In this document: positions 1 through 46,302 of the stretch, piece after piece
How the letters are laid out: the number at the start of each line of letters is the position of its first letter
Numbering within the stretch: the stretch's first letter is position 1
Assembly (NCBI GenBank): GCA_027065715.1
Contig: JAMONO010000040.1
Coordinates: forward strand, 1 to 46,302
Length of the DNA: 46,302 nucleotides
Source: Flavobacteriales bacterium
GTDB taxonomy: Bacteria > Bacteroidota > Bacteroidia > Flavobacteriales > Flavobacteriaceae
Direction: 5' to 3'
The notes under the pieces: model-generated
What the model saw: only the letters and a program-made list of their open reading frames with translations
What the model was told of the DNA's origin: nothing
Database searches by the model: none
Program-made: the position numbers and the translations under genes

Positions 1-24
1 CACCGTCGGTTGTTTCTCGCAATG

Positions 25-32
25 CAAAGATA
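25..32 (-). promoter_or_regulatory. Candidate -7 promoter box for a leftward gene outside the window
   Basis: Read on the minus strand this is TATCTTTG, an exact match to the Bacteroidota -7 consensus TAnnTTTG. No TTG -33 element sits at the usual 17-23 nt spacing. A perfect 9-bp AT-only hairpin (33-41 with 48-56) lies just upstream. Transcription would start near position 18 and leave the window. The rest of 1-239 holds no gene that I can support. Confidence 0.4.
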
Positions 33-239
33 AATACAAATCACTATATTTGTATTGTCAAAATGTAAATAGTCCGATTAATTGGGGGTTAGACCATTGG
101 AATTTTAATTTTTTAGTAATGTAATGTCATAATTTTATTGTTGAATAGTTTGAAGTTAAACTTGTAGAATAATTTTATAGAAATTTAAAAGAACATATGA
201 TTTCTTAAAATAAAGTATGTCATTTATGTATAATAAATC

Positions 240-1337
240 TTATGATTCAAAAATGTCAATAATTATTTTTTCAGCATATTTATTATAGTTCCCATTTTTT
301 TTATTAAATTCTATCATTGATTTTTGGGCTAATTTATAATTTGTTTTAACATCCATTATTTTTTTTGCAATAGATTTAGGATTACTTGGCTCAGCAGTAT
401 TTACTGCATATGGAAATTCTTTAGATAAACATTTAAAAGAAGGATAATTGGGAAGAATAACCGGAGTGCCAAAACAGAGAAACTCATATAATCGGTTGGG
501 CGCAGCGTATACATTATTTAAAGAAGTCGGACTATAAAATCCAATACCAATATCGACACTTGACATTGTATTAAGATGATTGGGAGGGGTTCGGGATTGC
601 AAAAAAAGAATTCTTTCTGATAAATTTAATTCATTTATATAATTTTTTAAAATTTCCAAATCATTCCTTATTTTAAGGAAGGAAGGAAGAATTACTAAAA
701 TATATTCTTTAGGTAAAAAGCCGAATGCTTTAACCAACTCTTTTAAGTTTCTTTTTTTAATGTCTATTAAACCTGAATACAAAGTTATTATTTTCCCATT
801 TTTTCGTAATTCTTCTATTTCTAAATCGGGTTTTATAGTATGTTCATTATAGTCAGGTATGTTTGGCAAAATGAGAGGAAATTTTTGCAAATTTGCTTCA
901 AAATATGTAATCCAAGCTCTATTTTCTTCGGGAATAACTACAAAATCTGCTTTTCGACAATACTTGTATTTATTAGGCTCTAATTCGTGAAATTGATAAA
1001 TTAATTTTATGTTATTTTTTATCTTATCAATGGCAAAAATATCCCAAGCACCTAACCAAATCGCTTCAATTTCACTTCTTTTTTTCAAAAAGAAAAGATA
1101 AAAGGAAATAAGGAATTTGGTTTTTGCAACAATTCGTTTGAGAAAAGATTTTGGATACGGTGTTAAACTGGTTTTAAGAACATTTATGTTTTCATGATTA
1201 AATTTTACATCAGTATAATAAGTATATAAAATAATTTTAAATCCTTTTTTTGCTAAATAATTCAATATAGTTATAGTAGGTGGAATTGTTTTAACATCTC
1301 TAAGTAAAGGAAAAATAATTATTTTAGATTTATTCAT
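240..1337 (-). CDS. Glycosyltransferase, GT4-like (GT-B fold)
   Basis: This 365-residue protein has the two-domain layout of GT-B glycosyltransferases. The C-terminal half begins around residue 182 with a strand and Gly-containing turn (ITLYSG), and residues 278-296 carry the nucleotide-sugar-binding region (AAPNRLYEFLCFGTPVILP), where the Glu and Gly/Thr are typical of GT4 enzymes. No transmembrane segment or signal peptide is evident, so it should act at the cytoplasmic membrane face. It is the last gene of the leftward glycan operon, and its start overlaps the end of the flippase gene by 8 bases, implying coupled translation. Sugar donor and acceptor cannot be read from the sequence. The residues around 90-110 (SEIEAIWLGAWDIFAID) look like the N-terminal domain core. 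The family call is reasonably firm; the specific linkage is unknown. Confidence 0.8.
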   Translation of the reverse strand: MNKSKIIIFPLLRDVKTIPPTITILNYLAKKGFKIILYTYYTDVKFNHENINVLKTSLTPYPKSFLKRIVAKTKFLISFYLFFLKKRSEIEAIWLGAWDIFAIDKIKNNIKLIYQFHELEPNKYKYCRKADFVVIPEENRAWITYFEANLQKFPLILPNIPDYNEHTIKPDLEIEELRKNGKIITLYSGLIDIKKRNLKELVKAFGFLPKEYILVILPSFLKIRNDLEILKNYINELNLSERILFLQSRTPPNHLNTMSSVDIGIGFYSPTSLNNVYAAPNRLYEFLCFGTPVILPNYPSFKCLSKEFPYAVNTAEPSNPKSIAKKIMDVKTNYKLAQKSMIEFNKKNGNYNKYAEKIIIDIFES

Positions 1338-2805
1338 TTTTAAATAATTTATAGACTACAGTTGTAGGATAAGAAATAAGTATTAGGGTAATTGTAACAA
1401 AGATAATAATTTTTTCTTCTTTTATAATTGGGATTGTTTTATCAATTGTGTAACTAAATTTTATTAAAAATGCTAATAGGGTTAATAATATAAAAATTAA
1501 GTTTTCTTTATCAATAAATTTAAACGGTAGAGAAGTATCGGTTTTTTTATATACAATAAAACTTACTATAGCCATCAAAAAGCTATTTATAGGGATAATA
1601 AAATATAACCCGTAAACTTTAAATATATTTATTAAAATATAAGCAAACAAAGCAGATAATAATTGAGCAAAACTCCAATAAAAATATAGTTGTTTTCCTT
1701 TATGGTGCGAGACAGCCATTTTTCTGTAAATAGAGCCGACACTCGAAAAGATAATTCCTAATATGTTAAATAATAGGAATATATAAGCTAATTGCACATC
1801 TGATTCATCAAATTTTTTGCTTCCCCAAATAATTTCAATGATATAATCGCCCATTAAAATAGATCCGATTAATACAATATTATTAACACTGATAATACCG
1901 GTTAAGTATTTTTTAAATTCTTGAACAACCGATTTTGATTTTTGAACTAATTTCGAATACCGGGTAAAAAATATAGTGATAAACGGTTGAATAAAAAGCC
2001 CTTTGATTTTATTGGCTAAATTTTGCACATATTTAAAAATAGCATAAGTCCCTTCGGGCAGATAAGATATACTCGCAGTAAGAACAACAGAATAGATTTG
2101 TGTGGCTCCTACATATAAAAATGTAGCTTGCATTGCTTTAAAAAAAGAAACATGATTAAAATGAGGTAATTGCCATATGCTTTGGTATGTATAGCCGATT
2201 TTTTTGAGTTGGAAATAATAAAAAAAGAACTCCACAAATTTGCCTAAAAGTAAAGATATAACCAATGCCCATACCCCTAATGAGTGATATAGTAACACCA
2301 GTATACTAATATTGATGATTATATTAACCATTCCGAGAAATTCCGCTCTTCCGAATTTCTCTTCGGCATTTAAAATGGTAATATAAAAGGAATTGACTAT
2401 TTGAATGAATAAGTAAGGCAATAGAACCCGGAATATCTGAACAGCTTGTCTTTGTTCTTCAGGTGAAAACCCGGGAATAATTAACTTCATAAAAACCGGA
2501 GTAAAAATAAATACAACAATGATGATAATAGTTCCAAAAACCAACAGTCTGTTTATGACGATATTTAAGGCTTTAAAGCCTAAACCTTTTTGTTTTTCTT
2601 CTAAACGGTGGTATTCAGGTAAAAATATTTCTGCTAACTTACCTCCTTGGGTCAAAGATGTGATTAAATAAACCAATGTTTGAGCGGCAAAATACACCTC
2701 AATAGTTCGTGATGCTCCAAAATACCGAACTTGGATAATGGAATATACTAACCCTAATAGTGAAGCTATAAATTTTAATGAAATAAGATTTAGGAGTGTT
2801 TTCAT
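1330..2805 (-). CDS. MurJ/MOP-superfamily lipid-linked glycan flippase
   Basis: The 491-residue protein is strongly hydrophobic from end to end, with roughly 12-14 membrane segments, as expected for the MOP exporter superfamily. Residues near 250-280 (PEGTYAIFKYVQNLANKIKG) resemble the MurJ signature, in which an Asn-Tyr/Val-rich helix precedes the seventh membrane segment. In a glycan locus such a protein most likely flips a lipid-linked oligosaccharide across the inner membrane (a Wzx-like role). It lies between an NTase-fold gene and a GT4-like gene, overlapping both by 4-8 bases. A housekeeping MurJ for lipid II is possible in principle, but the operon context argues against it. No separate polymerase (Wzy) or ligase is visible in the window, so what happens to the glycan after flipping is open. 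Confidence 0.8.
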   Translation of the reverse strand: MKTLLNLISLKFIASLLGLVYSIIQVRYFGASRTIEVYFAAQTLVYLITSLTQGGKLAEIFLPEYHRLEEKQKGLGFKALNIVINRLLVFGTIIIIVVFIFTPVFMKLIIPGFSPEEQRQAVQIFRVLLPYLFIQIVNSFYITILNAEEKFGRAEFLGMVNIIINISILVLLYHSLGVWALVISLLLGKFVEFFFYYFQLKKIGYTYQSIWQLPHFNHVSFFKAMQATFLYVGATQIYSVVLTASISYLPEGTYAIFKYVQNLANKIKGLFIQPFITIFFTRYSKLVQKSKSVVQEFKKYLTGIISVNNIVLIGSILMGDYIIEIIWGSKKFDESDVQLAYIFLLFNILGIIFSSVGSIYRKMAVSHHKGKQLYFYWSFAQLLSALFAYILINIFKVYGLYFIIPINSFLMAIVSFIVYKKTDTSLPFKFIDKENLIFILLTLLAFLIKFSYTIDKTIPIIKEEKIIIFVTITLILISYPTTVVYKLFKNE

Positions 2806-3923
2806 CTAATAAATAATGACAAAATATTTAATATTGTTTTTTTTACTTTTTTAGTAATTGTTACAGGTTTATTTTCGATAACAATATAACTGGCAGGAAT
2901 TTGGTAATTATTTTTCCTTATAAATTCGGCATGTTTGTTTGCAAGAACATATCTTTTTTGAAAAGTATTTAGTGTGTTAAAATTATTGGTATTATCTAGT
3001 TTTATGTTGTTTAAACTCATGTTATTATATAGTTTAACATGAAAATAAACAAAATAGGGCATTATTTCAAATAAAATTTTTCCTTTAAAAGCTTTGTTGT
3101 ATTTATAAAACTTATTAAATAAAATGAGAGAATCGTTATTGTTTAAGTGATTATATATCAGTTTTTTATGATTCAAAATCCATTTTTTGGGAAAATTTAT
3201 GGAATCTTTATTATTTATTTTTTTACCGAATAATATAATGGCATCAAATAAAATCTTATATGATGGTACTATCCAATTATTTAGTTTTTCAATTAGTTCA
3301 TTTTCCGATTTACAATTAATTGACTTTTGTCTTAAATCTTCTATTTGTTTTATTTTTTTCTCTTTTTCGGCTGTGGAAATAAAATTGAAGTCATTAAGTA
3401 ATTTTATTGTATGTCGAAGGGTGCTATAAAATAAAAGTATATTTCTTGTTTGAATATTAGGTAATGAGAGCATTGAAAAAAGGGTTTCTATGCGATGGAC
3501 TGAATATTCGAAGCTCAGAATTAATTTTAATTTTTCAATTTCTTTTTTTGAAAAAACATTTCCGATATCTTTACCAAAAAGAATTTTTTTTCTGTCTAAA
3601 TAAAAAAGTCCTTCAATATACTGTGCTAAGGATTCAGGATAAACAAACACTTCATGAGCTATAACCTCAGAGCCTTTTTTTTCTTTTATGATATTTTTTA
3701 TACTAATATCTTCCCATTTAGGAGGAGTTTGATCATTAACTACTACAATTAAATCAATATCACTTAACCCGGGAGCCGTAAAACTGCCTATTTGTATAAT
3801 AGATTTTACCCCAGCAACTTTACTAACTTTATTTACATAGGTAGATATTAAATCTTCATAAATCGATAATGGTATGTAATTTATTTTTCCGGATATATCC
3901 CCAAATTTTATCTTTGTATTCAT
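2802..3923 (-). CDS. NTase-fold protein 1 in glycan operon, function unknown
   Basis: The 373-residue protein carries a minimal nucleotidyltransferase signature at residues 46-58: Gly46-Ser47, then Asp55-x-Asp57 within hydrophobic strands (IGSFTAPGLSDIDLIVVV). This is the G-S-x(n)-D-x-D metal-binding pattern of the Pol-beta/aminoglycoside-adenylyltransferase fold. An acidic residue at 91 (HEVFVY) could be the third carboxylate. The remaining 270 residues look mainly helical and match nothing I recognise. No signal peptide is present. It overlaps the next NTase-fold gene and the flippase gene by 4 bases on each side, so it belongs firmly to the glycan operon. It might transfer a nucleotidyl or other phospho-group to a sugar or lipid intermediate, but that is inference. 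An antibiotic-modifying role is unlikely given the context. Confidence 0.65.
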   Translation of the reverse strand: MNTKIKFGDISGKINYIPLSIYEDLISTYVNKVSKVAGVKSIIQIGSFTAPGLSDIDLIVVVNDQTPPKWEDISIKNIIKEKKGSEVIAHEVFVYPESLAQYIEGLFYLDRKKILFGKDIGNVFSKKEIEKLKLILSFEYSVHRIETLFSMLSLPNIQTRNILLFYSTLRHTIKLLNDFNFISTAEKEKKIKQIEDLRQKSINCKSENELIEKLNNWIVPSYKILFDAIILFGKKINNKDSINFPKKWILNHKKLIYNHLNNNDSLILFNKFYKYNKAFKGKILFEIMPYFVYFHVKLYNNMSLNNIKLDNTNNFNTLNTFQKRYVLANKHAEFIRKNNYQIPASYIVIENKPVTITKKVKKTILNILSLFIR

Positions 3924-4975
3924 TTTTTATTTATAATTATGTTTGTTTCGGCTAAGAAAATGTAATAATATCTTTCTAATTGTAATAAATATTTATTGTC
4001 GACCTGAACAACCTCTTGTAGGGTGCTATAATTATAATTATTTTTTTCAACGGCATTATTTCTTGTTTTTCTATATTTTTCATTTATTTTATCTTGATTC
4101 CATTTTTTTCTGAGTTTTTCTGTCATTTTTATACATTTCCAAGCTTCATCGGAATAATATTTTTGGGCCTTGGTGAAAGAATCCTTTTTATATACATATT
4201 CACCTTTGTAAGCTAACACAAGAGTAGGTACTAGCAATAATTGAGAGATGAAATATTTAGCTAAGAATACTTCATAATCTAGTTGTAGAGGAAATGTCTT
4301 ATAATAATTTATGAAATTTCTTAACCAATAACATGAGCTGTATTTTTCAATAAAATATGATTTTATAACAAGTTTTAAATCGGTTTCTGAAAAATACCGT
4401 GCTTTTTCTAAGGTTTGGATAGGTAAATCCATCAGCCAATAATCTGATAAAGAATTTTTGTTTATAAAAAAAACTCCATGGTGTTGAATCGGATCAATCT
4501 CTAACAGAAATCGTTCTATTTCTTTTTTTATTTCTTTTACTTCTTTTTTGAGGTGTCCAATAATAACCAAATCAAGATCTGAATAGCTGATATTGGTTTC
4601 ATCCGCGTAACTTCCTTGAACAATTAAATGAGAGTCATGTTTTAACAGTGCTTTATTATATGCAATAAGTTTATGGTAGAATGGATATTGCAATCTGTTT
4701 TTTTTTATACTTGGGATACAAATTGTTTTTCCATCACTTTTTAATGTTTTGTATTTATGTATTGAATTTTCTAATAACTTAATTGATTTATTAGGATGTC
4801 TTGTAAAAAAAAATAATGGATTTTGTGTTAATAAAGTCCCTTTAATTTTATTTTTTAAATTTTCTTTAAAAGTAATAGGTTTATCATTAAAATAGGCTGT
4901 TTCCAGTTTCTTTTTTAATTTTAAAAGTTTAAAAAGATTGTAAGCTTTATGTTTTTTCAACTTCATATGTACCAA
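3920..4975 (-). CDS. NTase-fold protein 2 in glycan operon, function unknown
   Basis: The 351-residue protein has a second NTase-fold signature at residues 121-135: Gly121-Ser122, Asp133-x-Asp135 (QGSYADETNISYSDLDLVII). Unlike its neighbour, about 120 residues of basic sequence precede the motif. The position where a third acidic residue is expected (HHGVFFI, around 165-171) lacks Asp or Glu, so its catalysis may differ from NTase protein 1 or the residue may lie elsewhere. The C-terminal part is rich in Tyr and Lys and looks helical. Translation could start at residue 1 or at Met4. The gene ends inside the start of NTase protein 1 (4-base overlap). The pair looks like diverged paralogues or interacting subunits. 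I do not recognise a characterised homologue. Confidence 0.65.
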   Translation of the reverse strand: MVHMKLKKHKAYNLFKLLKLKKKLETAYFNDKPITFKENLKNKIKGTLLTQNPLFFFTRHPNKSIKLLENSIHKYKTLKSDGKTICIPSIKKNRLQYPFYHKLIAYNKALLKHDSHLIVQGSYADETNISYSDLDLVIIGHLKKEVKEIKKEIERFLLEIDPIQHHGVFFINKNSLSDYWLMDLPIQTLEKARYFSETDLKLVIKSYFIEKYSSCYWLRNFINYYKTFPLQLDYEVFLAKYFISQLLLVPTLVLAYKGEYVYKKDSFTKAQKYYSDEAWKCIKMTEKLRKKWNQDKINEKYRKTRNNAVEKNNYNYSTLQEVVQVDNKYLLQLERYYYIFLAETNIIINKK

Positions 4976-4982
4976 ATTTAAA

Positions 4983-6623
4983 TCAATATTTTTTTAAAAG
5001 TATGTTTTCTTTTTTGATAATTTTTTCTATTAAACTATTAAAATTTCGGTCACTAAAATATTGATCTACATTATTATATTTAAAACCGGAAATACTGGTG
5101 GATATTTTCTCAAAGAAATAATTAAATGGAATTTGGTATCTGATAAATAACAAATAAGCATATCTTAAAGCTAATTCATATTGTTTTTCATAATCAATTT
5201 CATTAGGATCGAAATTATCTAGCACATTAAAATATTCTTCTTTGGAATCAATATCAATAGTAAATCCTTTTCCTCTGTAATGGGTCTGAGAAACAACCGC
5301 ACATGCTTTTTTTACCAATGGTAACTCCATACCTGCCGTAGTAGTATGTACCAATCCCAAATCGGTAATGTCATATATACTCCAACTATTTACTTTTTCT
5401 TCAGGTTTAATAATTTTTATGTTATTACTAGGTTTTACTTTACTTGTAATTATGTCATAAAAAGGCATGTTGGTACCTATAACTATTTCTGCGGGGTGTA
5501 TTTTAACAATCAATTGTTTATCAGGATGACTATTAAACCATTTAATGGTCTCGATCACCCATTCAATAGGATTTTTAAAAGCAATTTCACGTTGAGCGCT
5601 GGCAGCATCCCATAATACATTGGTAAATAAGGTATAGATAGGCTTATTATTATCTAATCCTAATTTTTTTATAGTTTCTTCTTTGGTTGTTGCTTTACCA
5701 AAATTATATACAAATACATCATTTTTATGTGAAATACGTGATGCTAGGTAGTTTTTAATTTCTTTAGCTTGTTTTTTAGTCAGTCCAATGTTTTTAACTT
5801 TCTCCCATTCTTCCGATACATCCCAAGAATCCCCGGTTTTATTCCAATTAAAAACTTGTGAGTATTTTTTCTTTCCACGACTATGTACCAAAACAGGTAT
5901 TTTATTTTTTGTTAAAACATAAAAAGCAGGTCCCCAAGTACTATAAATTCCATGGCTCATTATCACTTTGTCCGGTCGCAATTTAACCAATTGATTACCT
6001 ATTTCATCAGAAATACTAATAGCATTTTTGATTAGTTGCTTTTTATTGTTCAGCATTGGTAAATTCGAAGTAACCATTCCAACTTTATAGTGTTTTAACA
6101 ATGTAGCTTCTAAAATACTGTTATATTTATTTTTATAATGGAGTCCCTTATTATTTTTGATAAAGTCTGAAATGGAAATCCATTCTAATCCCATATTGGT
6201 TAGTATTTTTGAACCTAAAATAAAATCGCGTTGTGCCGTATAATCCCAATTTTTTTCTTCGCCAATTCTTTTTAGTTCATGAATAGGTAAAGTGTTGTCA
6301 TCTATTACAAATGTTATATTATGTCCTCTTTTTTTCAAGCCTAAAGCTAATAAAGCTTCTATTGCTAAATGATAAATGCTTCCGGGTAGTATTAATAAGA
6401 CATATATATATTGGGGTTTTTCAGTTGAAACGGTTTTAAAATTTTTTAAATCATTAGCTTGTGCAATAAGATTACTTTTTGCAAAAAAACTTATTTCACC
6501 TAATCTTTTATAACTTATTCCCATTTTATGTAAAAATGATACTAAATGTGGAAAAAAGTATATTTTTATTTTATCTTTGGTTTTTAATCTCATATATATA
6601 AAATTTTTTACCAAGCTGTCCAA
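4983..6623 (-). CDS. Capsule-type GT-B glycosyltransferase (Capsule_synth-like)
   Basis: This 546-residue soluble protein resembles capsule polysaccharide transferases of the KpsS/Capsule_synth and glycerophosphotransferase-like GT-B group. Visible landmarks are an N-terminal Rossmann-like half (residues 71-110), a KIHPAE motif at 374-379, and a C-terminal donor-site-like block with His426-Thr-Thr-Thr-Ala-Gly and Glu433, followed by a Tyr-Arg-Gly-Lys-Gly stretch at 449-453. In this family these motifs commonly bind a CMP-sugar or related donor, which fits a locus that makes a CMP-activated acid sugar. The start at 6623 overlaps the SDR gene by 16 bases. Met11 at 6593 is an alternative that would leave a 14-base gap and may be the true start. 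It could be the transferase for the nonulosonic-type sugar; that is inference from motif and context. Confidence 0.6.
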   Translation of the reverse strand: MDSLVKNFIYMRLKTKDKIKIYFFPHLVSFLHKMGISYKRLGEISFFAKSNLIAQANDLKNFKTVSTEKPQYIYVLLILPGSIYHLAIEALLALGLKKRGHNITFVIDDNTLPIHELKRIGEEKNWDYTAQRDFILGSKILTNMGLEWISISDFIKNNKGLHYKNKYNSILEATLLKHYKVGMVTSNLPMLNNKKQLIKNAISISDEIGNQLVKLRPDKVIMSHGIYSTWGPAFYVLTKNKIPVLVHSRGKKKYSQVFNWNKTGDSWDVSEEWEKVKNIGLTKKQAKEIKNYLASRISHKNDVFVYNFGKATTKEETIKKLGLDNNKPIYTLFTNVLWDAASAQREIAFKNPIEWVIETIKWFNSHPDKQLIVKIHPAEIVIGTNMPFYDIITSKVKPSNNIKIIKPEEKVNSWSIYDITDLGLVHTTTAGMELPLVKKACAVVSQTHYRGKGFTIDIDSKEEYFNVLDNFDPNEIDYEKQYELALRYAYLLFIRYQIPFNYFFEKISTSISGFKYNNVDQYFSDRNFNSLIEKIIKKENILLKKY

Positions 6624-7432
6624 CCTCCATCTATAACCAAATTAGCGCCGGTCATATATTTTGAAGCTTTTGACATCAAAAATATAATGGCACCTTGATA
6701 ATCTTCGGGTTCAGCCATTCTTTTTAAGGGTGTTTTTTCCATATAATTATTGATAAATTCTTCAGATTGATTGTTGTAAACACCTCCCGGACTTAAGCAA
6801 TTTACCCGTATATTATCATCTGCCAAATGGGTTGCCATATAGCGTGTTAAATTAATCAATCCTGCTTTTGAGGTGGCATAAGCCACAGGAGAATTTATTC
6901 CCGAGTTTCCATATATGTTTTTATTGGCACTCACTATACCATATGTTGATGATATATTAACAATAACTCCTTCGCCGTTTTTTTTCATTAATGGTAAAGC
7001 TTTTTGACTCATCAAAAAACTTCCTTTTAAATTGATATCATGCACGGCGTTCCAAGCTTCCTCGGGATATTCGTCAAAGGCGGCGAAAAAGTTCGAACCG
7101 GTGTCGAGTTTACGAGTATTTCCTTTAAAATGGAACACATTTATAAGTCCGTAAATTTTACCAAAATCATTTTCAATAGTTTGGTAAAAGCTTTGAATTT
7201 CATCAGATTTTGAAACATCCAATTTATAGATAGATAATCTATCGATAGATTGTTGAGCTATTTCCGATTTTTTTATTTTTTCTTGGGCCATTTCTGTATC
7301 AATGTCTGCAATAATTATATGTGCTTCGGCATCTAGAAGTATTTCTACAAAGGCAAATCCTATTTGGCCGGAACCTCCGGCTATAATAATATTTTTGTTG
7401 TTTAAATTGAAAAGTTTAGGTATAAGTTCCAT
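6608..7432 (-). CDS. SDR-family NAD(P)-dependent oxidoreductase
   Basis: The 274-residue protein is a classical short-chain dehydrogenase/reductase. The cofactor loop GGSGQIG sits at residues 19-25, the catalytic Ser in NISS at 159-162, Tyr185 and Lys189 in the YxxxK motif (YATSKAGL), and Asn134 in the central helix. The C-terminus (GGWTAW) is like that of SDRs found next to NeuB-type synthases. One oddity is that the usual NNAG segment is replaced by INVF (around 98-101). Insertions around 104-130 lengthen the mid region. It probably oxidises or reduces a sugar intermediate for the acidic sugar pathway. It overlaps its neighbours by 16 and 17 bases, showing tight coupling with the Gfo/Idh/MocA enzyme before it. 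Confidence 0.85.
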   Translation of the reverse strand: MELIPKLFNLNNKNIIIAGGSGQIGFAFVEILLDAEAHIIIADIDTEMAQEKIKKSEIAQQSIDRLSIYKLDVSKSDEIQSFYQTIENDFGKIYGLINVFHFKGNTRKLDTGSNFFAAFDEYPEEAWNAVHDINLKGSFLMSQKALPLMKKNGEGVIVNISSTYGIVSANKNIYGNSGINSPVAYATSKAGLINLTRYMATHLADDNIRVNCLSPGGVYNNQSEEFINNYMEKTPLKRMAEPEDYQGAIIFLMSKASKYMTGANLVIDGGWTAW

Positions 7433-8423
7433 AATCGATGTTTTTTATCGGTACATTTTTTTTTGTTTCGGCGGCTTCATGTAATCGTAAAGCTAAGTCC
7501 GAATTTATCAAAGCTGTTTCTTTATCTAATTTTTTTGTCTCTTTTTTTTCAATGATTTTAAAAAAATCGATAAGTTCATCTATGTATAATTTATTGACGT
7601 CAAAATTTTCCAGTTTTATCTTTTTTTCGGTTTCTTTATGTTTTTTGATAACAATCATGTTTTCGTGCCAATTCCACCTCAGACTTCCTTCATCAAATAA
7701 AATAGAAATTCGTCTGTCATAATCTTTTTGTAAATAGTCTAAATGTAAAGTAACAATTTTGTCTTCATAAATGAAAGTCCCTTCAAAAATTTCTTCAACA
7801 TCAATTTGCAATTTATTTAAATTCATTTTGTGAGCAGAAACTTCATTAGGAATGCCGAAGTAATGTAAAATCAAATCTAATTCATGTGTAATGGTATGAA
7901 TAACACCTCCACCGAGTTCTTTACGGGCTGCATATGAAATATGATAATCTTCATATGGATGCCAGTAGGGTAAGTAACTTCCAAACTCAAACCGTGCTGA
8001 AAAAACTTTACCTAATTTTTCGTTTCTTATGATGTTATGTATCTCTTTTACCAAAGGATGATAACGAAGCATAAAACCGATAAAGAATGTTTGATTGTAA
8101 TTTGTTAGTAATGCTTTTGCTTTTTTCCATTCCTCTCTATCATAGGTCAAAGGTTTTTCCATGAAAACGTGTGCGTTATTTTTTACAGCTTTTTCTAATG
8201 ATGAAATATGAAGTGAAGTAGGATTACATACGAATACAGCAAAAGGTTTGTGAGTAAGTTGATTATAATCCGTGATTACTTTGACATTAAATTCTTTTTC
8301 AAAATTCATATCAGGTTTTCTTTTCAGACAATAAAGATTTGAAAACCCTAGCTTTTGTAGGTTATTAATATGTCTTTTTCCTATTGATCCTCCTCCTTCT
8401 ATTAAAATAAGTTTATCTTTCAT
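7416..8423 (-). CDS. Gfo/Idh/MocA-family oxidoreductase
   Basis: The 335-residue protein has the family layout: an N-terminal Rossmann domain with GGGSIG at residues 10-15, the EKP motif at 89-91 (FMEKPLTYD) that shapes the nicotinamide site, and a C-terminal alpha/beta domain containing GGGVIHTITHELDL at 171-184, whose His180 and Asp183 match the catalytic region. Family members oxidise or reduce sugars and nucleotide sugars with NAD(P). It starts 3 bases after the fusion synthase ends and overlaps the SDR by 17 bases. An SDR and a Gfo/Idh/MocA enzyme side by side suggests a two-step redox change, for example a 3-keto intermediate or an epimerisation, but the substrate cannot be read from sequence. 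Confidence 0.88.
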   Translation of the reverse strand: MKDKLILIEGGGSIGKRHINNLQKLGFSNLYCLKRKPDMNFEKEFNVKVITDYNQLTHKPFAVFVCNPTSLHISSLEKAVKNNAHVFMEKPLTYDREEWKKAKALLTNYNQTFFIGFMLRYHPLVKEIHNIIRNEKLGKVFSARFEFGSYLPYWHPYEDYHISYAARKELGGGVIHTITHELDLILHYFGIPNEVSAHKMNLNKLQIDVEEIFEGTFIYEDKIVTLHLDYLQKDYDRRISILFDEGSLRWNWHENMIVIKKHKETEKKIKLENFDVNKLYIDELIDFFKIIEKKETKKLDKETALINSDLALRLHEAAETKKNVPIKNIDYGTYT

Positions 8424-8426
8424 AAA

Positions 8427-10169
8427 TTATTGGAAAAATGATTTTTTTAGGGTTACATCTTCTGGTATATCTTTCATAGCTTTTTTTCCGAGTATCAAAT
8501 CTTTTTCTTTCCATTTGAGTCCGGTGCCGGGGCTTTTCAAGGTAAGCATCTCTTCGGTTAATATGGTTCCTTTTTTGATAGGCACTTTACTCACCAAACT
8601 TCGCGCTAGTTTTTCTTTAGCCACTTGGGTAACCGGATCAACGGTTTTAATGCCGTCCCCCAGTGTTTTTCGAGCATCACGGATATATTGAATCATTTTG
8701 GTGAGTTCTTCCTTCTCGGCACTCCCCGCTTGATCACTGCCTTTCATGGCTTTATTTAGGGTAATATGTTTTTCAATTACCGAAGCGCCTAATATAGAGG
8801 CGGTTACGGAGGCGATAATACCGGTGGTGTGATCGGAAAAACCAACTATTTTTCCATAACGTTTTTTCAGAGTATCCATCACCCGCAAATTAACACGTTC
8901 CAAATCGGCGGGATATTGAGAAATGCATTGTAAAATGATGATATCTTTCCTGTTTTTGCCCAGTATTTCTATGGCATCATCAATATCTTCTAAACTGGCC
9001 ATTCCAGTTGAAATAATCACCGGTTTTCCGGTTTCCGCTAAGCGTTTCAGTAGAGGCAGATTGGTTAAGTCGCGAGAAGCTACTTTATAAAAAGGAACTT
9101 CAAGGCGTTCCATTATTTCCACCGAAGGAATATCGGTAGGGGTTACAAAATAGGTAATGCCGCGGGCGTTAGCATATTCTTTTAATTCTTTGTGTTGTCC
9201 TTCGTTGAGTTCCAAGGCAATCCGGTGTTCGCCGTAAGTTTTGCCAAAAGAATTGGGATTGTCATAAGGTTTGTTGAAAGCCTCTTTGGTTAGTTCCGAA
9301 GCAATGTCTCTTTTTTGAAATTTAACGGCATTGGCACCGGCTTCCACGGCCATGTCGATGAGTTGTTTAGCTAACTCAACACTACCATTGTGGTTTTGCC
9401 CTATTTCTGCTATGATGTATGTGGGATATGCTTCTCCAACATATGTTCCGTTTAAATTTACTAAAACATGTTTTTGTTGATTAGAAGGCATAATATGCTC
9501 GAAAAAAGCATAAATTTTATCAAAATTTAGAAAATTTTCTTGTGATAAGTGTTTGTAAAGTTTATCGAATTTTTTTAATTGTTCTAATGTGTCTATAGTA
9601 AGAAATGGATCAAGGTCTGGTCTTAAACCCTCAAAATCATTTGGAAGTTTTTGAACTTTGAAAATGTCGTGATTTTTCCGGATAAAAGGTGTAACGTGCT
9701 CTTGATCAAAAAAGTCATTTGTTAATCGGTTTATTTCTCTTAGAGTCCCAACTCTTATAAACTCAGGGACAACATGAGATAATCCATCAATATATGTGTA
9801 GTCATATTTGTCTTGTACATGAAGTTTATAAGCTTTTTTGGTTATTGGCAAATTATTTAAAGGATTGTCAGCAGTGAATCTTATAATTAAATCATTCTCA
9901 GTTAAGTGTTTGCTGGCTTCAACAAATCTATTTAATACATTTAATGCATCTCCTCTAAAAACCTTTATTCCTAAATCTTTAACAGCAGATTCAATAGGGT
10001 CGTCAGCGACAGCATCGGTTGTAGCTACAATTATATCATCAATAAAATCGATTTTCTTAACAGATTCAATAACTCTATATAATAATGGTACACCATTAAC
10101 AGACATCAGTGATTTTCCTCTAAGTCTACTGCTTAGCATTCTTGCTTGGATGATTGCTGTTTTTTTCAT
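8427..10169 (-). CDS. Bifunctional SpsF-type cytidylyltransferase / NeuB-type sialic acid synthase fusion
   Basis: The 580-residue protein joins two enzymes that are usually separate. Residues 1 to about 228 are a cytidylyltransferase of the SpsF/acylneuraminate type (IIQARMLSSRLRGKSL at the N-terminus; RFTADNPL in the middle). Residues about 240-500 are a NeuB/SpsE-type synthase (AEIGQNHNG near 252-260, KFQKRD, STGMAS, EKHITL), which condenses phosphoenolpyruvate with a hexosamine-type sugar. The end, about 515-578, is an SAF (antifreeze-like) domain. One chain could thus make a nonulosonic acid and activate it with CMP. It is the promoter-proximal gene of the operon. The N-terminal half is markedly more AT-rich than the synthase half (sampled 60-base lines: about 23-30% GC near 9841-10080, about 48-50% near 8701 and 9301), suggesting a mosaic origin. 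Confidence 0.88.
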   Translation of the reverse strand: MKKTAIIQARMLSSRLRGKSLMSVNGVPLLYRVIESVKKIDFIDDIIVATTDAVADDPIESAVKDLGIKVFRGDALNVLNRFVEASKHLTENDLIIRFTADNPLNNLPITKKAYKLHVQDKYDYTYIDGLSHVVPEFIRVGTLREINRLTNDFFDQEHVTPFIRKNHDIFKVQKLPNDFEGLRPDLDPFLTIDTLEQLKKFDKLYKHLSQENFLNFDKIYAFFEHIMPSNQQKHVLVNLNGTYVGEAYPTYIIAEIGQNHNGSVELAKQLIDMAVEAGANAVKFQKRDIASELTKEAFNKPYDNPNSFGKTYGEHRIALELNEGQHKELKEYANARGITYFVTPTDIPSVEIMERLEVPFYKVASRDLTNLPLLKRLAETGKPVIISTGMASLEDIDDAIEILGKNRKDIIILQCISQYPADLERVNLRVMDTLKKRYGKIVGFSDHTTGIIASVTASILGASVIEKHITLNKAMKGSDQAGSAEKEELTKMIQYIRDARKTLGDGIKTVDPVTQVAKEKLARSLVSKVPIKKGTILTEEMLTLKSPGTGLKWKEKDLILGKKAMKDIPEDVTLKKSFFQ

Positions 10170-10199
10170 ATATGCCTAAATTTCATAGCTTTTACTAGA

Positions 10200-10223
10200 T
10201 TCCTTTCTAAAAGAAGAAAGGAA
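10200..10223 (-). promoter_or_regulatory. Leader hairpin of the glycan operon
   Basis: A perfect 9-bp inverted repeat (10200-10208 with 10215-10223, loop of 6) lies in the untranslated leader, between the predicted start of transcription near 10234 and the first codon at 10169. It has no following T-run on the minus strand, so it is not an obvious terminator. It may stabilise the mRNA or regulate the operon; this is inference. Confidence 0.35.
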
Positions 10224-10239
10224 ACATATTTAAACCCCA

Positions 10240-10270
10240 CAAAGATATAATTTTTACCCACATACTTCAA
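10240..10270 (-). promoter_or_regulatory. Promoter of the glycan operon (Bacteroidota -33/-7 type)
   Basis: On the minus strand there is TTG at 10268-10270, a 20-nt spacer, and TATCTTTG at 10240-10247. Both elements match the known Bacteroidota housekeeping promoter (TTG, then TAnnTTTG) and the spacing is ideal. It would give a leader of about 65 nt before the fusion gene and drive the eight-gene operon. Confidence 0.7.
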
Positions 10271-10346
10271 TAATTTTTTTAAACTTAGCATCAAGGTTAG
10301 TTAGACTATTTTCGGACGGGACAAAAGTTTGACAAAGTTTTTTATT

Positions 10347-10372
10347 TTGAATACATTTTTTGCGTATCTTTA
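10347..10372 (+). promoter_or_regulatory. Weak candidate promoter for the A2M lipoprotein gene
   Basis: TTG at 10347-10349 and TATCTTTA at 10365-10372 resemble the Bacteroidota promoter, but the last base of the -7 box differs and the spacing is short (15 nt). It lies 33 bases before the start codon. Confidence 0.3.
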
Positions 10373-10404
10373 TTGCAGTTTTTACCTAAAATATTTTTAA
10401 AATT

Positions 10405-13400
10405 ATGAAAAAACATATTTTTATAATCAAATTATCAGTCGTTTTTCTTCTTTTACCGGCTGTATTTTTTATTTCTTGTCAAGACCAAAATCAAAAAAAC
10501 AAATCGGCAAATCCCGAATTTACCGCCTATATACAAGCTTTTACATCGGGCGTAATATCCAATACCGACCCTATCGAAATAGAATTGACCGAAGCACAAA
10601 ATATTCACCCCGGCGATAAAATAGATCAAAATCTTTTTGTTTTTGAACCCGACATCGAAGGAACTGCCGTTTGGAAAAGTCCTTTTTCCATAGTTTTTAC
10701 ACCCGACCAAAAACTACCCAACGGACAAGTTTACAAAGCACAATTCAAGTTGTCAGAAATAATGGACGTGCCTTCCAAACTCAAAACTTTTACTTTCGGA
10801 TTTCAAACCAAAACACAAGCTGTTGATGTGCAAACACGCGGTATGCAAGCTTATGATGACAAAAACCTGCAATGGAACAAACTCGAAGGAACTTTAACTA
10901 CCGCCGATTTTGCCGAAAATACCGAAGTCGAAAAGTGCCTTACAGCCGTTCAAAATACCAAAGAAAAAATTATACGCTGGACACACAATTACGACCGAAA
11001 AATTCATTATTTCGTCATCGACAGCATATACAGAGGCGACGACAAAGGACAAGTTATTGTGCAGTGGAATGCCCAACCCGTAGGAGGAAAAAATCAAGGT
11101 AACAAAACCATTGTCATTCCATCGATCAATAATTTTGAAGTGATGAACGTAGTGGTTATCAACGAACCGGACCAAATCGTAAAGGTATTTTTTTCAGACC
11201 CCATCAATTCCAAACAAAACCTCAAAGGCTTGTTGCGTTTCAAAAACAAAACACCTCTGCGGTATCAAGTAACCGGCAATACCTTGAAAATTTACCCCAA
11301 AAAACGCATCAAAAAACCCACTTCGTTAATCATAAATCGAAATATTCGCAATAGCATGGGAAGGCGTTTAAAAGATGATTATGTCGAAAAAATAATTTTT
11401 ACCAGTCTCAAACCCGACCTCAAATCTATCAGCAAAGGCAATATTATGCCCAATTCCAAAGGCTTGATTTTTCCTTTTAAAGCCGTCAATCTAAAAGCGG
11501 TTAATGTCAAAATCATTAAAATTTTTGAAAACAATGTGCATCAGTTTTTTCAAGTAAATCGTTACGACGGCAAACGCGAATTGGCTCGGGTAGGACGAGT
11601 CGTTTACAAAAAAACCGTTCCTTTGACTTCCGACAAAGCCATTGATTACGGCACTTGGAATACCTTTGCGCTGGATTTGTCCGAAATGATTAAAGTAGAA
11701 CCCGGAGCGGTATATCGGGTCGAGTTGTCTTTTGGTCCCAAACAGTCCTTGTATGAATGTCCCAATGCCGAAAATCTCAATTTTACCGACGCAAGTGATA
11801 TAGACGATGACAAATACGACGGACCCGACAATCAAGACGAATATTATTACGACGAGTATGAATATTACGACGATTACGAATACGAACATCGAGATAATCC
11901 GTGCGATTTAAGTTATTACAGAAGTAAAAAACATCGTATAAGTCAAAATATTTTGGCTTCCGATTTCGGTATCATTACCAAAGAAGACGACAACCACAAC
12001 CTCAATGTATTTGTAACCGACTTACTTACCACTCAAAACCTTGCCAATGTCGATATTTCGGTTTATAATTATCAAAACCAACTTATTGGCAAAGCAACAA
12101 CCAACGCACAAGGAAGAGCTATATTGTCCATTGACAAAAAACCTTTCTTGTTGGTAGCTCAAAAAGACGGTCAATACGGTTATTTGCGCCTCGACGACGG
12201 AAGTTCATTATCGCTCAGTATGTTCAATGTCAGTGGCAACAAAGTAAATAAAGGTGTCAAAGGCTATTTATTTGCCGAACGGGGAGTTTGGCGCCCGGGT
12301 GACAGTATCTTTCTGAATTTTGTTTTGCATGACCTCAACAAACAATTGCCCGATAACCATCCGGTTGTTCTGGAAGTCTATACACCTCAAAATCAATTGT
12401 TTTTGCGAAAAACCAATACCCATCCGATTCATAATTTTTATGATTTTCGTTTTGCTGCACCTTCCGATGCCCTCACCGGAAATTGGACTGCACGCATCAA
12501 AGTTGGTGGTGTGTCTTTTGACAAAATCTTAAAAATAGAAGCCATTAAACCCAATCGGTTAAAAATAAAACTCAATTTTCCTCAAAAAATATTACATAGC
12601 AACGACCGTCAAGTCAAACTGCAAGCCCAATGGTTGCACGGTGCACCGGCTTCAAACCTCAAAGCCGTGGTCGAAATGAAACTCAGTGCCGGAAAAACCC
12701 GTTTTTCCGATTACCCCGATTTTAGTTTTGACGATGTTTCAAAAAGTTTCTATGGCGATACCCAAACACTCTTTGATGCCCGCCTCAATGCCGACGGCGA
12801 AGCCGTAGTGCCTATCGATATCAATGTCGCCAATGCTCCGGGTATGCTCAAAGCCGCCTTTAAAACCCGTGTGTTCGAAAAAGGAGGTGATTTTAGCGTG
12901 GACAGATATAATATAATGTATTCGCCTTACAAAACTTATGTCGGAGTAAAAATTCCCAAAGGCAAAGGCTGGAACAATGCTTTATATACCGATGAAGTCA
13001 ATTTGATACCCATAGTTACGGTCGATGAATACGGTAAGCCCGTTAATCGCAAAAAACTAAAAATCGAAGTTTACGAAATATCATGGCGATGGTGGTGGCA
13101 ACGTGACAGCAACGAAAACTTAGGGTATTATTTAAGCTCAAGCAGTGCAAACAAAATTTTGACCGATTATATTTCAACTCAAAACGGAAAAGCTATTTAT
13201 AAACTCAAGTTCCCCGAAAACAGTTGGGGACGAAAATTCATCAAAATAACCGACCCTGTTTCGGGACACAGCACCGGAAAAATATTTTATACCGATTACA
13301 AAGGTTGGTGGACTAATCCCGAAAACAAAGCCCCGGGAGGAGCCGAAATGCTGACTTTCAATACCAATAAGAAAAAATATAAAACCGGCGAAGAGGTAAT

Positions 13401-15963
13401 AATCAATCTGCCGGTAAGTAAACAAGGCAAAGCTCTGATTAGTATTGAAAACGGAAGCAGATTGATAGACGCCTTTTGGACCGACATTTCCCGAGAACAA
13501 CATCAAGTAAGTTTTACTACTACTGATGAAATGGCACCTAATGTGTATATCCATATTTCATACATACAACCACACAATCAATCCGAAAATGACCGTCCCA
13601 TACGTTTATATGGTGTACAAGGTATTGCCGTCGAAAACCCCGATTCGCATCTGCAACCGGTTATCGATATGCCCGACCAATTGCGTCCCGAAAAAGAAGT
13701 AAGCATCAAAGTAAGTGAAAAAAACGGCAAACCTATGACCTATTCGGTTTTTGTGGTCGATGAAGGTTTGTTGGATTTAACCCGCTTCAAAACGCCCGAT
13801 CCGTGGCAAACTTTCTATGCCCGCGAAGCGCTGGGAGTCAAAACTTATGATATGTATAATTATGTAATGGGTGCTTTTAGCGGTCAAATTGCAGGTTTGT
13901 TTGCCATAGGCGGCGATGAAGATCTGCAAGAAACCGGCAACAAAAAAGCCAATCGGTTTAAACCGGTGGTTAAATTTTTAGGCACTTTCAACTTAAAAAA
14001 AGGACAATCGCAGACCCACAAGTTTATCATGCCCAATTATGTCGGTTCGGTACGTACCATGGTAGTTGCCGGAAATATACAAGGAGCTTACGGCTCAGCC
14101 GACAAAACCACACCCGTCAAAAAATCCCTGATGGTATTGGCAACTATGCCACGTGTATTGGGACCCCAAGAACAAGTGCAGTTGCCCGTTACGGTTTTTG
14201 CAATGGATAAAAAAATAAAAAATGTCAAAATAAAAATAAAAACCAACGATTTGTTACAAATTAAAGATCAAAATGTCAAAAATTTGCACTTTGATGCCGA
14301 AGGTGAACAAATGCAGTACTTCAATTTGGAAGTTGCCCGAAAAACCGGTGTTGCCAAAATAAATATCGAAGTAAGCGGAAACGGTGAAAAAGCCCGATAC
14401 AGTATGGAAATCCCCGTGCGAATAGCCAATCCCGAAATAACCCGTGTCAAAGAAGCCGTCTTACAAAATCAAAGTTCAACCGGCTTGGATTATGTGCCGA
14501 TCGGAATTACCGGAACCAATAAAGCCGTATTGGAAGTATCAAGCATACCACCTGTCAATTTGGAACAACGTATGGAATATCTCGTGCAATATCCGCACGG
14601 TTGTATCGAACAAACCACATCGTCGGTGTTTCCGCAATTATATTTAAACGACTTAACCGAAATAGATAATCGAAAAAAAGCCGAAATACAAGACAATATT
14701 ACCGCCGGTTTGGAACGTCTAAAACGTTTTCAATTAAGTAACGGCGGATTTACCTATTGGCCGGGCGAAAATACGCAAGCCGATGATTGGGGCACCAATT
14801 ATGCCGGTCATTTTATCATCGAAGCCCAACAAAAAGGTTACCGCTTACCTGCGAATATGTTGCAAAAATGGATTCGTTTTCAACAAAAAAGAGCTGCCGA
14901 CTGGTCACCCGGCAATACCGTTTCTTACGGAGCGAGAACCCGTCAAATGATACAAGCTTATCGTTTATATACATTGGCTCTTGCCGGAAAACCGGCTTTG
15001 GGTGCCATGAACCGTTTTCGCGAAATAAAAAATATGTATCCGGCTGCCCGTTGGCGATTGATAGCCACCTATTATTTATCCGGAAAAAAATCAATCGCTC
15101 AAAATATGATGCAAAATCTCTCAACCCATGTCGATAAATACATCGAACTAAACGGAACTTACGGCAACAGCCAACGTGACCAAGCCATGATATTGGAAAC
15201 ACTGATTTGGTTGGAAGATTATGCAAAAGCCAAAATTATGCTGGATAATGTAGCTGCCAATCTGTCGTCAAATAATTGGATGAGCACCCAAACTACGGCT
15301 TATTCATTATTGGCAATTTCAAAATTTGTCGAAAAACAAGGACACGAACCTATCCGATTTAGCCTAATAGCCCCCCGTATTAAAAACAAAACCTTTAAAA
15401 CCGACAAAGCTTTGATGCAAATACCTTTGTCTTTTAAAAATACAGGTGCTTCGCATGTGCAAATCAATAGCAAAACATCTAAAATTTTGTTTGTTAGATT
15501 GATTAATAGCGGTATTCCGCTCGAAAGCAATGATTTGGCTTATGACAAAAACTTAAGTATGCAAATTTCTTATTTGGACATAAACGGAAATCCCATTGAT
15601 GAAACCAATATCAAACAAGGAACCGATTTTGTTATCGAAGTGCGTATCAAACATCCGGGTATTTTAAACGCTTACAAAAATATGGCACTTACTCAAATCT
15701 TTCCTTCGGGTTGGGAAATAACCAATGCCCGTATGGATAACATCAATCGTTGGACATCGGATAAATTTACCTATCAGGATGTGCGCGACGACCGTGTCAT
15801 GACCTATTTTGATTTGCAAGAAGGACGTCAAAAAACTTATCGTATTATGGCTAACGCTGCTTATGCGGGCGAATATTATTTGCCTTCAATCAAATGCGAA
15901 GCCATGTATGACAATAATATCATCAATATAACCAACGGAAAATGGATAAAAGTTGTCAAATAA
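10405..15963 (+). CDS. Alpha-2-macroglobulin family lipoprotein
   Basis: The 1852-residue protein begins with a lipoprotein signal (hydrophobic residues 9-24, lipobox FISC with Cys25) and should be membrane-anchored at the cell surface or in the periplasm. The macroglobulin domains are followed by the alpha-2-macroglobulin core (VVDEGLLDLTRF, about residue 1117 onward) and an intact thioester motif Cys1400-Ile-Glu-Gln1403 within PHGCIEQTT, then the helical thioester domain with FTYWPG. Known bacterial relatives trap proteases that attack the cell. An unusual insert at about residues 462-500 is packed with Asp, Tyr and Glu. The partner peptidoglycan enzyme PBP1C, often adjacent in other bacteria, is absent here. 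The gene stands alone, divergent from the glycan operon, and its GC and codon use resemble the genes to its right. Length is typical of Bacteroidota members of the family. Confidence 0.93.
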   Translation: MKKHIFIIKLSVVFLLLPAVFFISCQDQNQKNKSANPEFTAYIQAFTSGVISNTDPIEIELTEAQNIHPGDKIDQNLFVFEPDIEGTAVWKSPFSIVFTPDQKLPNGQVYKAQFKLSEIMDVPSKLKTFTFGFQTKTQAVDVQTRGMQAYDDKNLQWNKLEGTLTTADFAENTEVEKCLTAVQNTKEKIIRWTHNYDRKIHYFVIDSIYRGDDKGQVIVQWNAQPVGGKNQGNKTIVIPSINNFEVMNVVVINEPDQIVKVFFSDPINSKQNLKGLLRFKNKTPLRYQVTGNTLKIYPKKRIKKPTSLIINRNIRNSMGRRLKDDYVEKIIFTSLKPDLKSISKGNIMPNSKGLIFPFKAVNLKAVNVKIIKIFENNVHQFFQVNRYDGKRELARVGRVVYKKTVPLTSDKAIDYGTWNTFALDLSEMIKVEPGAVYRVELSFGPKQSLYECPNAENLNFTDASDIDDDKYDGPDNQDEYYYDEYEYYDDYEYEHRDNPCDLSYYRSKKHRISQNILASDFGIITKEDDNHNLNVFVTDLLTTQNLANVDISVYNYQNQLIGKATTNAQGRAILSIDKKPFLLVAQKDGQYGYLRLDDGSSLSLSMFNVSGNKVNKGVKGYLFAERGVWRPGDSIFLNFVLHDLNKQLPDNHPVVLEVYTPQNQLFLRKTNTHPIHNFYDFRFAAPSDALTGNWTARIKVGGVSFDKILKIEAIKPNRLKIKLNFPQKILHSNDRQVKLQAQWLHGAPASNLKAVVEMKLSAGKTRFSDYPDFSFDDVSKSFYGDTQTLFDARLNADGEAVVPIDINVANAPGMLKAAFKTRVFEKGGDFSVDRYNIMYSPYKTYVGVKIPKGKGWNNALYTDEVNLIPIVTVDEYGKPVNRKKLKIEVYEISWRWWWQRDSNENLGYYLSSSSANKILTDYISTQNGKAIYKLKFPENSWGRKFIKITDPVSGHSTGKIFYTDYKGWWTNPENKAPGGAEMLTFNTNKKKYKTGEEVIINLPVSKQGKALISIENGSRLIDAFWTDISREQHQVSFTTTDEMAPNVYIHISYIQPHNQSENDRPIRLYGVQGIAVENPDSHLQPVIDMPDQLRPEKEVSIKVSEKNGKPMTYSVFVVDEGLLDLTRFKTPDPWQTFYAREALGVKTYDMYNYVMGAFSGQIAGLFAIGGDEDLQETGNKKANRFKPVVKFLGTFNLKKGQSQTHKFIMPNYVGSVRTMVVAGNIQGAYGSADKTTPVKKSLMVLATMPRVLGPQEQVQLPVTVFAMDKKIKNVKIKIKTNDLLQIKDQNVKNLHFDAEGEQMQYFNLEVARKTGVAKINIEVSGNGEKARYSMEIPVRIANPEITRVKEAVLQNQSSTGLDYVPIGITGTNKAVLEVSSIPPVNLEQRMEYLVQYPHGCIEQTTSSVFPQLYLNDLTEIDNRKKAEIQDNITAGLERLKRFQLSNGGFTYWPGENTQADDWGTNYAGHFIIEAQQKGYRLPANMLQKWIRFQQKRAADWSPGNTVSYGARTRQMIQAYRLYTLALAGKPALGAMNRFREIKNMYPAARWRLIATYYLSGKKSIAQNMMQNLSTHVDKYIELNGTYGNSQRDQAMILETLIWLEDYAKAKIMLDNVAANLSSNNWMSTQTTAYSLLAISKFVEKQGHEPIRFSLIAPRIKNKTFKTDKALMQIPLSFKNTGASHVQINSKTSKILFVRLINSGIPLESNDLAYDKNLSMQISYLDINGNPIDETNIKQGTDFVIEVRIKHPGILNAYKNMALTQIFPSGWEITNARMDNINRWTSDKFTYQDVRDDRVMTYFDLQEGRQKTYRIMANAAYAGEYYLPSIKCEAMYDNNIINITNGKWIKVVK

Positions 15964-16037
15964 TTGCGAAAACTTTATACCGAACAAACTGTGTCTCAAT
16001 GACTTCTTTGTTGAAAAATAGTGAAACATACAACAGC

Positions 16038-16069
16038 GTAACATTTGTAACACTCTGATATTGTGTAAC
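16038..16069 (+). promoter_or_regulatory. Repeated GTAAC motifs upstream of the sigma-54 promoter
   Basis: GTAAC occurs at 16038-16042, 16047-16051 and 16065-16069. These lie about 50-80 bases before the predicted transcription start of the sigma-54 promoter, where an enhancer-binding activator could bind. The motif is not a recognised site, so this is a candidate only. Confidence 0.25.
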
Positions 16070-16093
16070 TTATATGACGTTCATTTTTTATTG

Positions 16094-16109
16094 TGGCACA
16101 AAAATTGCA
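16094..16109 (+). promoter_or_regulatory. Sigma-54 (RpoN) promoter
   Basis: TGGCAC at 16094-16099, one A, four A residues, then TTGCA at 16105-16109 match the -24/-12 sigma-54 consensus (TGGCACn-N4-TTGCA) at every key base with correct spacing. Transcription should begin near 16120, about 20 bases before the start codon of the DUF4382 lipoprotein. This also rules out the upstream in-frame ATG at 16074 as start codon, because it would precede the promoter. Confidence 0.8.
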
Positions 16110-16142
16110 AGTGGTATTGGCACTAATATAAAAACAATGATT

Positions 16143-16982
16143 ATGAAATCAAATGTAAAAACAAGTATGAAAATTTTCATGATGTTATTAATCTTCGGAA
16201 GTTTAATGACAGCCTGTAAGAAAGACGAAGAAGAAACCAAAGTAGCGGTTCAAATGACCGATGACCCTTTTCCTATGGAAATGGTTCGAGCTGCTAAAAT
16301 AGGTGTAGCCAAAATAGAATTAAAAGATGCCAATGGCAATTATTTTACCGTATTTAACGGCAATACCGAAGTAAATATGGTCGAATATACCAACGGTGCT
16401 ACTGCCGAAGTATCGGTAAATACCGTTCCGGCGGGCACTTATACCGAAGCCAAAATAACCCTTAGCAATGCTTCTGTCGAATTAACCGACGGAAGACATT
16501 TTGATGCCAATGTTTCGGCTTCATTAACTTATAATGTCAAAATTAATCCGGCGGTTGAAGTGGCAGAAGGCGAAACCGGAGCGTTGCTTATCGATATGGA
16601 TTTATCCGACAGTTTTCAATTTCAAGGCGCCATGATGGGCGGTTGGGTAAACGACATTGCCGATATAACCGGTTTGCGTGTTTTTAACCCCGATTTTAGA
16701 GCAGTCAATTTGGCTCAAACAGGAAGTATTGAAGGACAAGTAACCGACGACAACGGTAATCCGGTGGCTTATGCTTTTGTCGAAGTAAAATACGACTATG
16801 ACGACGACGGTATGCCCGAAAGTGTTTCGACCATAGCCGATGCCAACGGACATTATGCCATTATCGGTTTGCCTTCCGGAAGCTACGATATGTATTGCGA
16901 GTTTCAAGATGACGATGCCGATGTTGATAACATAACCGTTACGGTAAACCACGAAACTACGGTTAATGTAACCATAGACTAA
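16143..16982 (+). CDS. DUF4382 lipoprotein with C-terminal carboxypeptidase-regulatory-like domain
   Basis: From the ATG at 16143 the product has 279 residues; an ATG two codons earlier (16137) is equally possible. A lipoprotein signal with LMTAC places the lipidated Cys at residue 25. Residues about 30-180 match the DUF4382 pattern found in Bacteroidota lipoproteins (KVAVQMTDDPFP, AKIGVAKIELKD, VPAGTYTEAKITLSN). The C-terminal 90 residues form a carboxypeptidase-regulatory-like beta sandwich (GSIEGQVTDDNGNPVAYAFV ... GHYAIIGLPSGSYDM). Acidic runs suggest metal or calcium contact, but nothing specific. Its function is unknown; it should sit in the outer membrane or periplasm. The sigma-54 promoter directly upstream implies activator-dependent, condition-specific expression. 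A strong terminator follows. Confidence 0.85.
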   Translation: MKSNVKTSMKIFMMLLIFGSLMTACKKDEEETKVAVQMTDDPFPMEMVRAAKIGVAKIELKDANGNYFTVFNGNTEVNMVEYTNGATAEVSVNTVPAGTYTEAKITLSNASVELTDGRHFDANVSASLTYNVKINPAVEVAEGETGALLIDMDLSDSFQFQGAMMGGWVNDIADITGLRVFNPDFRAVNLAQTGSIEGQVTDDNGNPVAYAFVEVKYDYDDDGMPESVSTIADANGHYAIIGLPSGSYDMYCEFQDDDADVDNITVTVNHETTVNVTID

Positions 16983-17007
16983 ATTTATCGAACTATCAAT
17001 TTTTTTT

Positions 17008-17040
17008 AAACCGCTTGTAAGTTTTTGCAAGCGGTTTTTT
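17008..17040 (+). terminator. Rho-independent terminator after the DUF4382 gene
   Basis: A perfect 10-bp stem (17008-17017 with 17028-17037; CCGCTTG paired with CAAGCGG) is followed by a run of T residues. Confidence 0.85.
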
Positions 17041-17072
17041 TAATTTTGTTGCAAATTCTAATTCACGATATA

Positions 17073-17834
17073 ATGATAAAAATAGTTATTTCACCCGCCA
17101 AAAAACTCGATTTAAAAAATCCGTATCCTACATTTGAATATACGCAACCTATTTTTCTCGATGATGCCGAAAAAATAATAGAAGTAATGCGTCATAAGTC
17201 TCCCGTCGAAATCAAAAGTTTGATGAAACTGTCGGATAATTTGGCAGAACTCAATTGGCATCGCTATCAAAATTGGAAAAAAGAAACAGACCCCTCAACC
17301 GCCCGCCCGGCTATATATACCTTTAACGGAAATGTTTATGACGGATTGTCCGTTCAAAATTTACCACATAATAAATTACCTTTTTTAAATAATTCATTGC
17401 GCATACTGTCGGGTTTGTACGGTTTGTTGCGTCCTTTTGATTATATTTATCCTTATCGTATGGAAATGGGCACCAAGTTATCTTTTGATACTTATAAAAA
17501 TTTGTATGAGTTTTGGCGTGCCAAAGTAACCGACCGCTTCAATGACGAAATGAACCAAGACGATTTTTTGGTCAATTTGGCAAGTCAAGAATATTTTAAA
17601 GTAATAAATACAAAACGGCTTAAAGTTCCGGTTTATGATATTGTTTTTAAAGAATATAAAAACGGCGAACTCAAAACCATTAGTTTGTATGCCAAAATAG
17701 CACGCGGTTTAATGACCCGATTTATTGTTCAAAACGAAATAAAAAATCCAGAAGAGCTCAAACTGTTCGACCGTGAAGGTTATGCTTTTGATGCCAATCT
17801 GTCCGGCGATTACAAATTGGTGTTTACCCGTTGA
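17073..17834 (+). CDS. yaaA: Peroxide stress protein YaaA
   Basis: From ATG 17073 the protein has 253 residues and begins with the YaaA/DUF328 hallmark MIKIVISPAKKLD. An upstream in-frame ATG at 17025 lies within the preceding terminator and is rejected. Further family blocks are the segment around residues 85-105 (AIYTFNGNVYDGL), ILSGLYGLLRPFDYIYPYRMEMGTKL (about 113-138), and the conserved C-terminal FDREGYAFD. YaaA lowers free iron and limits oxidative damage during peroxide stress; the fold binds DNA in vitro. Length matches the family. It is a single-gene unit that converges with the PAP2 gene, whose stop codon lies only 4 bases away. Confidence 0.93.
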   Translation: MIKIVISPAKKLDLKNPYPTFEYTQPIFLDDAEKIIEVMRHKSPVEIKSLMKLSDNLAELNWHRYQNWKKETDPSTARPAIYTFNGNVYDGLSVQNLPHNKLPFLNNSLRILSGLYGLLRPFDYIYPYRMEMGTKLSFDTYKNLYEFWRAKVTDRFNDEMNQDDFLVNLASQEYFKVINTKRLKVPVYDIVFKEYKNGELKTISLYAKIARGLMTRFIVQNEIKNPEELKLFDREGYAFDANLSGDYKLVFTR

Positions 17835-17838
17835 TTTT

Positions 17839-18387
17839 TTATCGAAAAAAACTTTTTAAAGGAGCTTTGTGTAACCACAACCACGCAGTTAAACTTCCGG
17901 TTAACACACCTCCCAATATATCGAGCGGGTAGTGCACCCCAAAAGCCATACGGGTGTAGGCAATCAAAACAGCCCACAATAACGAACCCCAACGCAAATA
18001 AGGATTGCGAAACAATAAAAAAACAGCTGTCGTTATGGCAAAAACTTCGGTGGTATGCCCCGAAGGAAAACTGTAACCGCCGCTTTCAATAATCGGTGTT
18101 AAAATTTTTGCGTTTAATTCATACGGACGAGGTCGTGCCGTAAGTTGTTTTAAGCTATTGCTTATCAAAGCCCCCAAACCTATGATTATGAGTATATTGA
18201 CGGCTGCATACAAGTATTTTTGTTTTTTTTGAACAAAAAATATTAATAACAATATAAAAATAAACACAAAAGCTACGGCTGTGGCATTATTGGTTGTCCA
18301 CATCAAAAAACTATCTGCACCATAAGGTCGATGCAGATAGATATATTGAGCGGTTTTTTCGTCAAATAATAACAGTTTTTGCAACAT
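17839..18387 (-). CDS. PAP2-family membrane phosphatase
   Basis: The 182-residue integral membrane protein has the three phosphatase motifs of the PAP2 superfamily: KQLTARPRP, PSGH (YSFPSGHTTE) and the RMAFGVHYPLD stretch with the catalytic His and Asp. About five hydrophobic segments surround them. Such enzymes dephosphorylate undecaprenyl pyrophosphate or phosphatidic-acid-type lipids on the outer side of the inner membrane. A role in recycling the lipid carrier for the glycan made by the operon at the left is plausible but unproven. It follows the PLP-enzyme gene by 6 bases, so the two are probably co-transcribed. Confidence 0.9.
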   Translation of the reverse strand: MLQKLLLFDEKTAQYIYLHRPYGADSFLMWTTNNATAVAFVFIFILLLIFFVQKKQKYLYAAVNILIIIGLGALISNSLKQLTARPRPYELNAKILTPIIESGGYSFPSGHTTEVFAITTAVFLLFRNPYLRWGSLLWAVLIAYTRMAFGVHYPLDILGGVLTGSLTAWLWLHKAPLKSFFR

Positions 18388-18393
18388 AAAATT

Positions 18394-19623
18394 TTATTGG
18401 TTTTGCAAGATTTGATCAAAATAACCTATCTCTTGCAGGGTTTCTTTCATTTTGCGATATGTGTCGGCAATGTCAAAGTCCAAGCCTATTGACATACGAA
18501 TTAATCCGTCGGACAAACCCATTTCGGCTTGTTCTTCTTCGGGTACTTCGCTCGACGTGCCTTTGCCCGGAGCGTTAAACAATGTTTTGTAAAAACCAAG
18601 ACTGACGGCTAAATATCCGACATTTTTTTCTTGCAGTTTTTCCATAAATTCTGTTGCTTTTTCACCGGTTTTTAAATCTAAGGTAATCATACCGCCAAAA
18701 CCGAAATCTTTGTTCATCATGCGTTTATACAAATTGTGTTGAGCATACGATTGCAAGCCCGGATATTTTACTTTAACTCCATCGGCTTCGAGGTGCTCGG
18801 CAAGATATTGAGCGTTTTTGCTGTGTTGAATCATACGAATGGGCAATGTGCGCAAATTTTTCAATATTTGTGCCGAACGCAAACTGTCCATAACAGGACC
18901 GAGTAGCATGCTACTGCCGTCATTGACATTTTTGAGTTCGTTGATAAAATCGTTTGATGAACAGATAACGCCGCCAACGGTATCATTAGTGCCGTTGATA
19001 AATTTGGTTAAGCTGTGTATAACTATGTCGGCTCCCATATTGGCCGGTGTAAAAATCAACGGGGTAAAGGTGTTGTCAATTACTAATTTTATCCCGTGTT
19101 TTCGGGCTATCTTTGACAAGGCTTCCACATCGGCAAGTTCCAATAGCGGGTTGCTCAATGTTTCGGCATAAATCAGTTTGGTGTTGGGTTTTATGGCTGC
19201 TTCTACCTTTTGCAGATTGGTAATATCGACAAATGTAGTTTCGATATTGAATTTAGGTACCCAATTTTTTAAAAAGGCATACGTGCCGCCGTATATGGTT
19301 CTACTTGAAACAATATGGTCACCGGCGTGAGCCAGTTGCAAAATTACGGGTGTAATGGCTCCCATGCCGCTACCGGCAACATTGGCGGCTTCGGTATTTT
19401 CCATTTTTGCCAGTGCCATGCTCAAATAATGATTGCTCGGACTGGTATGACGGGAATACAAATAACAACCGTCGGCATTGCCTTCAAATGTATCCAACAT
19501 GGTTTTGGCTTTCATAAATGTATAAGTAGCCGAGTCGGATATGGAAGGATTGACACCGCCAAATTCGCCAAAAAATTGTAAATCTTGTATTTCTTTTGCT
19601 GGATTGTGTTTATCTGAAGCCAT
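18394..19623 (-). CDS. Cys/Met-metabolism PLP-dependent enzyme (trans-sulfuration family)
   Basis: The 409-residue protein belongs to the cystathionine gamma-synthase/methionine gamma-lyase family. It shows Tyr56-Ser-Arg58, the SGMGAI loop near 85-90, Asp183 (VIDNTF) that contacts the pyridine nitrogen, and the PLP lysine Lys207 in SLTKFINGTND. Two usual signatures are altered: the YSR-x-x-NPT motif reads YSRHTSPSN, and the GH after the lysine reads GT. The reaction (gamma-synthase, gamma-lyase or O-acylhomoserine sulfhydrylase) therefore cannot be assigned. It is cytoplasmic. It precedes the PAP2 gene in a two-gene unit and lies 71 bases downstream of the methyltransferase gene. Confidence 0.85.
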   Translation of the reverse strand: MASDKHNPAKEIQDLQFFGEFGGVNPSISDSATYTFMKAKTMLDTFEGNADGCYLYSRHTSPSNHYLSMALAKMENTEAANVAGSGMGAITPVILQLAHAGDHIVSSRTIYGGTYAFLKNWVPKFNIETTFVDITNLQKVEAAIKPNTKLIYAETLSNPLLELADVEALSKIARKHGIKLVIDNTFTPLIFTPANMGADIVIHSLTKFINGTNDTVGGVICSSNDFINELKNVNDGSSMLLGPVMDSLRSAQILKNLRTLPIRMIQHSKNAQYLAEHLEADGVKVKYPGLQSYAQHNLYKRMMNKDFGFGGMITLDLKTGEKATEFMEKLQEKNVGYLAVSLGFYKTLFNAPGKGTSSEVPEEEQAEMGLSDGLIRMSIGLDFDIADTYRKMKETLQEIGYFDQILQNQ

Positions 19624-19694
19624 AATTTGAAATTTTGTATTTGTGATAGCAATTTACAAAAAAAATGACAATATAAAACTGTTGTTTGTTAAGT

Positions 19695-20447
19695 TTATTT
19701 GTAAACAACCGGCAATATCTCGTCTTTGTTTAAACGGAACCGGTCTGTTTCGGTCTCATTCATCTGTTTGGTTATATTCACTTGTTTCACTTTAAATCCG
19801 ACTGCCGCCAGTTTATCAAAATAATCGCGTCCATAAATACGTACATGGTCATATTGACCGAAAATACGGGTGCGTTCTTTGGGGTCGGTGATGCTGTCGT
19901 CTTGAAAAGTAACCGCTCTATTCATATCAATGGGGATTTGAAAAATACCCCAGCCGCCGGGTTTCATTATTCTGTATAGTTCTTGCATGGCTTTATGGTC
20001 ATCGGGGATATGTTCCAATACGTGGTTGCAAAAAATAATATCAAATTCGTTGTCCGAAAAAGGCAAATCGGTAATATCGGCTTTTATGTCAGCCAGTGGC
20101 GATTGCAAATCCGTAGTGATATAGTTGAGGTTCTTTTGTTTTTTTAAACGTTTGTAAAAGGCTTGTTCGGGAGCAATGTGCAACACTTTGTACGGTTTGG
20201 TAAAAAAATCGGTTTGTTGAAGATAAAGCCACATTAAGCGATGCCGTTCTAATGACAGGGTGCCGGGCGACAAGACATTTTTGCGTATTTGAGCATATCC
20301 GTAAGGCAAAAATCGACGGTATGATTTACCGTTTATAGGGTCGGTATAACGGTTGCCGCGGTAATACAAATCGATGACAGGACGTATAAAGTTGCTCAAA
20401 GAGATCAATAACGGACGCGGAACGGTATTCAATATGGTTTTTAGCAT
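19695..20447 (-). CDS. Class I SAM-dependent methyltransferase
   Basis: The 250-residue protein has the SAM-binding core: VLHIAPEQAF (motif I region, around residue 88), the acidic TTDLQSPLADIKADITDLPF that follows, and FCNHVLEHIPDDHKAMQELYRIMKPGGWGIF typical of Methyltransf_11. The N-terminal 70 residues contain a basic, aromatic-rich segment. The substrate is unknown. It sits downstream of map with a 132-base gap that contains a possible promoter box, an arrangement I recall from flavobacterial genomes. Confidence 0.85.
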   Translation of the reverse strand: MLKTILNTVPRPLLISLSNFIRPVIDLYYRGNRYTDPINGKSYRRFLPYGYAQIRKNVLSPGTLSLERHRLMWLYLQQTDFFTKPYKVLHIAPEQAFYKRLKKQKNLNYITTDLQSPLADIKADITDLPFSDNEFDIIFCNHVLEHIPDDHKAMQELYRIMKPGGWGIFQIPIDMNRAVTFQDDSITDPKERTRIFGQYDHVRIYGRDYFDKLAAVGFKVKQVNITKQMNETETDRFRLNKDEILPVVYK

Positions 20448-20516
20448 CTCGGGTAAAGAATATTTTCATTTGTTACGACCAAGCTCGGATAAAGTCGGAT
20501 TTGCAATTAGCTCTTT

Positions 20517-20524
20517 CAAAAATA
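20517..20524 (-). promoter_or_regulatory. Candidate -7 box for the methyltransferase gene
   Basis: The minus strand reads TATTTTTG, matching TAnnTTTG, about 70 bases before the start codon. No -33 element is apparent. Confidence 0.3.
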
Positions 20525-20579
20525 CAAAAAAACTAACTAAGCCGGTTGTTGGTTCTAATTGTGTTTCGGTTTGGAAAGT

Positions 20580-21389
20580 TTAAGTTGTAGAACGGAATGG
20601 TTTTTCTTCATCGGTTTTAATTCCCAATACATCGTAGATATATTGAAAAGTTGAGAGCAATTCGGGTTTACCGTTAATCAGCGCCACATCGTGTTCAAAG
20701 TGTGCCGAAGGTTTACGGTCGGCGGTAAGAACCGTCCAGCCGTCCGATAGTTGGTTGATACGGTGTGTGCCCATATTAATCATGGGTTCAATGGCAAGCA
20801 CCATACCGTCTTTAAATTTTTTGCCGCGTCCCGGACGTCCGTAGTTGGGTACTTGCGGGTCTTCGTGTAGTTTGCGTCCCAAACCGTGTCCTACCAGTTC
20901 GCGAACCACACCGTAACCGTGTCCTTCGGTATATTGTTGAATGGCGTGACCTATATCACTTACTCGTTTGCCGGCTTTGAATTGAGCTATACCGATGTAT
21001 AATGATTCTTTGGTTACTTGTAACAGTTTTTTGGTTGCTTCATCCACTTCGCCTACTTCAAAAGTATAGGCGTGATCGCCGTAAAAACCATTCATCAAAA
21101 CACCGCAATCTATTGAAACAATATCGCCGTTACGTAAAGGTTTTTCGGTGGGAATGCCGTGTACTACTTGATCATTGGGACTAAAACAAAGCGTATTGGG
21201 AAAATCATACATTCCTTTAAACCCCGGAGTGCCTCCGTGATCGCGTATAAATTCTTCCGCCAGTTTATCAAGATATATACCGCTTACACCGGGCTTGATT
21301 TCGGAAGCTATCATGCCGAGAGTTTTGGATACCAACAAAGCACTTTGACGTATCAGTTCAATTTCTTCAAGACTTTTTATCTTAATCAT
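20580..21389 (-). CDS. map: Type I methionyl aminopeptidase
   Basis: The 269-residue protein removes the N-terminal Met from new proteins. All family landmarks are present: VVHGIPTEKPLRNGDIVSID with the His and first Asp, GFYGDHAYTF with the second metal-binding Asp, RELVGHGLGRKLHEDP with the metal-binding His, GMVLAIEPMINMG with Glu, and HFEHDVALI with the last Glu-His pair. There is no N-terminal zinc-finger extension, which is normal for bacterial type I enzymes. It has its own candidate promoter just upstream and is not within a ribosomal protein/secY operon, where map lies in many bacteria. Confidence 0.96.
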   Translation of the reverse strand: MIKIKSLEEIELIRQSALLVSKTLGMIASEIKPGVSGIYLDKLAEEFIRDHGGTPGFKGMYDFPNTLCFSPNDQVVHGIPTEKPLRNGDIVSIDCGVLMNGFYGDHAYTFEVGEVDEATKKLLQVTKESLYIGIAQFKAGKRVSDIGHAIQQYTEGHGYGVVRELVGHGLGRKLHEDPQVPNYGRPGRGKKFKDGMVLAIEPMINMGTHRINQLSDGWTVLTADRKPSAHFEHDVALINGKPELLSTFQYIYDVLGIKTDEEKPFRSTT

Positions 21390-21415
21390 AAAGCTGTTTC
21401 TTTTTTTTGAAGCGA

Positions 21416-21423
21416 CAAATATA
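21416..21423 (-). promoter_or_regulatory. Candidate -7 box for map
   Basis: The minus strand reads TATATTTG, an exact TAnnTTTG match, 27 bases before the map start codon. A TTG at 21448-21450 is 24 nt away, slightly longer than usual. Confidence 0.45.
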
Positions 21424-21433
21424 AGGCTTATTT

Positions 21434-22477
21434 TTATATGGTTTTATCAATCAAATCCGTTAAAGTTTTGCCGGCAAAATCTTTTAAGTGATATTCTTTT
21501 CCGTTGATGTCATAAGCCGTAAAATCGGGTGAAGGTCTTCCCGGCATGATTGATTTAAGGTTATGGTATTTTTCTTTGACAGGTTTTTTAAGGCTGTCGT
21601 TTAATACGAGCCGGTTAAACAAACGATAAAATTCTTCCATGTGTTGGGTGTATTTGCCTTCTTGCAAGGCCAAAGTTTCTTTGAGTTTGGGATTTTTGAT
21701 TTCTTTTGCTATCATTTGCAATCTTTCATACGGGTCCACTTCGGCTCCGATTTTTTGTTCGGCAATTTTAAAAGTCAAGTATTCCGACAGTATTTGCACA
21801 CCTTTGGGAATTTTTAAAAAACGTTCGTCGTTCAAAATTTGGTTGTCAAAAGCTCGCGGAAAGTTATTGGAAACTTTAAAGGATTTGTCATGGGTTAAAT
21901 AGCGTCTAACCATTTCATATTTGGACAAATATGATGATTTGTTGAATTGGTTTCTAAATTTTTCCAAATCGGCAAATTCATTATCGGTTACCTGTTGCAG
22001 CAGTTGGTCATATACATTATATATACTGTCTTGTAAGTGCACAAAAGTTTTTTCGTCCAAATTGCCGTAATATTGATAAGCGGTTTTGGGATGCAATTCA
22101 ATTCCTTTGAGCATTTTGGCGGCTAAATAATTGTTGTTTTCGGCACCTGTCCCTTCAAAAGAGAGGCTTGGGTCGAAGTTATTATAATCGAGTTGCATTT
22201 GCAAATTGTAACCGGGTTTTAAATACAGCCAAGTGTATTGTTCTCCCAAATTCATTTTGTAATAAGATTTGGGCAAGTGTAAGGTGTCCGAAAAATTGCC
22301 CGAACTATCGAGTTGAATGACAGCTGCTTTTTGATTTTGTAAATTACGCAAAATAAATTTGTCCGCAGGAGCGTTTTGTATGTGTCCCGAAAAAATTTCG
22401 TAATCGATATTGCGGTTTCCCTTATTTTGACAAGCTGACAGATATAGGTATAAGATTAGCAGAGCGATTTTTTTCAT
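21434..22477 (-). CDS. C-terminally truncated TlpA/DUF4369-type lipoprotein lacking the thioredoxin domain
   Basis: The 347-residue product has a lipoprotein signal with LSAC (Cys16) and the long N-terminal region seen in Bacteroidota TlpA-like proteins. The linker into the thioredoxin domain is clear at the end (PGRPSPDFTAYDINGKEYHLKDFAGK). In relatives this is followed by a VVYVDFWATWCGPC-like segment and about 110 more residues. Here the frame instead continues TLTDLIDKTI and stops, so the redox-active CxxC and the whole thioredoxin fold are missing. Only 44 bases separate it from map and none of them encode the lost domain, which points to a deletion rather than a simple frameshift. Either the stub has a non-redox role or the gene is decaying. 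It lies 45 bases after lgt. Confidence 0.75.
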   Translation of the reverse strand: MKKIALLILYLYLSACQNKGNRNIDYEIFSGHIQNAPADKFILRNLQNQKAAVIQLDSSGNFSDTLHLPKSYYKMNLGEQYTWLYLKPGYNLQMQLDYNNFDPSLSFEGTGAENNNYLAAKMLKGIELHPKTAYQYYGNLDEKTFVHLQDSIYNVYDQLLQQVTDNEFADLEKFRNQFNKSSYLSKYEMVRRYLTHDKSFKVSNNFPRAFDNQILNDERFLKIPKGVQILSEYLTFKIAEQKIGAEVDPYERLQMIAKEIKNPKLKETLALQEGKYTQHMEEFYRLFNRLVLNDSLKKPVKEKYHNLKSIMPGRPSPDFTAYDINGKEYHLKDFAGKTLTDLIDKTI

Positions 22478-22522
22478 ATCAGGTTTTTATTATTGGTTAT
22501 GAGCTGTTTTATAAAGAATGTA

Positions 22523-23380
22523 TCAATTGATAGATTTGCGTTTATACTTCCATACCGAATATATCATAAACCCGATACCTGTAATTATAAACGGAACGCT
22601 CAGCCATTGTCCGGTATTTAGTCCGGTGTCGGCAAGGAGTTTGGCATCGACTTTGTCTTGGGGTTCTTTGTAAAATTCTATGAGCAGGCGAATAATCCAA
22701 AGCAACGAAAAGAAAATACCGAAAAGCATGCCTTCATATTTTTTCAAATCGGTTTTCCAATACAGATATAGCATAACAAACAGCAAAGAAATGTAAGCAC
22801 CGGCTTCGTATAATTGGGTAGGGTAGCGGGGAAAATTTTCACCGAGTTGTTTAAAAACAAATCCGTAGTCGCTTCCGGTGGGTTTACCTATAATTTCCGA
22901 GTTGAGTAAGTTTCCGATACGGATAAGAGCCGCACCTACCGGAATGGTCAAGGTTATACGGTCCAATATCCACAAAAAGCTATGTTTTCCTTTTAAAAAT
23001 TTATACCAAAAATACAAGACAGCCAAAAATATACCTATGGTTGCTCCGTGACTGGCTAAGCCTTGAAAACCTGTAAATTTGTAACCTTCGGCTGTTTTTC
23101 TGACAGGTAAAAGGATTTCTTCCAGGTGGTTTTTGTAATAGCTGTTCCAATCGTAAAAAAATACATGTCCCAATCGAGCTCCCAGCAAAGTTCCAACAAC
23201 GGCATAGGTAAGCATGGGGTCGAGGTATGAGTTATTCAATCCTTCATTATCAAAAATTTTTTTTAGAATATAATAACCTGCGGCAAAACCTACAATATAC
23301 ATTAAACTGTAATAGCGTATAGTAACGGGTCCTAATTCCAGTCCGATACTCGGGTCCCAAATAATGCTTAGTAAATTCAT
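22523..23380 (-). CDS. lgt: Prolipoprotein diacylglyceryl transferase
   Basis: The 285-residue inner-membrane protein attaches diacylglycerol to the lipobox Cys of prolipoproteins. Recognisable family blocks are [16 protein letters not shown] (near 66-81), [10 protein letters not shown] with the catalytic His, and [17 protein letters not shown] (near 153-169) with the conserved Arg, Asn and Glu. About seven membrane segments are present. Its start codon overlaps the yidD stop codon in an ATGA arrangement, so the two are translationally coupled. It serves the many lipoproteins seen in this window. Confidence 0.96.
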
Positions 23381-23655
23381 TTGTCTAATTTATAATTGTT
23401 TTTCTTTTTTAGCGATTCTTTGGTAGGCACGGGGTCATATCCCGAACCGCCCCACGGGTTACAACTCAATATACGTTTAATTGCCAGCCAACCACCTGTA
23501 AACAATCCGTGTGTTTTTAAGGCTTCTATCGTGTATTGTGAACAAGTAGGCGTATAACGGCAATTGGAACCCAGCAATGGAGACAAAAAATATTGATAAA
23601 ATTTGGTCAGCCAAATAAAAGGTTCTGCAAGAAACTGAGCAATATGTCGTAGCAC
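23377..23655 (-). CDS. yidD: Membrane protein insertion efficiency factor YidD
   Basis: The 92-residue protein carries the complete YidD signature: [19 protein letters not shown], then [18 protein letters not shown]. The N-terminus forms an amphipathic or membrane-associated segment. YidD assists YidC-dependent membrane insertion. It is more often found near rnpA and yidC; here it is coupled to lgt by a 4-base overlap. Confidence 0.95.
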
Positions 23656-23675
23656 GGTATTTGTTTTTGGTTATA

Positions 23676-23683
23676 CAAAAATA
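23676..23683 (-). promoter_or_regulatory. Candidate -7 box for yidD-lgt
   Basis: The minus strand reads TATTTTTG, an exact TAnnTTTG match, 21 bases before the yidD start. No good -33 element is visible. Confidence 0.35.
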
Positions 23684-23729
23684 CATTATTTGTTGTAAAT
23701 AAAGTCATGTATTCAGATAAGCTTAACAT

Positions 23730-24284
23730 TTATTGCAAACTATCGTTCGGGTTGTGTATTTCAAAATTTTTTTCTTTAATTTTTTTCAAAGTTTCATTGT
23801 TTTTAAGTTTTTTCAAATTAACCAAAATTACGGGAGACAAATCCTTTACGGGCTTATACAATTTACTCTCGTTTAATGTTTCTTGTTTGACCAAAGGAAA
23901 CATTTGATTGCCTTGATCAAAGAGCCATAAAATCAAACTTAAAACAACCAATTTTATGGCAACCGACAAAGCACCGCCGGCTATACGGTTTACAAATCCC
24001 AAAGCTACGGCTTCCAAAAACTTGTCGAGCAATTTGCCTGTCAAATGCAATAAGGCAAAAACAATGATAAAAGTAATGATATAAGACATAATAGCCAGTT
24101 CGTCCGGATTTTTATGTAACCATTGCGACAATAGTTCTACTATCAAATAAGAAAAGTGGATAGCGGCATACAAACCGACAATAATAGCCAAAAAAGAAAT
24201 TAACATATAAATAATTCCTTTTTTATAACCCGAATAAAAAGCCCAAACAAGGACTACGGCGATAATTAAATCTAAATAATTCAT
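23730..24284 (-). CDS. CvpA family membrane protein
   Basis: The 184-residue protein opens with MNYLDLIIAVVLVWAFYSGYKKGIIYMLIS, the CvpA signature, and has four hydrophobic segments within the first 130 residues, with GFVNRIAGGALS between the third and fourth. The C-terminal 50 residues are charged and cytoplasmic. CvpA proteins influence colicin V production, purine-related and envelope-stress phenotypes in other bacteria; the molecular role is unknown. It lies 74 bases upstream of yidD and is divergent from the beta-propeller lipoprotein gene. Confidence 0.88.
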   Translation of the reverse strand: MNYLDLIIAVVLVWAFYSGYKKGIIYMLISFLAIIVGLYAAIHFSYLIVELLSQWLHKNPDELAIMSYIITFIIVFALLHLTGKLLDKFLEAVALGFVNRIAGGALSVAIKLVVLSLILWLFDQGNQMFPLVKQETLNESKLYKPVKDLSPVILVNLKKLKNNETLKKIKEKNFEIHNPNDSLQ

Positions 24285-24442
24285 TTTGAGTATATTGTTA
24301 TAATTGAGTTGTTTTTTATATTCAGTGTAATTGTGGTTTTAAAATCCAATAGACACTTTTAGAAACATTTTTCGACATATCAATCTTTTTTATTCGTAAT
24401 AATTCTGTTCGGTATTCGATATTTTTATTTCAATAAAAAACT

Positions 24443-24450
24443 TATTTTTG
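24443..24450 (+). promoter_or_regulatory. Candidate -7 box for the beta-propeller lipoprotein gene
   Basis: TATTTTTG matches TAnnTTTG exactly, 21 bases before the chosen start codon at 24472. No clear TTG lies at the -33 position. Confidence 0.45.
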
Positions 24451-24471
24451 CCTCTAAATTACGAAAAATAT

Positions 24472-25584
24472 ATGACAATGAAATTTAAAACACTTTTTGC
24501 TCTTATCGGTTTGGTTTACCTGATGGGAGCATGCAAGCATAACGGAAAAAAAGCCGATGGTAAATCGGGTGAAACCAAATTGGTTCAAAAGGTTTTTTAC
24601 GACAAAGAAAAAAAACATTTTAAGTCGGTTAAACAACTGACTTTTGGTGGCGATAATGCCGAAGCATATTGGAGTTTTGATGATAAAAAATTGGTTTTTC
24701 AAGCACGTAACCCGCGTTGGAATGTTCCTTGTGACCAAATATTTGTTATGAATGCCGACCAACCGCTCGACAGTGTGCACATGCCCAAAATGATAAGCAC
24801 CGGTAAAGGACGTACCACTTGTAGTTATTTCCTCCCCGGCGACAGCCTGATAATTTATGCTTCTACTCATTTGGGAGGTGATGCTTGTCCGCCCGAACCT
24901 AAAAAAGAAAAAGGACGTTATGTGTGGCCTATATACGATACTTATGATATTTTTGTAGCCGATTTAAACGGAAACATAGTAAAACAATTGACCGATACAC
25001 CGGGCTATGATGCCGAACCTACAGTGTCCCCCGACGGTAAAAAAATTGTTTTTACTTCAACCCGTAGCGGCGATTTGGAACTTTATACCATGAATATTGA
25101 CGGAACCGGTGTAAAACAAATTACACATGAATTGGGTTATGACGGAGGGGCTTTCTTTTCGCCCGACAGCAAACAAATTGTGTTTCGTTCGTCAAGACCC
25201 AAAACACCCGAAGAAATCAAAAAATACAAAGACCTCTTGGCACAAGGTTTGGTAGAACCAACCAATATGGAAATTTATGTGTGCGATGCCGACGGAAGCA
25301 ATTTGCATCAAGTTACTCATTTGGGAGGCGCCAACTGGGCACCTTTCTTTCATCCCGGTGGCAAAAAAATTATTTTTTCGTCTAACCACAAAACCAAAAC
25401 CATACCATTTAATTTATATATGATTAATGTGGACGGAACCGGATTGGAACAAATTACTTTTGACCCTATATTTGATGCTTTTCCCATGTTTTCATACGAC
25501 GGAAAAAAACTGGTATTCGGTTCCAATCGCAACAATAGAGGCACACATGATACCAATTTGTTTTTGGCGGAGTGGAAAGATTGA
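24472..25584 (+). CDS. TolB-like PD40 beta-propeller lipoprotein
   Basis: From the ATG at 24472 (or 24478) the product has about 370 residues. The in-frame ATG at 24448 overlaps the predicted -7 promoter box and is rejected. A lipoprotein signal ends at MGAC. The rest consists of PD40/WD40-like repeats as in TolB, for example EPTVSPDGKKIVFTSTRSGD, LYTMNIDGTGVKQITH, FFSPDSKQIVFRSSR, LYMINVDGTGLEQITF and FSYDGKKLVFGSNR. These build a six-bladed propeller that usually binds proteins or peptides. There is no N-terminal TolB domain and no adjacent tol/pal genes, so it is not TolB itself. It is a single-gene unit that ends in a strong terminator. Confidence 0.88.
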   Translation: MTMKFKTLFALIGLVYLMGACKHNGKKADGKSGETKLVQKVFYDKEKKHFKSVKQLTFGGDNAEAYWSFDDKKLVFQARNPRWNVPCDQIFVMNADQPLDSVHMPKMISTGKGRTTCSYFLPGDSLIIYASTHLGGDACPPEPKKEKGRYVWPIYDTYDIFVADLNGNIVKQLTDTPGYDAEPTVSPDGKKIVFTSTRSGDLELYTMNIDGTGVKQITHELGYDGGAFFSPDSKQIVFRSSRPKTPEEIKKYKDLLAQGLVEPTNMEIYVCDADGSNLHQVTHLGGANWAPFFHPGGKKIIFSSNHKTKTIPFNLYMINVDGTGLEQITFDPIFDAFPMFSYDGKKLVFGSNRNNRGTHDTNLFLAEWKD

Positions 25585-25610
25585 TTTTCATTTAATATAA
25601 AAATTCTTAT

Positions 25611-25639
25611 AAACCACGTTGTAATGACGTGGTTTTTTT
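25611..25639 (+). terminator. Rho-independent terminator
   Basis: A 9-bp perfect stem (25611-25619 with 25627-25635; AAACCACGT paired with ACGTGGTTT) is followed by T residues to 25639. Confidence 0.85.
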
Positions 25640-25753
25640 ATGTTACTTATTAACAATTTTTTGATAATAACTTTATGAAAATACGTCGTTTTAAAGGATA
25701 ATTTTTTCATAAATTAGCGAACTGAATAAATCAAACTCAAAATTTTTCAAACT

Positions 25754-28700
25754 ATGAAAAGAAAATTATTTTTTTTAACATTTGTCTTGATGTTTTTTTC
25801 ATCGGGTATTTCGCAAGTAACCACTTCCAAACTCAAAGGATTGGTTAAAGATAAAGACGGTCCCATGATGGGTGCCGAAGTAATGGTAATACACGAACCT
25901 ACCGGCACGCGAAACGGAACCATAACACAAGAAAACGGACGATTTTTGTTGCCCAACTTGCGTATTGGCGGACCTTATACCGTAATTGTAAAATTTGTCG
26001 GTTACCAACCGGTCGAACTCAAAGATATATATTTGAAGCTGGGCGAAACCAAAGATATACAAGTGTTCTTAAAAGAAAGTAAAAATACCTTGAAAGAAGT
26101 TGTTATCAACGTAAAAGATAACAGCAAAGTTGCCGCCAAAGACAAAAACGGACCGGTAACCAGTATAGGACACAAAGAACTCGAGGCTTTGCCTTCCATT
26201 ACCCGTTCGGCACAAGATTTTTATAGATTGGAACCGTCAGCCAGCGGCAACTCGTTTGGCGGACGTAACGATCAATACAACAATTTTTCGCTTAACGGAA
26301 GTATATTTAATAACCCCTTCGGTTTAGACGCCGCCACTCCGGGCGGACAATCCAATGCCCAACCCATTTCGTTGGACGCTATTGACCAAATACAAGTCTC
26401 AACCGCCCCTTATGATGTAACGCAATCGGGTTTTACGGGTGCTGCTGTTAATGCCGTAACCAAGAGCGGAACCAATACTTTTCACGGAACTGCTTTCGGA
26501 TATTATCGTAACCAAGACATGACCGGAAAAGTCAATCTGGGAAGCACTACTTTAACCCCCGATTTAAAGCAATTGCAAGCCGGTTTTAGTGTAGGCGGAC
26601 CTATTATCAAAAACAAATTGTTCTTTTTTGTCAATGCCGAAATCGATGACCGTTCCGATTTGGGCTCTTTTTATATAGCCAAAGCACCGGGACGTTCAGG
26701 AGATAATGTCAGTCGAGTCGAAAAATCCGATTTGGACGAAGTTTCGGCACTGTTGGCAAGTATCGGTTATCAAACCGGCCCTTACGAAGGTTATTTGCAC
26801 GATACCTATTCGCAAAAAGGTATCGTAAAATTGGATTGGAACGCTACCGATAATCTTCGTTTATCGATGATATACAACAGGTTAAATGCTTATCGGGACT
26901 TAAATGCACACCCCGATGCCATTATGCACCGCGGCCCTGATAAAGACGTATTGCAATTTTATAACTCGGGTTATCGCATAAACAACAATATCGATTCGTA
27001 TTTGTTGGAAATGAACTGGAATTCAAAAGACGGTAAAATGTCTAATAAATTCCAAGCCGGATACACCTATTTTGACGATTACAGAGAACCAAATTCAACT
27101 CCGGCGCCGGTAATAAATATTTTTAAAGACGGTAAACCTTATATCATAGCCGGTCATGAACCCTTTTCTATTCACAATAAGTTAGACCAAAAAGTTTATC
27201 AAGCTTCCGATATTTTTACTTATACAATGAACAACCATACCTTTACCGGTGGTTTTAATTTTGAAAAATTTAGTTTTGTCAATTCATTTAATTTGTTCGG
27301 CTACGGGTTTGATGTTTTTGGCGGTTATACCATGCAACAATTTAGAGATGCTGTTGCAGACGGTACAATTTCTCAAAAAATAGCCGATGCCAAAGAAGCC
27401 GACGCTGCCGGTAAGTGGAATATAACCAAATTGGACGTGGGACAATTAGGTTTTTTTGTGCAAGATGAAATACAAGTAAACGAATATTTCAAATTTGCCG
27501 TAGGCCTAAGAGTAGATAAACCCATGTATTTTAAAACGGCAGATTATATCAAAGAAAAAATCGAAGAAGCCGGAGACGATTATATCATGGAAAAACAAAC
27601 TTGGTATGACGAAAACGGCAATGCTTTGCAATACAGTGCCCGCAATCTTCCTTCCGAAGACTTATTGTGGTCGCCCCGTTTGTCCTTTAACTGGGATCTC
27701 AGTCATGACAAAACGGCAATCTTACGTGGAGGAACAGGTATTTTTACAGGACGACTTCCTTTTGTATGGATAGGAAATCACGTAGCCAATGTAGGTCGCT
27801 GGTATATGACACCCGTTTCGCCCGATTTTAAATTTCCACAAGTATGGCGAACCAGCTTAGGAACCGATCTGAAATTTGAAAACGGCTGGACAACCAGTAT
27901 CGATTTGGCTTATACCAAAGACATCAATGCCATGATGGTGCGTAACTATGGTTTGAAACCACCCAGCGGTACCTTAAACAGTAGTATTGATGCCAGACCG
28001 GTTTATACCGATAACGACCATGTGAAAATGTTTGACTACGGATTTAATGCCGATTTATATACTTTTACCAATACCAATTTGGGCGAATCGTTTAACTTTA
28101 CCGCCAAAGTAAACAAAAACTTCAAAAAAGGTTTTAGAACCAGCTTGGCTTACAACTTCTTGCTTTCTAACGATGCCAATTCAATTGAAGCCGAAATTAC
28201 CGGCGATGCTTTTCTCCGAAATCCGGCTTTGGGTAATGTAAATAAAGCCGTATTGGCACCTTCGTTGTATGGCGATATGCATCGCTTTGTAGGTTTTTCG
28301 AGCAAAGAATGGAAGTATGGACATGACAAGCAATGGAGCACTACTTTGGCAGCTGTTTACGAATGGGCAAAAGGAGGAAGATTTTCTTATACCTATTCGG
28401 GGGACATCAACGGCGACGGTTCCGACCTAAACGATTTGATTTATATCCCCAAAAAAGAAGAAATAGAACAAATGTATTTTGAAGGAACCCCTGCTGAACA
28501 ACAAGCACAAAAAGAGGCATTTAACCACTTCATTGTTCAAGACGATTATTTGAGCACTCACAGAGGTACATATATGGAAAGATATGCCATATTAAGCCCT
28601 TGGAGAAGCAAAATAGATTTGAAATTAACCCAATCATACAAAATAAAAGGAGCCCAAAAAGTGCAATTCAATTTAAATATAATGAACTTGGGCAACTTGC

Positions 28701-28894
28701 TAAACAGCGATTGGGGAGTAGTTAAACTTCCTACCACCAAACAACCCATCAGTGTTATGGTCAAGGATATAAACAACGACGGTATCGATGAACCGGTTTA
28801 TACTTTTGACACCTCTTTGAAACAAACCTTTTATAACGATTATAGTTTGCGTTCGCGCTGGCAAGTGCAAATGGGCTTGAGATACATTTTTTAG
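25754..28894 (+). CDS. Oar-like TonB-dependent outer-membrane receptor
   Basis: The 1046-residue protein has a signal peptide (residues 1-20, ending GISQ). A carboxypeptidase-regulatory-like domain follows at about 24-110 (GLVKDKDGPMMGAEVMV ... GRFLLPNLRIGGPYTV), then a plug with the SGFTGAAVNAVTKSGTNTFHG motif near 230-250 and a long beta-barrel. It ends in an aromatic residue (GLRYIF), as outer-membrane barrels do. The architecture matches Oar/CarboxypepD_reg TonB-dependent receptors. Oar of Myxococcus is linked to surface signalling and protein export; many Bacteroidota relatives have unknown cargo. No SusD partner follows, so it is not a Sus-type glycan uptake pair. It stands alone between two terminators. 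Confidence 0.9.
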   Translation: MKRKLFFLTFVLMFFSSGISQVTTSKLKGLVKDKDGPMMGAEVMVIHEPTGTRNGTITQENGRFLLPNLRIGGPYTVIVKFVGYQPVELKDIYLKLGETKDIQVFLKESKNTLKEVVINVKDNSKVAAKDKNGPVTSIGHKELEALPSITRSAQDFYRLEPSASGNSFGGRNDQYNNFSLNGSIFNNPFGLDAATPGGQSNAQPISLDAIDQIQVSTAPYDVTQSGFTGAAVNAVTKSGTNTFHGTAFGYYRNQDMTGKVNLGSTTLTPDLKQLQAGFSVGGPIIKNKLFFFVNAEIDDRSDLGSFYIAKAPGRSGDNVSRVEKSDLDEVSALLASIGYQTGPYEGYLHDTYSQKGIVKLDWNATDNLRLSMIYNRLNAYRDLNAHPDAIMHRGPDKDVLQFYNSGYRINNNIDSYLLEMNWNSKDGKMSNKFQAGYTYFDDYREPNSTPAPVINIFKDGKPYIIAGHEPFSIHNKLDQKVYQASDIFTYTMNNHTFTGGFNFEKFSFVNSFNLFGYGFDVFGGYTMQQFRDAVADGTISQKIADAKEADAAGKWNITKLDVGQLGFFVQDEIQVNEYFKFAVGLRVDKPMYFKTADYIKEKIEEAGDDYIMEKQTWYDENGNALQYSARNLPSEDLLWSPRLSFNWDLSHDKTAILRGGTGIFTGRLPFVWIGNHVANVGRWYMTPVSPDFKFPQVWRTSLGTDLKFENGWTTSIDLAYTKDINAMMVRNYGLKPPSGTLNSSIDARPVYTDNDHVKMFDYGFNADLYTFTNTNLGESFNFTAKVNKNFKKGFRTSLAYNFLLSNDANSIEAEITGDAFLRNPALGNVNKAVLAPSLYGDMHRFVGFSSKEWKYGHDKQWSTTLAAVYEWAKGGRFSYTYSGDINGDGSDLNDLIYIPKKEEIEQMYFEGTPAEQQAQKEAFNHFIVQDDYLSTHRGTYMERYAILSPWRSKIDLKLTQSYKIKGAQKVQFNLNIMNLGNLLNSDWGVVKLPTTKQPISVMVKDINNDGIDEPVYTFDTSLKQTFYNDYSLRSRWQVQMGLRYIF

Positions 28895-28914
28895 ACTTTG
28901 TTTGGTAGATTTTC

Positions 28915-28952
28915 AATAACTTTCGCCTTGCTTTTGCAAGGCGAAAGTTATT
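28915..28952 (+). terminator. Strong hairpin terminator after the TonB-dependent receptor
   Basis: A perfect 17-bp stem (28915-28931 with 28936-28952) encloses a TTTT loop and ends in a short T-rich tail. Its symmetry means it could also stop transcription from the opposite side. Confidence 0.85.
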
Positions 28953-29074
28953 TACATTTATACTTTATTGAATTATTTTAAATTGGTTTAGGTTTTAGTC
29001 CCGAAACTTTGAGAATATGCGGTAGCGGTAAATTTCTAACGGAATTGATTAAAGGAAGCTTTTGCCGAATAGAT

Positions 29075-29180
29075 AAAGATTTCTCACTGCGTTCGAAATG
29101 ACATCATTCATTGCTTAATTCTTTGATTAGCAAAACGTTGTCATTGCGAGGTGCGAGGCACGAGCACCGTAGCAATCTTT
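29075..29180. repeat. Inverted pair of REP-like elements
   Basis: Unit 1 (29075-29103) runs AAAGATT ... AATGACA and unit 2 (29139-29180) runs TGTCATT ... AATCTTT, so the ends are inverted copies of each other, separated by 35 bases. Unit 2 folds internally (GGTGC 29150-29154 with GCACC 29164-29168; TTGC with GCAA outside). From memory, TGTCATT...AATCTTT repeats of both flavours, with the cores TCGAACGCAGTGAG-like and GCGAGGCACGA-like, are scattered between genes in many Bacteroidota genomes. No transposase is present in the window. Confidence 0.65.
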
Positions 29181-29512
29181 GTTTTTGTGTCGTTTTATTG
29201 AATTAGATTCTTCGCTTCGCAGTCGCTTCGTTTTGAATATTGCAATTCGATAAACATTGTTGTCCGTTTCAATGGGTATCATCAGTATCTCACAAAGCAT
29301 AGAGATACCGGTTCAACTCGATTTGTCCGGTAACAATATCTTTTTTATAGGTTCTTATGAACCGTAGTTTTCTTAAAATTTGCTAAAAAGTTATTTATGG
29401 CAATCTAATTAAATAGTTGATAATGAGCTAATTGCAATATAATATATGGGAGTTTCTTTTTATAACTTTATGAGATAATATAGTTTTATTACCGTAATTA
29501 AAAAAATTGTAT

Positions 29513-29520
29513 TACCTTTG
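29513..29520 (+). promoter_or_regulatory. Candidate -7 box for the 4-TM protein gene
   Basis: TACCTTTG matches TAnnTTTG exactly, 31 bases before the start codon at 29551. The -33 region has no exact TTG at normal spacing. Confidence 0.5.
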
Positions 29521-29550
29521 CGAGTGAATACTAACTAACATAAATATATT

Positions 29551-29949
29551 ATGAACGGAAAAAGAAATATCGTAACCGGTTTATTCGTAATGGCTTTATT
29601 TATGGCTTACGGATTTTTATTGATTTATTTACGCGATTTTGCTCCCGGCAAAGAGGCGTGGATTGAAAATTATATCAAAGGAAGTCATTTTGAAAGTCGT
29701 TTGGCACATGTGCACGGCAATCTGTTTGCCTTGTTAAATATTGTTATAGGCTATTTGTTGTTGCAATTCAAAGACAGATTGAGCAATACCAAAATTATTT
29801 CTTGGTTGGCTGTTGCGGGTATATTGATGCCCGTTGGTATTTTGATGGAGGTTTATTTGAGTTTTCCGCCTGTTTTTGTTTTAATCGGAGCTATTGCGAT
29901 GGTGCTATCGGTATTAATATTAGCCGGTGCCTTTTATAAAATGAAGTAA
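29551..29949 (+). CDS. Small 4-TM membrane protein with HVHGN motif, function unknown
   Basis: The 132-residue protein has four predicted membrane segments (about residues 7-27, 52-72, 83-102 and 107-129) and short polar loops. The second segment opens with His53-Val-His55-Gly-Asn57, and segment 3 contains Pro94. Paired histidines at a membrane boundary can bind heme or metal, but no family is recognised. It has a good -7 box. It lies 95 bases before the efflux operon on the same strand and might share its transcript, though no shared function is evident. Confidence 0.6.
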   Translation: MNGKRNIVTGLFVMALFMAYGFLLIYLRDFAPGKEAWIENYIKGSHFESRLAHVHGNLFALLNIVIGYLLLQFKDRLSNTKIISWLAVAGILMPVGILMEVYLSFPPVFVLIGAIAMVLSVLILAGAFYKMK

Positions 29950-30044
29950 TACAATAATTGACGCAATGACACATTTTATTGCAGATAATTTAACGAATAT
30001 TACCCGATGATTCGGGACATTTAAATATTAAAAAAAATACAGAT

Positions 30045-31367
30045 ATGATTAACAATAAAAAATTTATCAGCGGATTGTTACTTTTGTTCTTATCCGTTTT
30101 GCAACTTCATGCACAAGAAATTATGAGCTTGGAACAAATGATAGAAAAGGCTCGTGAAAATAACAAAAGCTTAAAAATAAGCCAAAATGAAATCAAAATT
30201 GCAAGTGAAAAACACAAAGAAGTTAAAAGCAATTTGTTGCCTAAAATTAATGCAACGGGCGAATACAAATATTTTTTCGATTTACCAACGCAATTGATGC
30301 CTGCCAAAGCTTTTAACCCTATGGCTCCCGAATGGCAATTTAAAGCCGCTCAATTTGGCGTACCTCATAATATCAATGCCAACGTGCAGTTAATGATGCC
30401 GTTGTTCAATCCACAACTATACACCAATATCAAAACTACCAAAATAGCACGTGAACTCAGTAGTTTAAAATATAAAAAAACCAAAGAACAAATATTTTAC
30501 GATATATCAAACATGTATTACAATGCTCAGATTATCAAGTCTCAATTAAAGTTTATCGACGGGAATATCACCAATACCCAAAAGCTTTTGGACAATTTGA
30601 AATTGCTCAAAACACAAGGTTTGGCCAAAGGTTCCGATGTAAACAAAATCGATTTGCAACTGCAACAACTCAAAACGCAAAAACAACAAGCGCAAATCAA
30701 TTATACTCAAGTGCTTGACGCACTAAAATTTTATATGGGTATGCCGTTAAACAAACAAATAGATGTGGAAGAAAATATAGATACCTCTACATCGACTTAT
30801 GCTTACAAAAAGGAAACAACTTTGGACTATAAATTGGCAAAAACCAAAACCCGTCTGATTAAAAACGAGATTAAGTCTTTGAAACGTTCGCGTTTGCCAA
30901 GCCTGTCATTAATGGCTTCATACGGACAAACCGGATACGGATATGACGAAGAACCGCACGATTTTCTCGATTTTTATGATGTGAGTTTTATTGGAGCCAG
31001 ATTAAATATACCCGTTTTTAACGGCACTACAATAACGCGAAAAATAAAACAAAAAAAATATGAACTTCAAAACAGTCAATTACAACTCGAATTGATAGCC
31101 GATAAAAAAGAAATGGAAATAAACAATGCCAAATTAAAATTAGCCGTTAGCAAAAAAAATATTGAAAATACCAAAGCACAAGTGGCGCTGGCACAAACCG
31201 TTTACGAACAAACCCTTTTGGAACAAAAGCATGGGGTAGCAGGATTGACCGATGTCATTATGGCTGATAATGAGTTGCGAAAAGCACAACAAAATTACTT
31301 GCAAGCTCAAATTGATTATATGAAAGCCGATTTGGAATTGAAAAAAATTACAGGACAAATCAAATAA
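30045..31367 (+). CDS. TolC-family outer-membrane efflux protein
   Basis: The 440-residue protein has a signal peptide ending LHAQ (about residue 24). Two outer-membrane-efflux repeats with long heptad-rich helices follow (for example NITNTQKLLDNLKLLKTQGLAKGSDVN and the C-terminal counterpart with EQTLLEQKHGVAGLTDVI). This is the outer-membrane channel and periplasmic tunnel of the tripartite pump encoded by this and the next two genes. Length and helix layout match the family. It starts 95 bases after the 4-TM protein gene; a GGAGG-like run upstream of the next gene (near 31419) is notable in a genome that mostly lacks such sites. Confidence 0.92.
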   Translation: MINNKKFISGLLLLFLSVLQLHAQEIMSLEQMIEKARENNKSLKISQNEIKIASEKHKEVKSNLLPKINATGEYKYFFDLPTQLMPAKAFNPMAPEWQFKAAQFGVPHNINANVQLMMPLFNPQLYTNIKTTKIARELSSLKYKKTKEQIFYDISNMYYNAQIIKSQLKFIDGNITNTQKLLDNLKLLKTQGLAKGSDVNKIDLQLQQLKTQKQQAQINYTQVLDALKFYMGMPLNKQIDVEENIDTSTSTYAYKKETTLDYKLAKTKTRLIKNEIKSLKRSRLPSLSLMASYGQTGYGYDEEPHDFLDFYDVSFIGARLNIPVFNGTTITRKIKQKKYELQNSQLQLELIADKKEMEINNAKLKLAVSKKNIENTKAQVALAQTVYEQTLLEQKHGVAGLTDVIMADNELRKAQQNYLQAQIDYMKADLELKKITGQIK

Positions 31368-31467
31368 AATTATTGCGCTTTGCAAACCAAAATCACCAAC
31401 CATTTAACCCTAAATCGGAGGTAAATAATATTAATAAAACAAATATCATTAATAAAAATATTGAAAA

Positions 31468-32523
31468 ATGAAAAAATACATCATCAACCTTTTAATTTTA
31501 ATCGCACTGATAGTATTAATCGTGCTTAAATTAACCGAAAACAAACAAAAAGCAGAAGCACGGGTTTATCATTACGACAGAAATCAACCTATTTTGGTGC
31601 ATACATCCAAGCTAAAGGCTCAACCCGTTGTAATAAACAAAGAATTTACAGGCAACTTTATGTCTGACCAAGACGGCAAAATCAATGCCGATGTACAAGG
31701 TAAAGTTATCGCCATTAAAGTAAAAGAAGGAGATTTTGTCAAAAAAGGACAATTGTTAATCAAGTTAGACCCTACCTTGTTGATAGCCAAACGTCGTACC
31801 TTAGATGTCAAAATCAAAGGTTTTAAAGACGATGTCAAAAGATACAAAGTATTGGTAGCACACGATGCCGTTCAAGCCATCAAACTCGAAAAAGCACAAT
31901 TGGGTTTAAAAGCTGCCTTAGCCGAACGAAAAAGTGTATCCGAACAAATCAAAAAAACCAATATTTATGCACCTTTTGACGGTTATATTACAATGAAGTT
32001 TACCGAAGTAGGTTCGTTTGCCGCTCCCGGTATGCCTTTGTTGCAATTAACAGCCATTGACAAATTGCAATTTACCGTCAATGTTTCCGAATCCGACTTG
32101 GATTTGTTTGATATAGGCAGAGAATACGATATTAATGTTGATGCTTATCCCGATGAACCCGTTACAGGAAAGTTGTCCGTAATTGGAAGCAAAGCCAATC
32201 GTTCAAACGATTATCCTGTAAAATTTGATGTGGTTAATACCAAACAAAAAAGCATCAAATCGGGTATGTTCGGAGTGGTGAAAGTAAAAAAAGATTATGG
32301 CAACAACGCCATTTTGGTTCCGGCTACCGCCATACGAGGTTCCGAAAACAACGCACAAGTATATGTTGTGCAAAACGGCAAAGCCGTTTTGAAAAATGTC
32401 GTGCTAAAAGGTCACGTGGGTAACAATGTGATTGTGAAAGGACTGCAAGACGGAGAAGAAATAGTTACTTCGGGTTTTGTAAACCTGTTTGACGGAGCCA
32501 ATATTCAATCCGTTGAAAAATAA
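31468..32523 (+). CDS. RND efflux periplasmic adaptor (HlyD/MFP family)
   Basis: The 351-residue protein has one N-terminal membrane anchor (about residues 4-21). A first lipoyl-like half follows at about 66-105 (GKINADVQGKVIAIKVKEGDFVKKGQLLIKLDP), then a short coiled-coil hairpin (about 110-160), the second lipoyl half (TNIYAPFDGYITMKFTEVGSF) and beta-barrel and membrane-proximal domains to the end. It bridges the inner-membrane pump and TolC. It lies in the same orientation between the TolC-like and pump genes with gaps of 100 and 148 bases. Confidence 0.92.
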   Translation: MKKYIINLLILIALIVLIVLKLTENKQKAEARVYHYDRNQPILVHTSKLKAQPVVINKEFTGNFMSDQDGKINADVQGKVIAIKVKEGDFVKKGQLLIKLDPTLLIAKRRTLDVKIKGFKDDVKRYKVLVAHDAVQAIKLEKAQLGLKAALAERKSVSEQIKKTNIYAPFDGYITMKFTEVGSFAAPGMPLLQLTAIDKLQFTVNVSESDLDLFDIGREYDINVDAYPDEPVTGKLSVIGSKANRSNDYPVKFDVVNTKQKSIKSGMFGVVKVKKDYGNNAILVPATAIRGSENNAQVYVVQNGKAVLKNVVLKGHVGNNVIVKGLQDGEEIVTSGFVNLFDGANIQSVEK

Positions 32524-32601
32524 GCCGAAAAAACAAGCAACTTTTTTGACAAAGTTAATGATAAATCACGAAATACTTCGGTTGTCATTGTTACAGGTTT
32601 C

Positions 32602-32642
32602 TTGTCATTTCGCAGATATTCCGATTTTCGGCAAAATGACAA
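32602..32642. repeat. REP-like stem-loop between adaptor and pump genes
   Basis: TTGTCATTTCGC at 32602-32613 pairs with GCAAAATGACAA at 32631-32642 (11 of 12 positions, one G-T) around a 17-base loop. The TGTCATT ends match those of the REP-like pair at 29075-29180. It lies within the efflux operon and has no T-run, so it is more likely an mRNA-stability or attenuation element than a full terminator. Confidence 0.45.
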
Positions 32643-32671
32643 AATTTTATCAATAATCAAAAAACAAAAAA

Positions 32672-35600
32672 ATGAACATAACAAAAATATCTATAAACAG
32701 ACCGTCTCTTATCATTGTACTATTCAGTGTATTTGTATTGATAGGTTATATCGGTTACAAAAATTTGAGTTATGAGTTATTACCCGATTTTAACCAGCCG
32801 GTTATCGTGGTAAAAACCATTTATCCGGGTGCCGAACCCGAAGAAGTGGAAACTTCCGTTTCCAAAAAAATTGAAGATGCCCTGTCCAATTTGGAAGGAA
32901 TTGATTACATACAATCCAAATCATTGCCCAATGCGTCTATCATTATTGCCAATTTGAAATACGGTACCGATGTCGATTTTGCCATGCAAGATGCACAACG
33001 TCAAATCGATAATATTCGCAACGACTTACCCGACGATATTTTAAGTCCGACTATGAGTAAAGTTTCTCCCAGCGATTTGCCTATTATGTCCATCAGTGCT
33101 ACCGGCGACTTACCGGCAACCGAATTTTATCAAAAAATGGTAGATGATATTTTGCCGCAAATCAAACAACTTAAAGGAGTTGCCGAAATCGATATTTTGG
33201 GAGGTGAACAACGCGAAATTCAAGTAAAAGTCGATCCCGATAAACTCAAACTTTACAAAGTATCGTTAAGTCAAGTGGTTGAAGCCATTAACCGTTCGGG
33301 CATAGATATTCCGGCGGGCAAAATAAAAACTGCCAAAATAGAAAACTCCGTTCGTTTGGTAGGCAAATATCACGATGTCGAAGAAATAAGAAATGTGCAA
33401 GTAGCTATGCCGCAACCCGGTAGTCCGGTTTATGTCAAAGATGTTGCCAATGTTGTGGACGGTATCAAAGAAATATCATCGCTTAGTCGGTATAACGGTG
33501 TTGAAGGTTTGGGATTGGTGCTTAAAAAACAAGGTGATGCCAATGCCGTGGACGTATCAAAATTGGTGCGTGCCAAACTCAAAGAAATTGAAAATAAAGA
33601 GAAAAAAAATAATATCAAGTTTATCATTGCCGATGATAGTACCGACAAAACTATTGCAGCCGTCGAATCGGTTGTGGACGACCTGATTTTGGCGGTTATC
33701 TTGGTATCGGTTGTTATGTTGTTGTTTTTACGTAGTTTTCGCAATGCGCTCATCGTAATTGTTGCCATACCTACATCGTTGGTTACGGCTTTCGGAGTGA
33801 TGTGGATTATGGGTTTTACGCTCAACTTGATGACTTTGTTGGCAATGTCCCTTATTATCGGTATTTTGGTCGATGATGCTACGGTGGTTTTGGAAAATAT
33901 TCAACGCCACCTCGATATGGGAAAAGAACGCCGACAAGCTGCTTTTGACGGACGTATGGAAATCGGATTTTCGGCAGTTGCCATTACTTTGGTGGACGTT
34001 ATCGTGTTCTTGCCTATTTTGTTTTTGCAAGTTTTTGTAGCCGATATGCTCAAAGAATTCTCCATTGTGGTTATTACATCGACTTTAACCAGTTTGTTAG
34101 TCGGATTTACACTGACACCCTGGTTGGCATCGCGTATCGGTAAAGCCGAAGATGTCAAACCAACCAATTGGTTTAACAAATTTTTGCTCTGGTTCGAACG
34201 ACAACTCAAAAACTTTATCAATGCCTATACCCGACAACTAAAATGGGTATTAAATCATAAAGCCGTGTTTGGCGGATTAATGCTTGTCTTGGTTATATTG
34301 ACCGGTGTTTTGATGAAACAAAATATCATCGGAAACGAACTGATTGCAACAGGCGATCAAGGAAAGTTCAGTTTGTTTTTGGAGTTTGACAAATTTACCC
34401 CGTTAAAACAAAACAATATTGTTTCGTCACAGGTCGAAAGGTTTTTGTTGCAACAAAAAGAGGTTGAAAGTGTGTTTAGCAATATAGGCGGACCTACAAC
34501 CAGTATCGGAAGTTCGGGAGTTGGATTGCCTTACAAATCGGAATTTACCATACAACTGGTGCCGGACGATAAACGAAATATTTCTACCGAACGTTTTATG
34601 ATTGATTTGCGTGAGTCTTTGAAAAAAGAATTTCCGAGTGTTAAATTTTCAATGACGGCACTGGGTTTGGTGGCTCGTTCGTCGCCTATCGAAATAACTT
34701 TGAGCGGAAGTGATTTGAACCAAGTCAAAAAAGTAGCCGACAGCTTAAAAAGAGTTATTGAAGATATACCCGGAGCCGACAATGTGCAATTGTCGGTTAC
34801 GGAAGGAACACCCGAACTGAAAGTAATACCCAACCGAGACAAATTGCAACGATTGGGATTAAATCCGGCTTATGTCGGCTTTAACTTGCGAACCGCTTTT
34901 ACCGGCAACGATGATGCTACACTTACCGATAAAGGAACCGAATATCCGGTTCGTATTTGGTTGGAAGATTTTGATCGTCAAAATTATGACGATGTGGCTA
35001 ACTTAACCATAGTTAATCCCAAAGGTATGCCGGTCAAAGTATCACAAATTGCCCGTATCGAACAATCCAAATCTCCTTCAATGTTGGAGCGTATGGACAG
35101 GTTGCCTTCCATAACCATTACCGCAGATGCTTTGGGACGCCCTTCGGGTTCGGTAGCCGACGATTTTAAAGCTTATGTCAAAACCCACCCGCTCCCCGAA
35201 GGTATTCAAATGGCATGGGGCAGCGATATCAAAAAACAAATAGACAGTTTTGGAGCTATGGCTGATGTGCTACTGATTTCATTAATATTGATATATCTTT
35301 TGCTCGTAGCTCTATATGATAGTTTTATTTATCCGGTAGTCGTGATGTTTGCCATTCCGGCGGCTGTTATCGGGGCTTTATTGGCTTTGAACTTGTCGCT
35401 CAGTGACCTGAGTTTGTTTACCTTGCTCGGTATGATTATGTTAATGGGATTGGTGGTTAAAAACTCCATATTAATTGTCGATTTTACCAACCAGCTGAAA
35501 CAACGCGGTTTATCAACTGCCGAAGCCTTGATAGAAGCAGGTAAAGAACGTATGCGACCTATTTTGATGACTACTTTTGCCATGGTTATAGGTATGATAC

Positions 35601-35770
35601 CCATAGCTATTGCCAAAGGAACCGCCAGCGAGTGGAAAAACGGTTTGGCATGGGTAATTATCGGCGGTTTATTGTCGTCTTTGATGCTGACGGTATATCT
35701 GGTGCCGGTAATGTATTATTTGGTTGATGTAGCCAAACAAAAAACAGCTCGTTTGTTTTCTAAAAAATAA
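32672..35770 (+). CDS. RND-family efflux pump, HAE1-type inner-membrane subunit
   Basis: The 1032-residue protein is an AcrB-like proton-driven drug/hydrophobe exporter. It opens with the family start ISINRPSLIIVLFSVFVLIGYIGYKNLSYELLPDF and has 12 membrane segments arranged as two repeats. The proton-relay residues are present: Asp401-Asp402 in GILVDDATVVLENI and Lys930 in GLVVKNSILIVDF. The length is typical. The large periplasmic porter loops start at about 35 and 560. The tripartite operon lacks an adjacent regulator gene, so control and substrate are unknown. Confidence 0.95.
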   Translation: MNITKISINRPSLIIVLFSVFVLIGYIGYKNLSYELLPDFNQPVIVVKTIYPGAEPEEVETSVSKKIEDALSNLEGIDYIQSKSLPNASIIIANLKYGTDVDFAMQDAQRQIDNIRNDLPDDILSPTMSKVSPSDLPIMSISATGDLPATEFYQKMVDDILPQIKQLKGVAEIDILGGEQREIQVKVDPDKLKLYKVSLSQVVEAINRSGIDIPAGKIKTAKIENSVRLVGKYHDVEEIRNVQVAMPQPGSPVYVKDVANVVDGIKEISSLSRYNGVEGLGLVLKKQGDANAVDVSKLVRAKLKEIENKEKKNNIKFIIADDSTDKTIAAVESVVDDLILAVILVSVVMLLFLRSFRNALIVIVAIPTSLVTAFGVMWIMGFTLNLMTLLAMSLIIGILVDDATVVLENIQRHLDMGKERRQAAFDGRMEIGFSAVAITLVDVIVFLPILFLQVFVADMLKEFSIVVITSTLTSLLVGFTLTPWLASRIGKAEDVKPTNWFNKFLLWFERQLKNFINAYTRQLKWVLNHKAVFGGLMLVLVILTGVLMKQNIIGNELIATGDQGKFSLFLEFDKFTPLKQNNIVSSQVERFLLQQKEVESVFSNIGGPTTSIGSSGVGLPYKSEFTIQLVPDDKRNISTERFMIDLRESLKKEFPSVKFSMTALGLVARSSPIEITLSGSDLNQVKKVADSLKRVIEDIPGADNVQLSVTEGTPELKVIPNRDKLQRLGLNPAYVGFNLRTAFTGNDDATLTDKGTEYPVRIWLEDFDRQNYDDVANLTIVNPKGMPVKVSQIARIEQSKSPSMLERMDRLPSITITADALGRPSGSVADDFKAYVKTHPLPEGIQMAWGSDIKKQIDSFGAMADVLLISLILIYLLLVALYDSFIYPVVVMFAIPAAVIGALLALNLSLSDLSLFTLLGMIMLMGLVVKNSILIVDFTNQLKQRGLSTAEALIEAGKERMRPILMTTFAMVIGMIPIAIAKGTASEWKNGLAWVIIGGLLSSLMLTVYLVPVMYYLVDVAKQKTARLFSKK

Positions 35771-35800
35771 TTGTTCATAGTTTTGGTTAATTGTGATAAT

Positions 35801-35834
35801 AGAGACTGTCTGTTTGTCAATATAGGCAGTCTCT
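35801..35834 (+). terminator. Terminator after the efflux operon
   Basis: A 10-bp stem (35801-35810 with 35825-35834, one G-T pair; AGAGACTG paired with CAGTCTCT) is followed by TTAAAAAA. The T-run is weak. Confidence 0.6.
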
Positions 35835-35851
35835 TTAAAAAATATTTTGAA

Positions 35852-36292
35852 ATGAAATTGAAATTTGTTTTTATTATTCCCATTCTATTTTTTACGATAA
35901 CGGGTTTTAAATTATTACCGGTATCCAAATTACAAATTGAAATATACAATTTACGCAATTCCAAAGGACAGTTAGTCGTATTGTTGTATAACACAAAAGG
36001 AAGCATACCCGATAAGAGTTTTTCAAAATATTACAGAAAAAAAATTGTCCGAATTGACAACCAAACAGCGTATGTCGAATTTGACAATTTGCCTGCCGGT
36101 AGTTATGCCGTCAATTTTTTTCACGATGAAAACAGCAATGGAAAACTCGATAAAGGTTTTGTCAAACCCAAAGAAGGATTCGGATTGAGCCGGTTTCAAT
36201 CGGTTAATCTGTTTAATCGTCCCGATTTTGACAAAGCGGCTATTGAAATAAAACACGATACTTTAATCAGAATTAAAACCATATATCTGTAA
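35852..36292 (+). CDS. DUF2141 domain protein
   Basis: The start is set at ATG 35852, giving 146 residues with a signal peptide-like segment (MKLKFVFIIPILFFTITGF). The in-frame ATG at 35771 falls before the terminator hairpin and is rejected. The body matches DUF2141: KLQIEIYNLRNSKGQLVVLLYN, LPAGSYAVNFFHDENSNGKLDKGF and the PKEGFGLS segment. The DxNxNGKLD run resembles a calcium-binding loop. The protein is secreted or periplasmic and of unknown function; it is a single-gene unit. Confidence 0.8.
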   Translation: MKLKFVFIIPILFFTITGFKLLPVSKLQIEIYNLRNSKGQLVVLLYNTKGSIPDKSFSKYYRKKIVRIDNQTAYVEFDNLPAGSYAVNFFHDENSNGKLDKGFVKPKEGFGLSRFQSVNLFNRPDFDKAAIEIKHDTLIRIKTIYL

Positions 36293-36370
36293 TTGTTTCA
36301 ATAAAAAAATATATGTTTATCATATCAACATAAAGAAAAAGTGTAAACTAATCTTTTTTAACTAACCGTT

Positions 36371-37234
36371 ATGACAACCGATAGTAACAGAATTCTAAAT
36401 TATCAAACCAAAAAGAAAATATCGCTGTATTCCATACTTGTAAATACTTTTTTGTCCGTATTAAAAATTGTAGGCGGAAAGTTTTCGGGCAGTGCAGCCT
36501 TAACTGCCGACGGGGTCCATTCTTTATCCGATTTGGCGGCTTCGTTCAGTGTATATATAGGTATTTTAATTTCAAATAAAAAATCCAAGCGTTTTCCGTT
36601 TGGTTTATACAAAGTAGAAAATTTGGTGGCACTCATCAGCGCTTTTGCCATCTTTTTTGCAGGTTATGAAATTGTCAAAGATGTATTTTTTGGCAAACCG
36701 ATTGAGATGAAAAATCTGTATATTGCTTTGGGTGTTATTGTTATAACTGTTTTGACAACTTATATTTATGCCAAATATGAAGAAAATATGGCGGAAAAAC
36801 TCAATTCGCCTATTCTAAAAGCCGATGCTGCTCATATAAAAGCCGATTTTTATACCGCCTTGGTGGTGCTTGCCGGTATTTTGTTTAAATATTACGGTAT
36901 TGAATGGGGCGAAAAAGCAGCGGTTCTTATTGTAGTATTTTTTATTTTTCACAGCGGCTACGAAATTTTAAAAGATGCCGTTATGGTTCTGCTCGATGCC
37001 GCTATTGACGATGAAACCATAGCACAAGTGGAAGAAATATTAAAAAATGATAAAAGAGTAAATAGAGTTATCAGAATTTCGGGACGTAATTCGGGAAGTT
37101 TTAAATTTTTGCAACTGGATTTGGATTTAAAAACCGAATCACTTTTTGAAGCACATGAATTGGCTCATCAAATTGAAGATGACATTATAAAGAAAATGCC
37201 TTTTGTTGAAAAAGTGGTTGTGCACTATGAATAA
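36371..37234 (+). CDS. Cation diffusion facilitator family transporter
   Basis: The 287-residue inner-membrane protein exports divalent metal such as zinc, iron or manganese. Metal-site residues are visible in the two classical helices: Asp47, His50 and Asp54 (ADGVHSLSD) and His155 and Asp159 (ADAAHIKAD). About six membrane segments span residues 20-205. The C-terminal 80 residues form the ferredoxin-like cytoplasmic dimerisation domain (ENDKRVNRVIRISGRNSGSF type). It converges with the pyruvate:ferredoxin oxidoreductase gene across a shared terminator. Specificity cannot be fixed from sequence. Confidence 0.92.
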   Translation: MTTDSNRILNYQTKKKISLYSILVNTFLSVLKIVGGKFSGSAALTADGVHSLSDLAASFSVYIGILISNKKSKRFPFGLYKVENLVALISAFAIFFAGYEIVKDVFFGKPIEMKNLYIALGVIVITVLTTYIYAKYEENMAEKLNSPILKADAAHIKADFYTALVVLAGILFKYYGIEWGEKAAVLIVVFFIFHSGYEILKDAVMVLLDAAIDDETIAQVEEILKNDKRVNRVIRISGRNSGSFKFLQLDLDLKTESLFEAHELAHQIEDDIIKKMPFVEKVVVHYE

Positions 37235-37285
37235 ATAATACCAACTTGATTTTATTAACCGAATCAGATAATGTTTTTACAGAAT

Positions 37286-37318
37286 AAGAACAGGCGAGCC
37301 TCCGGCTCGCCTGTTCTT
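37286..37318. terminator. Bidirectional terminator between converging genes
   Basis: A perfect 15-bp inverted repeat (37286-37300 with 37304-37318, loop TCC) is the strongest GC-rich hairpin of the window. It lies between the ends of the metal transporter and the pyruvate oxidoreductase genes and can serve both. Confidence 0.85.
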
Positions 37319-37341
37319 GATGTATTATGGTCAAATCCCTT

Positions 37342-40300
37342 TTACAGTTTGGAAAGCAGTTCTAATCTTTCCCAGCGCGAATTGATTTCGGCTTGTAACA
37401 TGTCAGCCAACATTTTGGCTCTTTCGGGATTGGCTTTTTTTACACGGGCAAATCGTGCTTCTTTATCGATAAGTTCCGTAACTGGAATGCTAGGTGCTTT
37501 ACTGTCCAACTGGAATCGTTTTCCGGCAGGTTTGCGCGGGTCATATCTAAATAGCGGCCAATAGCCTGATTTAACTGCCAGTTCTTGGTGGTCGGCACCA
37601 TCACCCATATCATAGCCGTGTTCAATACAATGTGAATAAGCTATCAAAATAGAAGGTCCGTCGTATTCGGCGGCTTCTTTAATGGCTTTTAAGGCTTGTT
37701 GATCTTTGGCACCGCTGGCTATTTGAGCTACATATACATTGCCATAAGCTACTGCTTGCAGTGCGATGTCTTTTTTGGGTATTTCTTTACCGGCTACTTG
37801 GAATTTGGCACTGGCACCCGTAGGGGTAGCTTTCGATGCTTGTCCGCCGGTGTTGGAATATACTTCGGTATCCATAACCAAAATGTTGATATTTTCACCG
37901 CTGGCAATGGCATGATCTAATCCGCCGTAACCTATATCGTATGCCCAGCCGTCTCCTCCGAATATCCAGATGTATTTTTTACGCAAATCGTCGGCTAAAA
38001 CCATCAAACGACGGGCATCATCACTGTCTATGTCTTTAATAGCTTCACGCACTTGTCTGATATATTCAAGTTGTTGTTCTTTTTGAGTTTCGTCCGATTC
38101 GGGATTGTTCAAAATGGCTTCGACCAATTCGGAACCGATAACGTCTTCAAAACGTTTGAGCAAGGTGCGTGCGGTTTTTTGTTTTTCGGTTAGTGCCAGT
38201 CGCATACCCAATCCGTATTCGGCGTTATCTTCAAACAATGAGTTTGCCCAAGCGGGACCTTGTCCTCGGTCGTTTTGACTGTAAGGTGTGGTTGGCAAGT
38301 TACCGCCGTAAATAGAGGAGCAACCTGTGGCGTTGGCTATTAATGAGCTGTCGCCGTATAATTGAGTTACTTCTTTGATGTATGGAGTTTCACCACAACC
38401 GGGGCAAGCACCGGAATATTCAAACAAGGGTTGTAAAAATTGAACGTTTTTAACGGTTGAAGTTTTTAGTTTTTTACGGTCATACCAAGGTAAATCGACA
38501 AAGTAATCCCATAATTTTTGTTCAACAGGTTGCACTTCCATACGCGGGTGCATATTGATGGCTTTAAAACCGGGTTCGGTTTTACTTTCTGCCGGACACA
38601 CATTAACACATAGCGTACAACCGGTGCAGTGTTCGGGATCGACAGACAAAACATACGTATCAACGCCTTCGTAACGTCCTTTTATTTTGGTTGATTTGAA
38701 ACCTTCGGGGGCGTCAGCCAAGGCTTCTACATCGATTATTTTGGCACGTATGGCGGCATGAGGACAGATATGCACGCATTTGTTACACTGGGTACACAAT
38801 TCGGTATCGTCCCAAGTGGGAACAAAATCTGCAATGTTTGATTTTTCGTATTTAGCCGTTCCGGTAGGGAAAGTTCCGTCGGCTTCGAACGCACTAACAG
38901 GTAAACTGTCGCCTTCACCGGCATAAATTTTACCCAAAACATCTAAAACATATTCGGGCGCATCTTGGTGCATAACGCTTTCGAGGGCTCTATCGGAAGT
39001 TACTTGTTTCGGATAATCAACTTGTTGCAAATATTCCAAAGATTTATCAATGGCGTTAAAGTTCATTTGAACAACGGCATCGCCTTTGTGCGAATAGGAT
39101 TTGACAACGGCGTCTTTGATTTTTTGGATAGCTTCGTCTTGGGGTAAAATGCCCGAAATAGCAAAGAAACAGGTTTGCAATACCGTATTGGTTCTACGTC
39201 CCAATTTGGCTTCAAAAGCAACACGAGAGGCATCGACTACGTAGAATTTTAATTCGCGATCAATGATTTCTTTTTGAATTTCTTTGGGCAACTGATCCCA
39301 AATTTCGTCAGCTGTAAAAGGTGAATTTAACAAGAGTGTTCCTCCTTTTTTGACATTTTTTACAAAATTGTATTTTTGAACAAAGTTAAATTGATGAATA
39401 GCGACAAAATCGGCTTCGTCAATTAAATAAGTCGATTGTATAGGGTCGGGACCAAAGCGTAGATGTGATACCGTGCGGGCTCCGGCTTTTTTACTGTCGT
39501 AAACAAAGTAACCTTGCACGTAGTTGTCGGTGGTTTGTCCTATAATTTTGATAGAGTTTTTGTTTGCCGAAACGGTTCCGTCCGAACCCAGACCAAAGAA
39601 CATAAAACTTTTGTTGTTGTTGGTTACCTTAAAGTTGTCGTCTTTGTCTATGCTGGTATAACTTACATCATCGACAATACCGACGGTAAAATGATTTTTG
39701 GGTTTGTCTTTTGTCAATTCGTCAAAAATACCTTTGACGTGTGTCGGGTTGAATTCTTTGGAAGACAATCCGTAGCGACCTCCTACAATTTGAGGCATAT
39801 TTCTGTCGGATTCGACAAAAGCATTAACGGTATCCATGTATAAAGGTTCGCCAATACTTCCTGATTCTTTGGTTCTGTCCAATACCGCAATTTTTTTGAC
39901 ACTTTTCGGGATAGCTTCAATAAAATCTTTGATAGAGAAAGGTCGGTATAAACGAACGACCAATACACCGACTCTTTCGCCGTTTTTGTTCATTTGTTCT
40001 ACGGTTTCCAAAGCGGCACCCATACCCGAACCCATGATGATAATTATACGTTCGGCATCGGGAGCTCCGTAGTATTGGTATAATTTGTAGCGGCGTCCGG
40101 TCAGTTCATAAAATTTGTCAAAAGCTTTTTGAACAGCACCCGGAACTTTTTCGTAATACGGGTTGGAACGTTCTCTGTTTTGAAAGAAAACATCGGGGTT
40201 TTGTGAAGAACCTCGCAATTTGGGTCTATCGGGATCCAGTGCCCGAACTTTGTGTTCCATAACTTTGTCTTCGGGTATCATTTCTTTCAAAACATCGTCG

Positions 40301-40866
40301 GGTATTGCGTCTATTTTTTGAATTTCGTGCGAAGTTCTAAATCCGTCAAAAATATTTAAAAACGGGACGCGTGTGTTTAATGAAGCCACTTGTGCCAAAA
40401 GTGCCATATCTTGGGCTTCTTGCACCGAACCGCCAAACAGCATGGCAAAACCGGTTTGTCGGGTTGCCATAACGTCCGAATGGTCGCCGAAGATAGACAA
40501 AGCGTGGGTGGCTACGGTTCGGGCGGCAATATGAAAAACAGTCGGTAATAATTCGCCGGCTATTTTATACATATTGGGTATCATCAGCAACAAACCTTGT
40601 GAGGCTGTAAAGGTAGTGGTTAAGGCACCTCCTTGCAAAGCACCGTGGACGGCACCCGAGGCACCTCCTTCACTTTGCATTTCGATAACACGAGGGACCT
40701 CTCCCCATATATTTTTTTCTCCTTTGGCACTCAGTGCGTCGGCATGTTCGCCCATGGGAGAAGACGGTGTAATAGGGTAGATAGCACATACTTCATTTAT
40801 CTTGTGTGCTACTCTGGCTACCGCTTCATTTCCGTCACCTATAAATTTAGGAAATTTTTTTGCCAT
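37342..40866 (-). CDS. nifJ: Pyruvate:ferredoxin (flavodoxin) oxidoreductase
   Basis: The 1174-residue single-chain enzyme converts pyruvate and CoA to acetyl-CoA and CO2 and passes electrons to ferredoxin or flavodoxin. Pyruvate-binding domains I/II start at the N-terminus (YPITPSSPMGEHAD). Two 4Fe-4S motifs begin at Cys691 (CTQCNKCVHICP) and Cys747 (CTGCTLCVNVCP). A third cluster motif is GACPGCGE near 830, and the thiamine-diphosphate domain contains GDGWAYDIGYGG and the TPTGAS segment. All domains are full length. This enzyme is oxygen-sensitive in most organisms and points to anaerobic or microaerobic metabolism. It is a single-gene unit with a clear -7 box. Confidence 0.97.
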   Translation of the reverse strand: MAKKFPKFIGDGNEAVARVAHKINEVCAIYPITPSSPMGEHADALSAKGEKNIWGEVPRVIEMQSEGGASGAVHGALQGGALTTTFTASQGLLLMIPNMYKIAGELLPTVFHIAARTVATHALSIFGDHSDVMATRQTGFAMLFGGSVQEAQDMALLAQVASLNTRVPFLNIFDGFRTSHEIQKIDAIPDDVLKEMIPEDKVMEHKVRALDPDRPKLRGSSQNPDVFFQNRERSNPYYEKVPGAVQKAFDKFYELTGRRYKLYQYYGAPDAERIIIIMGSGMGAALETVEQMNKNGERVGVLVVRLYRPFSIKDFIEAIPKSVKKIAVLDRTKESGSIGEPLYMDTVNAFVESDRNMPQIVGGRYGLSSKEFNPTHVKGIFDELTKDKPKNHFTVGIVDDVSYTSIDKDDNFKVTNNNKSFMFFGLGSDGTVSANKNSIKIIGQTTDNYVQGYFVYDSKKAGARTVSHLRFGPDPIQSTYLIDEADFVAIHQFNFVQKYNFVKNVKKGGTLLLNSPFTADEIWDQLPKEIQKEIIDRELKFYVVDASRVAFEAKLGRRTNTVLQTCFFAISGILPQDEAIQKIKDAVVKSYSHKGDAVVQMNFNAIDKSLEYLQQVDYPKQVTSDRALESVMHQDAPEYVLDVLGKIYAGEGDSLPVSAFEADGTFPTGTAKYEKSNIADFVPTWDDTELCTQCNKCVHICPHAAIRAKIIDVEALADAPEGFKSTKIKGRYEGVDTYVLSVDPEHCTGCTLCVNVCPAESKTEPGFKAINMHPRMEVQPVEQKLWDYFVDLPWYDRKKLKTSTVKNVQFLQPLFEYSGACPGCGETPYIKEVTQLYGDSSLIANATGCSSIYGGNLPTTPYSQNDRGQGPAWANSLFEDNAEYGLGMRLALTEKQKTARTLLKRFEDVIGSELVEAILNNPESDETQKEQQLEYIRQVREAIKDIDSDDARRLMVLADDLRKKYIWIFGGDGWAYDIGYGGLDHAIASGENINILVMDTEVYSNTGGQASKATPTGASAKFQVAGKEIPKKDIALQAVAYGNVYVAQIASGAKDQQALKAIKEAAEYDGPSILIAYSHCIEHGYDMGDGADHQELAVKSGYWPLFRYDPRKPAGKRFQLDSKAPSIPVTELIDKEARFARVKKANPERAKMLADMLQAEINSRWERLELLSKL

Positions 40867-40910
40867 AGTATTTTATTTTTTGTTTTGATTAAACTTTATT
40901 CTTAAACACA

Positions 40911-40918
40911 CAAAGGTA
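40911..40918 (-). promoter_or_regulatory. Candidate -7 box for the pyruvate:ferredoxin oxidoreductase gene
   Basis: The minus strand reads TACCTTTG, the most typical Bacteroidota -7 sequence, 45 bases before the start codon. The -33 region is a T/A-rich stretch without TTG. Confidence 0.5.
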
Positions 40919-40982
40919 TAAAACTATTTTGCTAAAAAAATGATTTTGGACTTTATTTGACAAAATTTACCTTAAATTAATA

Positions 40983-42056
40983 TTATCGGGTGAGGGCATA
41001 TATGGCAAAACTGCCCAACCAGTGTCCGCCTTCGTAAGAGTCGTTTGTCAAATAGGGTAAAGAATGTTGTATATGCCGGTTTCCCAATGAGATAAGATGT
41101 TTGAATCGGGGATATTGTTTTGCCAATCCGAAAAATACCCAAGCACGACTAAAATTTAGTCCGTCCAAGTGCACCAAATGTCCGTCTTTTCGGTCGCTGA
41201 CGATGCCCGGTGTCATATTAAAATTATTGTGTGCCAGTTGCGGAATGAATTTGTTTATCCATTTTAAAAATTCTGAACGGGGTAATATTCTTCGCATCAA
41301 ATCGACTTCTTCCAAACAAGGTGATAAAAAATCGTGTCCGCTCGGTTCCCATGTAAGCGGGCAATTTTGGTCGTTATAAAAGAAATCTCTACTTCGTTTT
41401 TCAATGGTTTTTAGCAACAGACTATCTTGTGCGGCTCGGGCATAATCGTAGGCAAATGCCATGGCAAAGGCGGTATTGCCGTGAGTTCCAACTCTTATAG
41501 GGTATTGCAATTTTTTTAGATATTGCGTCATTTTGCGGGCTATCGTTTGTGACAAGGGTTTTAGGTTGTTTTCAAGTTTTCGGGCTAAGGGTTCGTTCCA
41601 TGTGTGTAGTTCTTCGGAAAGCTTGAGTAACCATGCCCAACCGTAGGTTCGTTCAAAATTTTGATTGTTTTTAAGGTCAAAATAGGCTAGTTCTTGTTTT
41701 ATTTTTTCGGGTGTTATTCTTTTTTCTAACAGTTTTTTGATACAGTCGGCTTGACGGAGTTGCGGAAATTTTTTGATAAGTTTTACTAACGACCAGTGTC
41801 CGTGAACAGCCGAGTGCCAATCAAAACAGCCGTAAAAAACGGGATGTAACTCGGCGGGTGTTTTGAGTTCGTTTTTATTGTTGAGCACTTGTCCCGGTTT
41901 GTTGGGATATTCTCGGTCTATACATTTCAATGGCAGTTGAGCCAGTTTTTGAGCGGTTTGCAATTGTAATTTAAGTGGTTGCAGCTTGAAGGTCTTGGGG
42001 CTTTGTCCTTGCAAGTTTATGACAAGAAAACCGAGCAAAAGCATGATGTTTTTCAT
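40983..42056 (-). CDS. DUF2891 family protein
   Basis: The 357-residue protein has a signal-like N-terminus (MLLLGFLVINLQGQ) and is probably periplasmic. Conserved DUF2891 segments include IDREYPNKPGQVL, HPVFYGCFDWHSAVHGHWSLVKL, YGWAWLLKLSEELHTW, HGNTAFAMAFAYDYAR and SHLAYLT-like terminal segments, rich in His, Trp and aromatic residues that suggest a carbohydrate-active alpha/alpha fold. The catalytic role is not known to me. It lies 17 bases downstream of the M1 peptidase gene and is probably co-transcribed with it. Confidence 0.85.
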   Translation of the reverse strand: MKNIMLLLGFLVINLQGQSPKTFKLQPLKLQLQTAQKLAQLPLKCIDREYPNKPGQVLNNKNELKTPAELHPVFYGCFDWHSAVHGHWSLVKLIKKFPQLRQADCIKKLLEKRITPEKIKQELAYFDLKNNQNFERTYGWAWLLKLSEELHTWNEPLARKLENNLKPLSQTIARKMTQYLKKLQYPIRVGTHGNTAFAMAFAYDYARAAQDSLLLKTIEKRSRDFFYNDQNCPLTWEPSGHDFLSPCLEEVDLMRRILPRSEFLKWINKFIPQLAHNNFNMTPGIVSDRKDGHLVHLDGLNFSRAWVFFGLAKQYPRFKHLISLGNRHIQHSLPYLTNDSYEGGHWLGSFAIYALTR

Positions 42057-42073
42057 CGTTGAGTTTTATGGAA

Positions 42074-44347
42074 TTAAAATTTGGATTTTTCTTTGAGTTT
42101 TTCAAATTCGGATTTTGTTTTTTGTTTAGGCCATACATTGTTGGACATGTCAATATCGGCGGTTAGATTTTCGGGGTCTAATTCAATTTTGACAATTTCT
42201 TTTTGCGAAGCTATCAGTTTGCTTACTTTTTTGTCGTTGAAACGCCAAATTTTGGCAGGGATAATTATTTGTTTGCTACTTCCGTCTTTGTATGTCAATT
42301 TTAAAATAGCAGGCATAACCAATTCGCCGTTTTGTACCAATTCGATACGATAAAAATATTTGGGATTTTTTATTTTTTTAATTTCTTCTTTGGTAAAGTT
42401 TTCGTGCAAAAAGGCTTTTAAATTTTTGGCTCTATTCAAAACGTTTTTTTTCGATTTTAAGTCGGGGGTAAAATCGGGGCTGTCTTCGGTTATTAACGAA
42501 ACGTATGGAGGGAAGTCGGATACTTTCATGCCATACATTTTTGCCATTCGTTTGATTCGTTCGGTGGGTTTGTCGGTTACATAAAATCGTTGTACTTTGT
42601 TAATGCCCATTTCGTTTACGCGAGTTGTAAACCACCAACCGCGCCAAAACCAATCCAGGTCGATGGCTGAGGCGTCTTCAAAGGTTCTAAAAAAATCGGC
42701 GGGTTCGGGGTGTTTAAATTTCCACCGGTTGGCATAGGTTTTAAAAGCTTTGTCAAATAATTCATGTCCCATAATGACTTCGCGCAACATGTATAATCCG
42801 GCAGCCGGTTTGCTGTAAGCGGTCATGCTTCGGTTATACATCAGGTCGGAATTGTTCATAATGGGTTGCATTTTGTTTTGGTCGCCTTTCATAAAGGGGA
42901 CAATTTGTTTGGGATAACCGCGGGAGTTTAATTTAAAGCCCAATTCTTTTTCAAAAGCTTGTTCTGCCAATAGTTCGGTAAAAGTGTTTAGTCCTTCATC
43001 CATCCACATCCATTGTCGTTCGTCCGAATTGACAATCATGGGGAACCAGTTGTGTCCGACTTCGTGTGTTATTACTTTGATCATGCCGTTGCGGGTTCTG
43101 TCGGAGTATTTGCCGTTTTGGTCGGGGCGACCGTAGTTCCAGCATATCATAGGGTATTCCATACCTTGTCGAAAGGCATTGACCGAAATGGCTTTGTGAT
43201 ATGGATAATCAAACAAATGTTTGGAATATTGTTTTAAAGTATTGGCTACGGTCCTTGTCGAATATTTTTGCCATAGCGGTTGGGCTTCTTTGGGATACAT
43301 GGATACTGCCAAAACTTTTTTGCTGTCAAGTTGTACTGCCATGGCGTCATACATAAATTTACGTGAAGATGCAAAAGCAAAATCGCGCACGTTTTCGGCT
43401 ATAAATTTCCAAGTTTTTTTTGCGTTGCTTTTGTGTTTTTCGTTGTTTTCGGCTTCTTTTCGAGTAACAATCATCACGGGTTTATCAAATGTGCGAGTTG
43501 CTTTTAAAAATCGTTCGTATTGGTTGGGTGTCATTACTTCCTTACGGTTGGTTAAAACGCCGGTTCCGTCCAATATGTGATCAGCCGGTGCCGTAATGTT
43601 TACTTTGAAATTGCCAAAGGGTAAGGCAAATTCGCCGGTTTGAATAAATTGCATGTTTTGCCAGCCGTTTACGTCGTCGTAAACTGCCATACGCGGATAA
43701 AATTGGGCTATGATATACAGGTTATTGTCGTCTTTTTTAAAATGTTCAAAGCCCGAACGTCCCCAATCTTCGGCAAAGTTGTTGATATTATACCACCAAT
43801 CTATGTTAAATTTGATTTTGTCGTGAGATTTTAAGACTCGGGGCAAGTCGATACGCATCATGGTGTGATTGATGGTGTAGGGTAGCGGGTTGCCGTTTGT
43901 ATCTGTAACTCGGGTTATGTGGTAACCTCCTTTGTAACCCAAGTTGGTGTATTTTGAAATATATTTTCCCGGACGCAACATTACATTGCTTCCGTCATCT
44001 TTGATTTGGTCGGTATATGAGTTGGGTGCTCGTTTGTTTTGGTCGAGTTGTACCCACAGGTATTCCAAGTCGTCGGGAGAGTTGTTGTAATAGGTTATGG
44101 TTTCGTGTCCGGTTAATTTGGGTTGCTTGCTATCTATTAGTTCTACTTGTATGTCGTAGTCGGCTTTGTTTTGATAGTAAGCATGTCCGGGGGCACCGGC
44201 GGCGTTGCGGTATTCGTTGGGAGGGGGTATTAAATCGGTTATTTGTCTGAATTTACTTGTATTGTAATGTCCGTGAGGAACTTTTTTGTCTTGTGCGTTT
44301 GATAATGTGAAAATAAACAAAATCAATAGAAAAAACTTGGTTTTCAT
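42074..44347 (-). CDS. M1-family zinc metallopeptidase (aminopeptidase)
   Basis: The 757-residue secreted protein has a signal peptide ending LSNAQ (about residue 18). The metalloprotease site is intact: His428-Glu429-Val-Gly-His432, with the third zinc ligand Glu451 19 residues on (HExxH-x18-E), in THEVGHNWFPM ... WMDEGLNTFTELL. The beta-sandwich N-domain shows YYNNSPDDLEYLWVQLDQN. The GAMEN substrate motif is replaced by QGMEYPMICW, as in other secreted Bacteroidota M1 enzymes. It should cleave peptides outside the cytoplasm. It is the first gene of a two-gene unit with the DUF2891 gene. Confidence 0.93.
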   Translation of the reverse strand: MKTKFFLLILFIFTLSNAQDKKVPHGHYNTSKFRQITDLIPPPNEYRNAAGAPGHAYYQNKADYDIQVELIDSKQPKLTGHETITYYNNSPDDLEYLWVQLDQNKRAPNSYTDQIKDDGSNVMLRPGKYISKYTNLGYKGGYHITRVTDTNGNPLPYTINHTMMRIDLPRVLKSHDKIKFNIDWWYNINNFAEDWGRSGFEHFKKDDNNLYIIAQFYPRMAVYDDVNGWQNMQFIQTGEFALPFGNFKVNITAPADHILDGTGVLTNRKEVMTPNQYERFLKATRTFDKPVMIVTRKEAENNEKHKSNAKKTWKFIAENVRDFAFASSRKFMYDAMAVQLDSKKVLAVSMYPKEAQPLWQKYSTRTVANTLKQYSKHLFDYPYHKAISVNAFRQGMEYPMICWNYGRPDQNGKYSDRTRNGMIKVITHEVGHNWFPMIVNSDERQWMWMDEGLNTFTELLAEQAFEKELGFKLNSRGYPKQIVPFMKGDQNKMQPIMNNSDLMYNRSMTAYSKPAAGLYMLREVIMGHELFDKAFKTYANRWKFKHPEPADFFRTFEDASAIDLDWFWRGWWFTTRVNEMGINKVQRFYVTDKPTERIKRMAKMYGMKVSDFPPYVSLITEDSPDFTPDLKSKKNVLNRAKNLKAFLHENFTKEEIKKIKNPKYFYRIELVQNGELVMPAILKLTYKDGSSKQIIIPAKIWRFNDKKVSKLIASQKEIVKIELDPENLTADIDMSNNVWPKQKTKSEFEKLKEKSKF

Positions 44348-44374
44348 GCCTTAATTAATTTTAGGAATATACAA

Positions 44375-44382
44375 CAAAGGTA
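44375..44382 (-). promoter_or_regulatory. Candidate -7 box for the M1 peptidase/DUF2891 operon
   Basis: The minus strand reads TACCTTTG, exactly TAnnTTTG, 28 bases before the start codon. No TTG lies at normal -33 spacing. Confidence 0.5.
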
Positions 44383-44754
44383 AAATTTTATTGCAAATTT
44401 TTTTATGCCCGAGTGCTAAATATTTGTTAAGGCGGTTGAAAATTGTCATTTGATTTAAAAAAATTCATAAAACCCTTACCGAGACGAAATTTTTCATTTG
44501 ATTTAATAATATCTCGGATTGTAACTTTATCATTTAGAAGGAGTGTAACCCCTTATGGAGTTAGTGCGAATGGTTTTATTGTCAAATGGAAAAAGATTTC
44601 TGACATGTTAGTTTACGTTTTATAAATATATGTATTATAATAAAAACTTAATCATTTTGATTTGTTCACGTCGTATTATTTTTTAAAACGGCATATAGCT
44701 TGTTCTTATGTTTCGAAATTTACAGGTGGTATAATAAGCTTAAATTGTTTGCAC
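44383..44754. other. Gene-free, AT-rich stretch with direct repeats
   Basis: No protein or RNA gene is supported. TCATTTGATTTAA occurs twice in direct orientation (44446-44458 and 44494-44506). A weak, long-looped pairing CCGAGA/TCTCGG encloses the second copy. Short open frames here look like chance. Confidence 0.5.
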
Positions 44755-44787
44755 AAAAAAACCCATAGCATAAATTACTATGGGTTT
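44755..44787 (-). terminator. Terminator of tRNA-His
   Basis: A perfect 10-bp stem (44778-44787 with 44759-44768, loop of 9; AAACCCATAG paired with CTATGGGTTT) lies 3 bases after the tRNA 3' end on the minus strand and is followed by a T-run down to 44755. Confidence 0.85.
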
Positions 44788-44790
44788 GGT

Positions 44791-44867
<77 letters not shown>

Positions 44868-44882
44868 CGTGTTTTGCGAGTG

Positions 44883-44890
44883 CAAATATA
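44883..44890 (-). promoter_or_regulatory. Candidate -7 box for tRNA-His
   Basis: The minus strand reads TATATTTG, matching TAnnTTTG, 16 bases before the tRNA 5' end. No TTG appears at the -33 position; the area is a poly-T/A run. Confidence 0.5.
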
Positions 44891-44935
44891 AGTTTTTTTT
44901 GAAAAATAAAAACTATTTTTTTTTATTTTTTTCAC

Positions 44936-45131
44936 CAGCCCCGGCGGTAAGTTGCGTGAGGGATAGAAGCGGTTACCGGCGAAGGCGACAGGCTCTTGCC
45001 AAAAAAACTTGGAGGCAGCGACCAAAGGAAGCTCGCAAACAAGTTATTTTTGGCGCCTGTTGCCGAGCCGGTATGAGCGGATAGCCCGACCCGAGGATAT
45101 ATGCGTAGGGATTTAGGGAGGGACACGCCCA
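44936..45131. other. GC-rich structured intergenic element (candidate repeat or ncRNA)
   Basis: This block is about 63% GC at 44941-45000, in otherwise very AT-rich DNA. It folds into one long nested hairpin: GCGTG 44954-44958 with CACGC 45124-45128; TACCGGC 44974-44980 with GCCGGTA 45067-45073; GGCGACAGGC 44984-44993 with GCCTGTTGCC 45055-45064 (one G-T); and 44998-45011 with 45040-45054 (14 bp, one bulged T). The flanks GTTGCGTGAGGGATAGAAGC and GAGCGGATAGCCCGACCC resemble an intergenic element that I recall from many Bacteroidota genomes. Frames that cross it on both strands are artefacts. Strand and function are unknown. Confidence 0.6.
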
Positions 45132-45223
45132 AAATTTGATAAGAATTTACCGGTAGGTTTCATTTAATACAAAAAAATAAACGGTTTTACAATGATTAAC
45201 AAGTTTACTTATAAAAAAAGCCG

Positions 45224-45231
45224 TATTTTTG
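45224..45231 (+). promoter_or_regulatory. Candidate -7 box directly before nadC
   Basis: TATTTTTG matches TAnnTTTG but ends only 4 bases before the ATG. If it is used, the mRNA would be leaderless or nearly so. Confidence 0.35.
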
Positions 45232-45235
45232 AAGC

Positions 45236-46099
45236 ATGATTACAAAAATACAGTTTGAAAAGGAACTCAATATTATAATAGATAATGCCATTCGTGAAGA
45301 TATTGGTGAAGGCGATCACAGTTCATTGGCTTGTATTCCGCCGGAAGCAACCGGCAAAGCCCAATTGTTGGTTAAAGATGACGGTATATTGGCAGGGGTG
45401 GAATTTGCCCGAATGGTTTTTGAAAAAATTGATTCCGAGTTACAAATGGAAGTCTTGATTAAAGACGGTAGTTTTGTTAGATACGGTGATGTGGCTTTTG
45501 TTATACGAGGACGTTCACAATCTATCTTAAAAGCTGAACGATTGGTATTGAATGCCATGCAACGTATGAGTGCTATTGCCACGAAAACCCGTCGGTTTGT
45601 CGAAATATTGCAAGATACAAAAACTCAAATATTGGATACCCGAAAAACAACACCGGGTATCAGGGCTTTGGAAAAATGGGCTGTTAGGATAGGTGGCGGA
45701 ACCAATCACCGGTTTGCTTTGTATGATATGATTATGTTGAAGGATAATCATATTGATTTTGCCGGTGGTATTGAACAGGCTATTTTAAAAACTAATAAAT
45801 ACTTGAAAAACAATAATTTAAATTTAAAAATTGAGATTGAAACCCGCAATTTGAGTGAAGTTAAAGAAGTGTTGCGTGTTGGTAATGTAAATAGGATTAT
45901 GTTGGATAATTTTAATTATGAGGATTTGCGAAAAGCTGTAAAATTGATTGATAAACGCTTTGAAACGGAGGCTTCGGGAGGTATTACGGAAGAAACTTTG
46001 CTTAAATATGCCGAGTGCGGCGTCGATTTTATTTCGTCGGGGGCGCTGACACATTCGGTTTCAAATATGGATTTGAGCTTAAAAGCCGTAAAGGAATAA
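45236..46099 (+). CDS. nadC: Nicotinate-nucleotide diphosphorylase (quinolinate phosphoribosyltransferase)
   Basis: The 287-residue enzyme joins quinolinate and PRPP to give nicotinate mononucleotide in de novo NAD synthesis. The family blocks are complete: EDIGEGDHSS (21-30), ERLVLNAMQRMSAIAT (101-116), DTRKTTPGIR (134-143) and GGGTNHRFALYDMIMLKDNH (153-172), followed by the C-terminal ASGGITEE and FISSGALTHS. The length is typical. No nadA or nadB lies in the window. It is cytoplasmic. Confidence 0.96.
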   Translation: MITKIQFEKELNIIIDNAIREDIGEGDHSSLACIPPEATGKAQLLVKDDGILAGVEFARMVFEKIDSELQMEVLIKDGSFVRYGDVAFVIRGRSQSILKAERLVLNAMQRMSAIATKTRRFVEILQDTKTQILDTRKTTPGIRALEKWAVRIGGGTNHRFALYDMIMLKDNHIDFAGGIEQAILKTNKYLKNNNLNLKIEIETRNLSEVKEVLRVGNVNRIMLDNFNYEDLRKAVKLIDKRFETEASGGITEETLLKYAECGVDFISSGALTHSVSNMDLSLKAVKE

Positions 46100-46227
46100 C
46101 TTTTGGGTATCTGTCGGCAGTTTGTGTTGATGCCTTATGCGACAAACATGTTGATTGACAGGAAACTCGTATGACGATATTGAGACAATTATTTTATGAG
46201 CGATTTTGTTATATTCGGAATGTAATT

Positions 46228-46302
46228 ATGAAACAAAAAAATATATTAATAACGGGAGGTGCAGGATTTATAGGTTCGCATGTTTTGCGGCTAATGGTCA
46301 AT
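46228..46302 (+). CDS. rfbB: dTDP-glucose 4,6-dehydratase, N-terminal fragment (runs off the window)
   Basis: Twenty-five codons are visible, starting ATG at 46228 and reading MKQKNILITGGAGFIGSHVL, the Rossmann start with the GGxGFIGS NAD-binding turn. The sequence is closest to RfbB-type dehydratases, which make dTDP-4-keto-6-deoxyglucose for rhamnose and other sugars. Other extended-SDR sugar epimerases share this start, so the exact enzyme is not proven. It suggests a second glycan gene set to the right. Confidence 0.6.
   Translation, partial: MKQKNILITGGAGFIGSHVLRLMVN

Follow-up and report, generated by a model that had tools for sequence, protein, structure and literature searches.

Is the long GC-rich hairpin between the tRNA-His gene and nadC of a Flavobacteriales bacterium a chance structure, a functional RNA or a mobile repeat? 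The window, that is, the whole stretch of DNA analysed (contig JAMONO010000040.1, 46,302 nt), carries it in an AT-rich gap with the tRNA-His gene on the left (44791-44867, - strand; ARAGORN and Rfam) and nadC on the right (45236-46099, + strand; Pfam QRPTase domains), both outside the element. The minimum free energy (MFE) of 44936-45131 was -82.3 kcal/mol (z = -4.76), a value equalled by none of 200 shuffled sequences, and the structure consisted of nested stems of 7, 10, 14 and 5 bp. After trimming to 44951-45131, the energy was -77.4 kcal/mol (z = -4.98), again equalled by 0 of 200 shuffles, and the fold closed the flanks through GCGTG/CACGC (44954-44958 with 45124-45128) and GGG/CCC under the rod, with a small CCC..GGG hairpin (P3) in addition. 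The hairpin of four nested stems that the sequence-only reading had described in this gap is thus real. The opposite strand gave a weaker fold (-64.8) with a similar z (-4.68). Each of the two flank motifs occurred once in the window at up to three mismatches, where 0.00 (5') and 0.08 (3') occurrences were expected by chance. The element proper spans 44954-45131; positions 44936-44953 carry just GGCGG, which by eye recurs upstream of some copies from the same genus.

Read on the + strand, the element begins with the 5' strand of helix P1, GCGTG (44954-44958), which pairs with 45124-45128 in the MFE structure. The 5' core GGGATAGAAGCGG (44960-44972) provides the GGG helix, an A.G mismatch, a covarying base and the GNA of a 3x3 purine loop, and the 5' arm of the rod (44973-45016), variable in sequence and nearly fixed in length, leads to the apex AGCGACC AAA GGAAGCTC (45017-45034), made up of an AGC/GCT stem, a GA/AA internal loop, CC/GG and a triloop. 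The 3' arm (45035-45075) pairs with the 5' arm, and the 3' core AGCGGATAGCCCGA (45076-45089) supplies the GGA side of the 3x3 loop, the covarying base and the CCC that pairs with GGG. P3 is placed by the MFE structure as a variable side hairpin (ACCC ... GGGA, 45089-45123); short CCC..GGG versions of it were seen by eye in other copies. The 3' strand of P1 with the terminal CACGCCCA (45124-45131) is placed by the MFE and by a complementarity count, in which 88 of 111 copies with the GGG base had an exact complement of the P1 5-mer within about 60 nt 3' of the core, compared with a shuffled mean of 17 (maximum 27). The 5-mer itself varied (GCGGC, GCGTT, GCGTG, GCAAC and others), and by eye many copies end in CGCCC followed by an A/T-rich flank.

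The flanks had been likened to those of an element found in many Bacteroidota genomes. We ran a search pattern, the 5' core and apex in the form found in the window's genus, on 84,980 species genomes and obtained 74 loci, all from Bacteroidota by record title except one Balneolia MAG; the 3' core, which the pattern did not include, was then sought 35-110 nt beyond the apex. The distance from core to apex (GGGAT to GCTC) was 72-75 nt at all 74 loci (75 nt in the window) where 53-83 nt was allowed, and the unit measured 140-145 nt in 75 of 77 listed copies, a list that lacks L152, which is truncated by the end of its contig, and L014, whose core the regular expression does not match. The two exceptions, L136 (482-642, - strand) and L158 (7256-7409, - strand), have short palindromes inserted into the rod on its 3' side, which by eye look like nested insertions. 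Merging copies more than 90% alike left 55, and 53 of these make up alignment A1, which omits L136 and L158. Its invariant columns number 29; the pattern dictates 24 of them, and the other 5, which lie in the 3' core, were free to vary; 10 of the 13 columns of the 5' core are invariant, though imposed by the search pattern.

A covariance model built on A1, R1, was then used without the pattern; it favours apex-bearing copies. Long R1 matches outside the pattern had the apex GCGACCnnnGGnAGC in 56 of 66, and a looser form of the apex was present in 71 of 78 long matches in another set. R1 found 6 copies in the window's own genome, 66 copies over 11 of the 13 genomes of its genus (0 in the other two; range, 0 to 14 per genome), and, in a sample of 296 genomes from the phylum, matches in 43. 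Among those listed, the phylum matches were mostly of two lengths, about 137-145 and 64-103 nt, and the highest numbers of copies per genome, both lengths pooled, were 89, 59, 44, 42 and 41; the MAG behind L137 had 48 matches, 47 of them full length. When R1 was applied to 41 sources not picked for the element (173,653 bases), five matches were obtained at E <=0.1, namely the window copy twice (in the window and in L093), two copies upstream of nadC and one match at 24.5 bits. The suggestion of a widespread Bacteroidota element was therefore borne out, and the covariance-model search proposed with it showed a multicopy element, not a single copy. The family is large, dispersed and under-recognised, with up to dozens of copies per genome in many Bacteroidota.

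At gathering thresholds, Rfam reported nothing but the tRNA in the window and no family over the element at 15 long-arm loci. In a permissive search of the window (361 nt searched), the best match was Flavo-1 (RF01705) at 19.5 bits (E 0.11), below the gathering cut-off of 42 bits; model positions 1-76 aligned full length to 44949-45095, with the rod as an insertion. Flavo-1 had matches in 26 of 60 related genomes, over the cut-off in 22, and in 0 of 14 control genomes. The Flavo-1 loci that were read showed two bases of one design, TAGCCCCGATNGAAGCGG..AGCGGATAGCGGG and GCGTTAGGGATNGAAGCGG..AGCGGATAGCCCGACCC..GGGAACGCC, and the window copy has the second of these with a long arm. Twelve of 20 long-copy loci aligned to Flavo-1 at E <=1 with matching coordinates, one over the cut-off (L274) and 19 of the 20 below it; the five window-genome loci among the 20 gave no Flavo-1 match in the same search. 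Two intermediates were found: L274 combines a long arm with 50.7 bits to Flavo-1, and L041, from the window's genus, has a short arm, the window's GGG/CCC base and 62.8 bits. Furthermore, R1 recovers both the long and the short length class; in the 13 genus genomes, its 66 copies stand against 2 matches to Flavo-1, which was searched with stricter filters.

Flavo-1 and the window type have the basal core and the order of helices and loops in common (GAUNGAAGCGG with AGCGGANAGC), as well as many copies per genome in relatives. The window type differs in its long rod with a conserved apex, in its unit of about 142 nt versus 76 model positions, and in its GGG/CCC base closed by P1 and P3, where the Flavo-1 consensus has CCG/CGG. 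On the full-length core alignment and the intermediates, homology to Flavo-1 is well supported, with the window copy scoring below the level for Rfam membership, and we are highly confident that the window element is a dispersed, structurally selected long-arm relative of Flavo-1. In the available text of its 2010 description, Flavo-1 is listed as a probable RNA, not cis-regulatory, with no known function (PMC2864571), and the available text of a further report also lists it without function (PMC9029176); its Rfam type label is 'Gene; sRNA'. In F. psychrophilum, as far as the text at hand goes, Flavo-1 matches lie sense or antisense to transcribed regions alike and many lie in none, giving no functional clue; several 5' transcribed regions coincide with Flavo-1 (PMC9723704). 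The sequence-only reading was correct that no function is assigned; what it missed is the kinship to an element already on record. Searches of open-access PMC papers, a set that holds few subscription papers, turned up no description of the long form, its apex or the plasmid and phage copies.

The claim that the arm sequence varies while pairing is kept was examined in A1. Under the named structure, 89.7% of cells were paired, compared with 71.7% after shuffling and at most 49.7% when the structure was slid; cells changed on both sides numbered 235 versus 78.9 in shuffles, and the covariation score was 0.435 versus 0.122 ± 0.010. Two further measures, pairs with a double change and pairs with further pair types, showed no clear excess over shuffles. 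The variable bases beside the mismatch loop (GGGATN and GGANAGC) formed a Watson-Crick pair in 136 of 137 readable copies (AT 52, TA 52, GC 31, CG 1; 19 of 156 copies were left out as not fitting the regular expressions) and in 51 of 52 copies outside the pattern. Y20 and the base opposite were C-G in 90, T-A in 41, T-G in 5 and A-A in 1, and the basal triplet was complementary in several forms, among them GGG/CCC, CAG/CTG, CTG/CAG and AGG/CCT. The mismatches were conserved as well. Their 3' partners G136, A138 and G141, which the pattern did not impose, were invariant in 53 of 53 copies in A1; among the 66 copies outside the pattern, 63, 65 and 61 retained them, respectively. The 5' mismatch bases A13, G16 and A18 were kept in 54, 51 and 53 of 66 long copies outside the pattern when read at fixed positions, so that shifts count as changes.

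Many copies occupy orthologous sites in different species, as judged by flanking proteins. We made 39 comparisons in 18 groups (two of which are one locus), each based on a fold predicted for a single member. Double changes that preserved pairing numbered 82, versus 17.3 ± 3.6 when the 3' changes were reshuffled, and disrupted single changes numbered 111 versus 218; these figures describe a strong trend and not a p-value, because the comparisons overlap. Together with the covariation in A1, these double changes uphold the claim of varying arms with pairing retained. One-sided changes counted from Watson-Crick-only folds gave G.T 100 times and A.C 41 times, with G.T favoured in 10 groups, A.C in 1 and a tie in 7; even at the adk/corC locus, where the + strand is antisense to both genes, G.T was found 17 times and A.C twice. 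A double-stranded cruciform would be symmetrical in this respect, so the excess of G.T over A.C points to one folded strand, probably the + strand of the element. In 122 of 139 long copies, the + strand folded more stably than the - strand; after correction by shuffling, the z values of the + and - strands lay little apart (-4.23 versus -3.86), that of the + strand being lower in 27 of 47. Double compensation in place indicates that the copies are maintained where they are, unlike inert transposon relics, and suggests that the structure still does something locally after insertion.

The genomic setting of the copies gave little order. An earlier suggestion that such elements often follow RNA genes failed, since a scan of 60 loci with a copy found a tRNA or tmRNA in only 2, of which the window is one. 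Twenty neighbour proteins examined, and more by eye, had no common function; they included PBP, patatin, a MoxR-like ATPase, a YfiO/BamD-like protein, MgtE, adenylate kinase, a CorC-like protein, an HhH-GPD glycosylase, cytochrome c peroxidase, trigger factor, ClpP, a MacB/FtsX permease, histidyl-tRNA synthetase, an ion channel, a sigma factor, an NDH2-like protein, a queuosine synthesis protein, a permease and nadC. Among 107 copies, 42 were antisense to both neighbours, 33 divergent, 22 sense to both and 10 convergent (of 156, 27 overlapping a mechanical ORF and 22 without a neighbour were omitted, and orthologous copies were counted separately). In several cases (L210, L219, L220 and their orthologues), the copy nearly fills the gap from stop to start codon, so that no more than about 10 nt separate the end of the element from the start codon. 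Close to one copy in a Bacteroidota MAG (L128, 1099-1143, - strand) lies a match to Acido-Lenti-1 (RF01687) at 44.3 bits.

No consistent promoter was found: TAnnTTTG, which we take to be a promoter box, occurred within 160 nt upstream 30 times in forward and 41 times in reverse orientation among 152 copies. Thirteen forward occurrences cluster 20-40 nt upstream, 7 of them from two orthologous loci. At the patatin and BamD-like loci, 8 of 9 copies are preceded by TAnnTTTG at a distance of 28-44 nt, the exception being L269 of the window's genome; these two loci probably carry a promoter before the element, which there would be part of a leader. In the window, TATTTTTG (45224-45231), presumably a -7 box of nadC, stops 4 nt short of the nadC start codon; the nadC mRNA would then not include the element. 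On the other side, TATATTTG (- strand reading) precedes tRNA-His. The positions of these promoter-like motifs place the window copy, probably, outside both neighbouring transcripts.

Dispersal was apparent from comparisons between chromosomal sites. In one MAG, copies 97-99% identical to each other had right flanks with an identity of 0.47-0.54, compared with 0.48 for random 75-mers, and some left flanks of near-identical copies had a REP-like palindrome in common. The L137 site holds the element in G352 and G354 and lacks it in G353 and G357; in G356, its two sides are on separate contigs. A contig end of G012 matches the tRNA-His side of the window's gap and reaches nadC without the element, and ARAGORN found no tRNA on that contig end. 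Upstream of nadC in G004 and G009 there is a different-looking copy with another left context; the remaining seven nadC regions had no copy by the model, and three genomes had no nadC match. Near-identical copies with unrelated flanks, element-free sites, and the microvirus and plasmid copies described below together indicate dispersal, and non-coding copies both dispersed and present or absent at corresponding sites, as expected of a MITE, were observed. The empty sites (the L137 and mar49 comparisons) are too diverged to define the joint, and no target-site duplication was resolved; regular expressions detected no gene-carrying version of the GGG-base type in 285 loci. In the MAG JALSLF/G352 (L286-L315), a REP-like palindrome, CTGTCAGGTGC..GCACGCTGACAG with variants, lies in fixed orientation just 5' of many copies, as if palindrome and element had spread together. 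Element orientation looks split into chromosome blocks in G262 and G254, and not in other genomes. Relative to replication, 30 copies ran with the fork and 19 against it in a hand count over three genomes, each a single contig with a dnaA-like motif close to base 1, the midpoint being taken as the terminus; six genomes without such a motif in the first 3 kb were omitted.

Copies were also present on plasmids and in single-stranded DNA phages. In the phage Peromfec virus RodF7_7, the region upstream of the replication gene holds a short, complete copy that scores 37.8 bits with R1 and 28 bits with Flavo-1. The microvirus mar49 carries a copy on the other strand, scored at 21.3 bits (E 2e-4) with filters off and missed at default filters; this copy lies in an insert of about 130 nt absent from mar40 and mar45; since the insert exceeds the element in length, it does not define where the element ends. 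In these two microviruses (L356, 728-838, and L361, about 661-745), the copies occupy the intergenic region next to the replication gene and point opposite ways with respect to the genes. A long copy, at 28.2 bits to R1, is present on a Capnocytophaga plasmid. A match in a Vibrio parahaemolyticus plasmid (26.5 bits) led to a family that occupies 80 places in 48 records of plasmids, every one from Vibrio; among the matches listed, 35 of 40 had no annotated gene beneath them in a gene table that is incomplete. The Vibrio repeat (L363, L366-L372) is about 150 bp long with a Flavo-1-like base. Five more Vibrio copies on four plasmids scored 14.7-24.2 bits with R1, and one partial stretch had no score; the Vibrio copies have the base in common with the element and show, by eye, compensated changes in the arms. 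The link to Vibrio therefore rests on moderate scores and matching anatomy. Among IMG/VR contigs with the 3' core, which could be phage or host, 7 of 21 had a full R1 match, two of the 7 being identical, and another pattern gave three more loci; one IMG/VR contig (L357) carries two short inverted copies about 900 nt apart (4450-4504, - strand; 5372-5424, + strand). Several searches of phages, plasmids and viral contigs returned nothing or little: blastn of one long copy against plasmids and phages gave no match, the copies there being found later with other queries, and two long-form patterns and one Flavo-1-type pattern had zero matches in viral contigs.

Known repeats resemble the element in part. 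ERIC and NEMIS-type repeats are likewise intergenic and dispersed, about 100-150 nt long, formed of one long hairpin and at times contained in transcripts, according to the available text of PMC2267715, whose main text makes no mention of Bacteroides, Porphyromonas, Flavobacter or Cytophaga. Compared by description, the element is set apart from them by conserved purine mismatches in its core and by its strand bias. Within the Bacteroidota, MITECca01 of Cardinium is an abundant, small, non-autonomous and mostly intergenic repeat; in the text available, it is described as IS982-derived, about 240 bp long and confined to one strain, and on this description it was rejected as the identity of the element (PMC9769881). 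An integron attC site was rejected as well, because attC boxes run AAC..GTT from 5' to 3' and the element has the reverse order, GTT..AAC, by eye in several copies.

Signs were found of both alternatives offered earlier, a functional RNA and a mobile repeat. The reading we favour, at a probability of roughly 0.48, is a mobile element, non-coding and non-autonomous, that is recognised in the form of a folded single strand. This strand would be RNA, or single-stranded DNA exposed in replication; a trans-acting enzyme, from the host or from another element, would recognise the mismatch-rich base and the apex, and the element would enter gaps between genes by being copied or moved, its copies then lasting there for a long time. 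The weakest step would be continued compensation in place after insertion, the fact that fits mobility worst. A more specific form of this proposal, which we offer tentatively and regard as doubtful as a whole, is an unrecognised mobile class that is copied via a folded single strand and whose fold is preserved by selection once it has inserted, with Flavo-1 as the short form, a range that takes in Bacteroidota chromosomes, Vibrio plasmids and single-stranded DNA phages, and an enzyme that reads purine mismatches in a sequence-free rod.

Compensatory evolution in place, constraint on the + strand and RNA-like purine loops would suit a regulatory RNA, acting in cis in leaders and 3' regions or in trans by binding a protein, its mobility being ancient and its copies domesticated for mRNA processing or stability in the manner of ERIC and NEMIS. 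The leader position at the patatin and BamD-like loci and the F. psychrophilum 5' regions that coincide with Flavo-1 speak for this, as far as the available text of PMC9723704 goes for the latter. Orientation, promoter and target are incoherent, however, which is what fits regulation worst: the 107 copies have no common orientation and their neighbours are unrelated in function, G.T prevails at adk/corC although the + strand is antisense to both genes, the Flavo-1 matches in that same text fall sense and antisense alike with many outside transcribed regions, and the window copy is probably outside both neighbouring transcripts. On balance, we consider this explanation rather unlikely, though it ranks second. 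Free-standing small RNA genes, in line with the Rfam type of Flavo-1, would likewise account for structure and covariation, but the lack of a consistent promoter, and of any terminator-like site at the window copy, makes them improbable.

The remaining explanations concern the palindrome itself. Template switching between arms during replication is an established mechanism for imperfect palindromes, and it would maintain complementarity by mutation without selection; arms that vary freely at near-constant length, some of them nearly perfect, are consistent with it. Such upkeep should, however, erase conserved mismatches, yet the 3' partners were kept in 53 of 53 and 61-65 of 66 copies, and it would not favour G.T over A.C. 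As the sole cause it has a slight chance; as a contribution to arm pairing it may play a part. REP/RAYT systems and IS200/IS605 ends may depend for their function on a folded single strand, and a REP-type palindrome moved by a RAYT or IS200-like Y1 transposase would also be dispersed, intergenic and folded; the REP-like palindrome beside many G352 copies and the presence of both element and Y1_Tnp in G002, G004, G005 and G007 agree with this. No link of the element to a Y1 transposase was found, however: among the 30 Y1_Tnp loci checked, a part of all matches, a copy was found in 0 by regular expression and in 1 by covariance model (24.5 bits), the window's own genome, G008 and G012 have 6, 10 and 14 copies and no Y1_Tnp match, and G010 has a strong Y1_Tnp and no copy. 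This explanation is largely refuted and very improbable. A chance GC-rich hairpin or an intrinsic terminator (GC stem with a T run) would explain a strong local hairpin and nothing further; the former is ruled out by the covarying multicopy family and the latter by 0 terminator-like sites in 44800-45300, and both can be regarded as refuted.

For the family, these results mean that it is larger than the Rfam model and that the apex of its long form provides a second conserved site. Flavo-1 becomes a testable problem through these features, the compensation seen at fixed sites and the reach into plasmids, microviruses and Vibrio. If the element is mobile, one of the commonest bacterial phyla would harbour a new mobilisation system that reads single strands; should it instead be regulatory, these genomes would carry a genome-wide layer of RNA that is largely unannotated.
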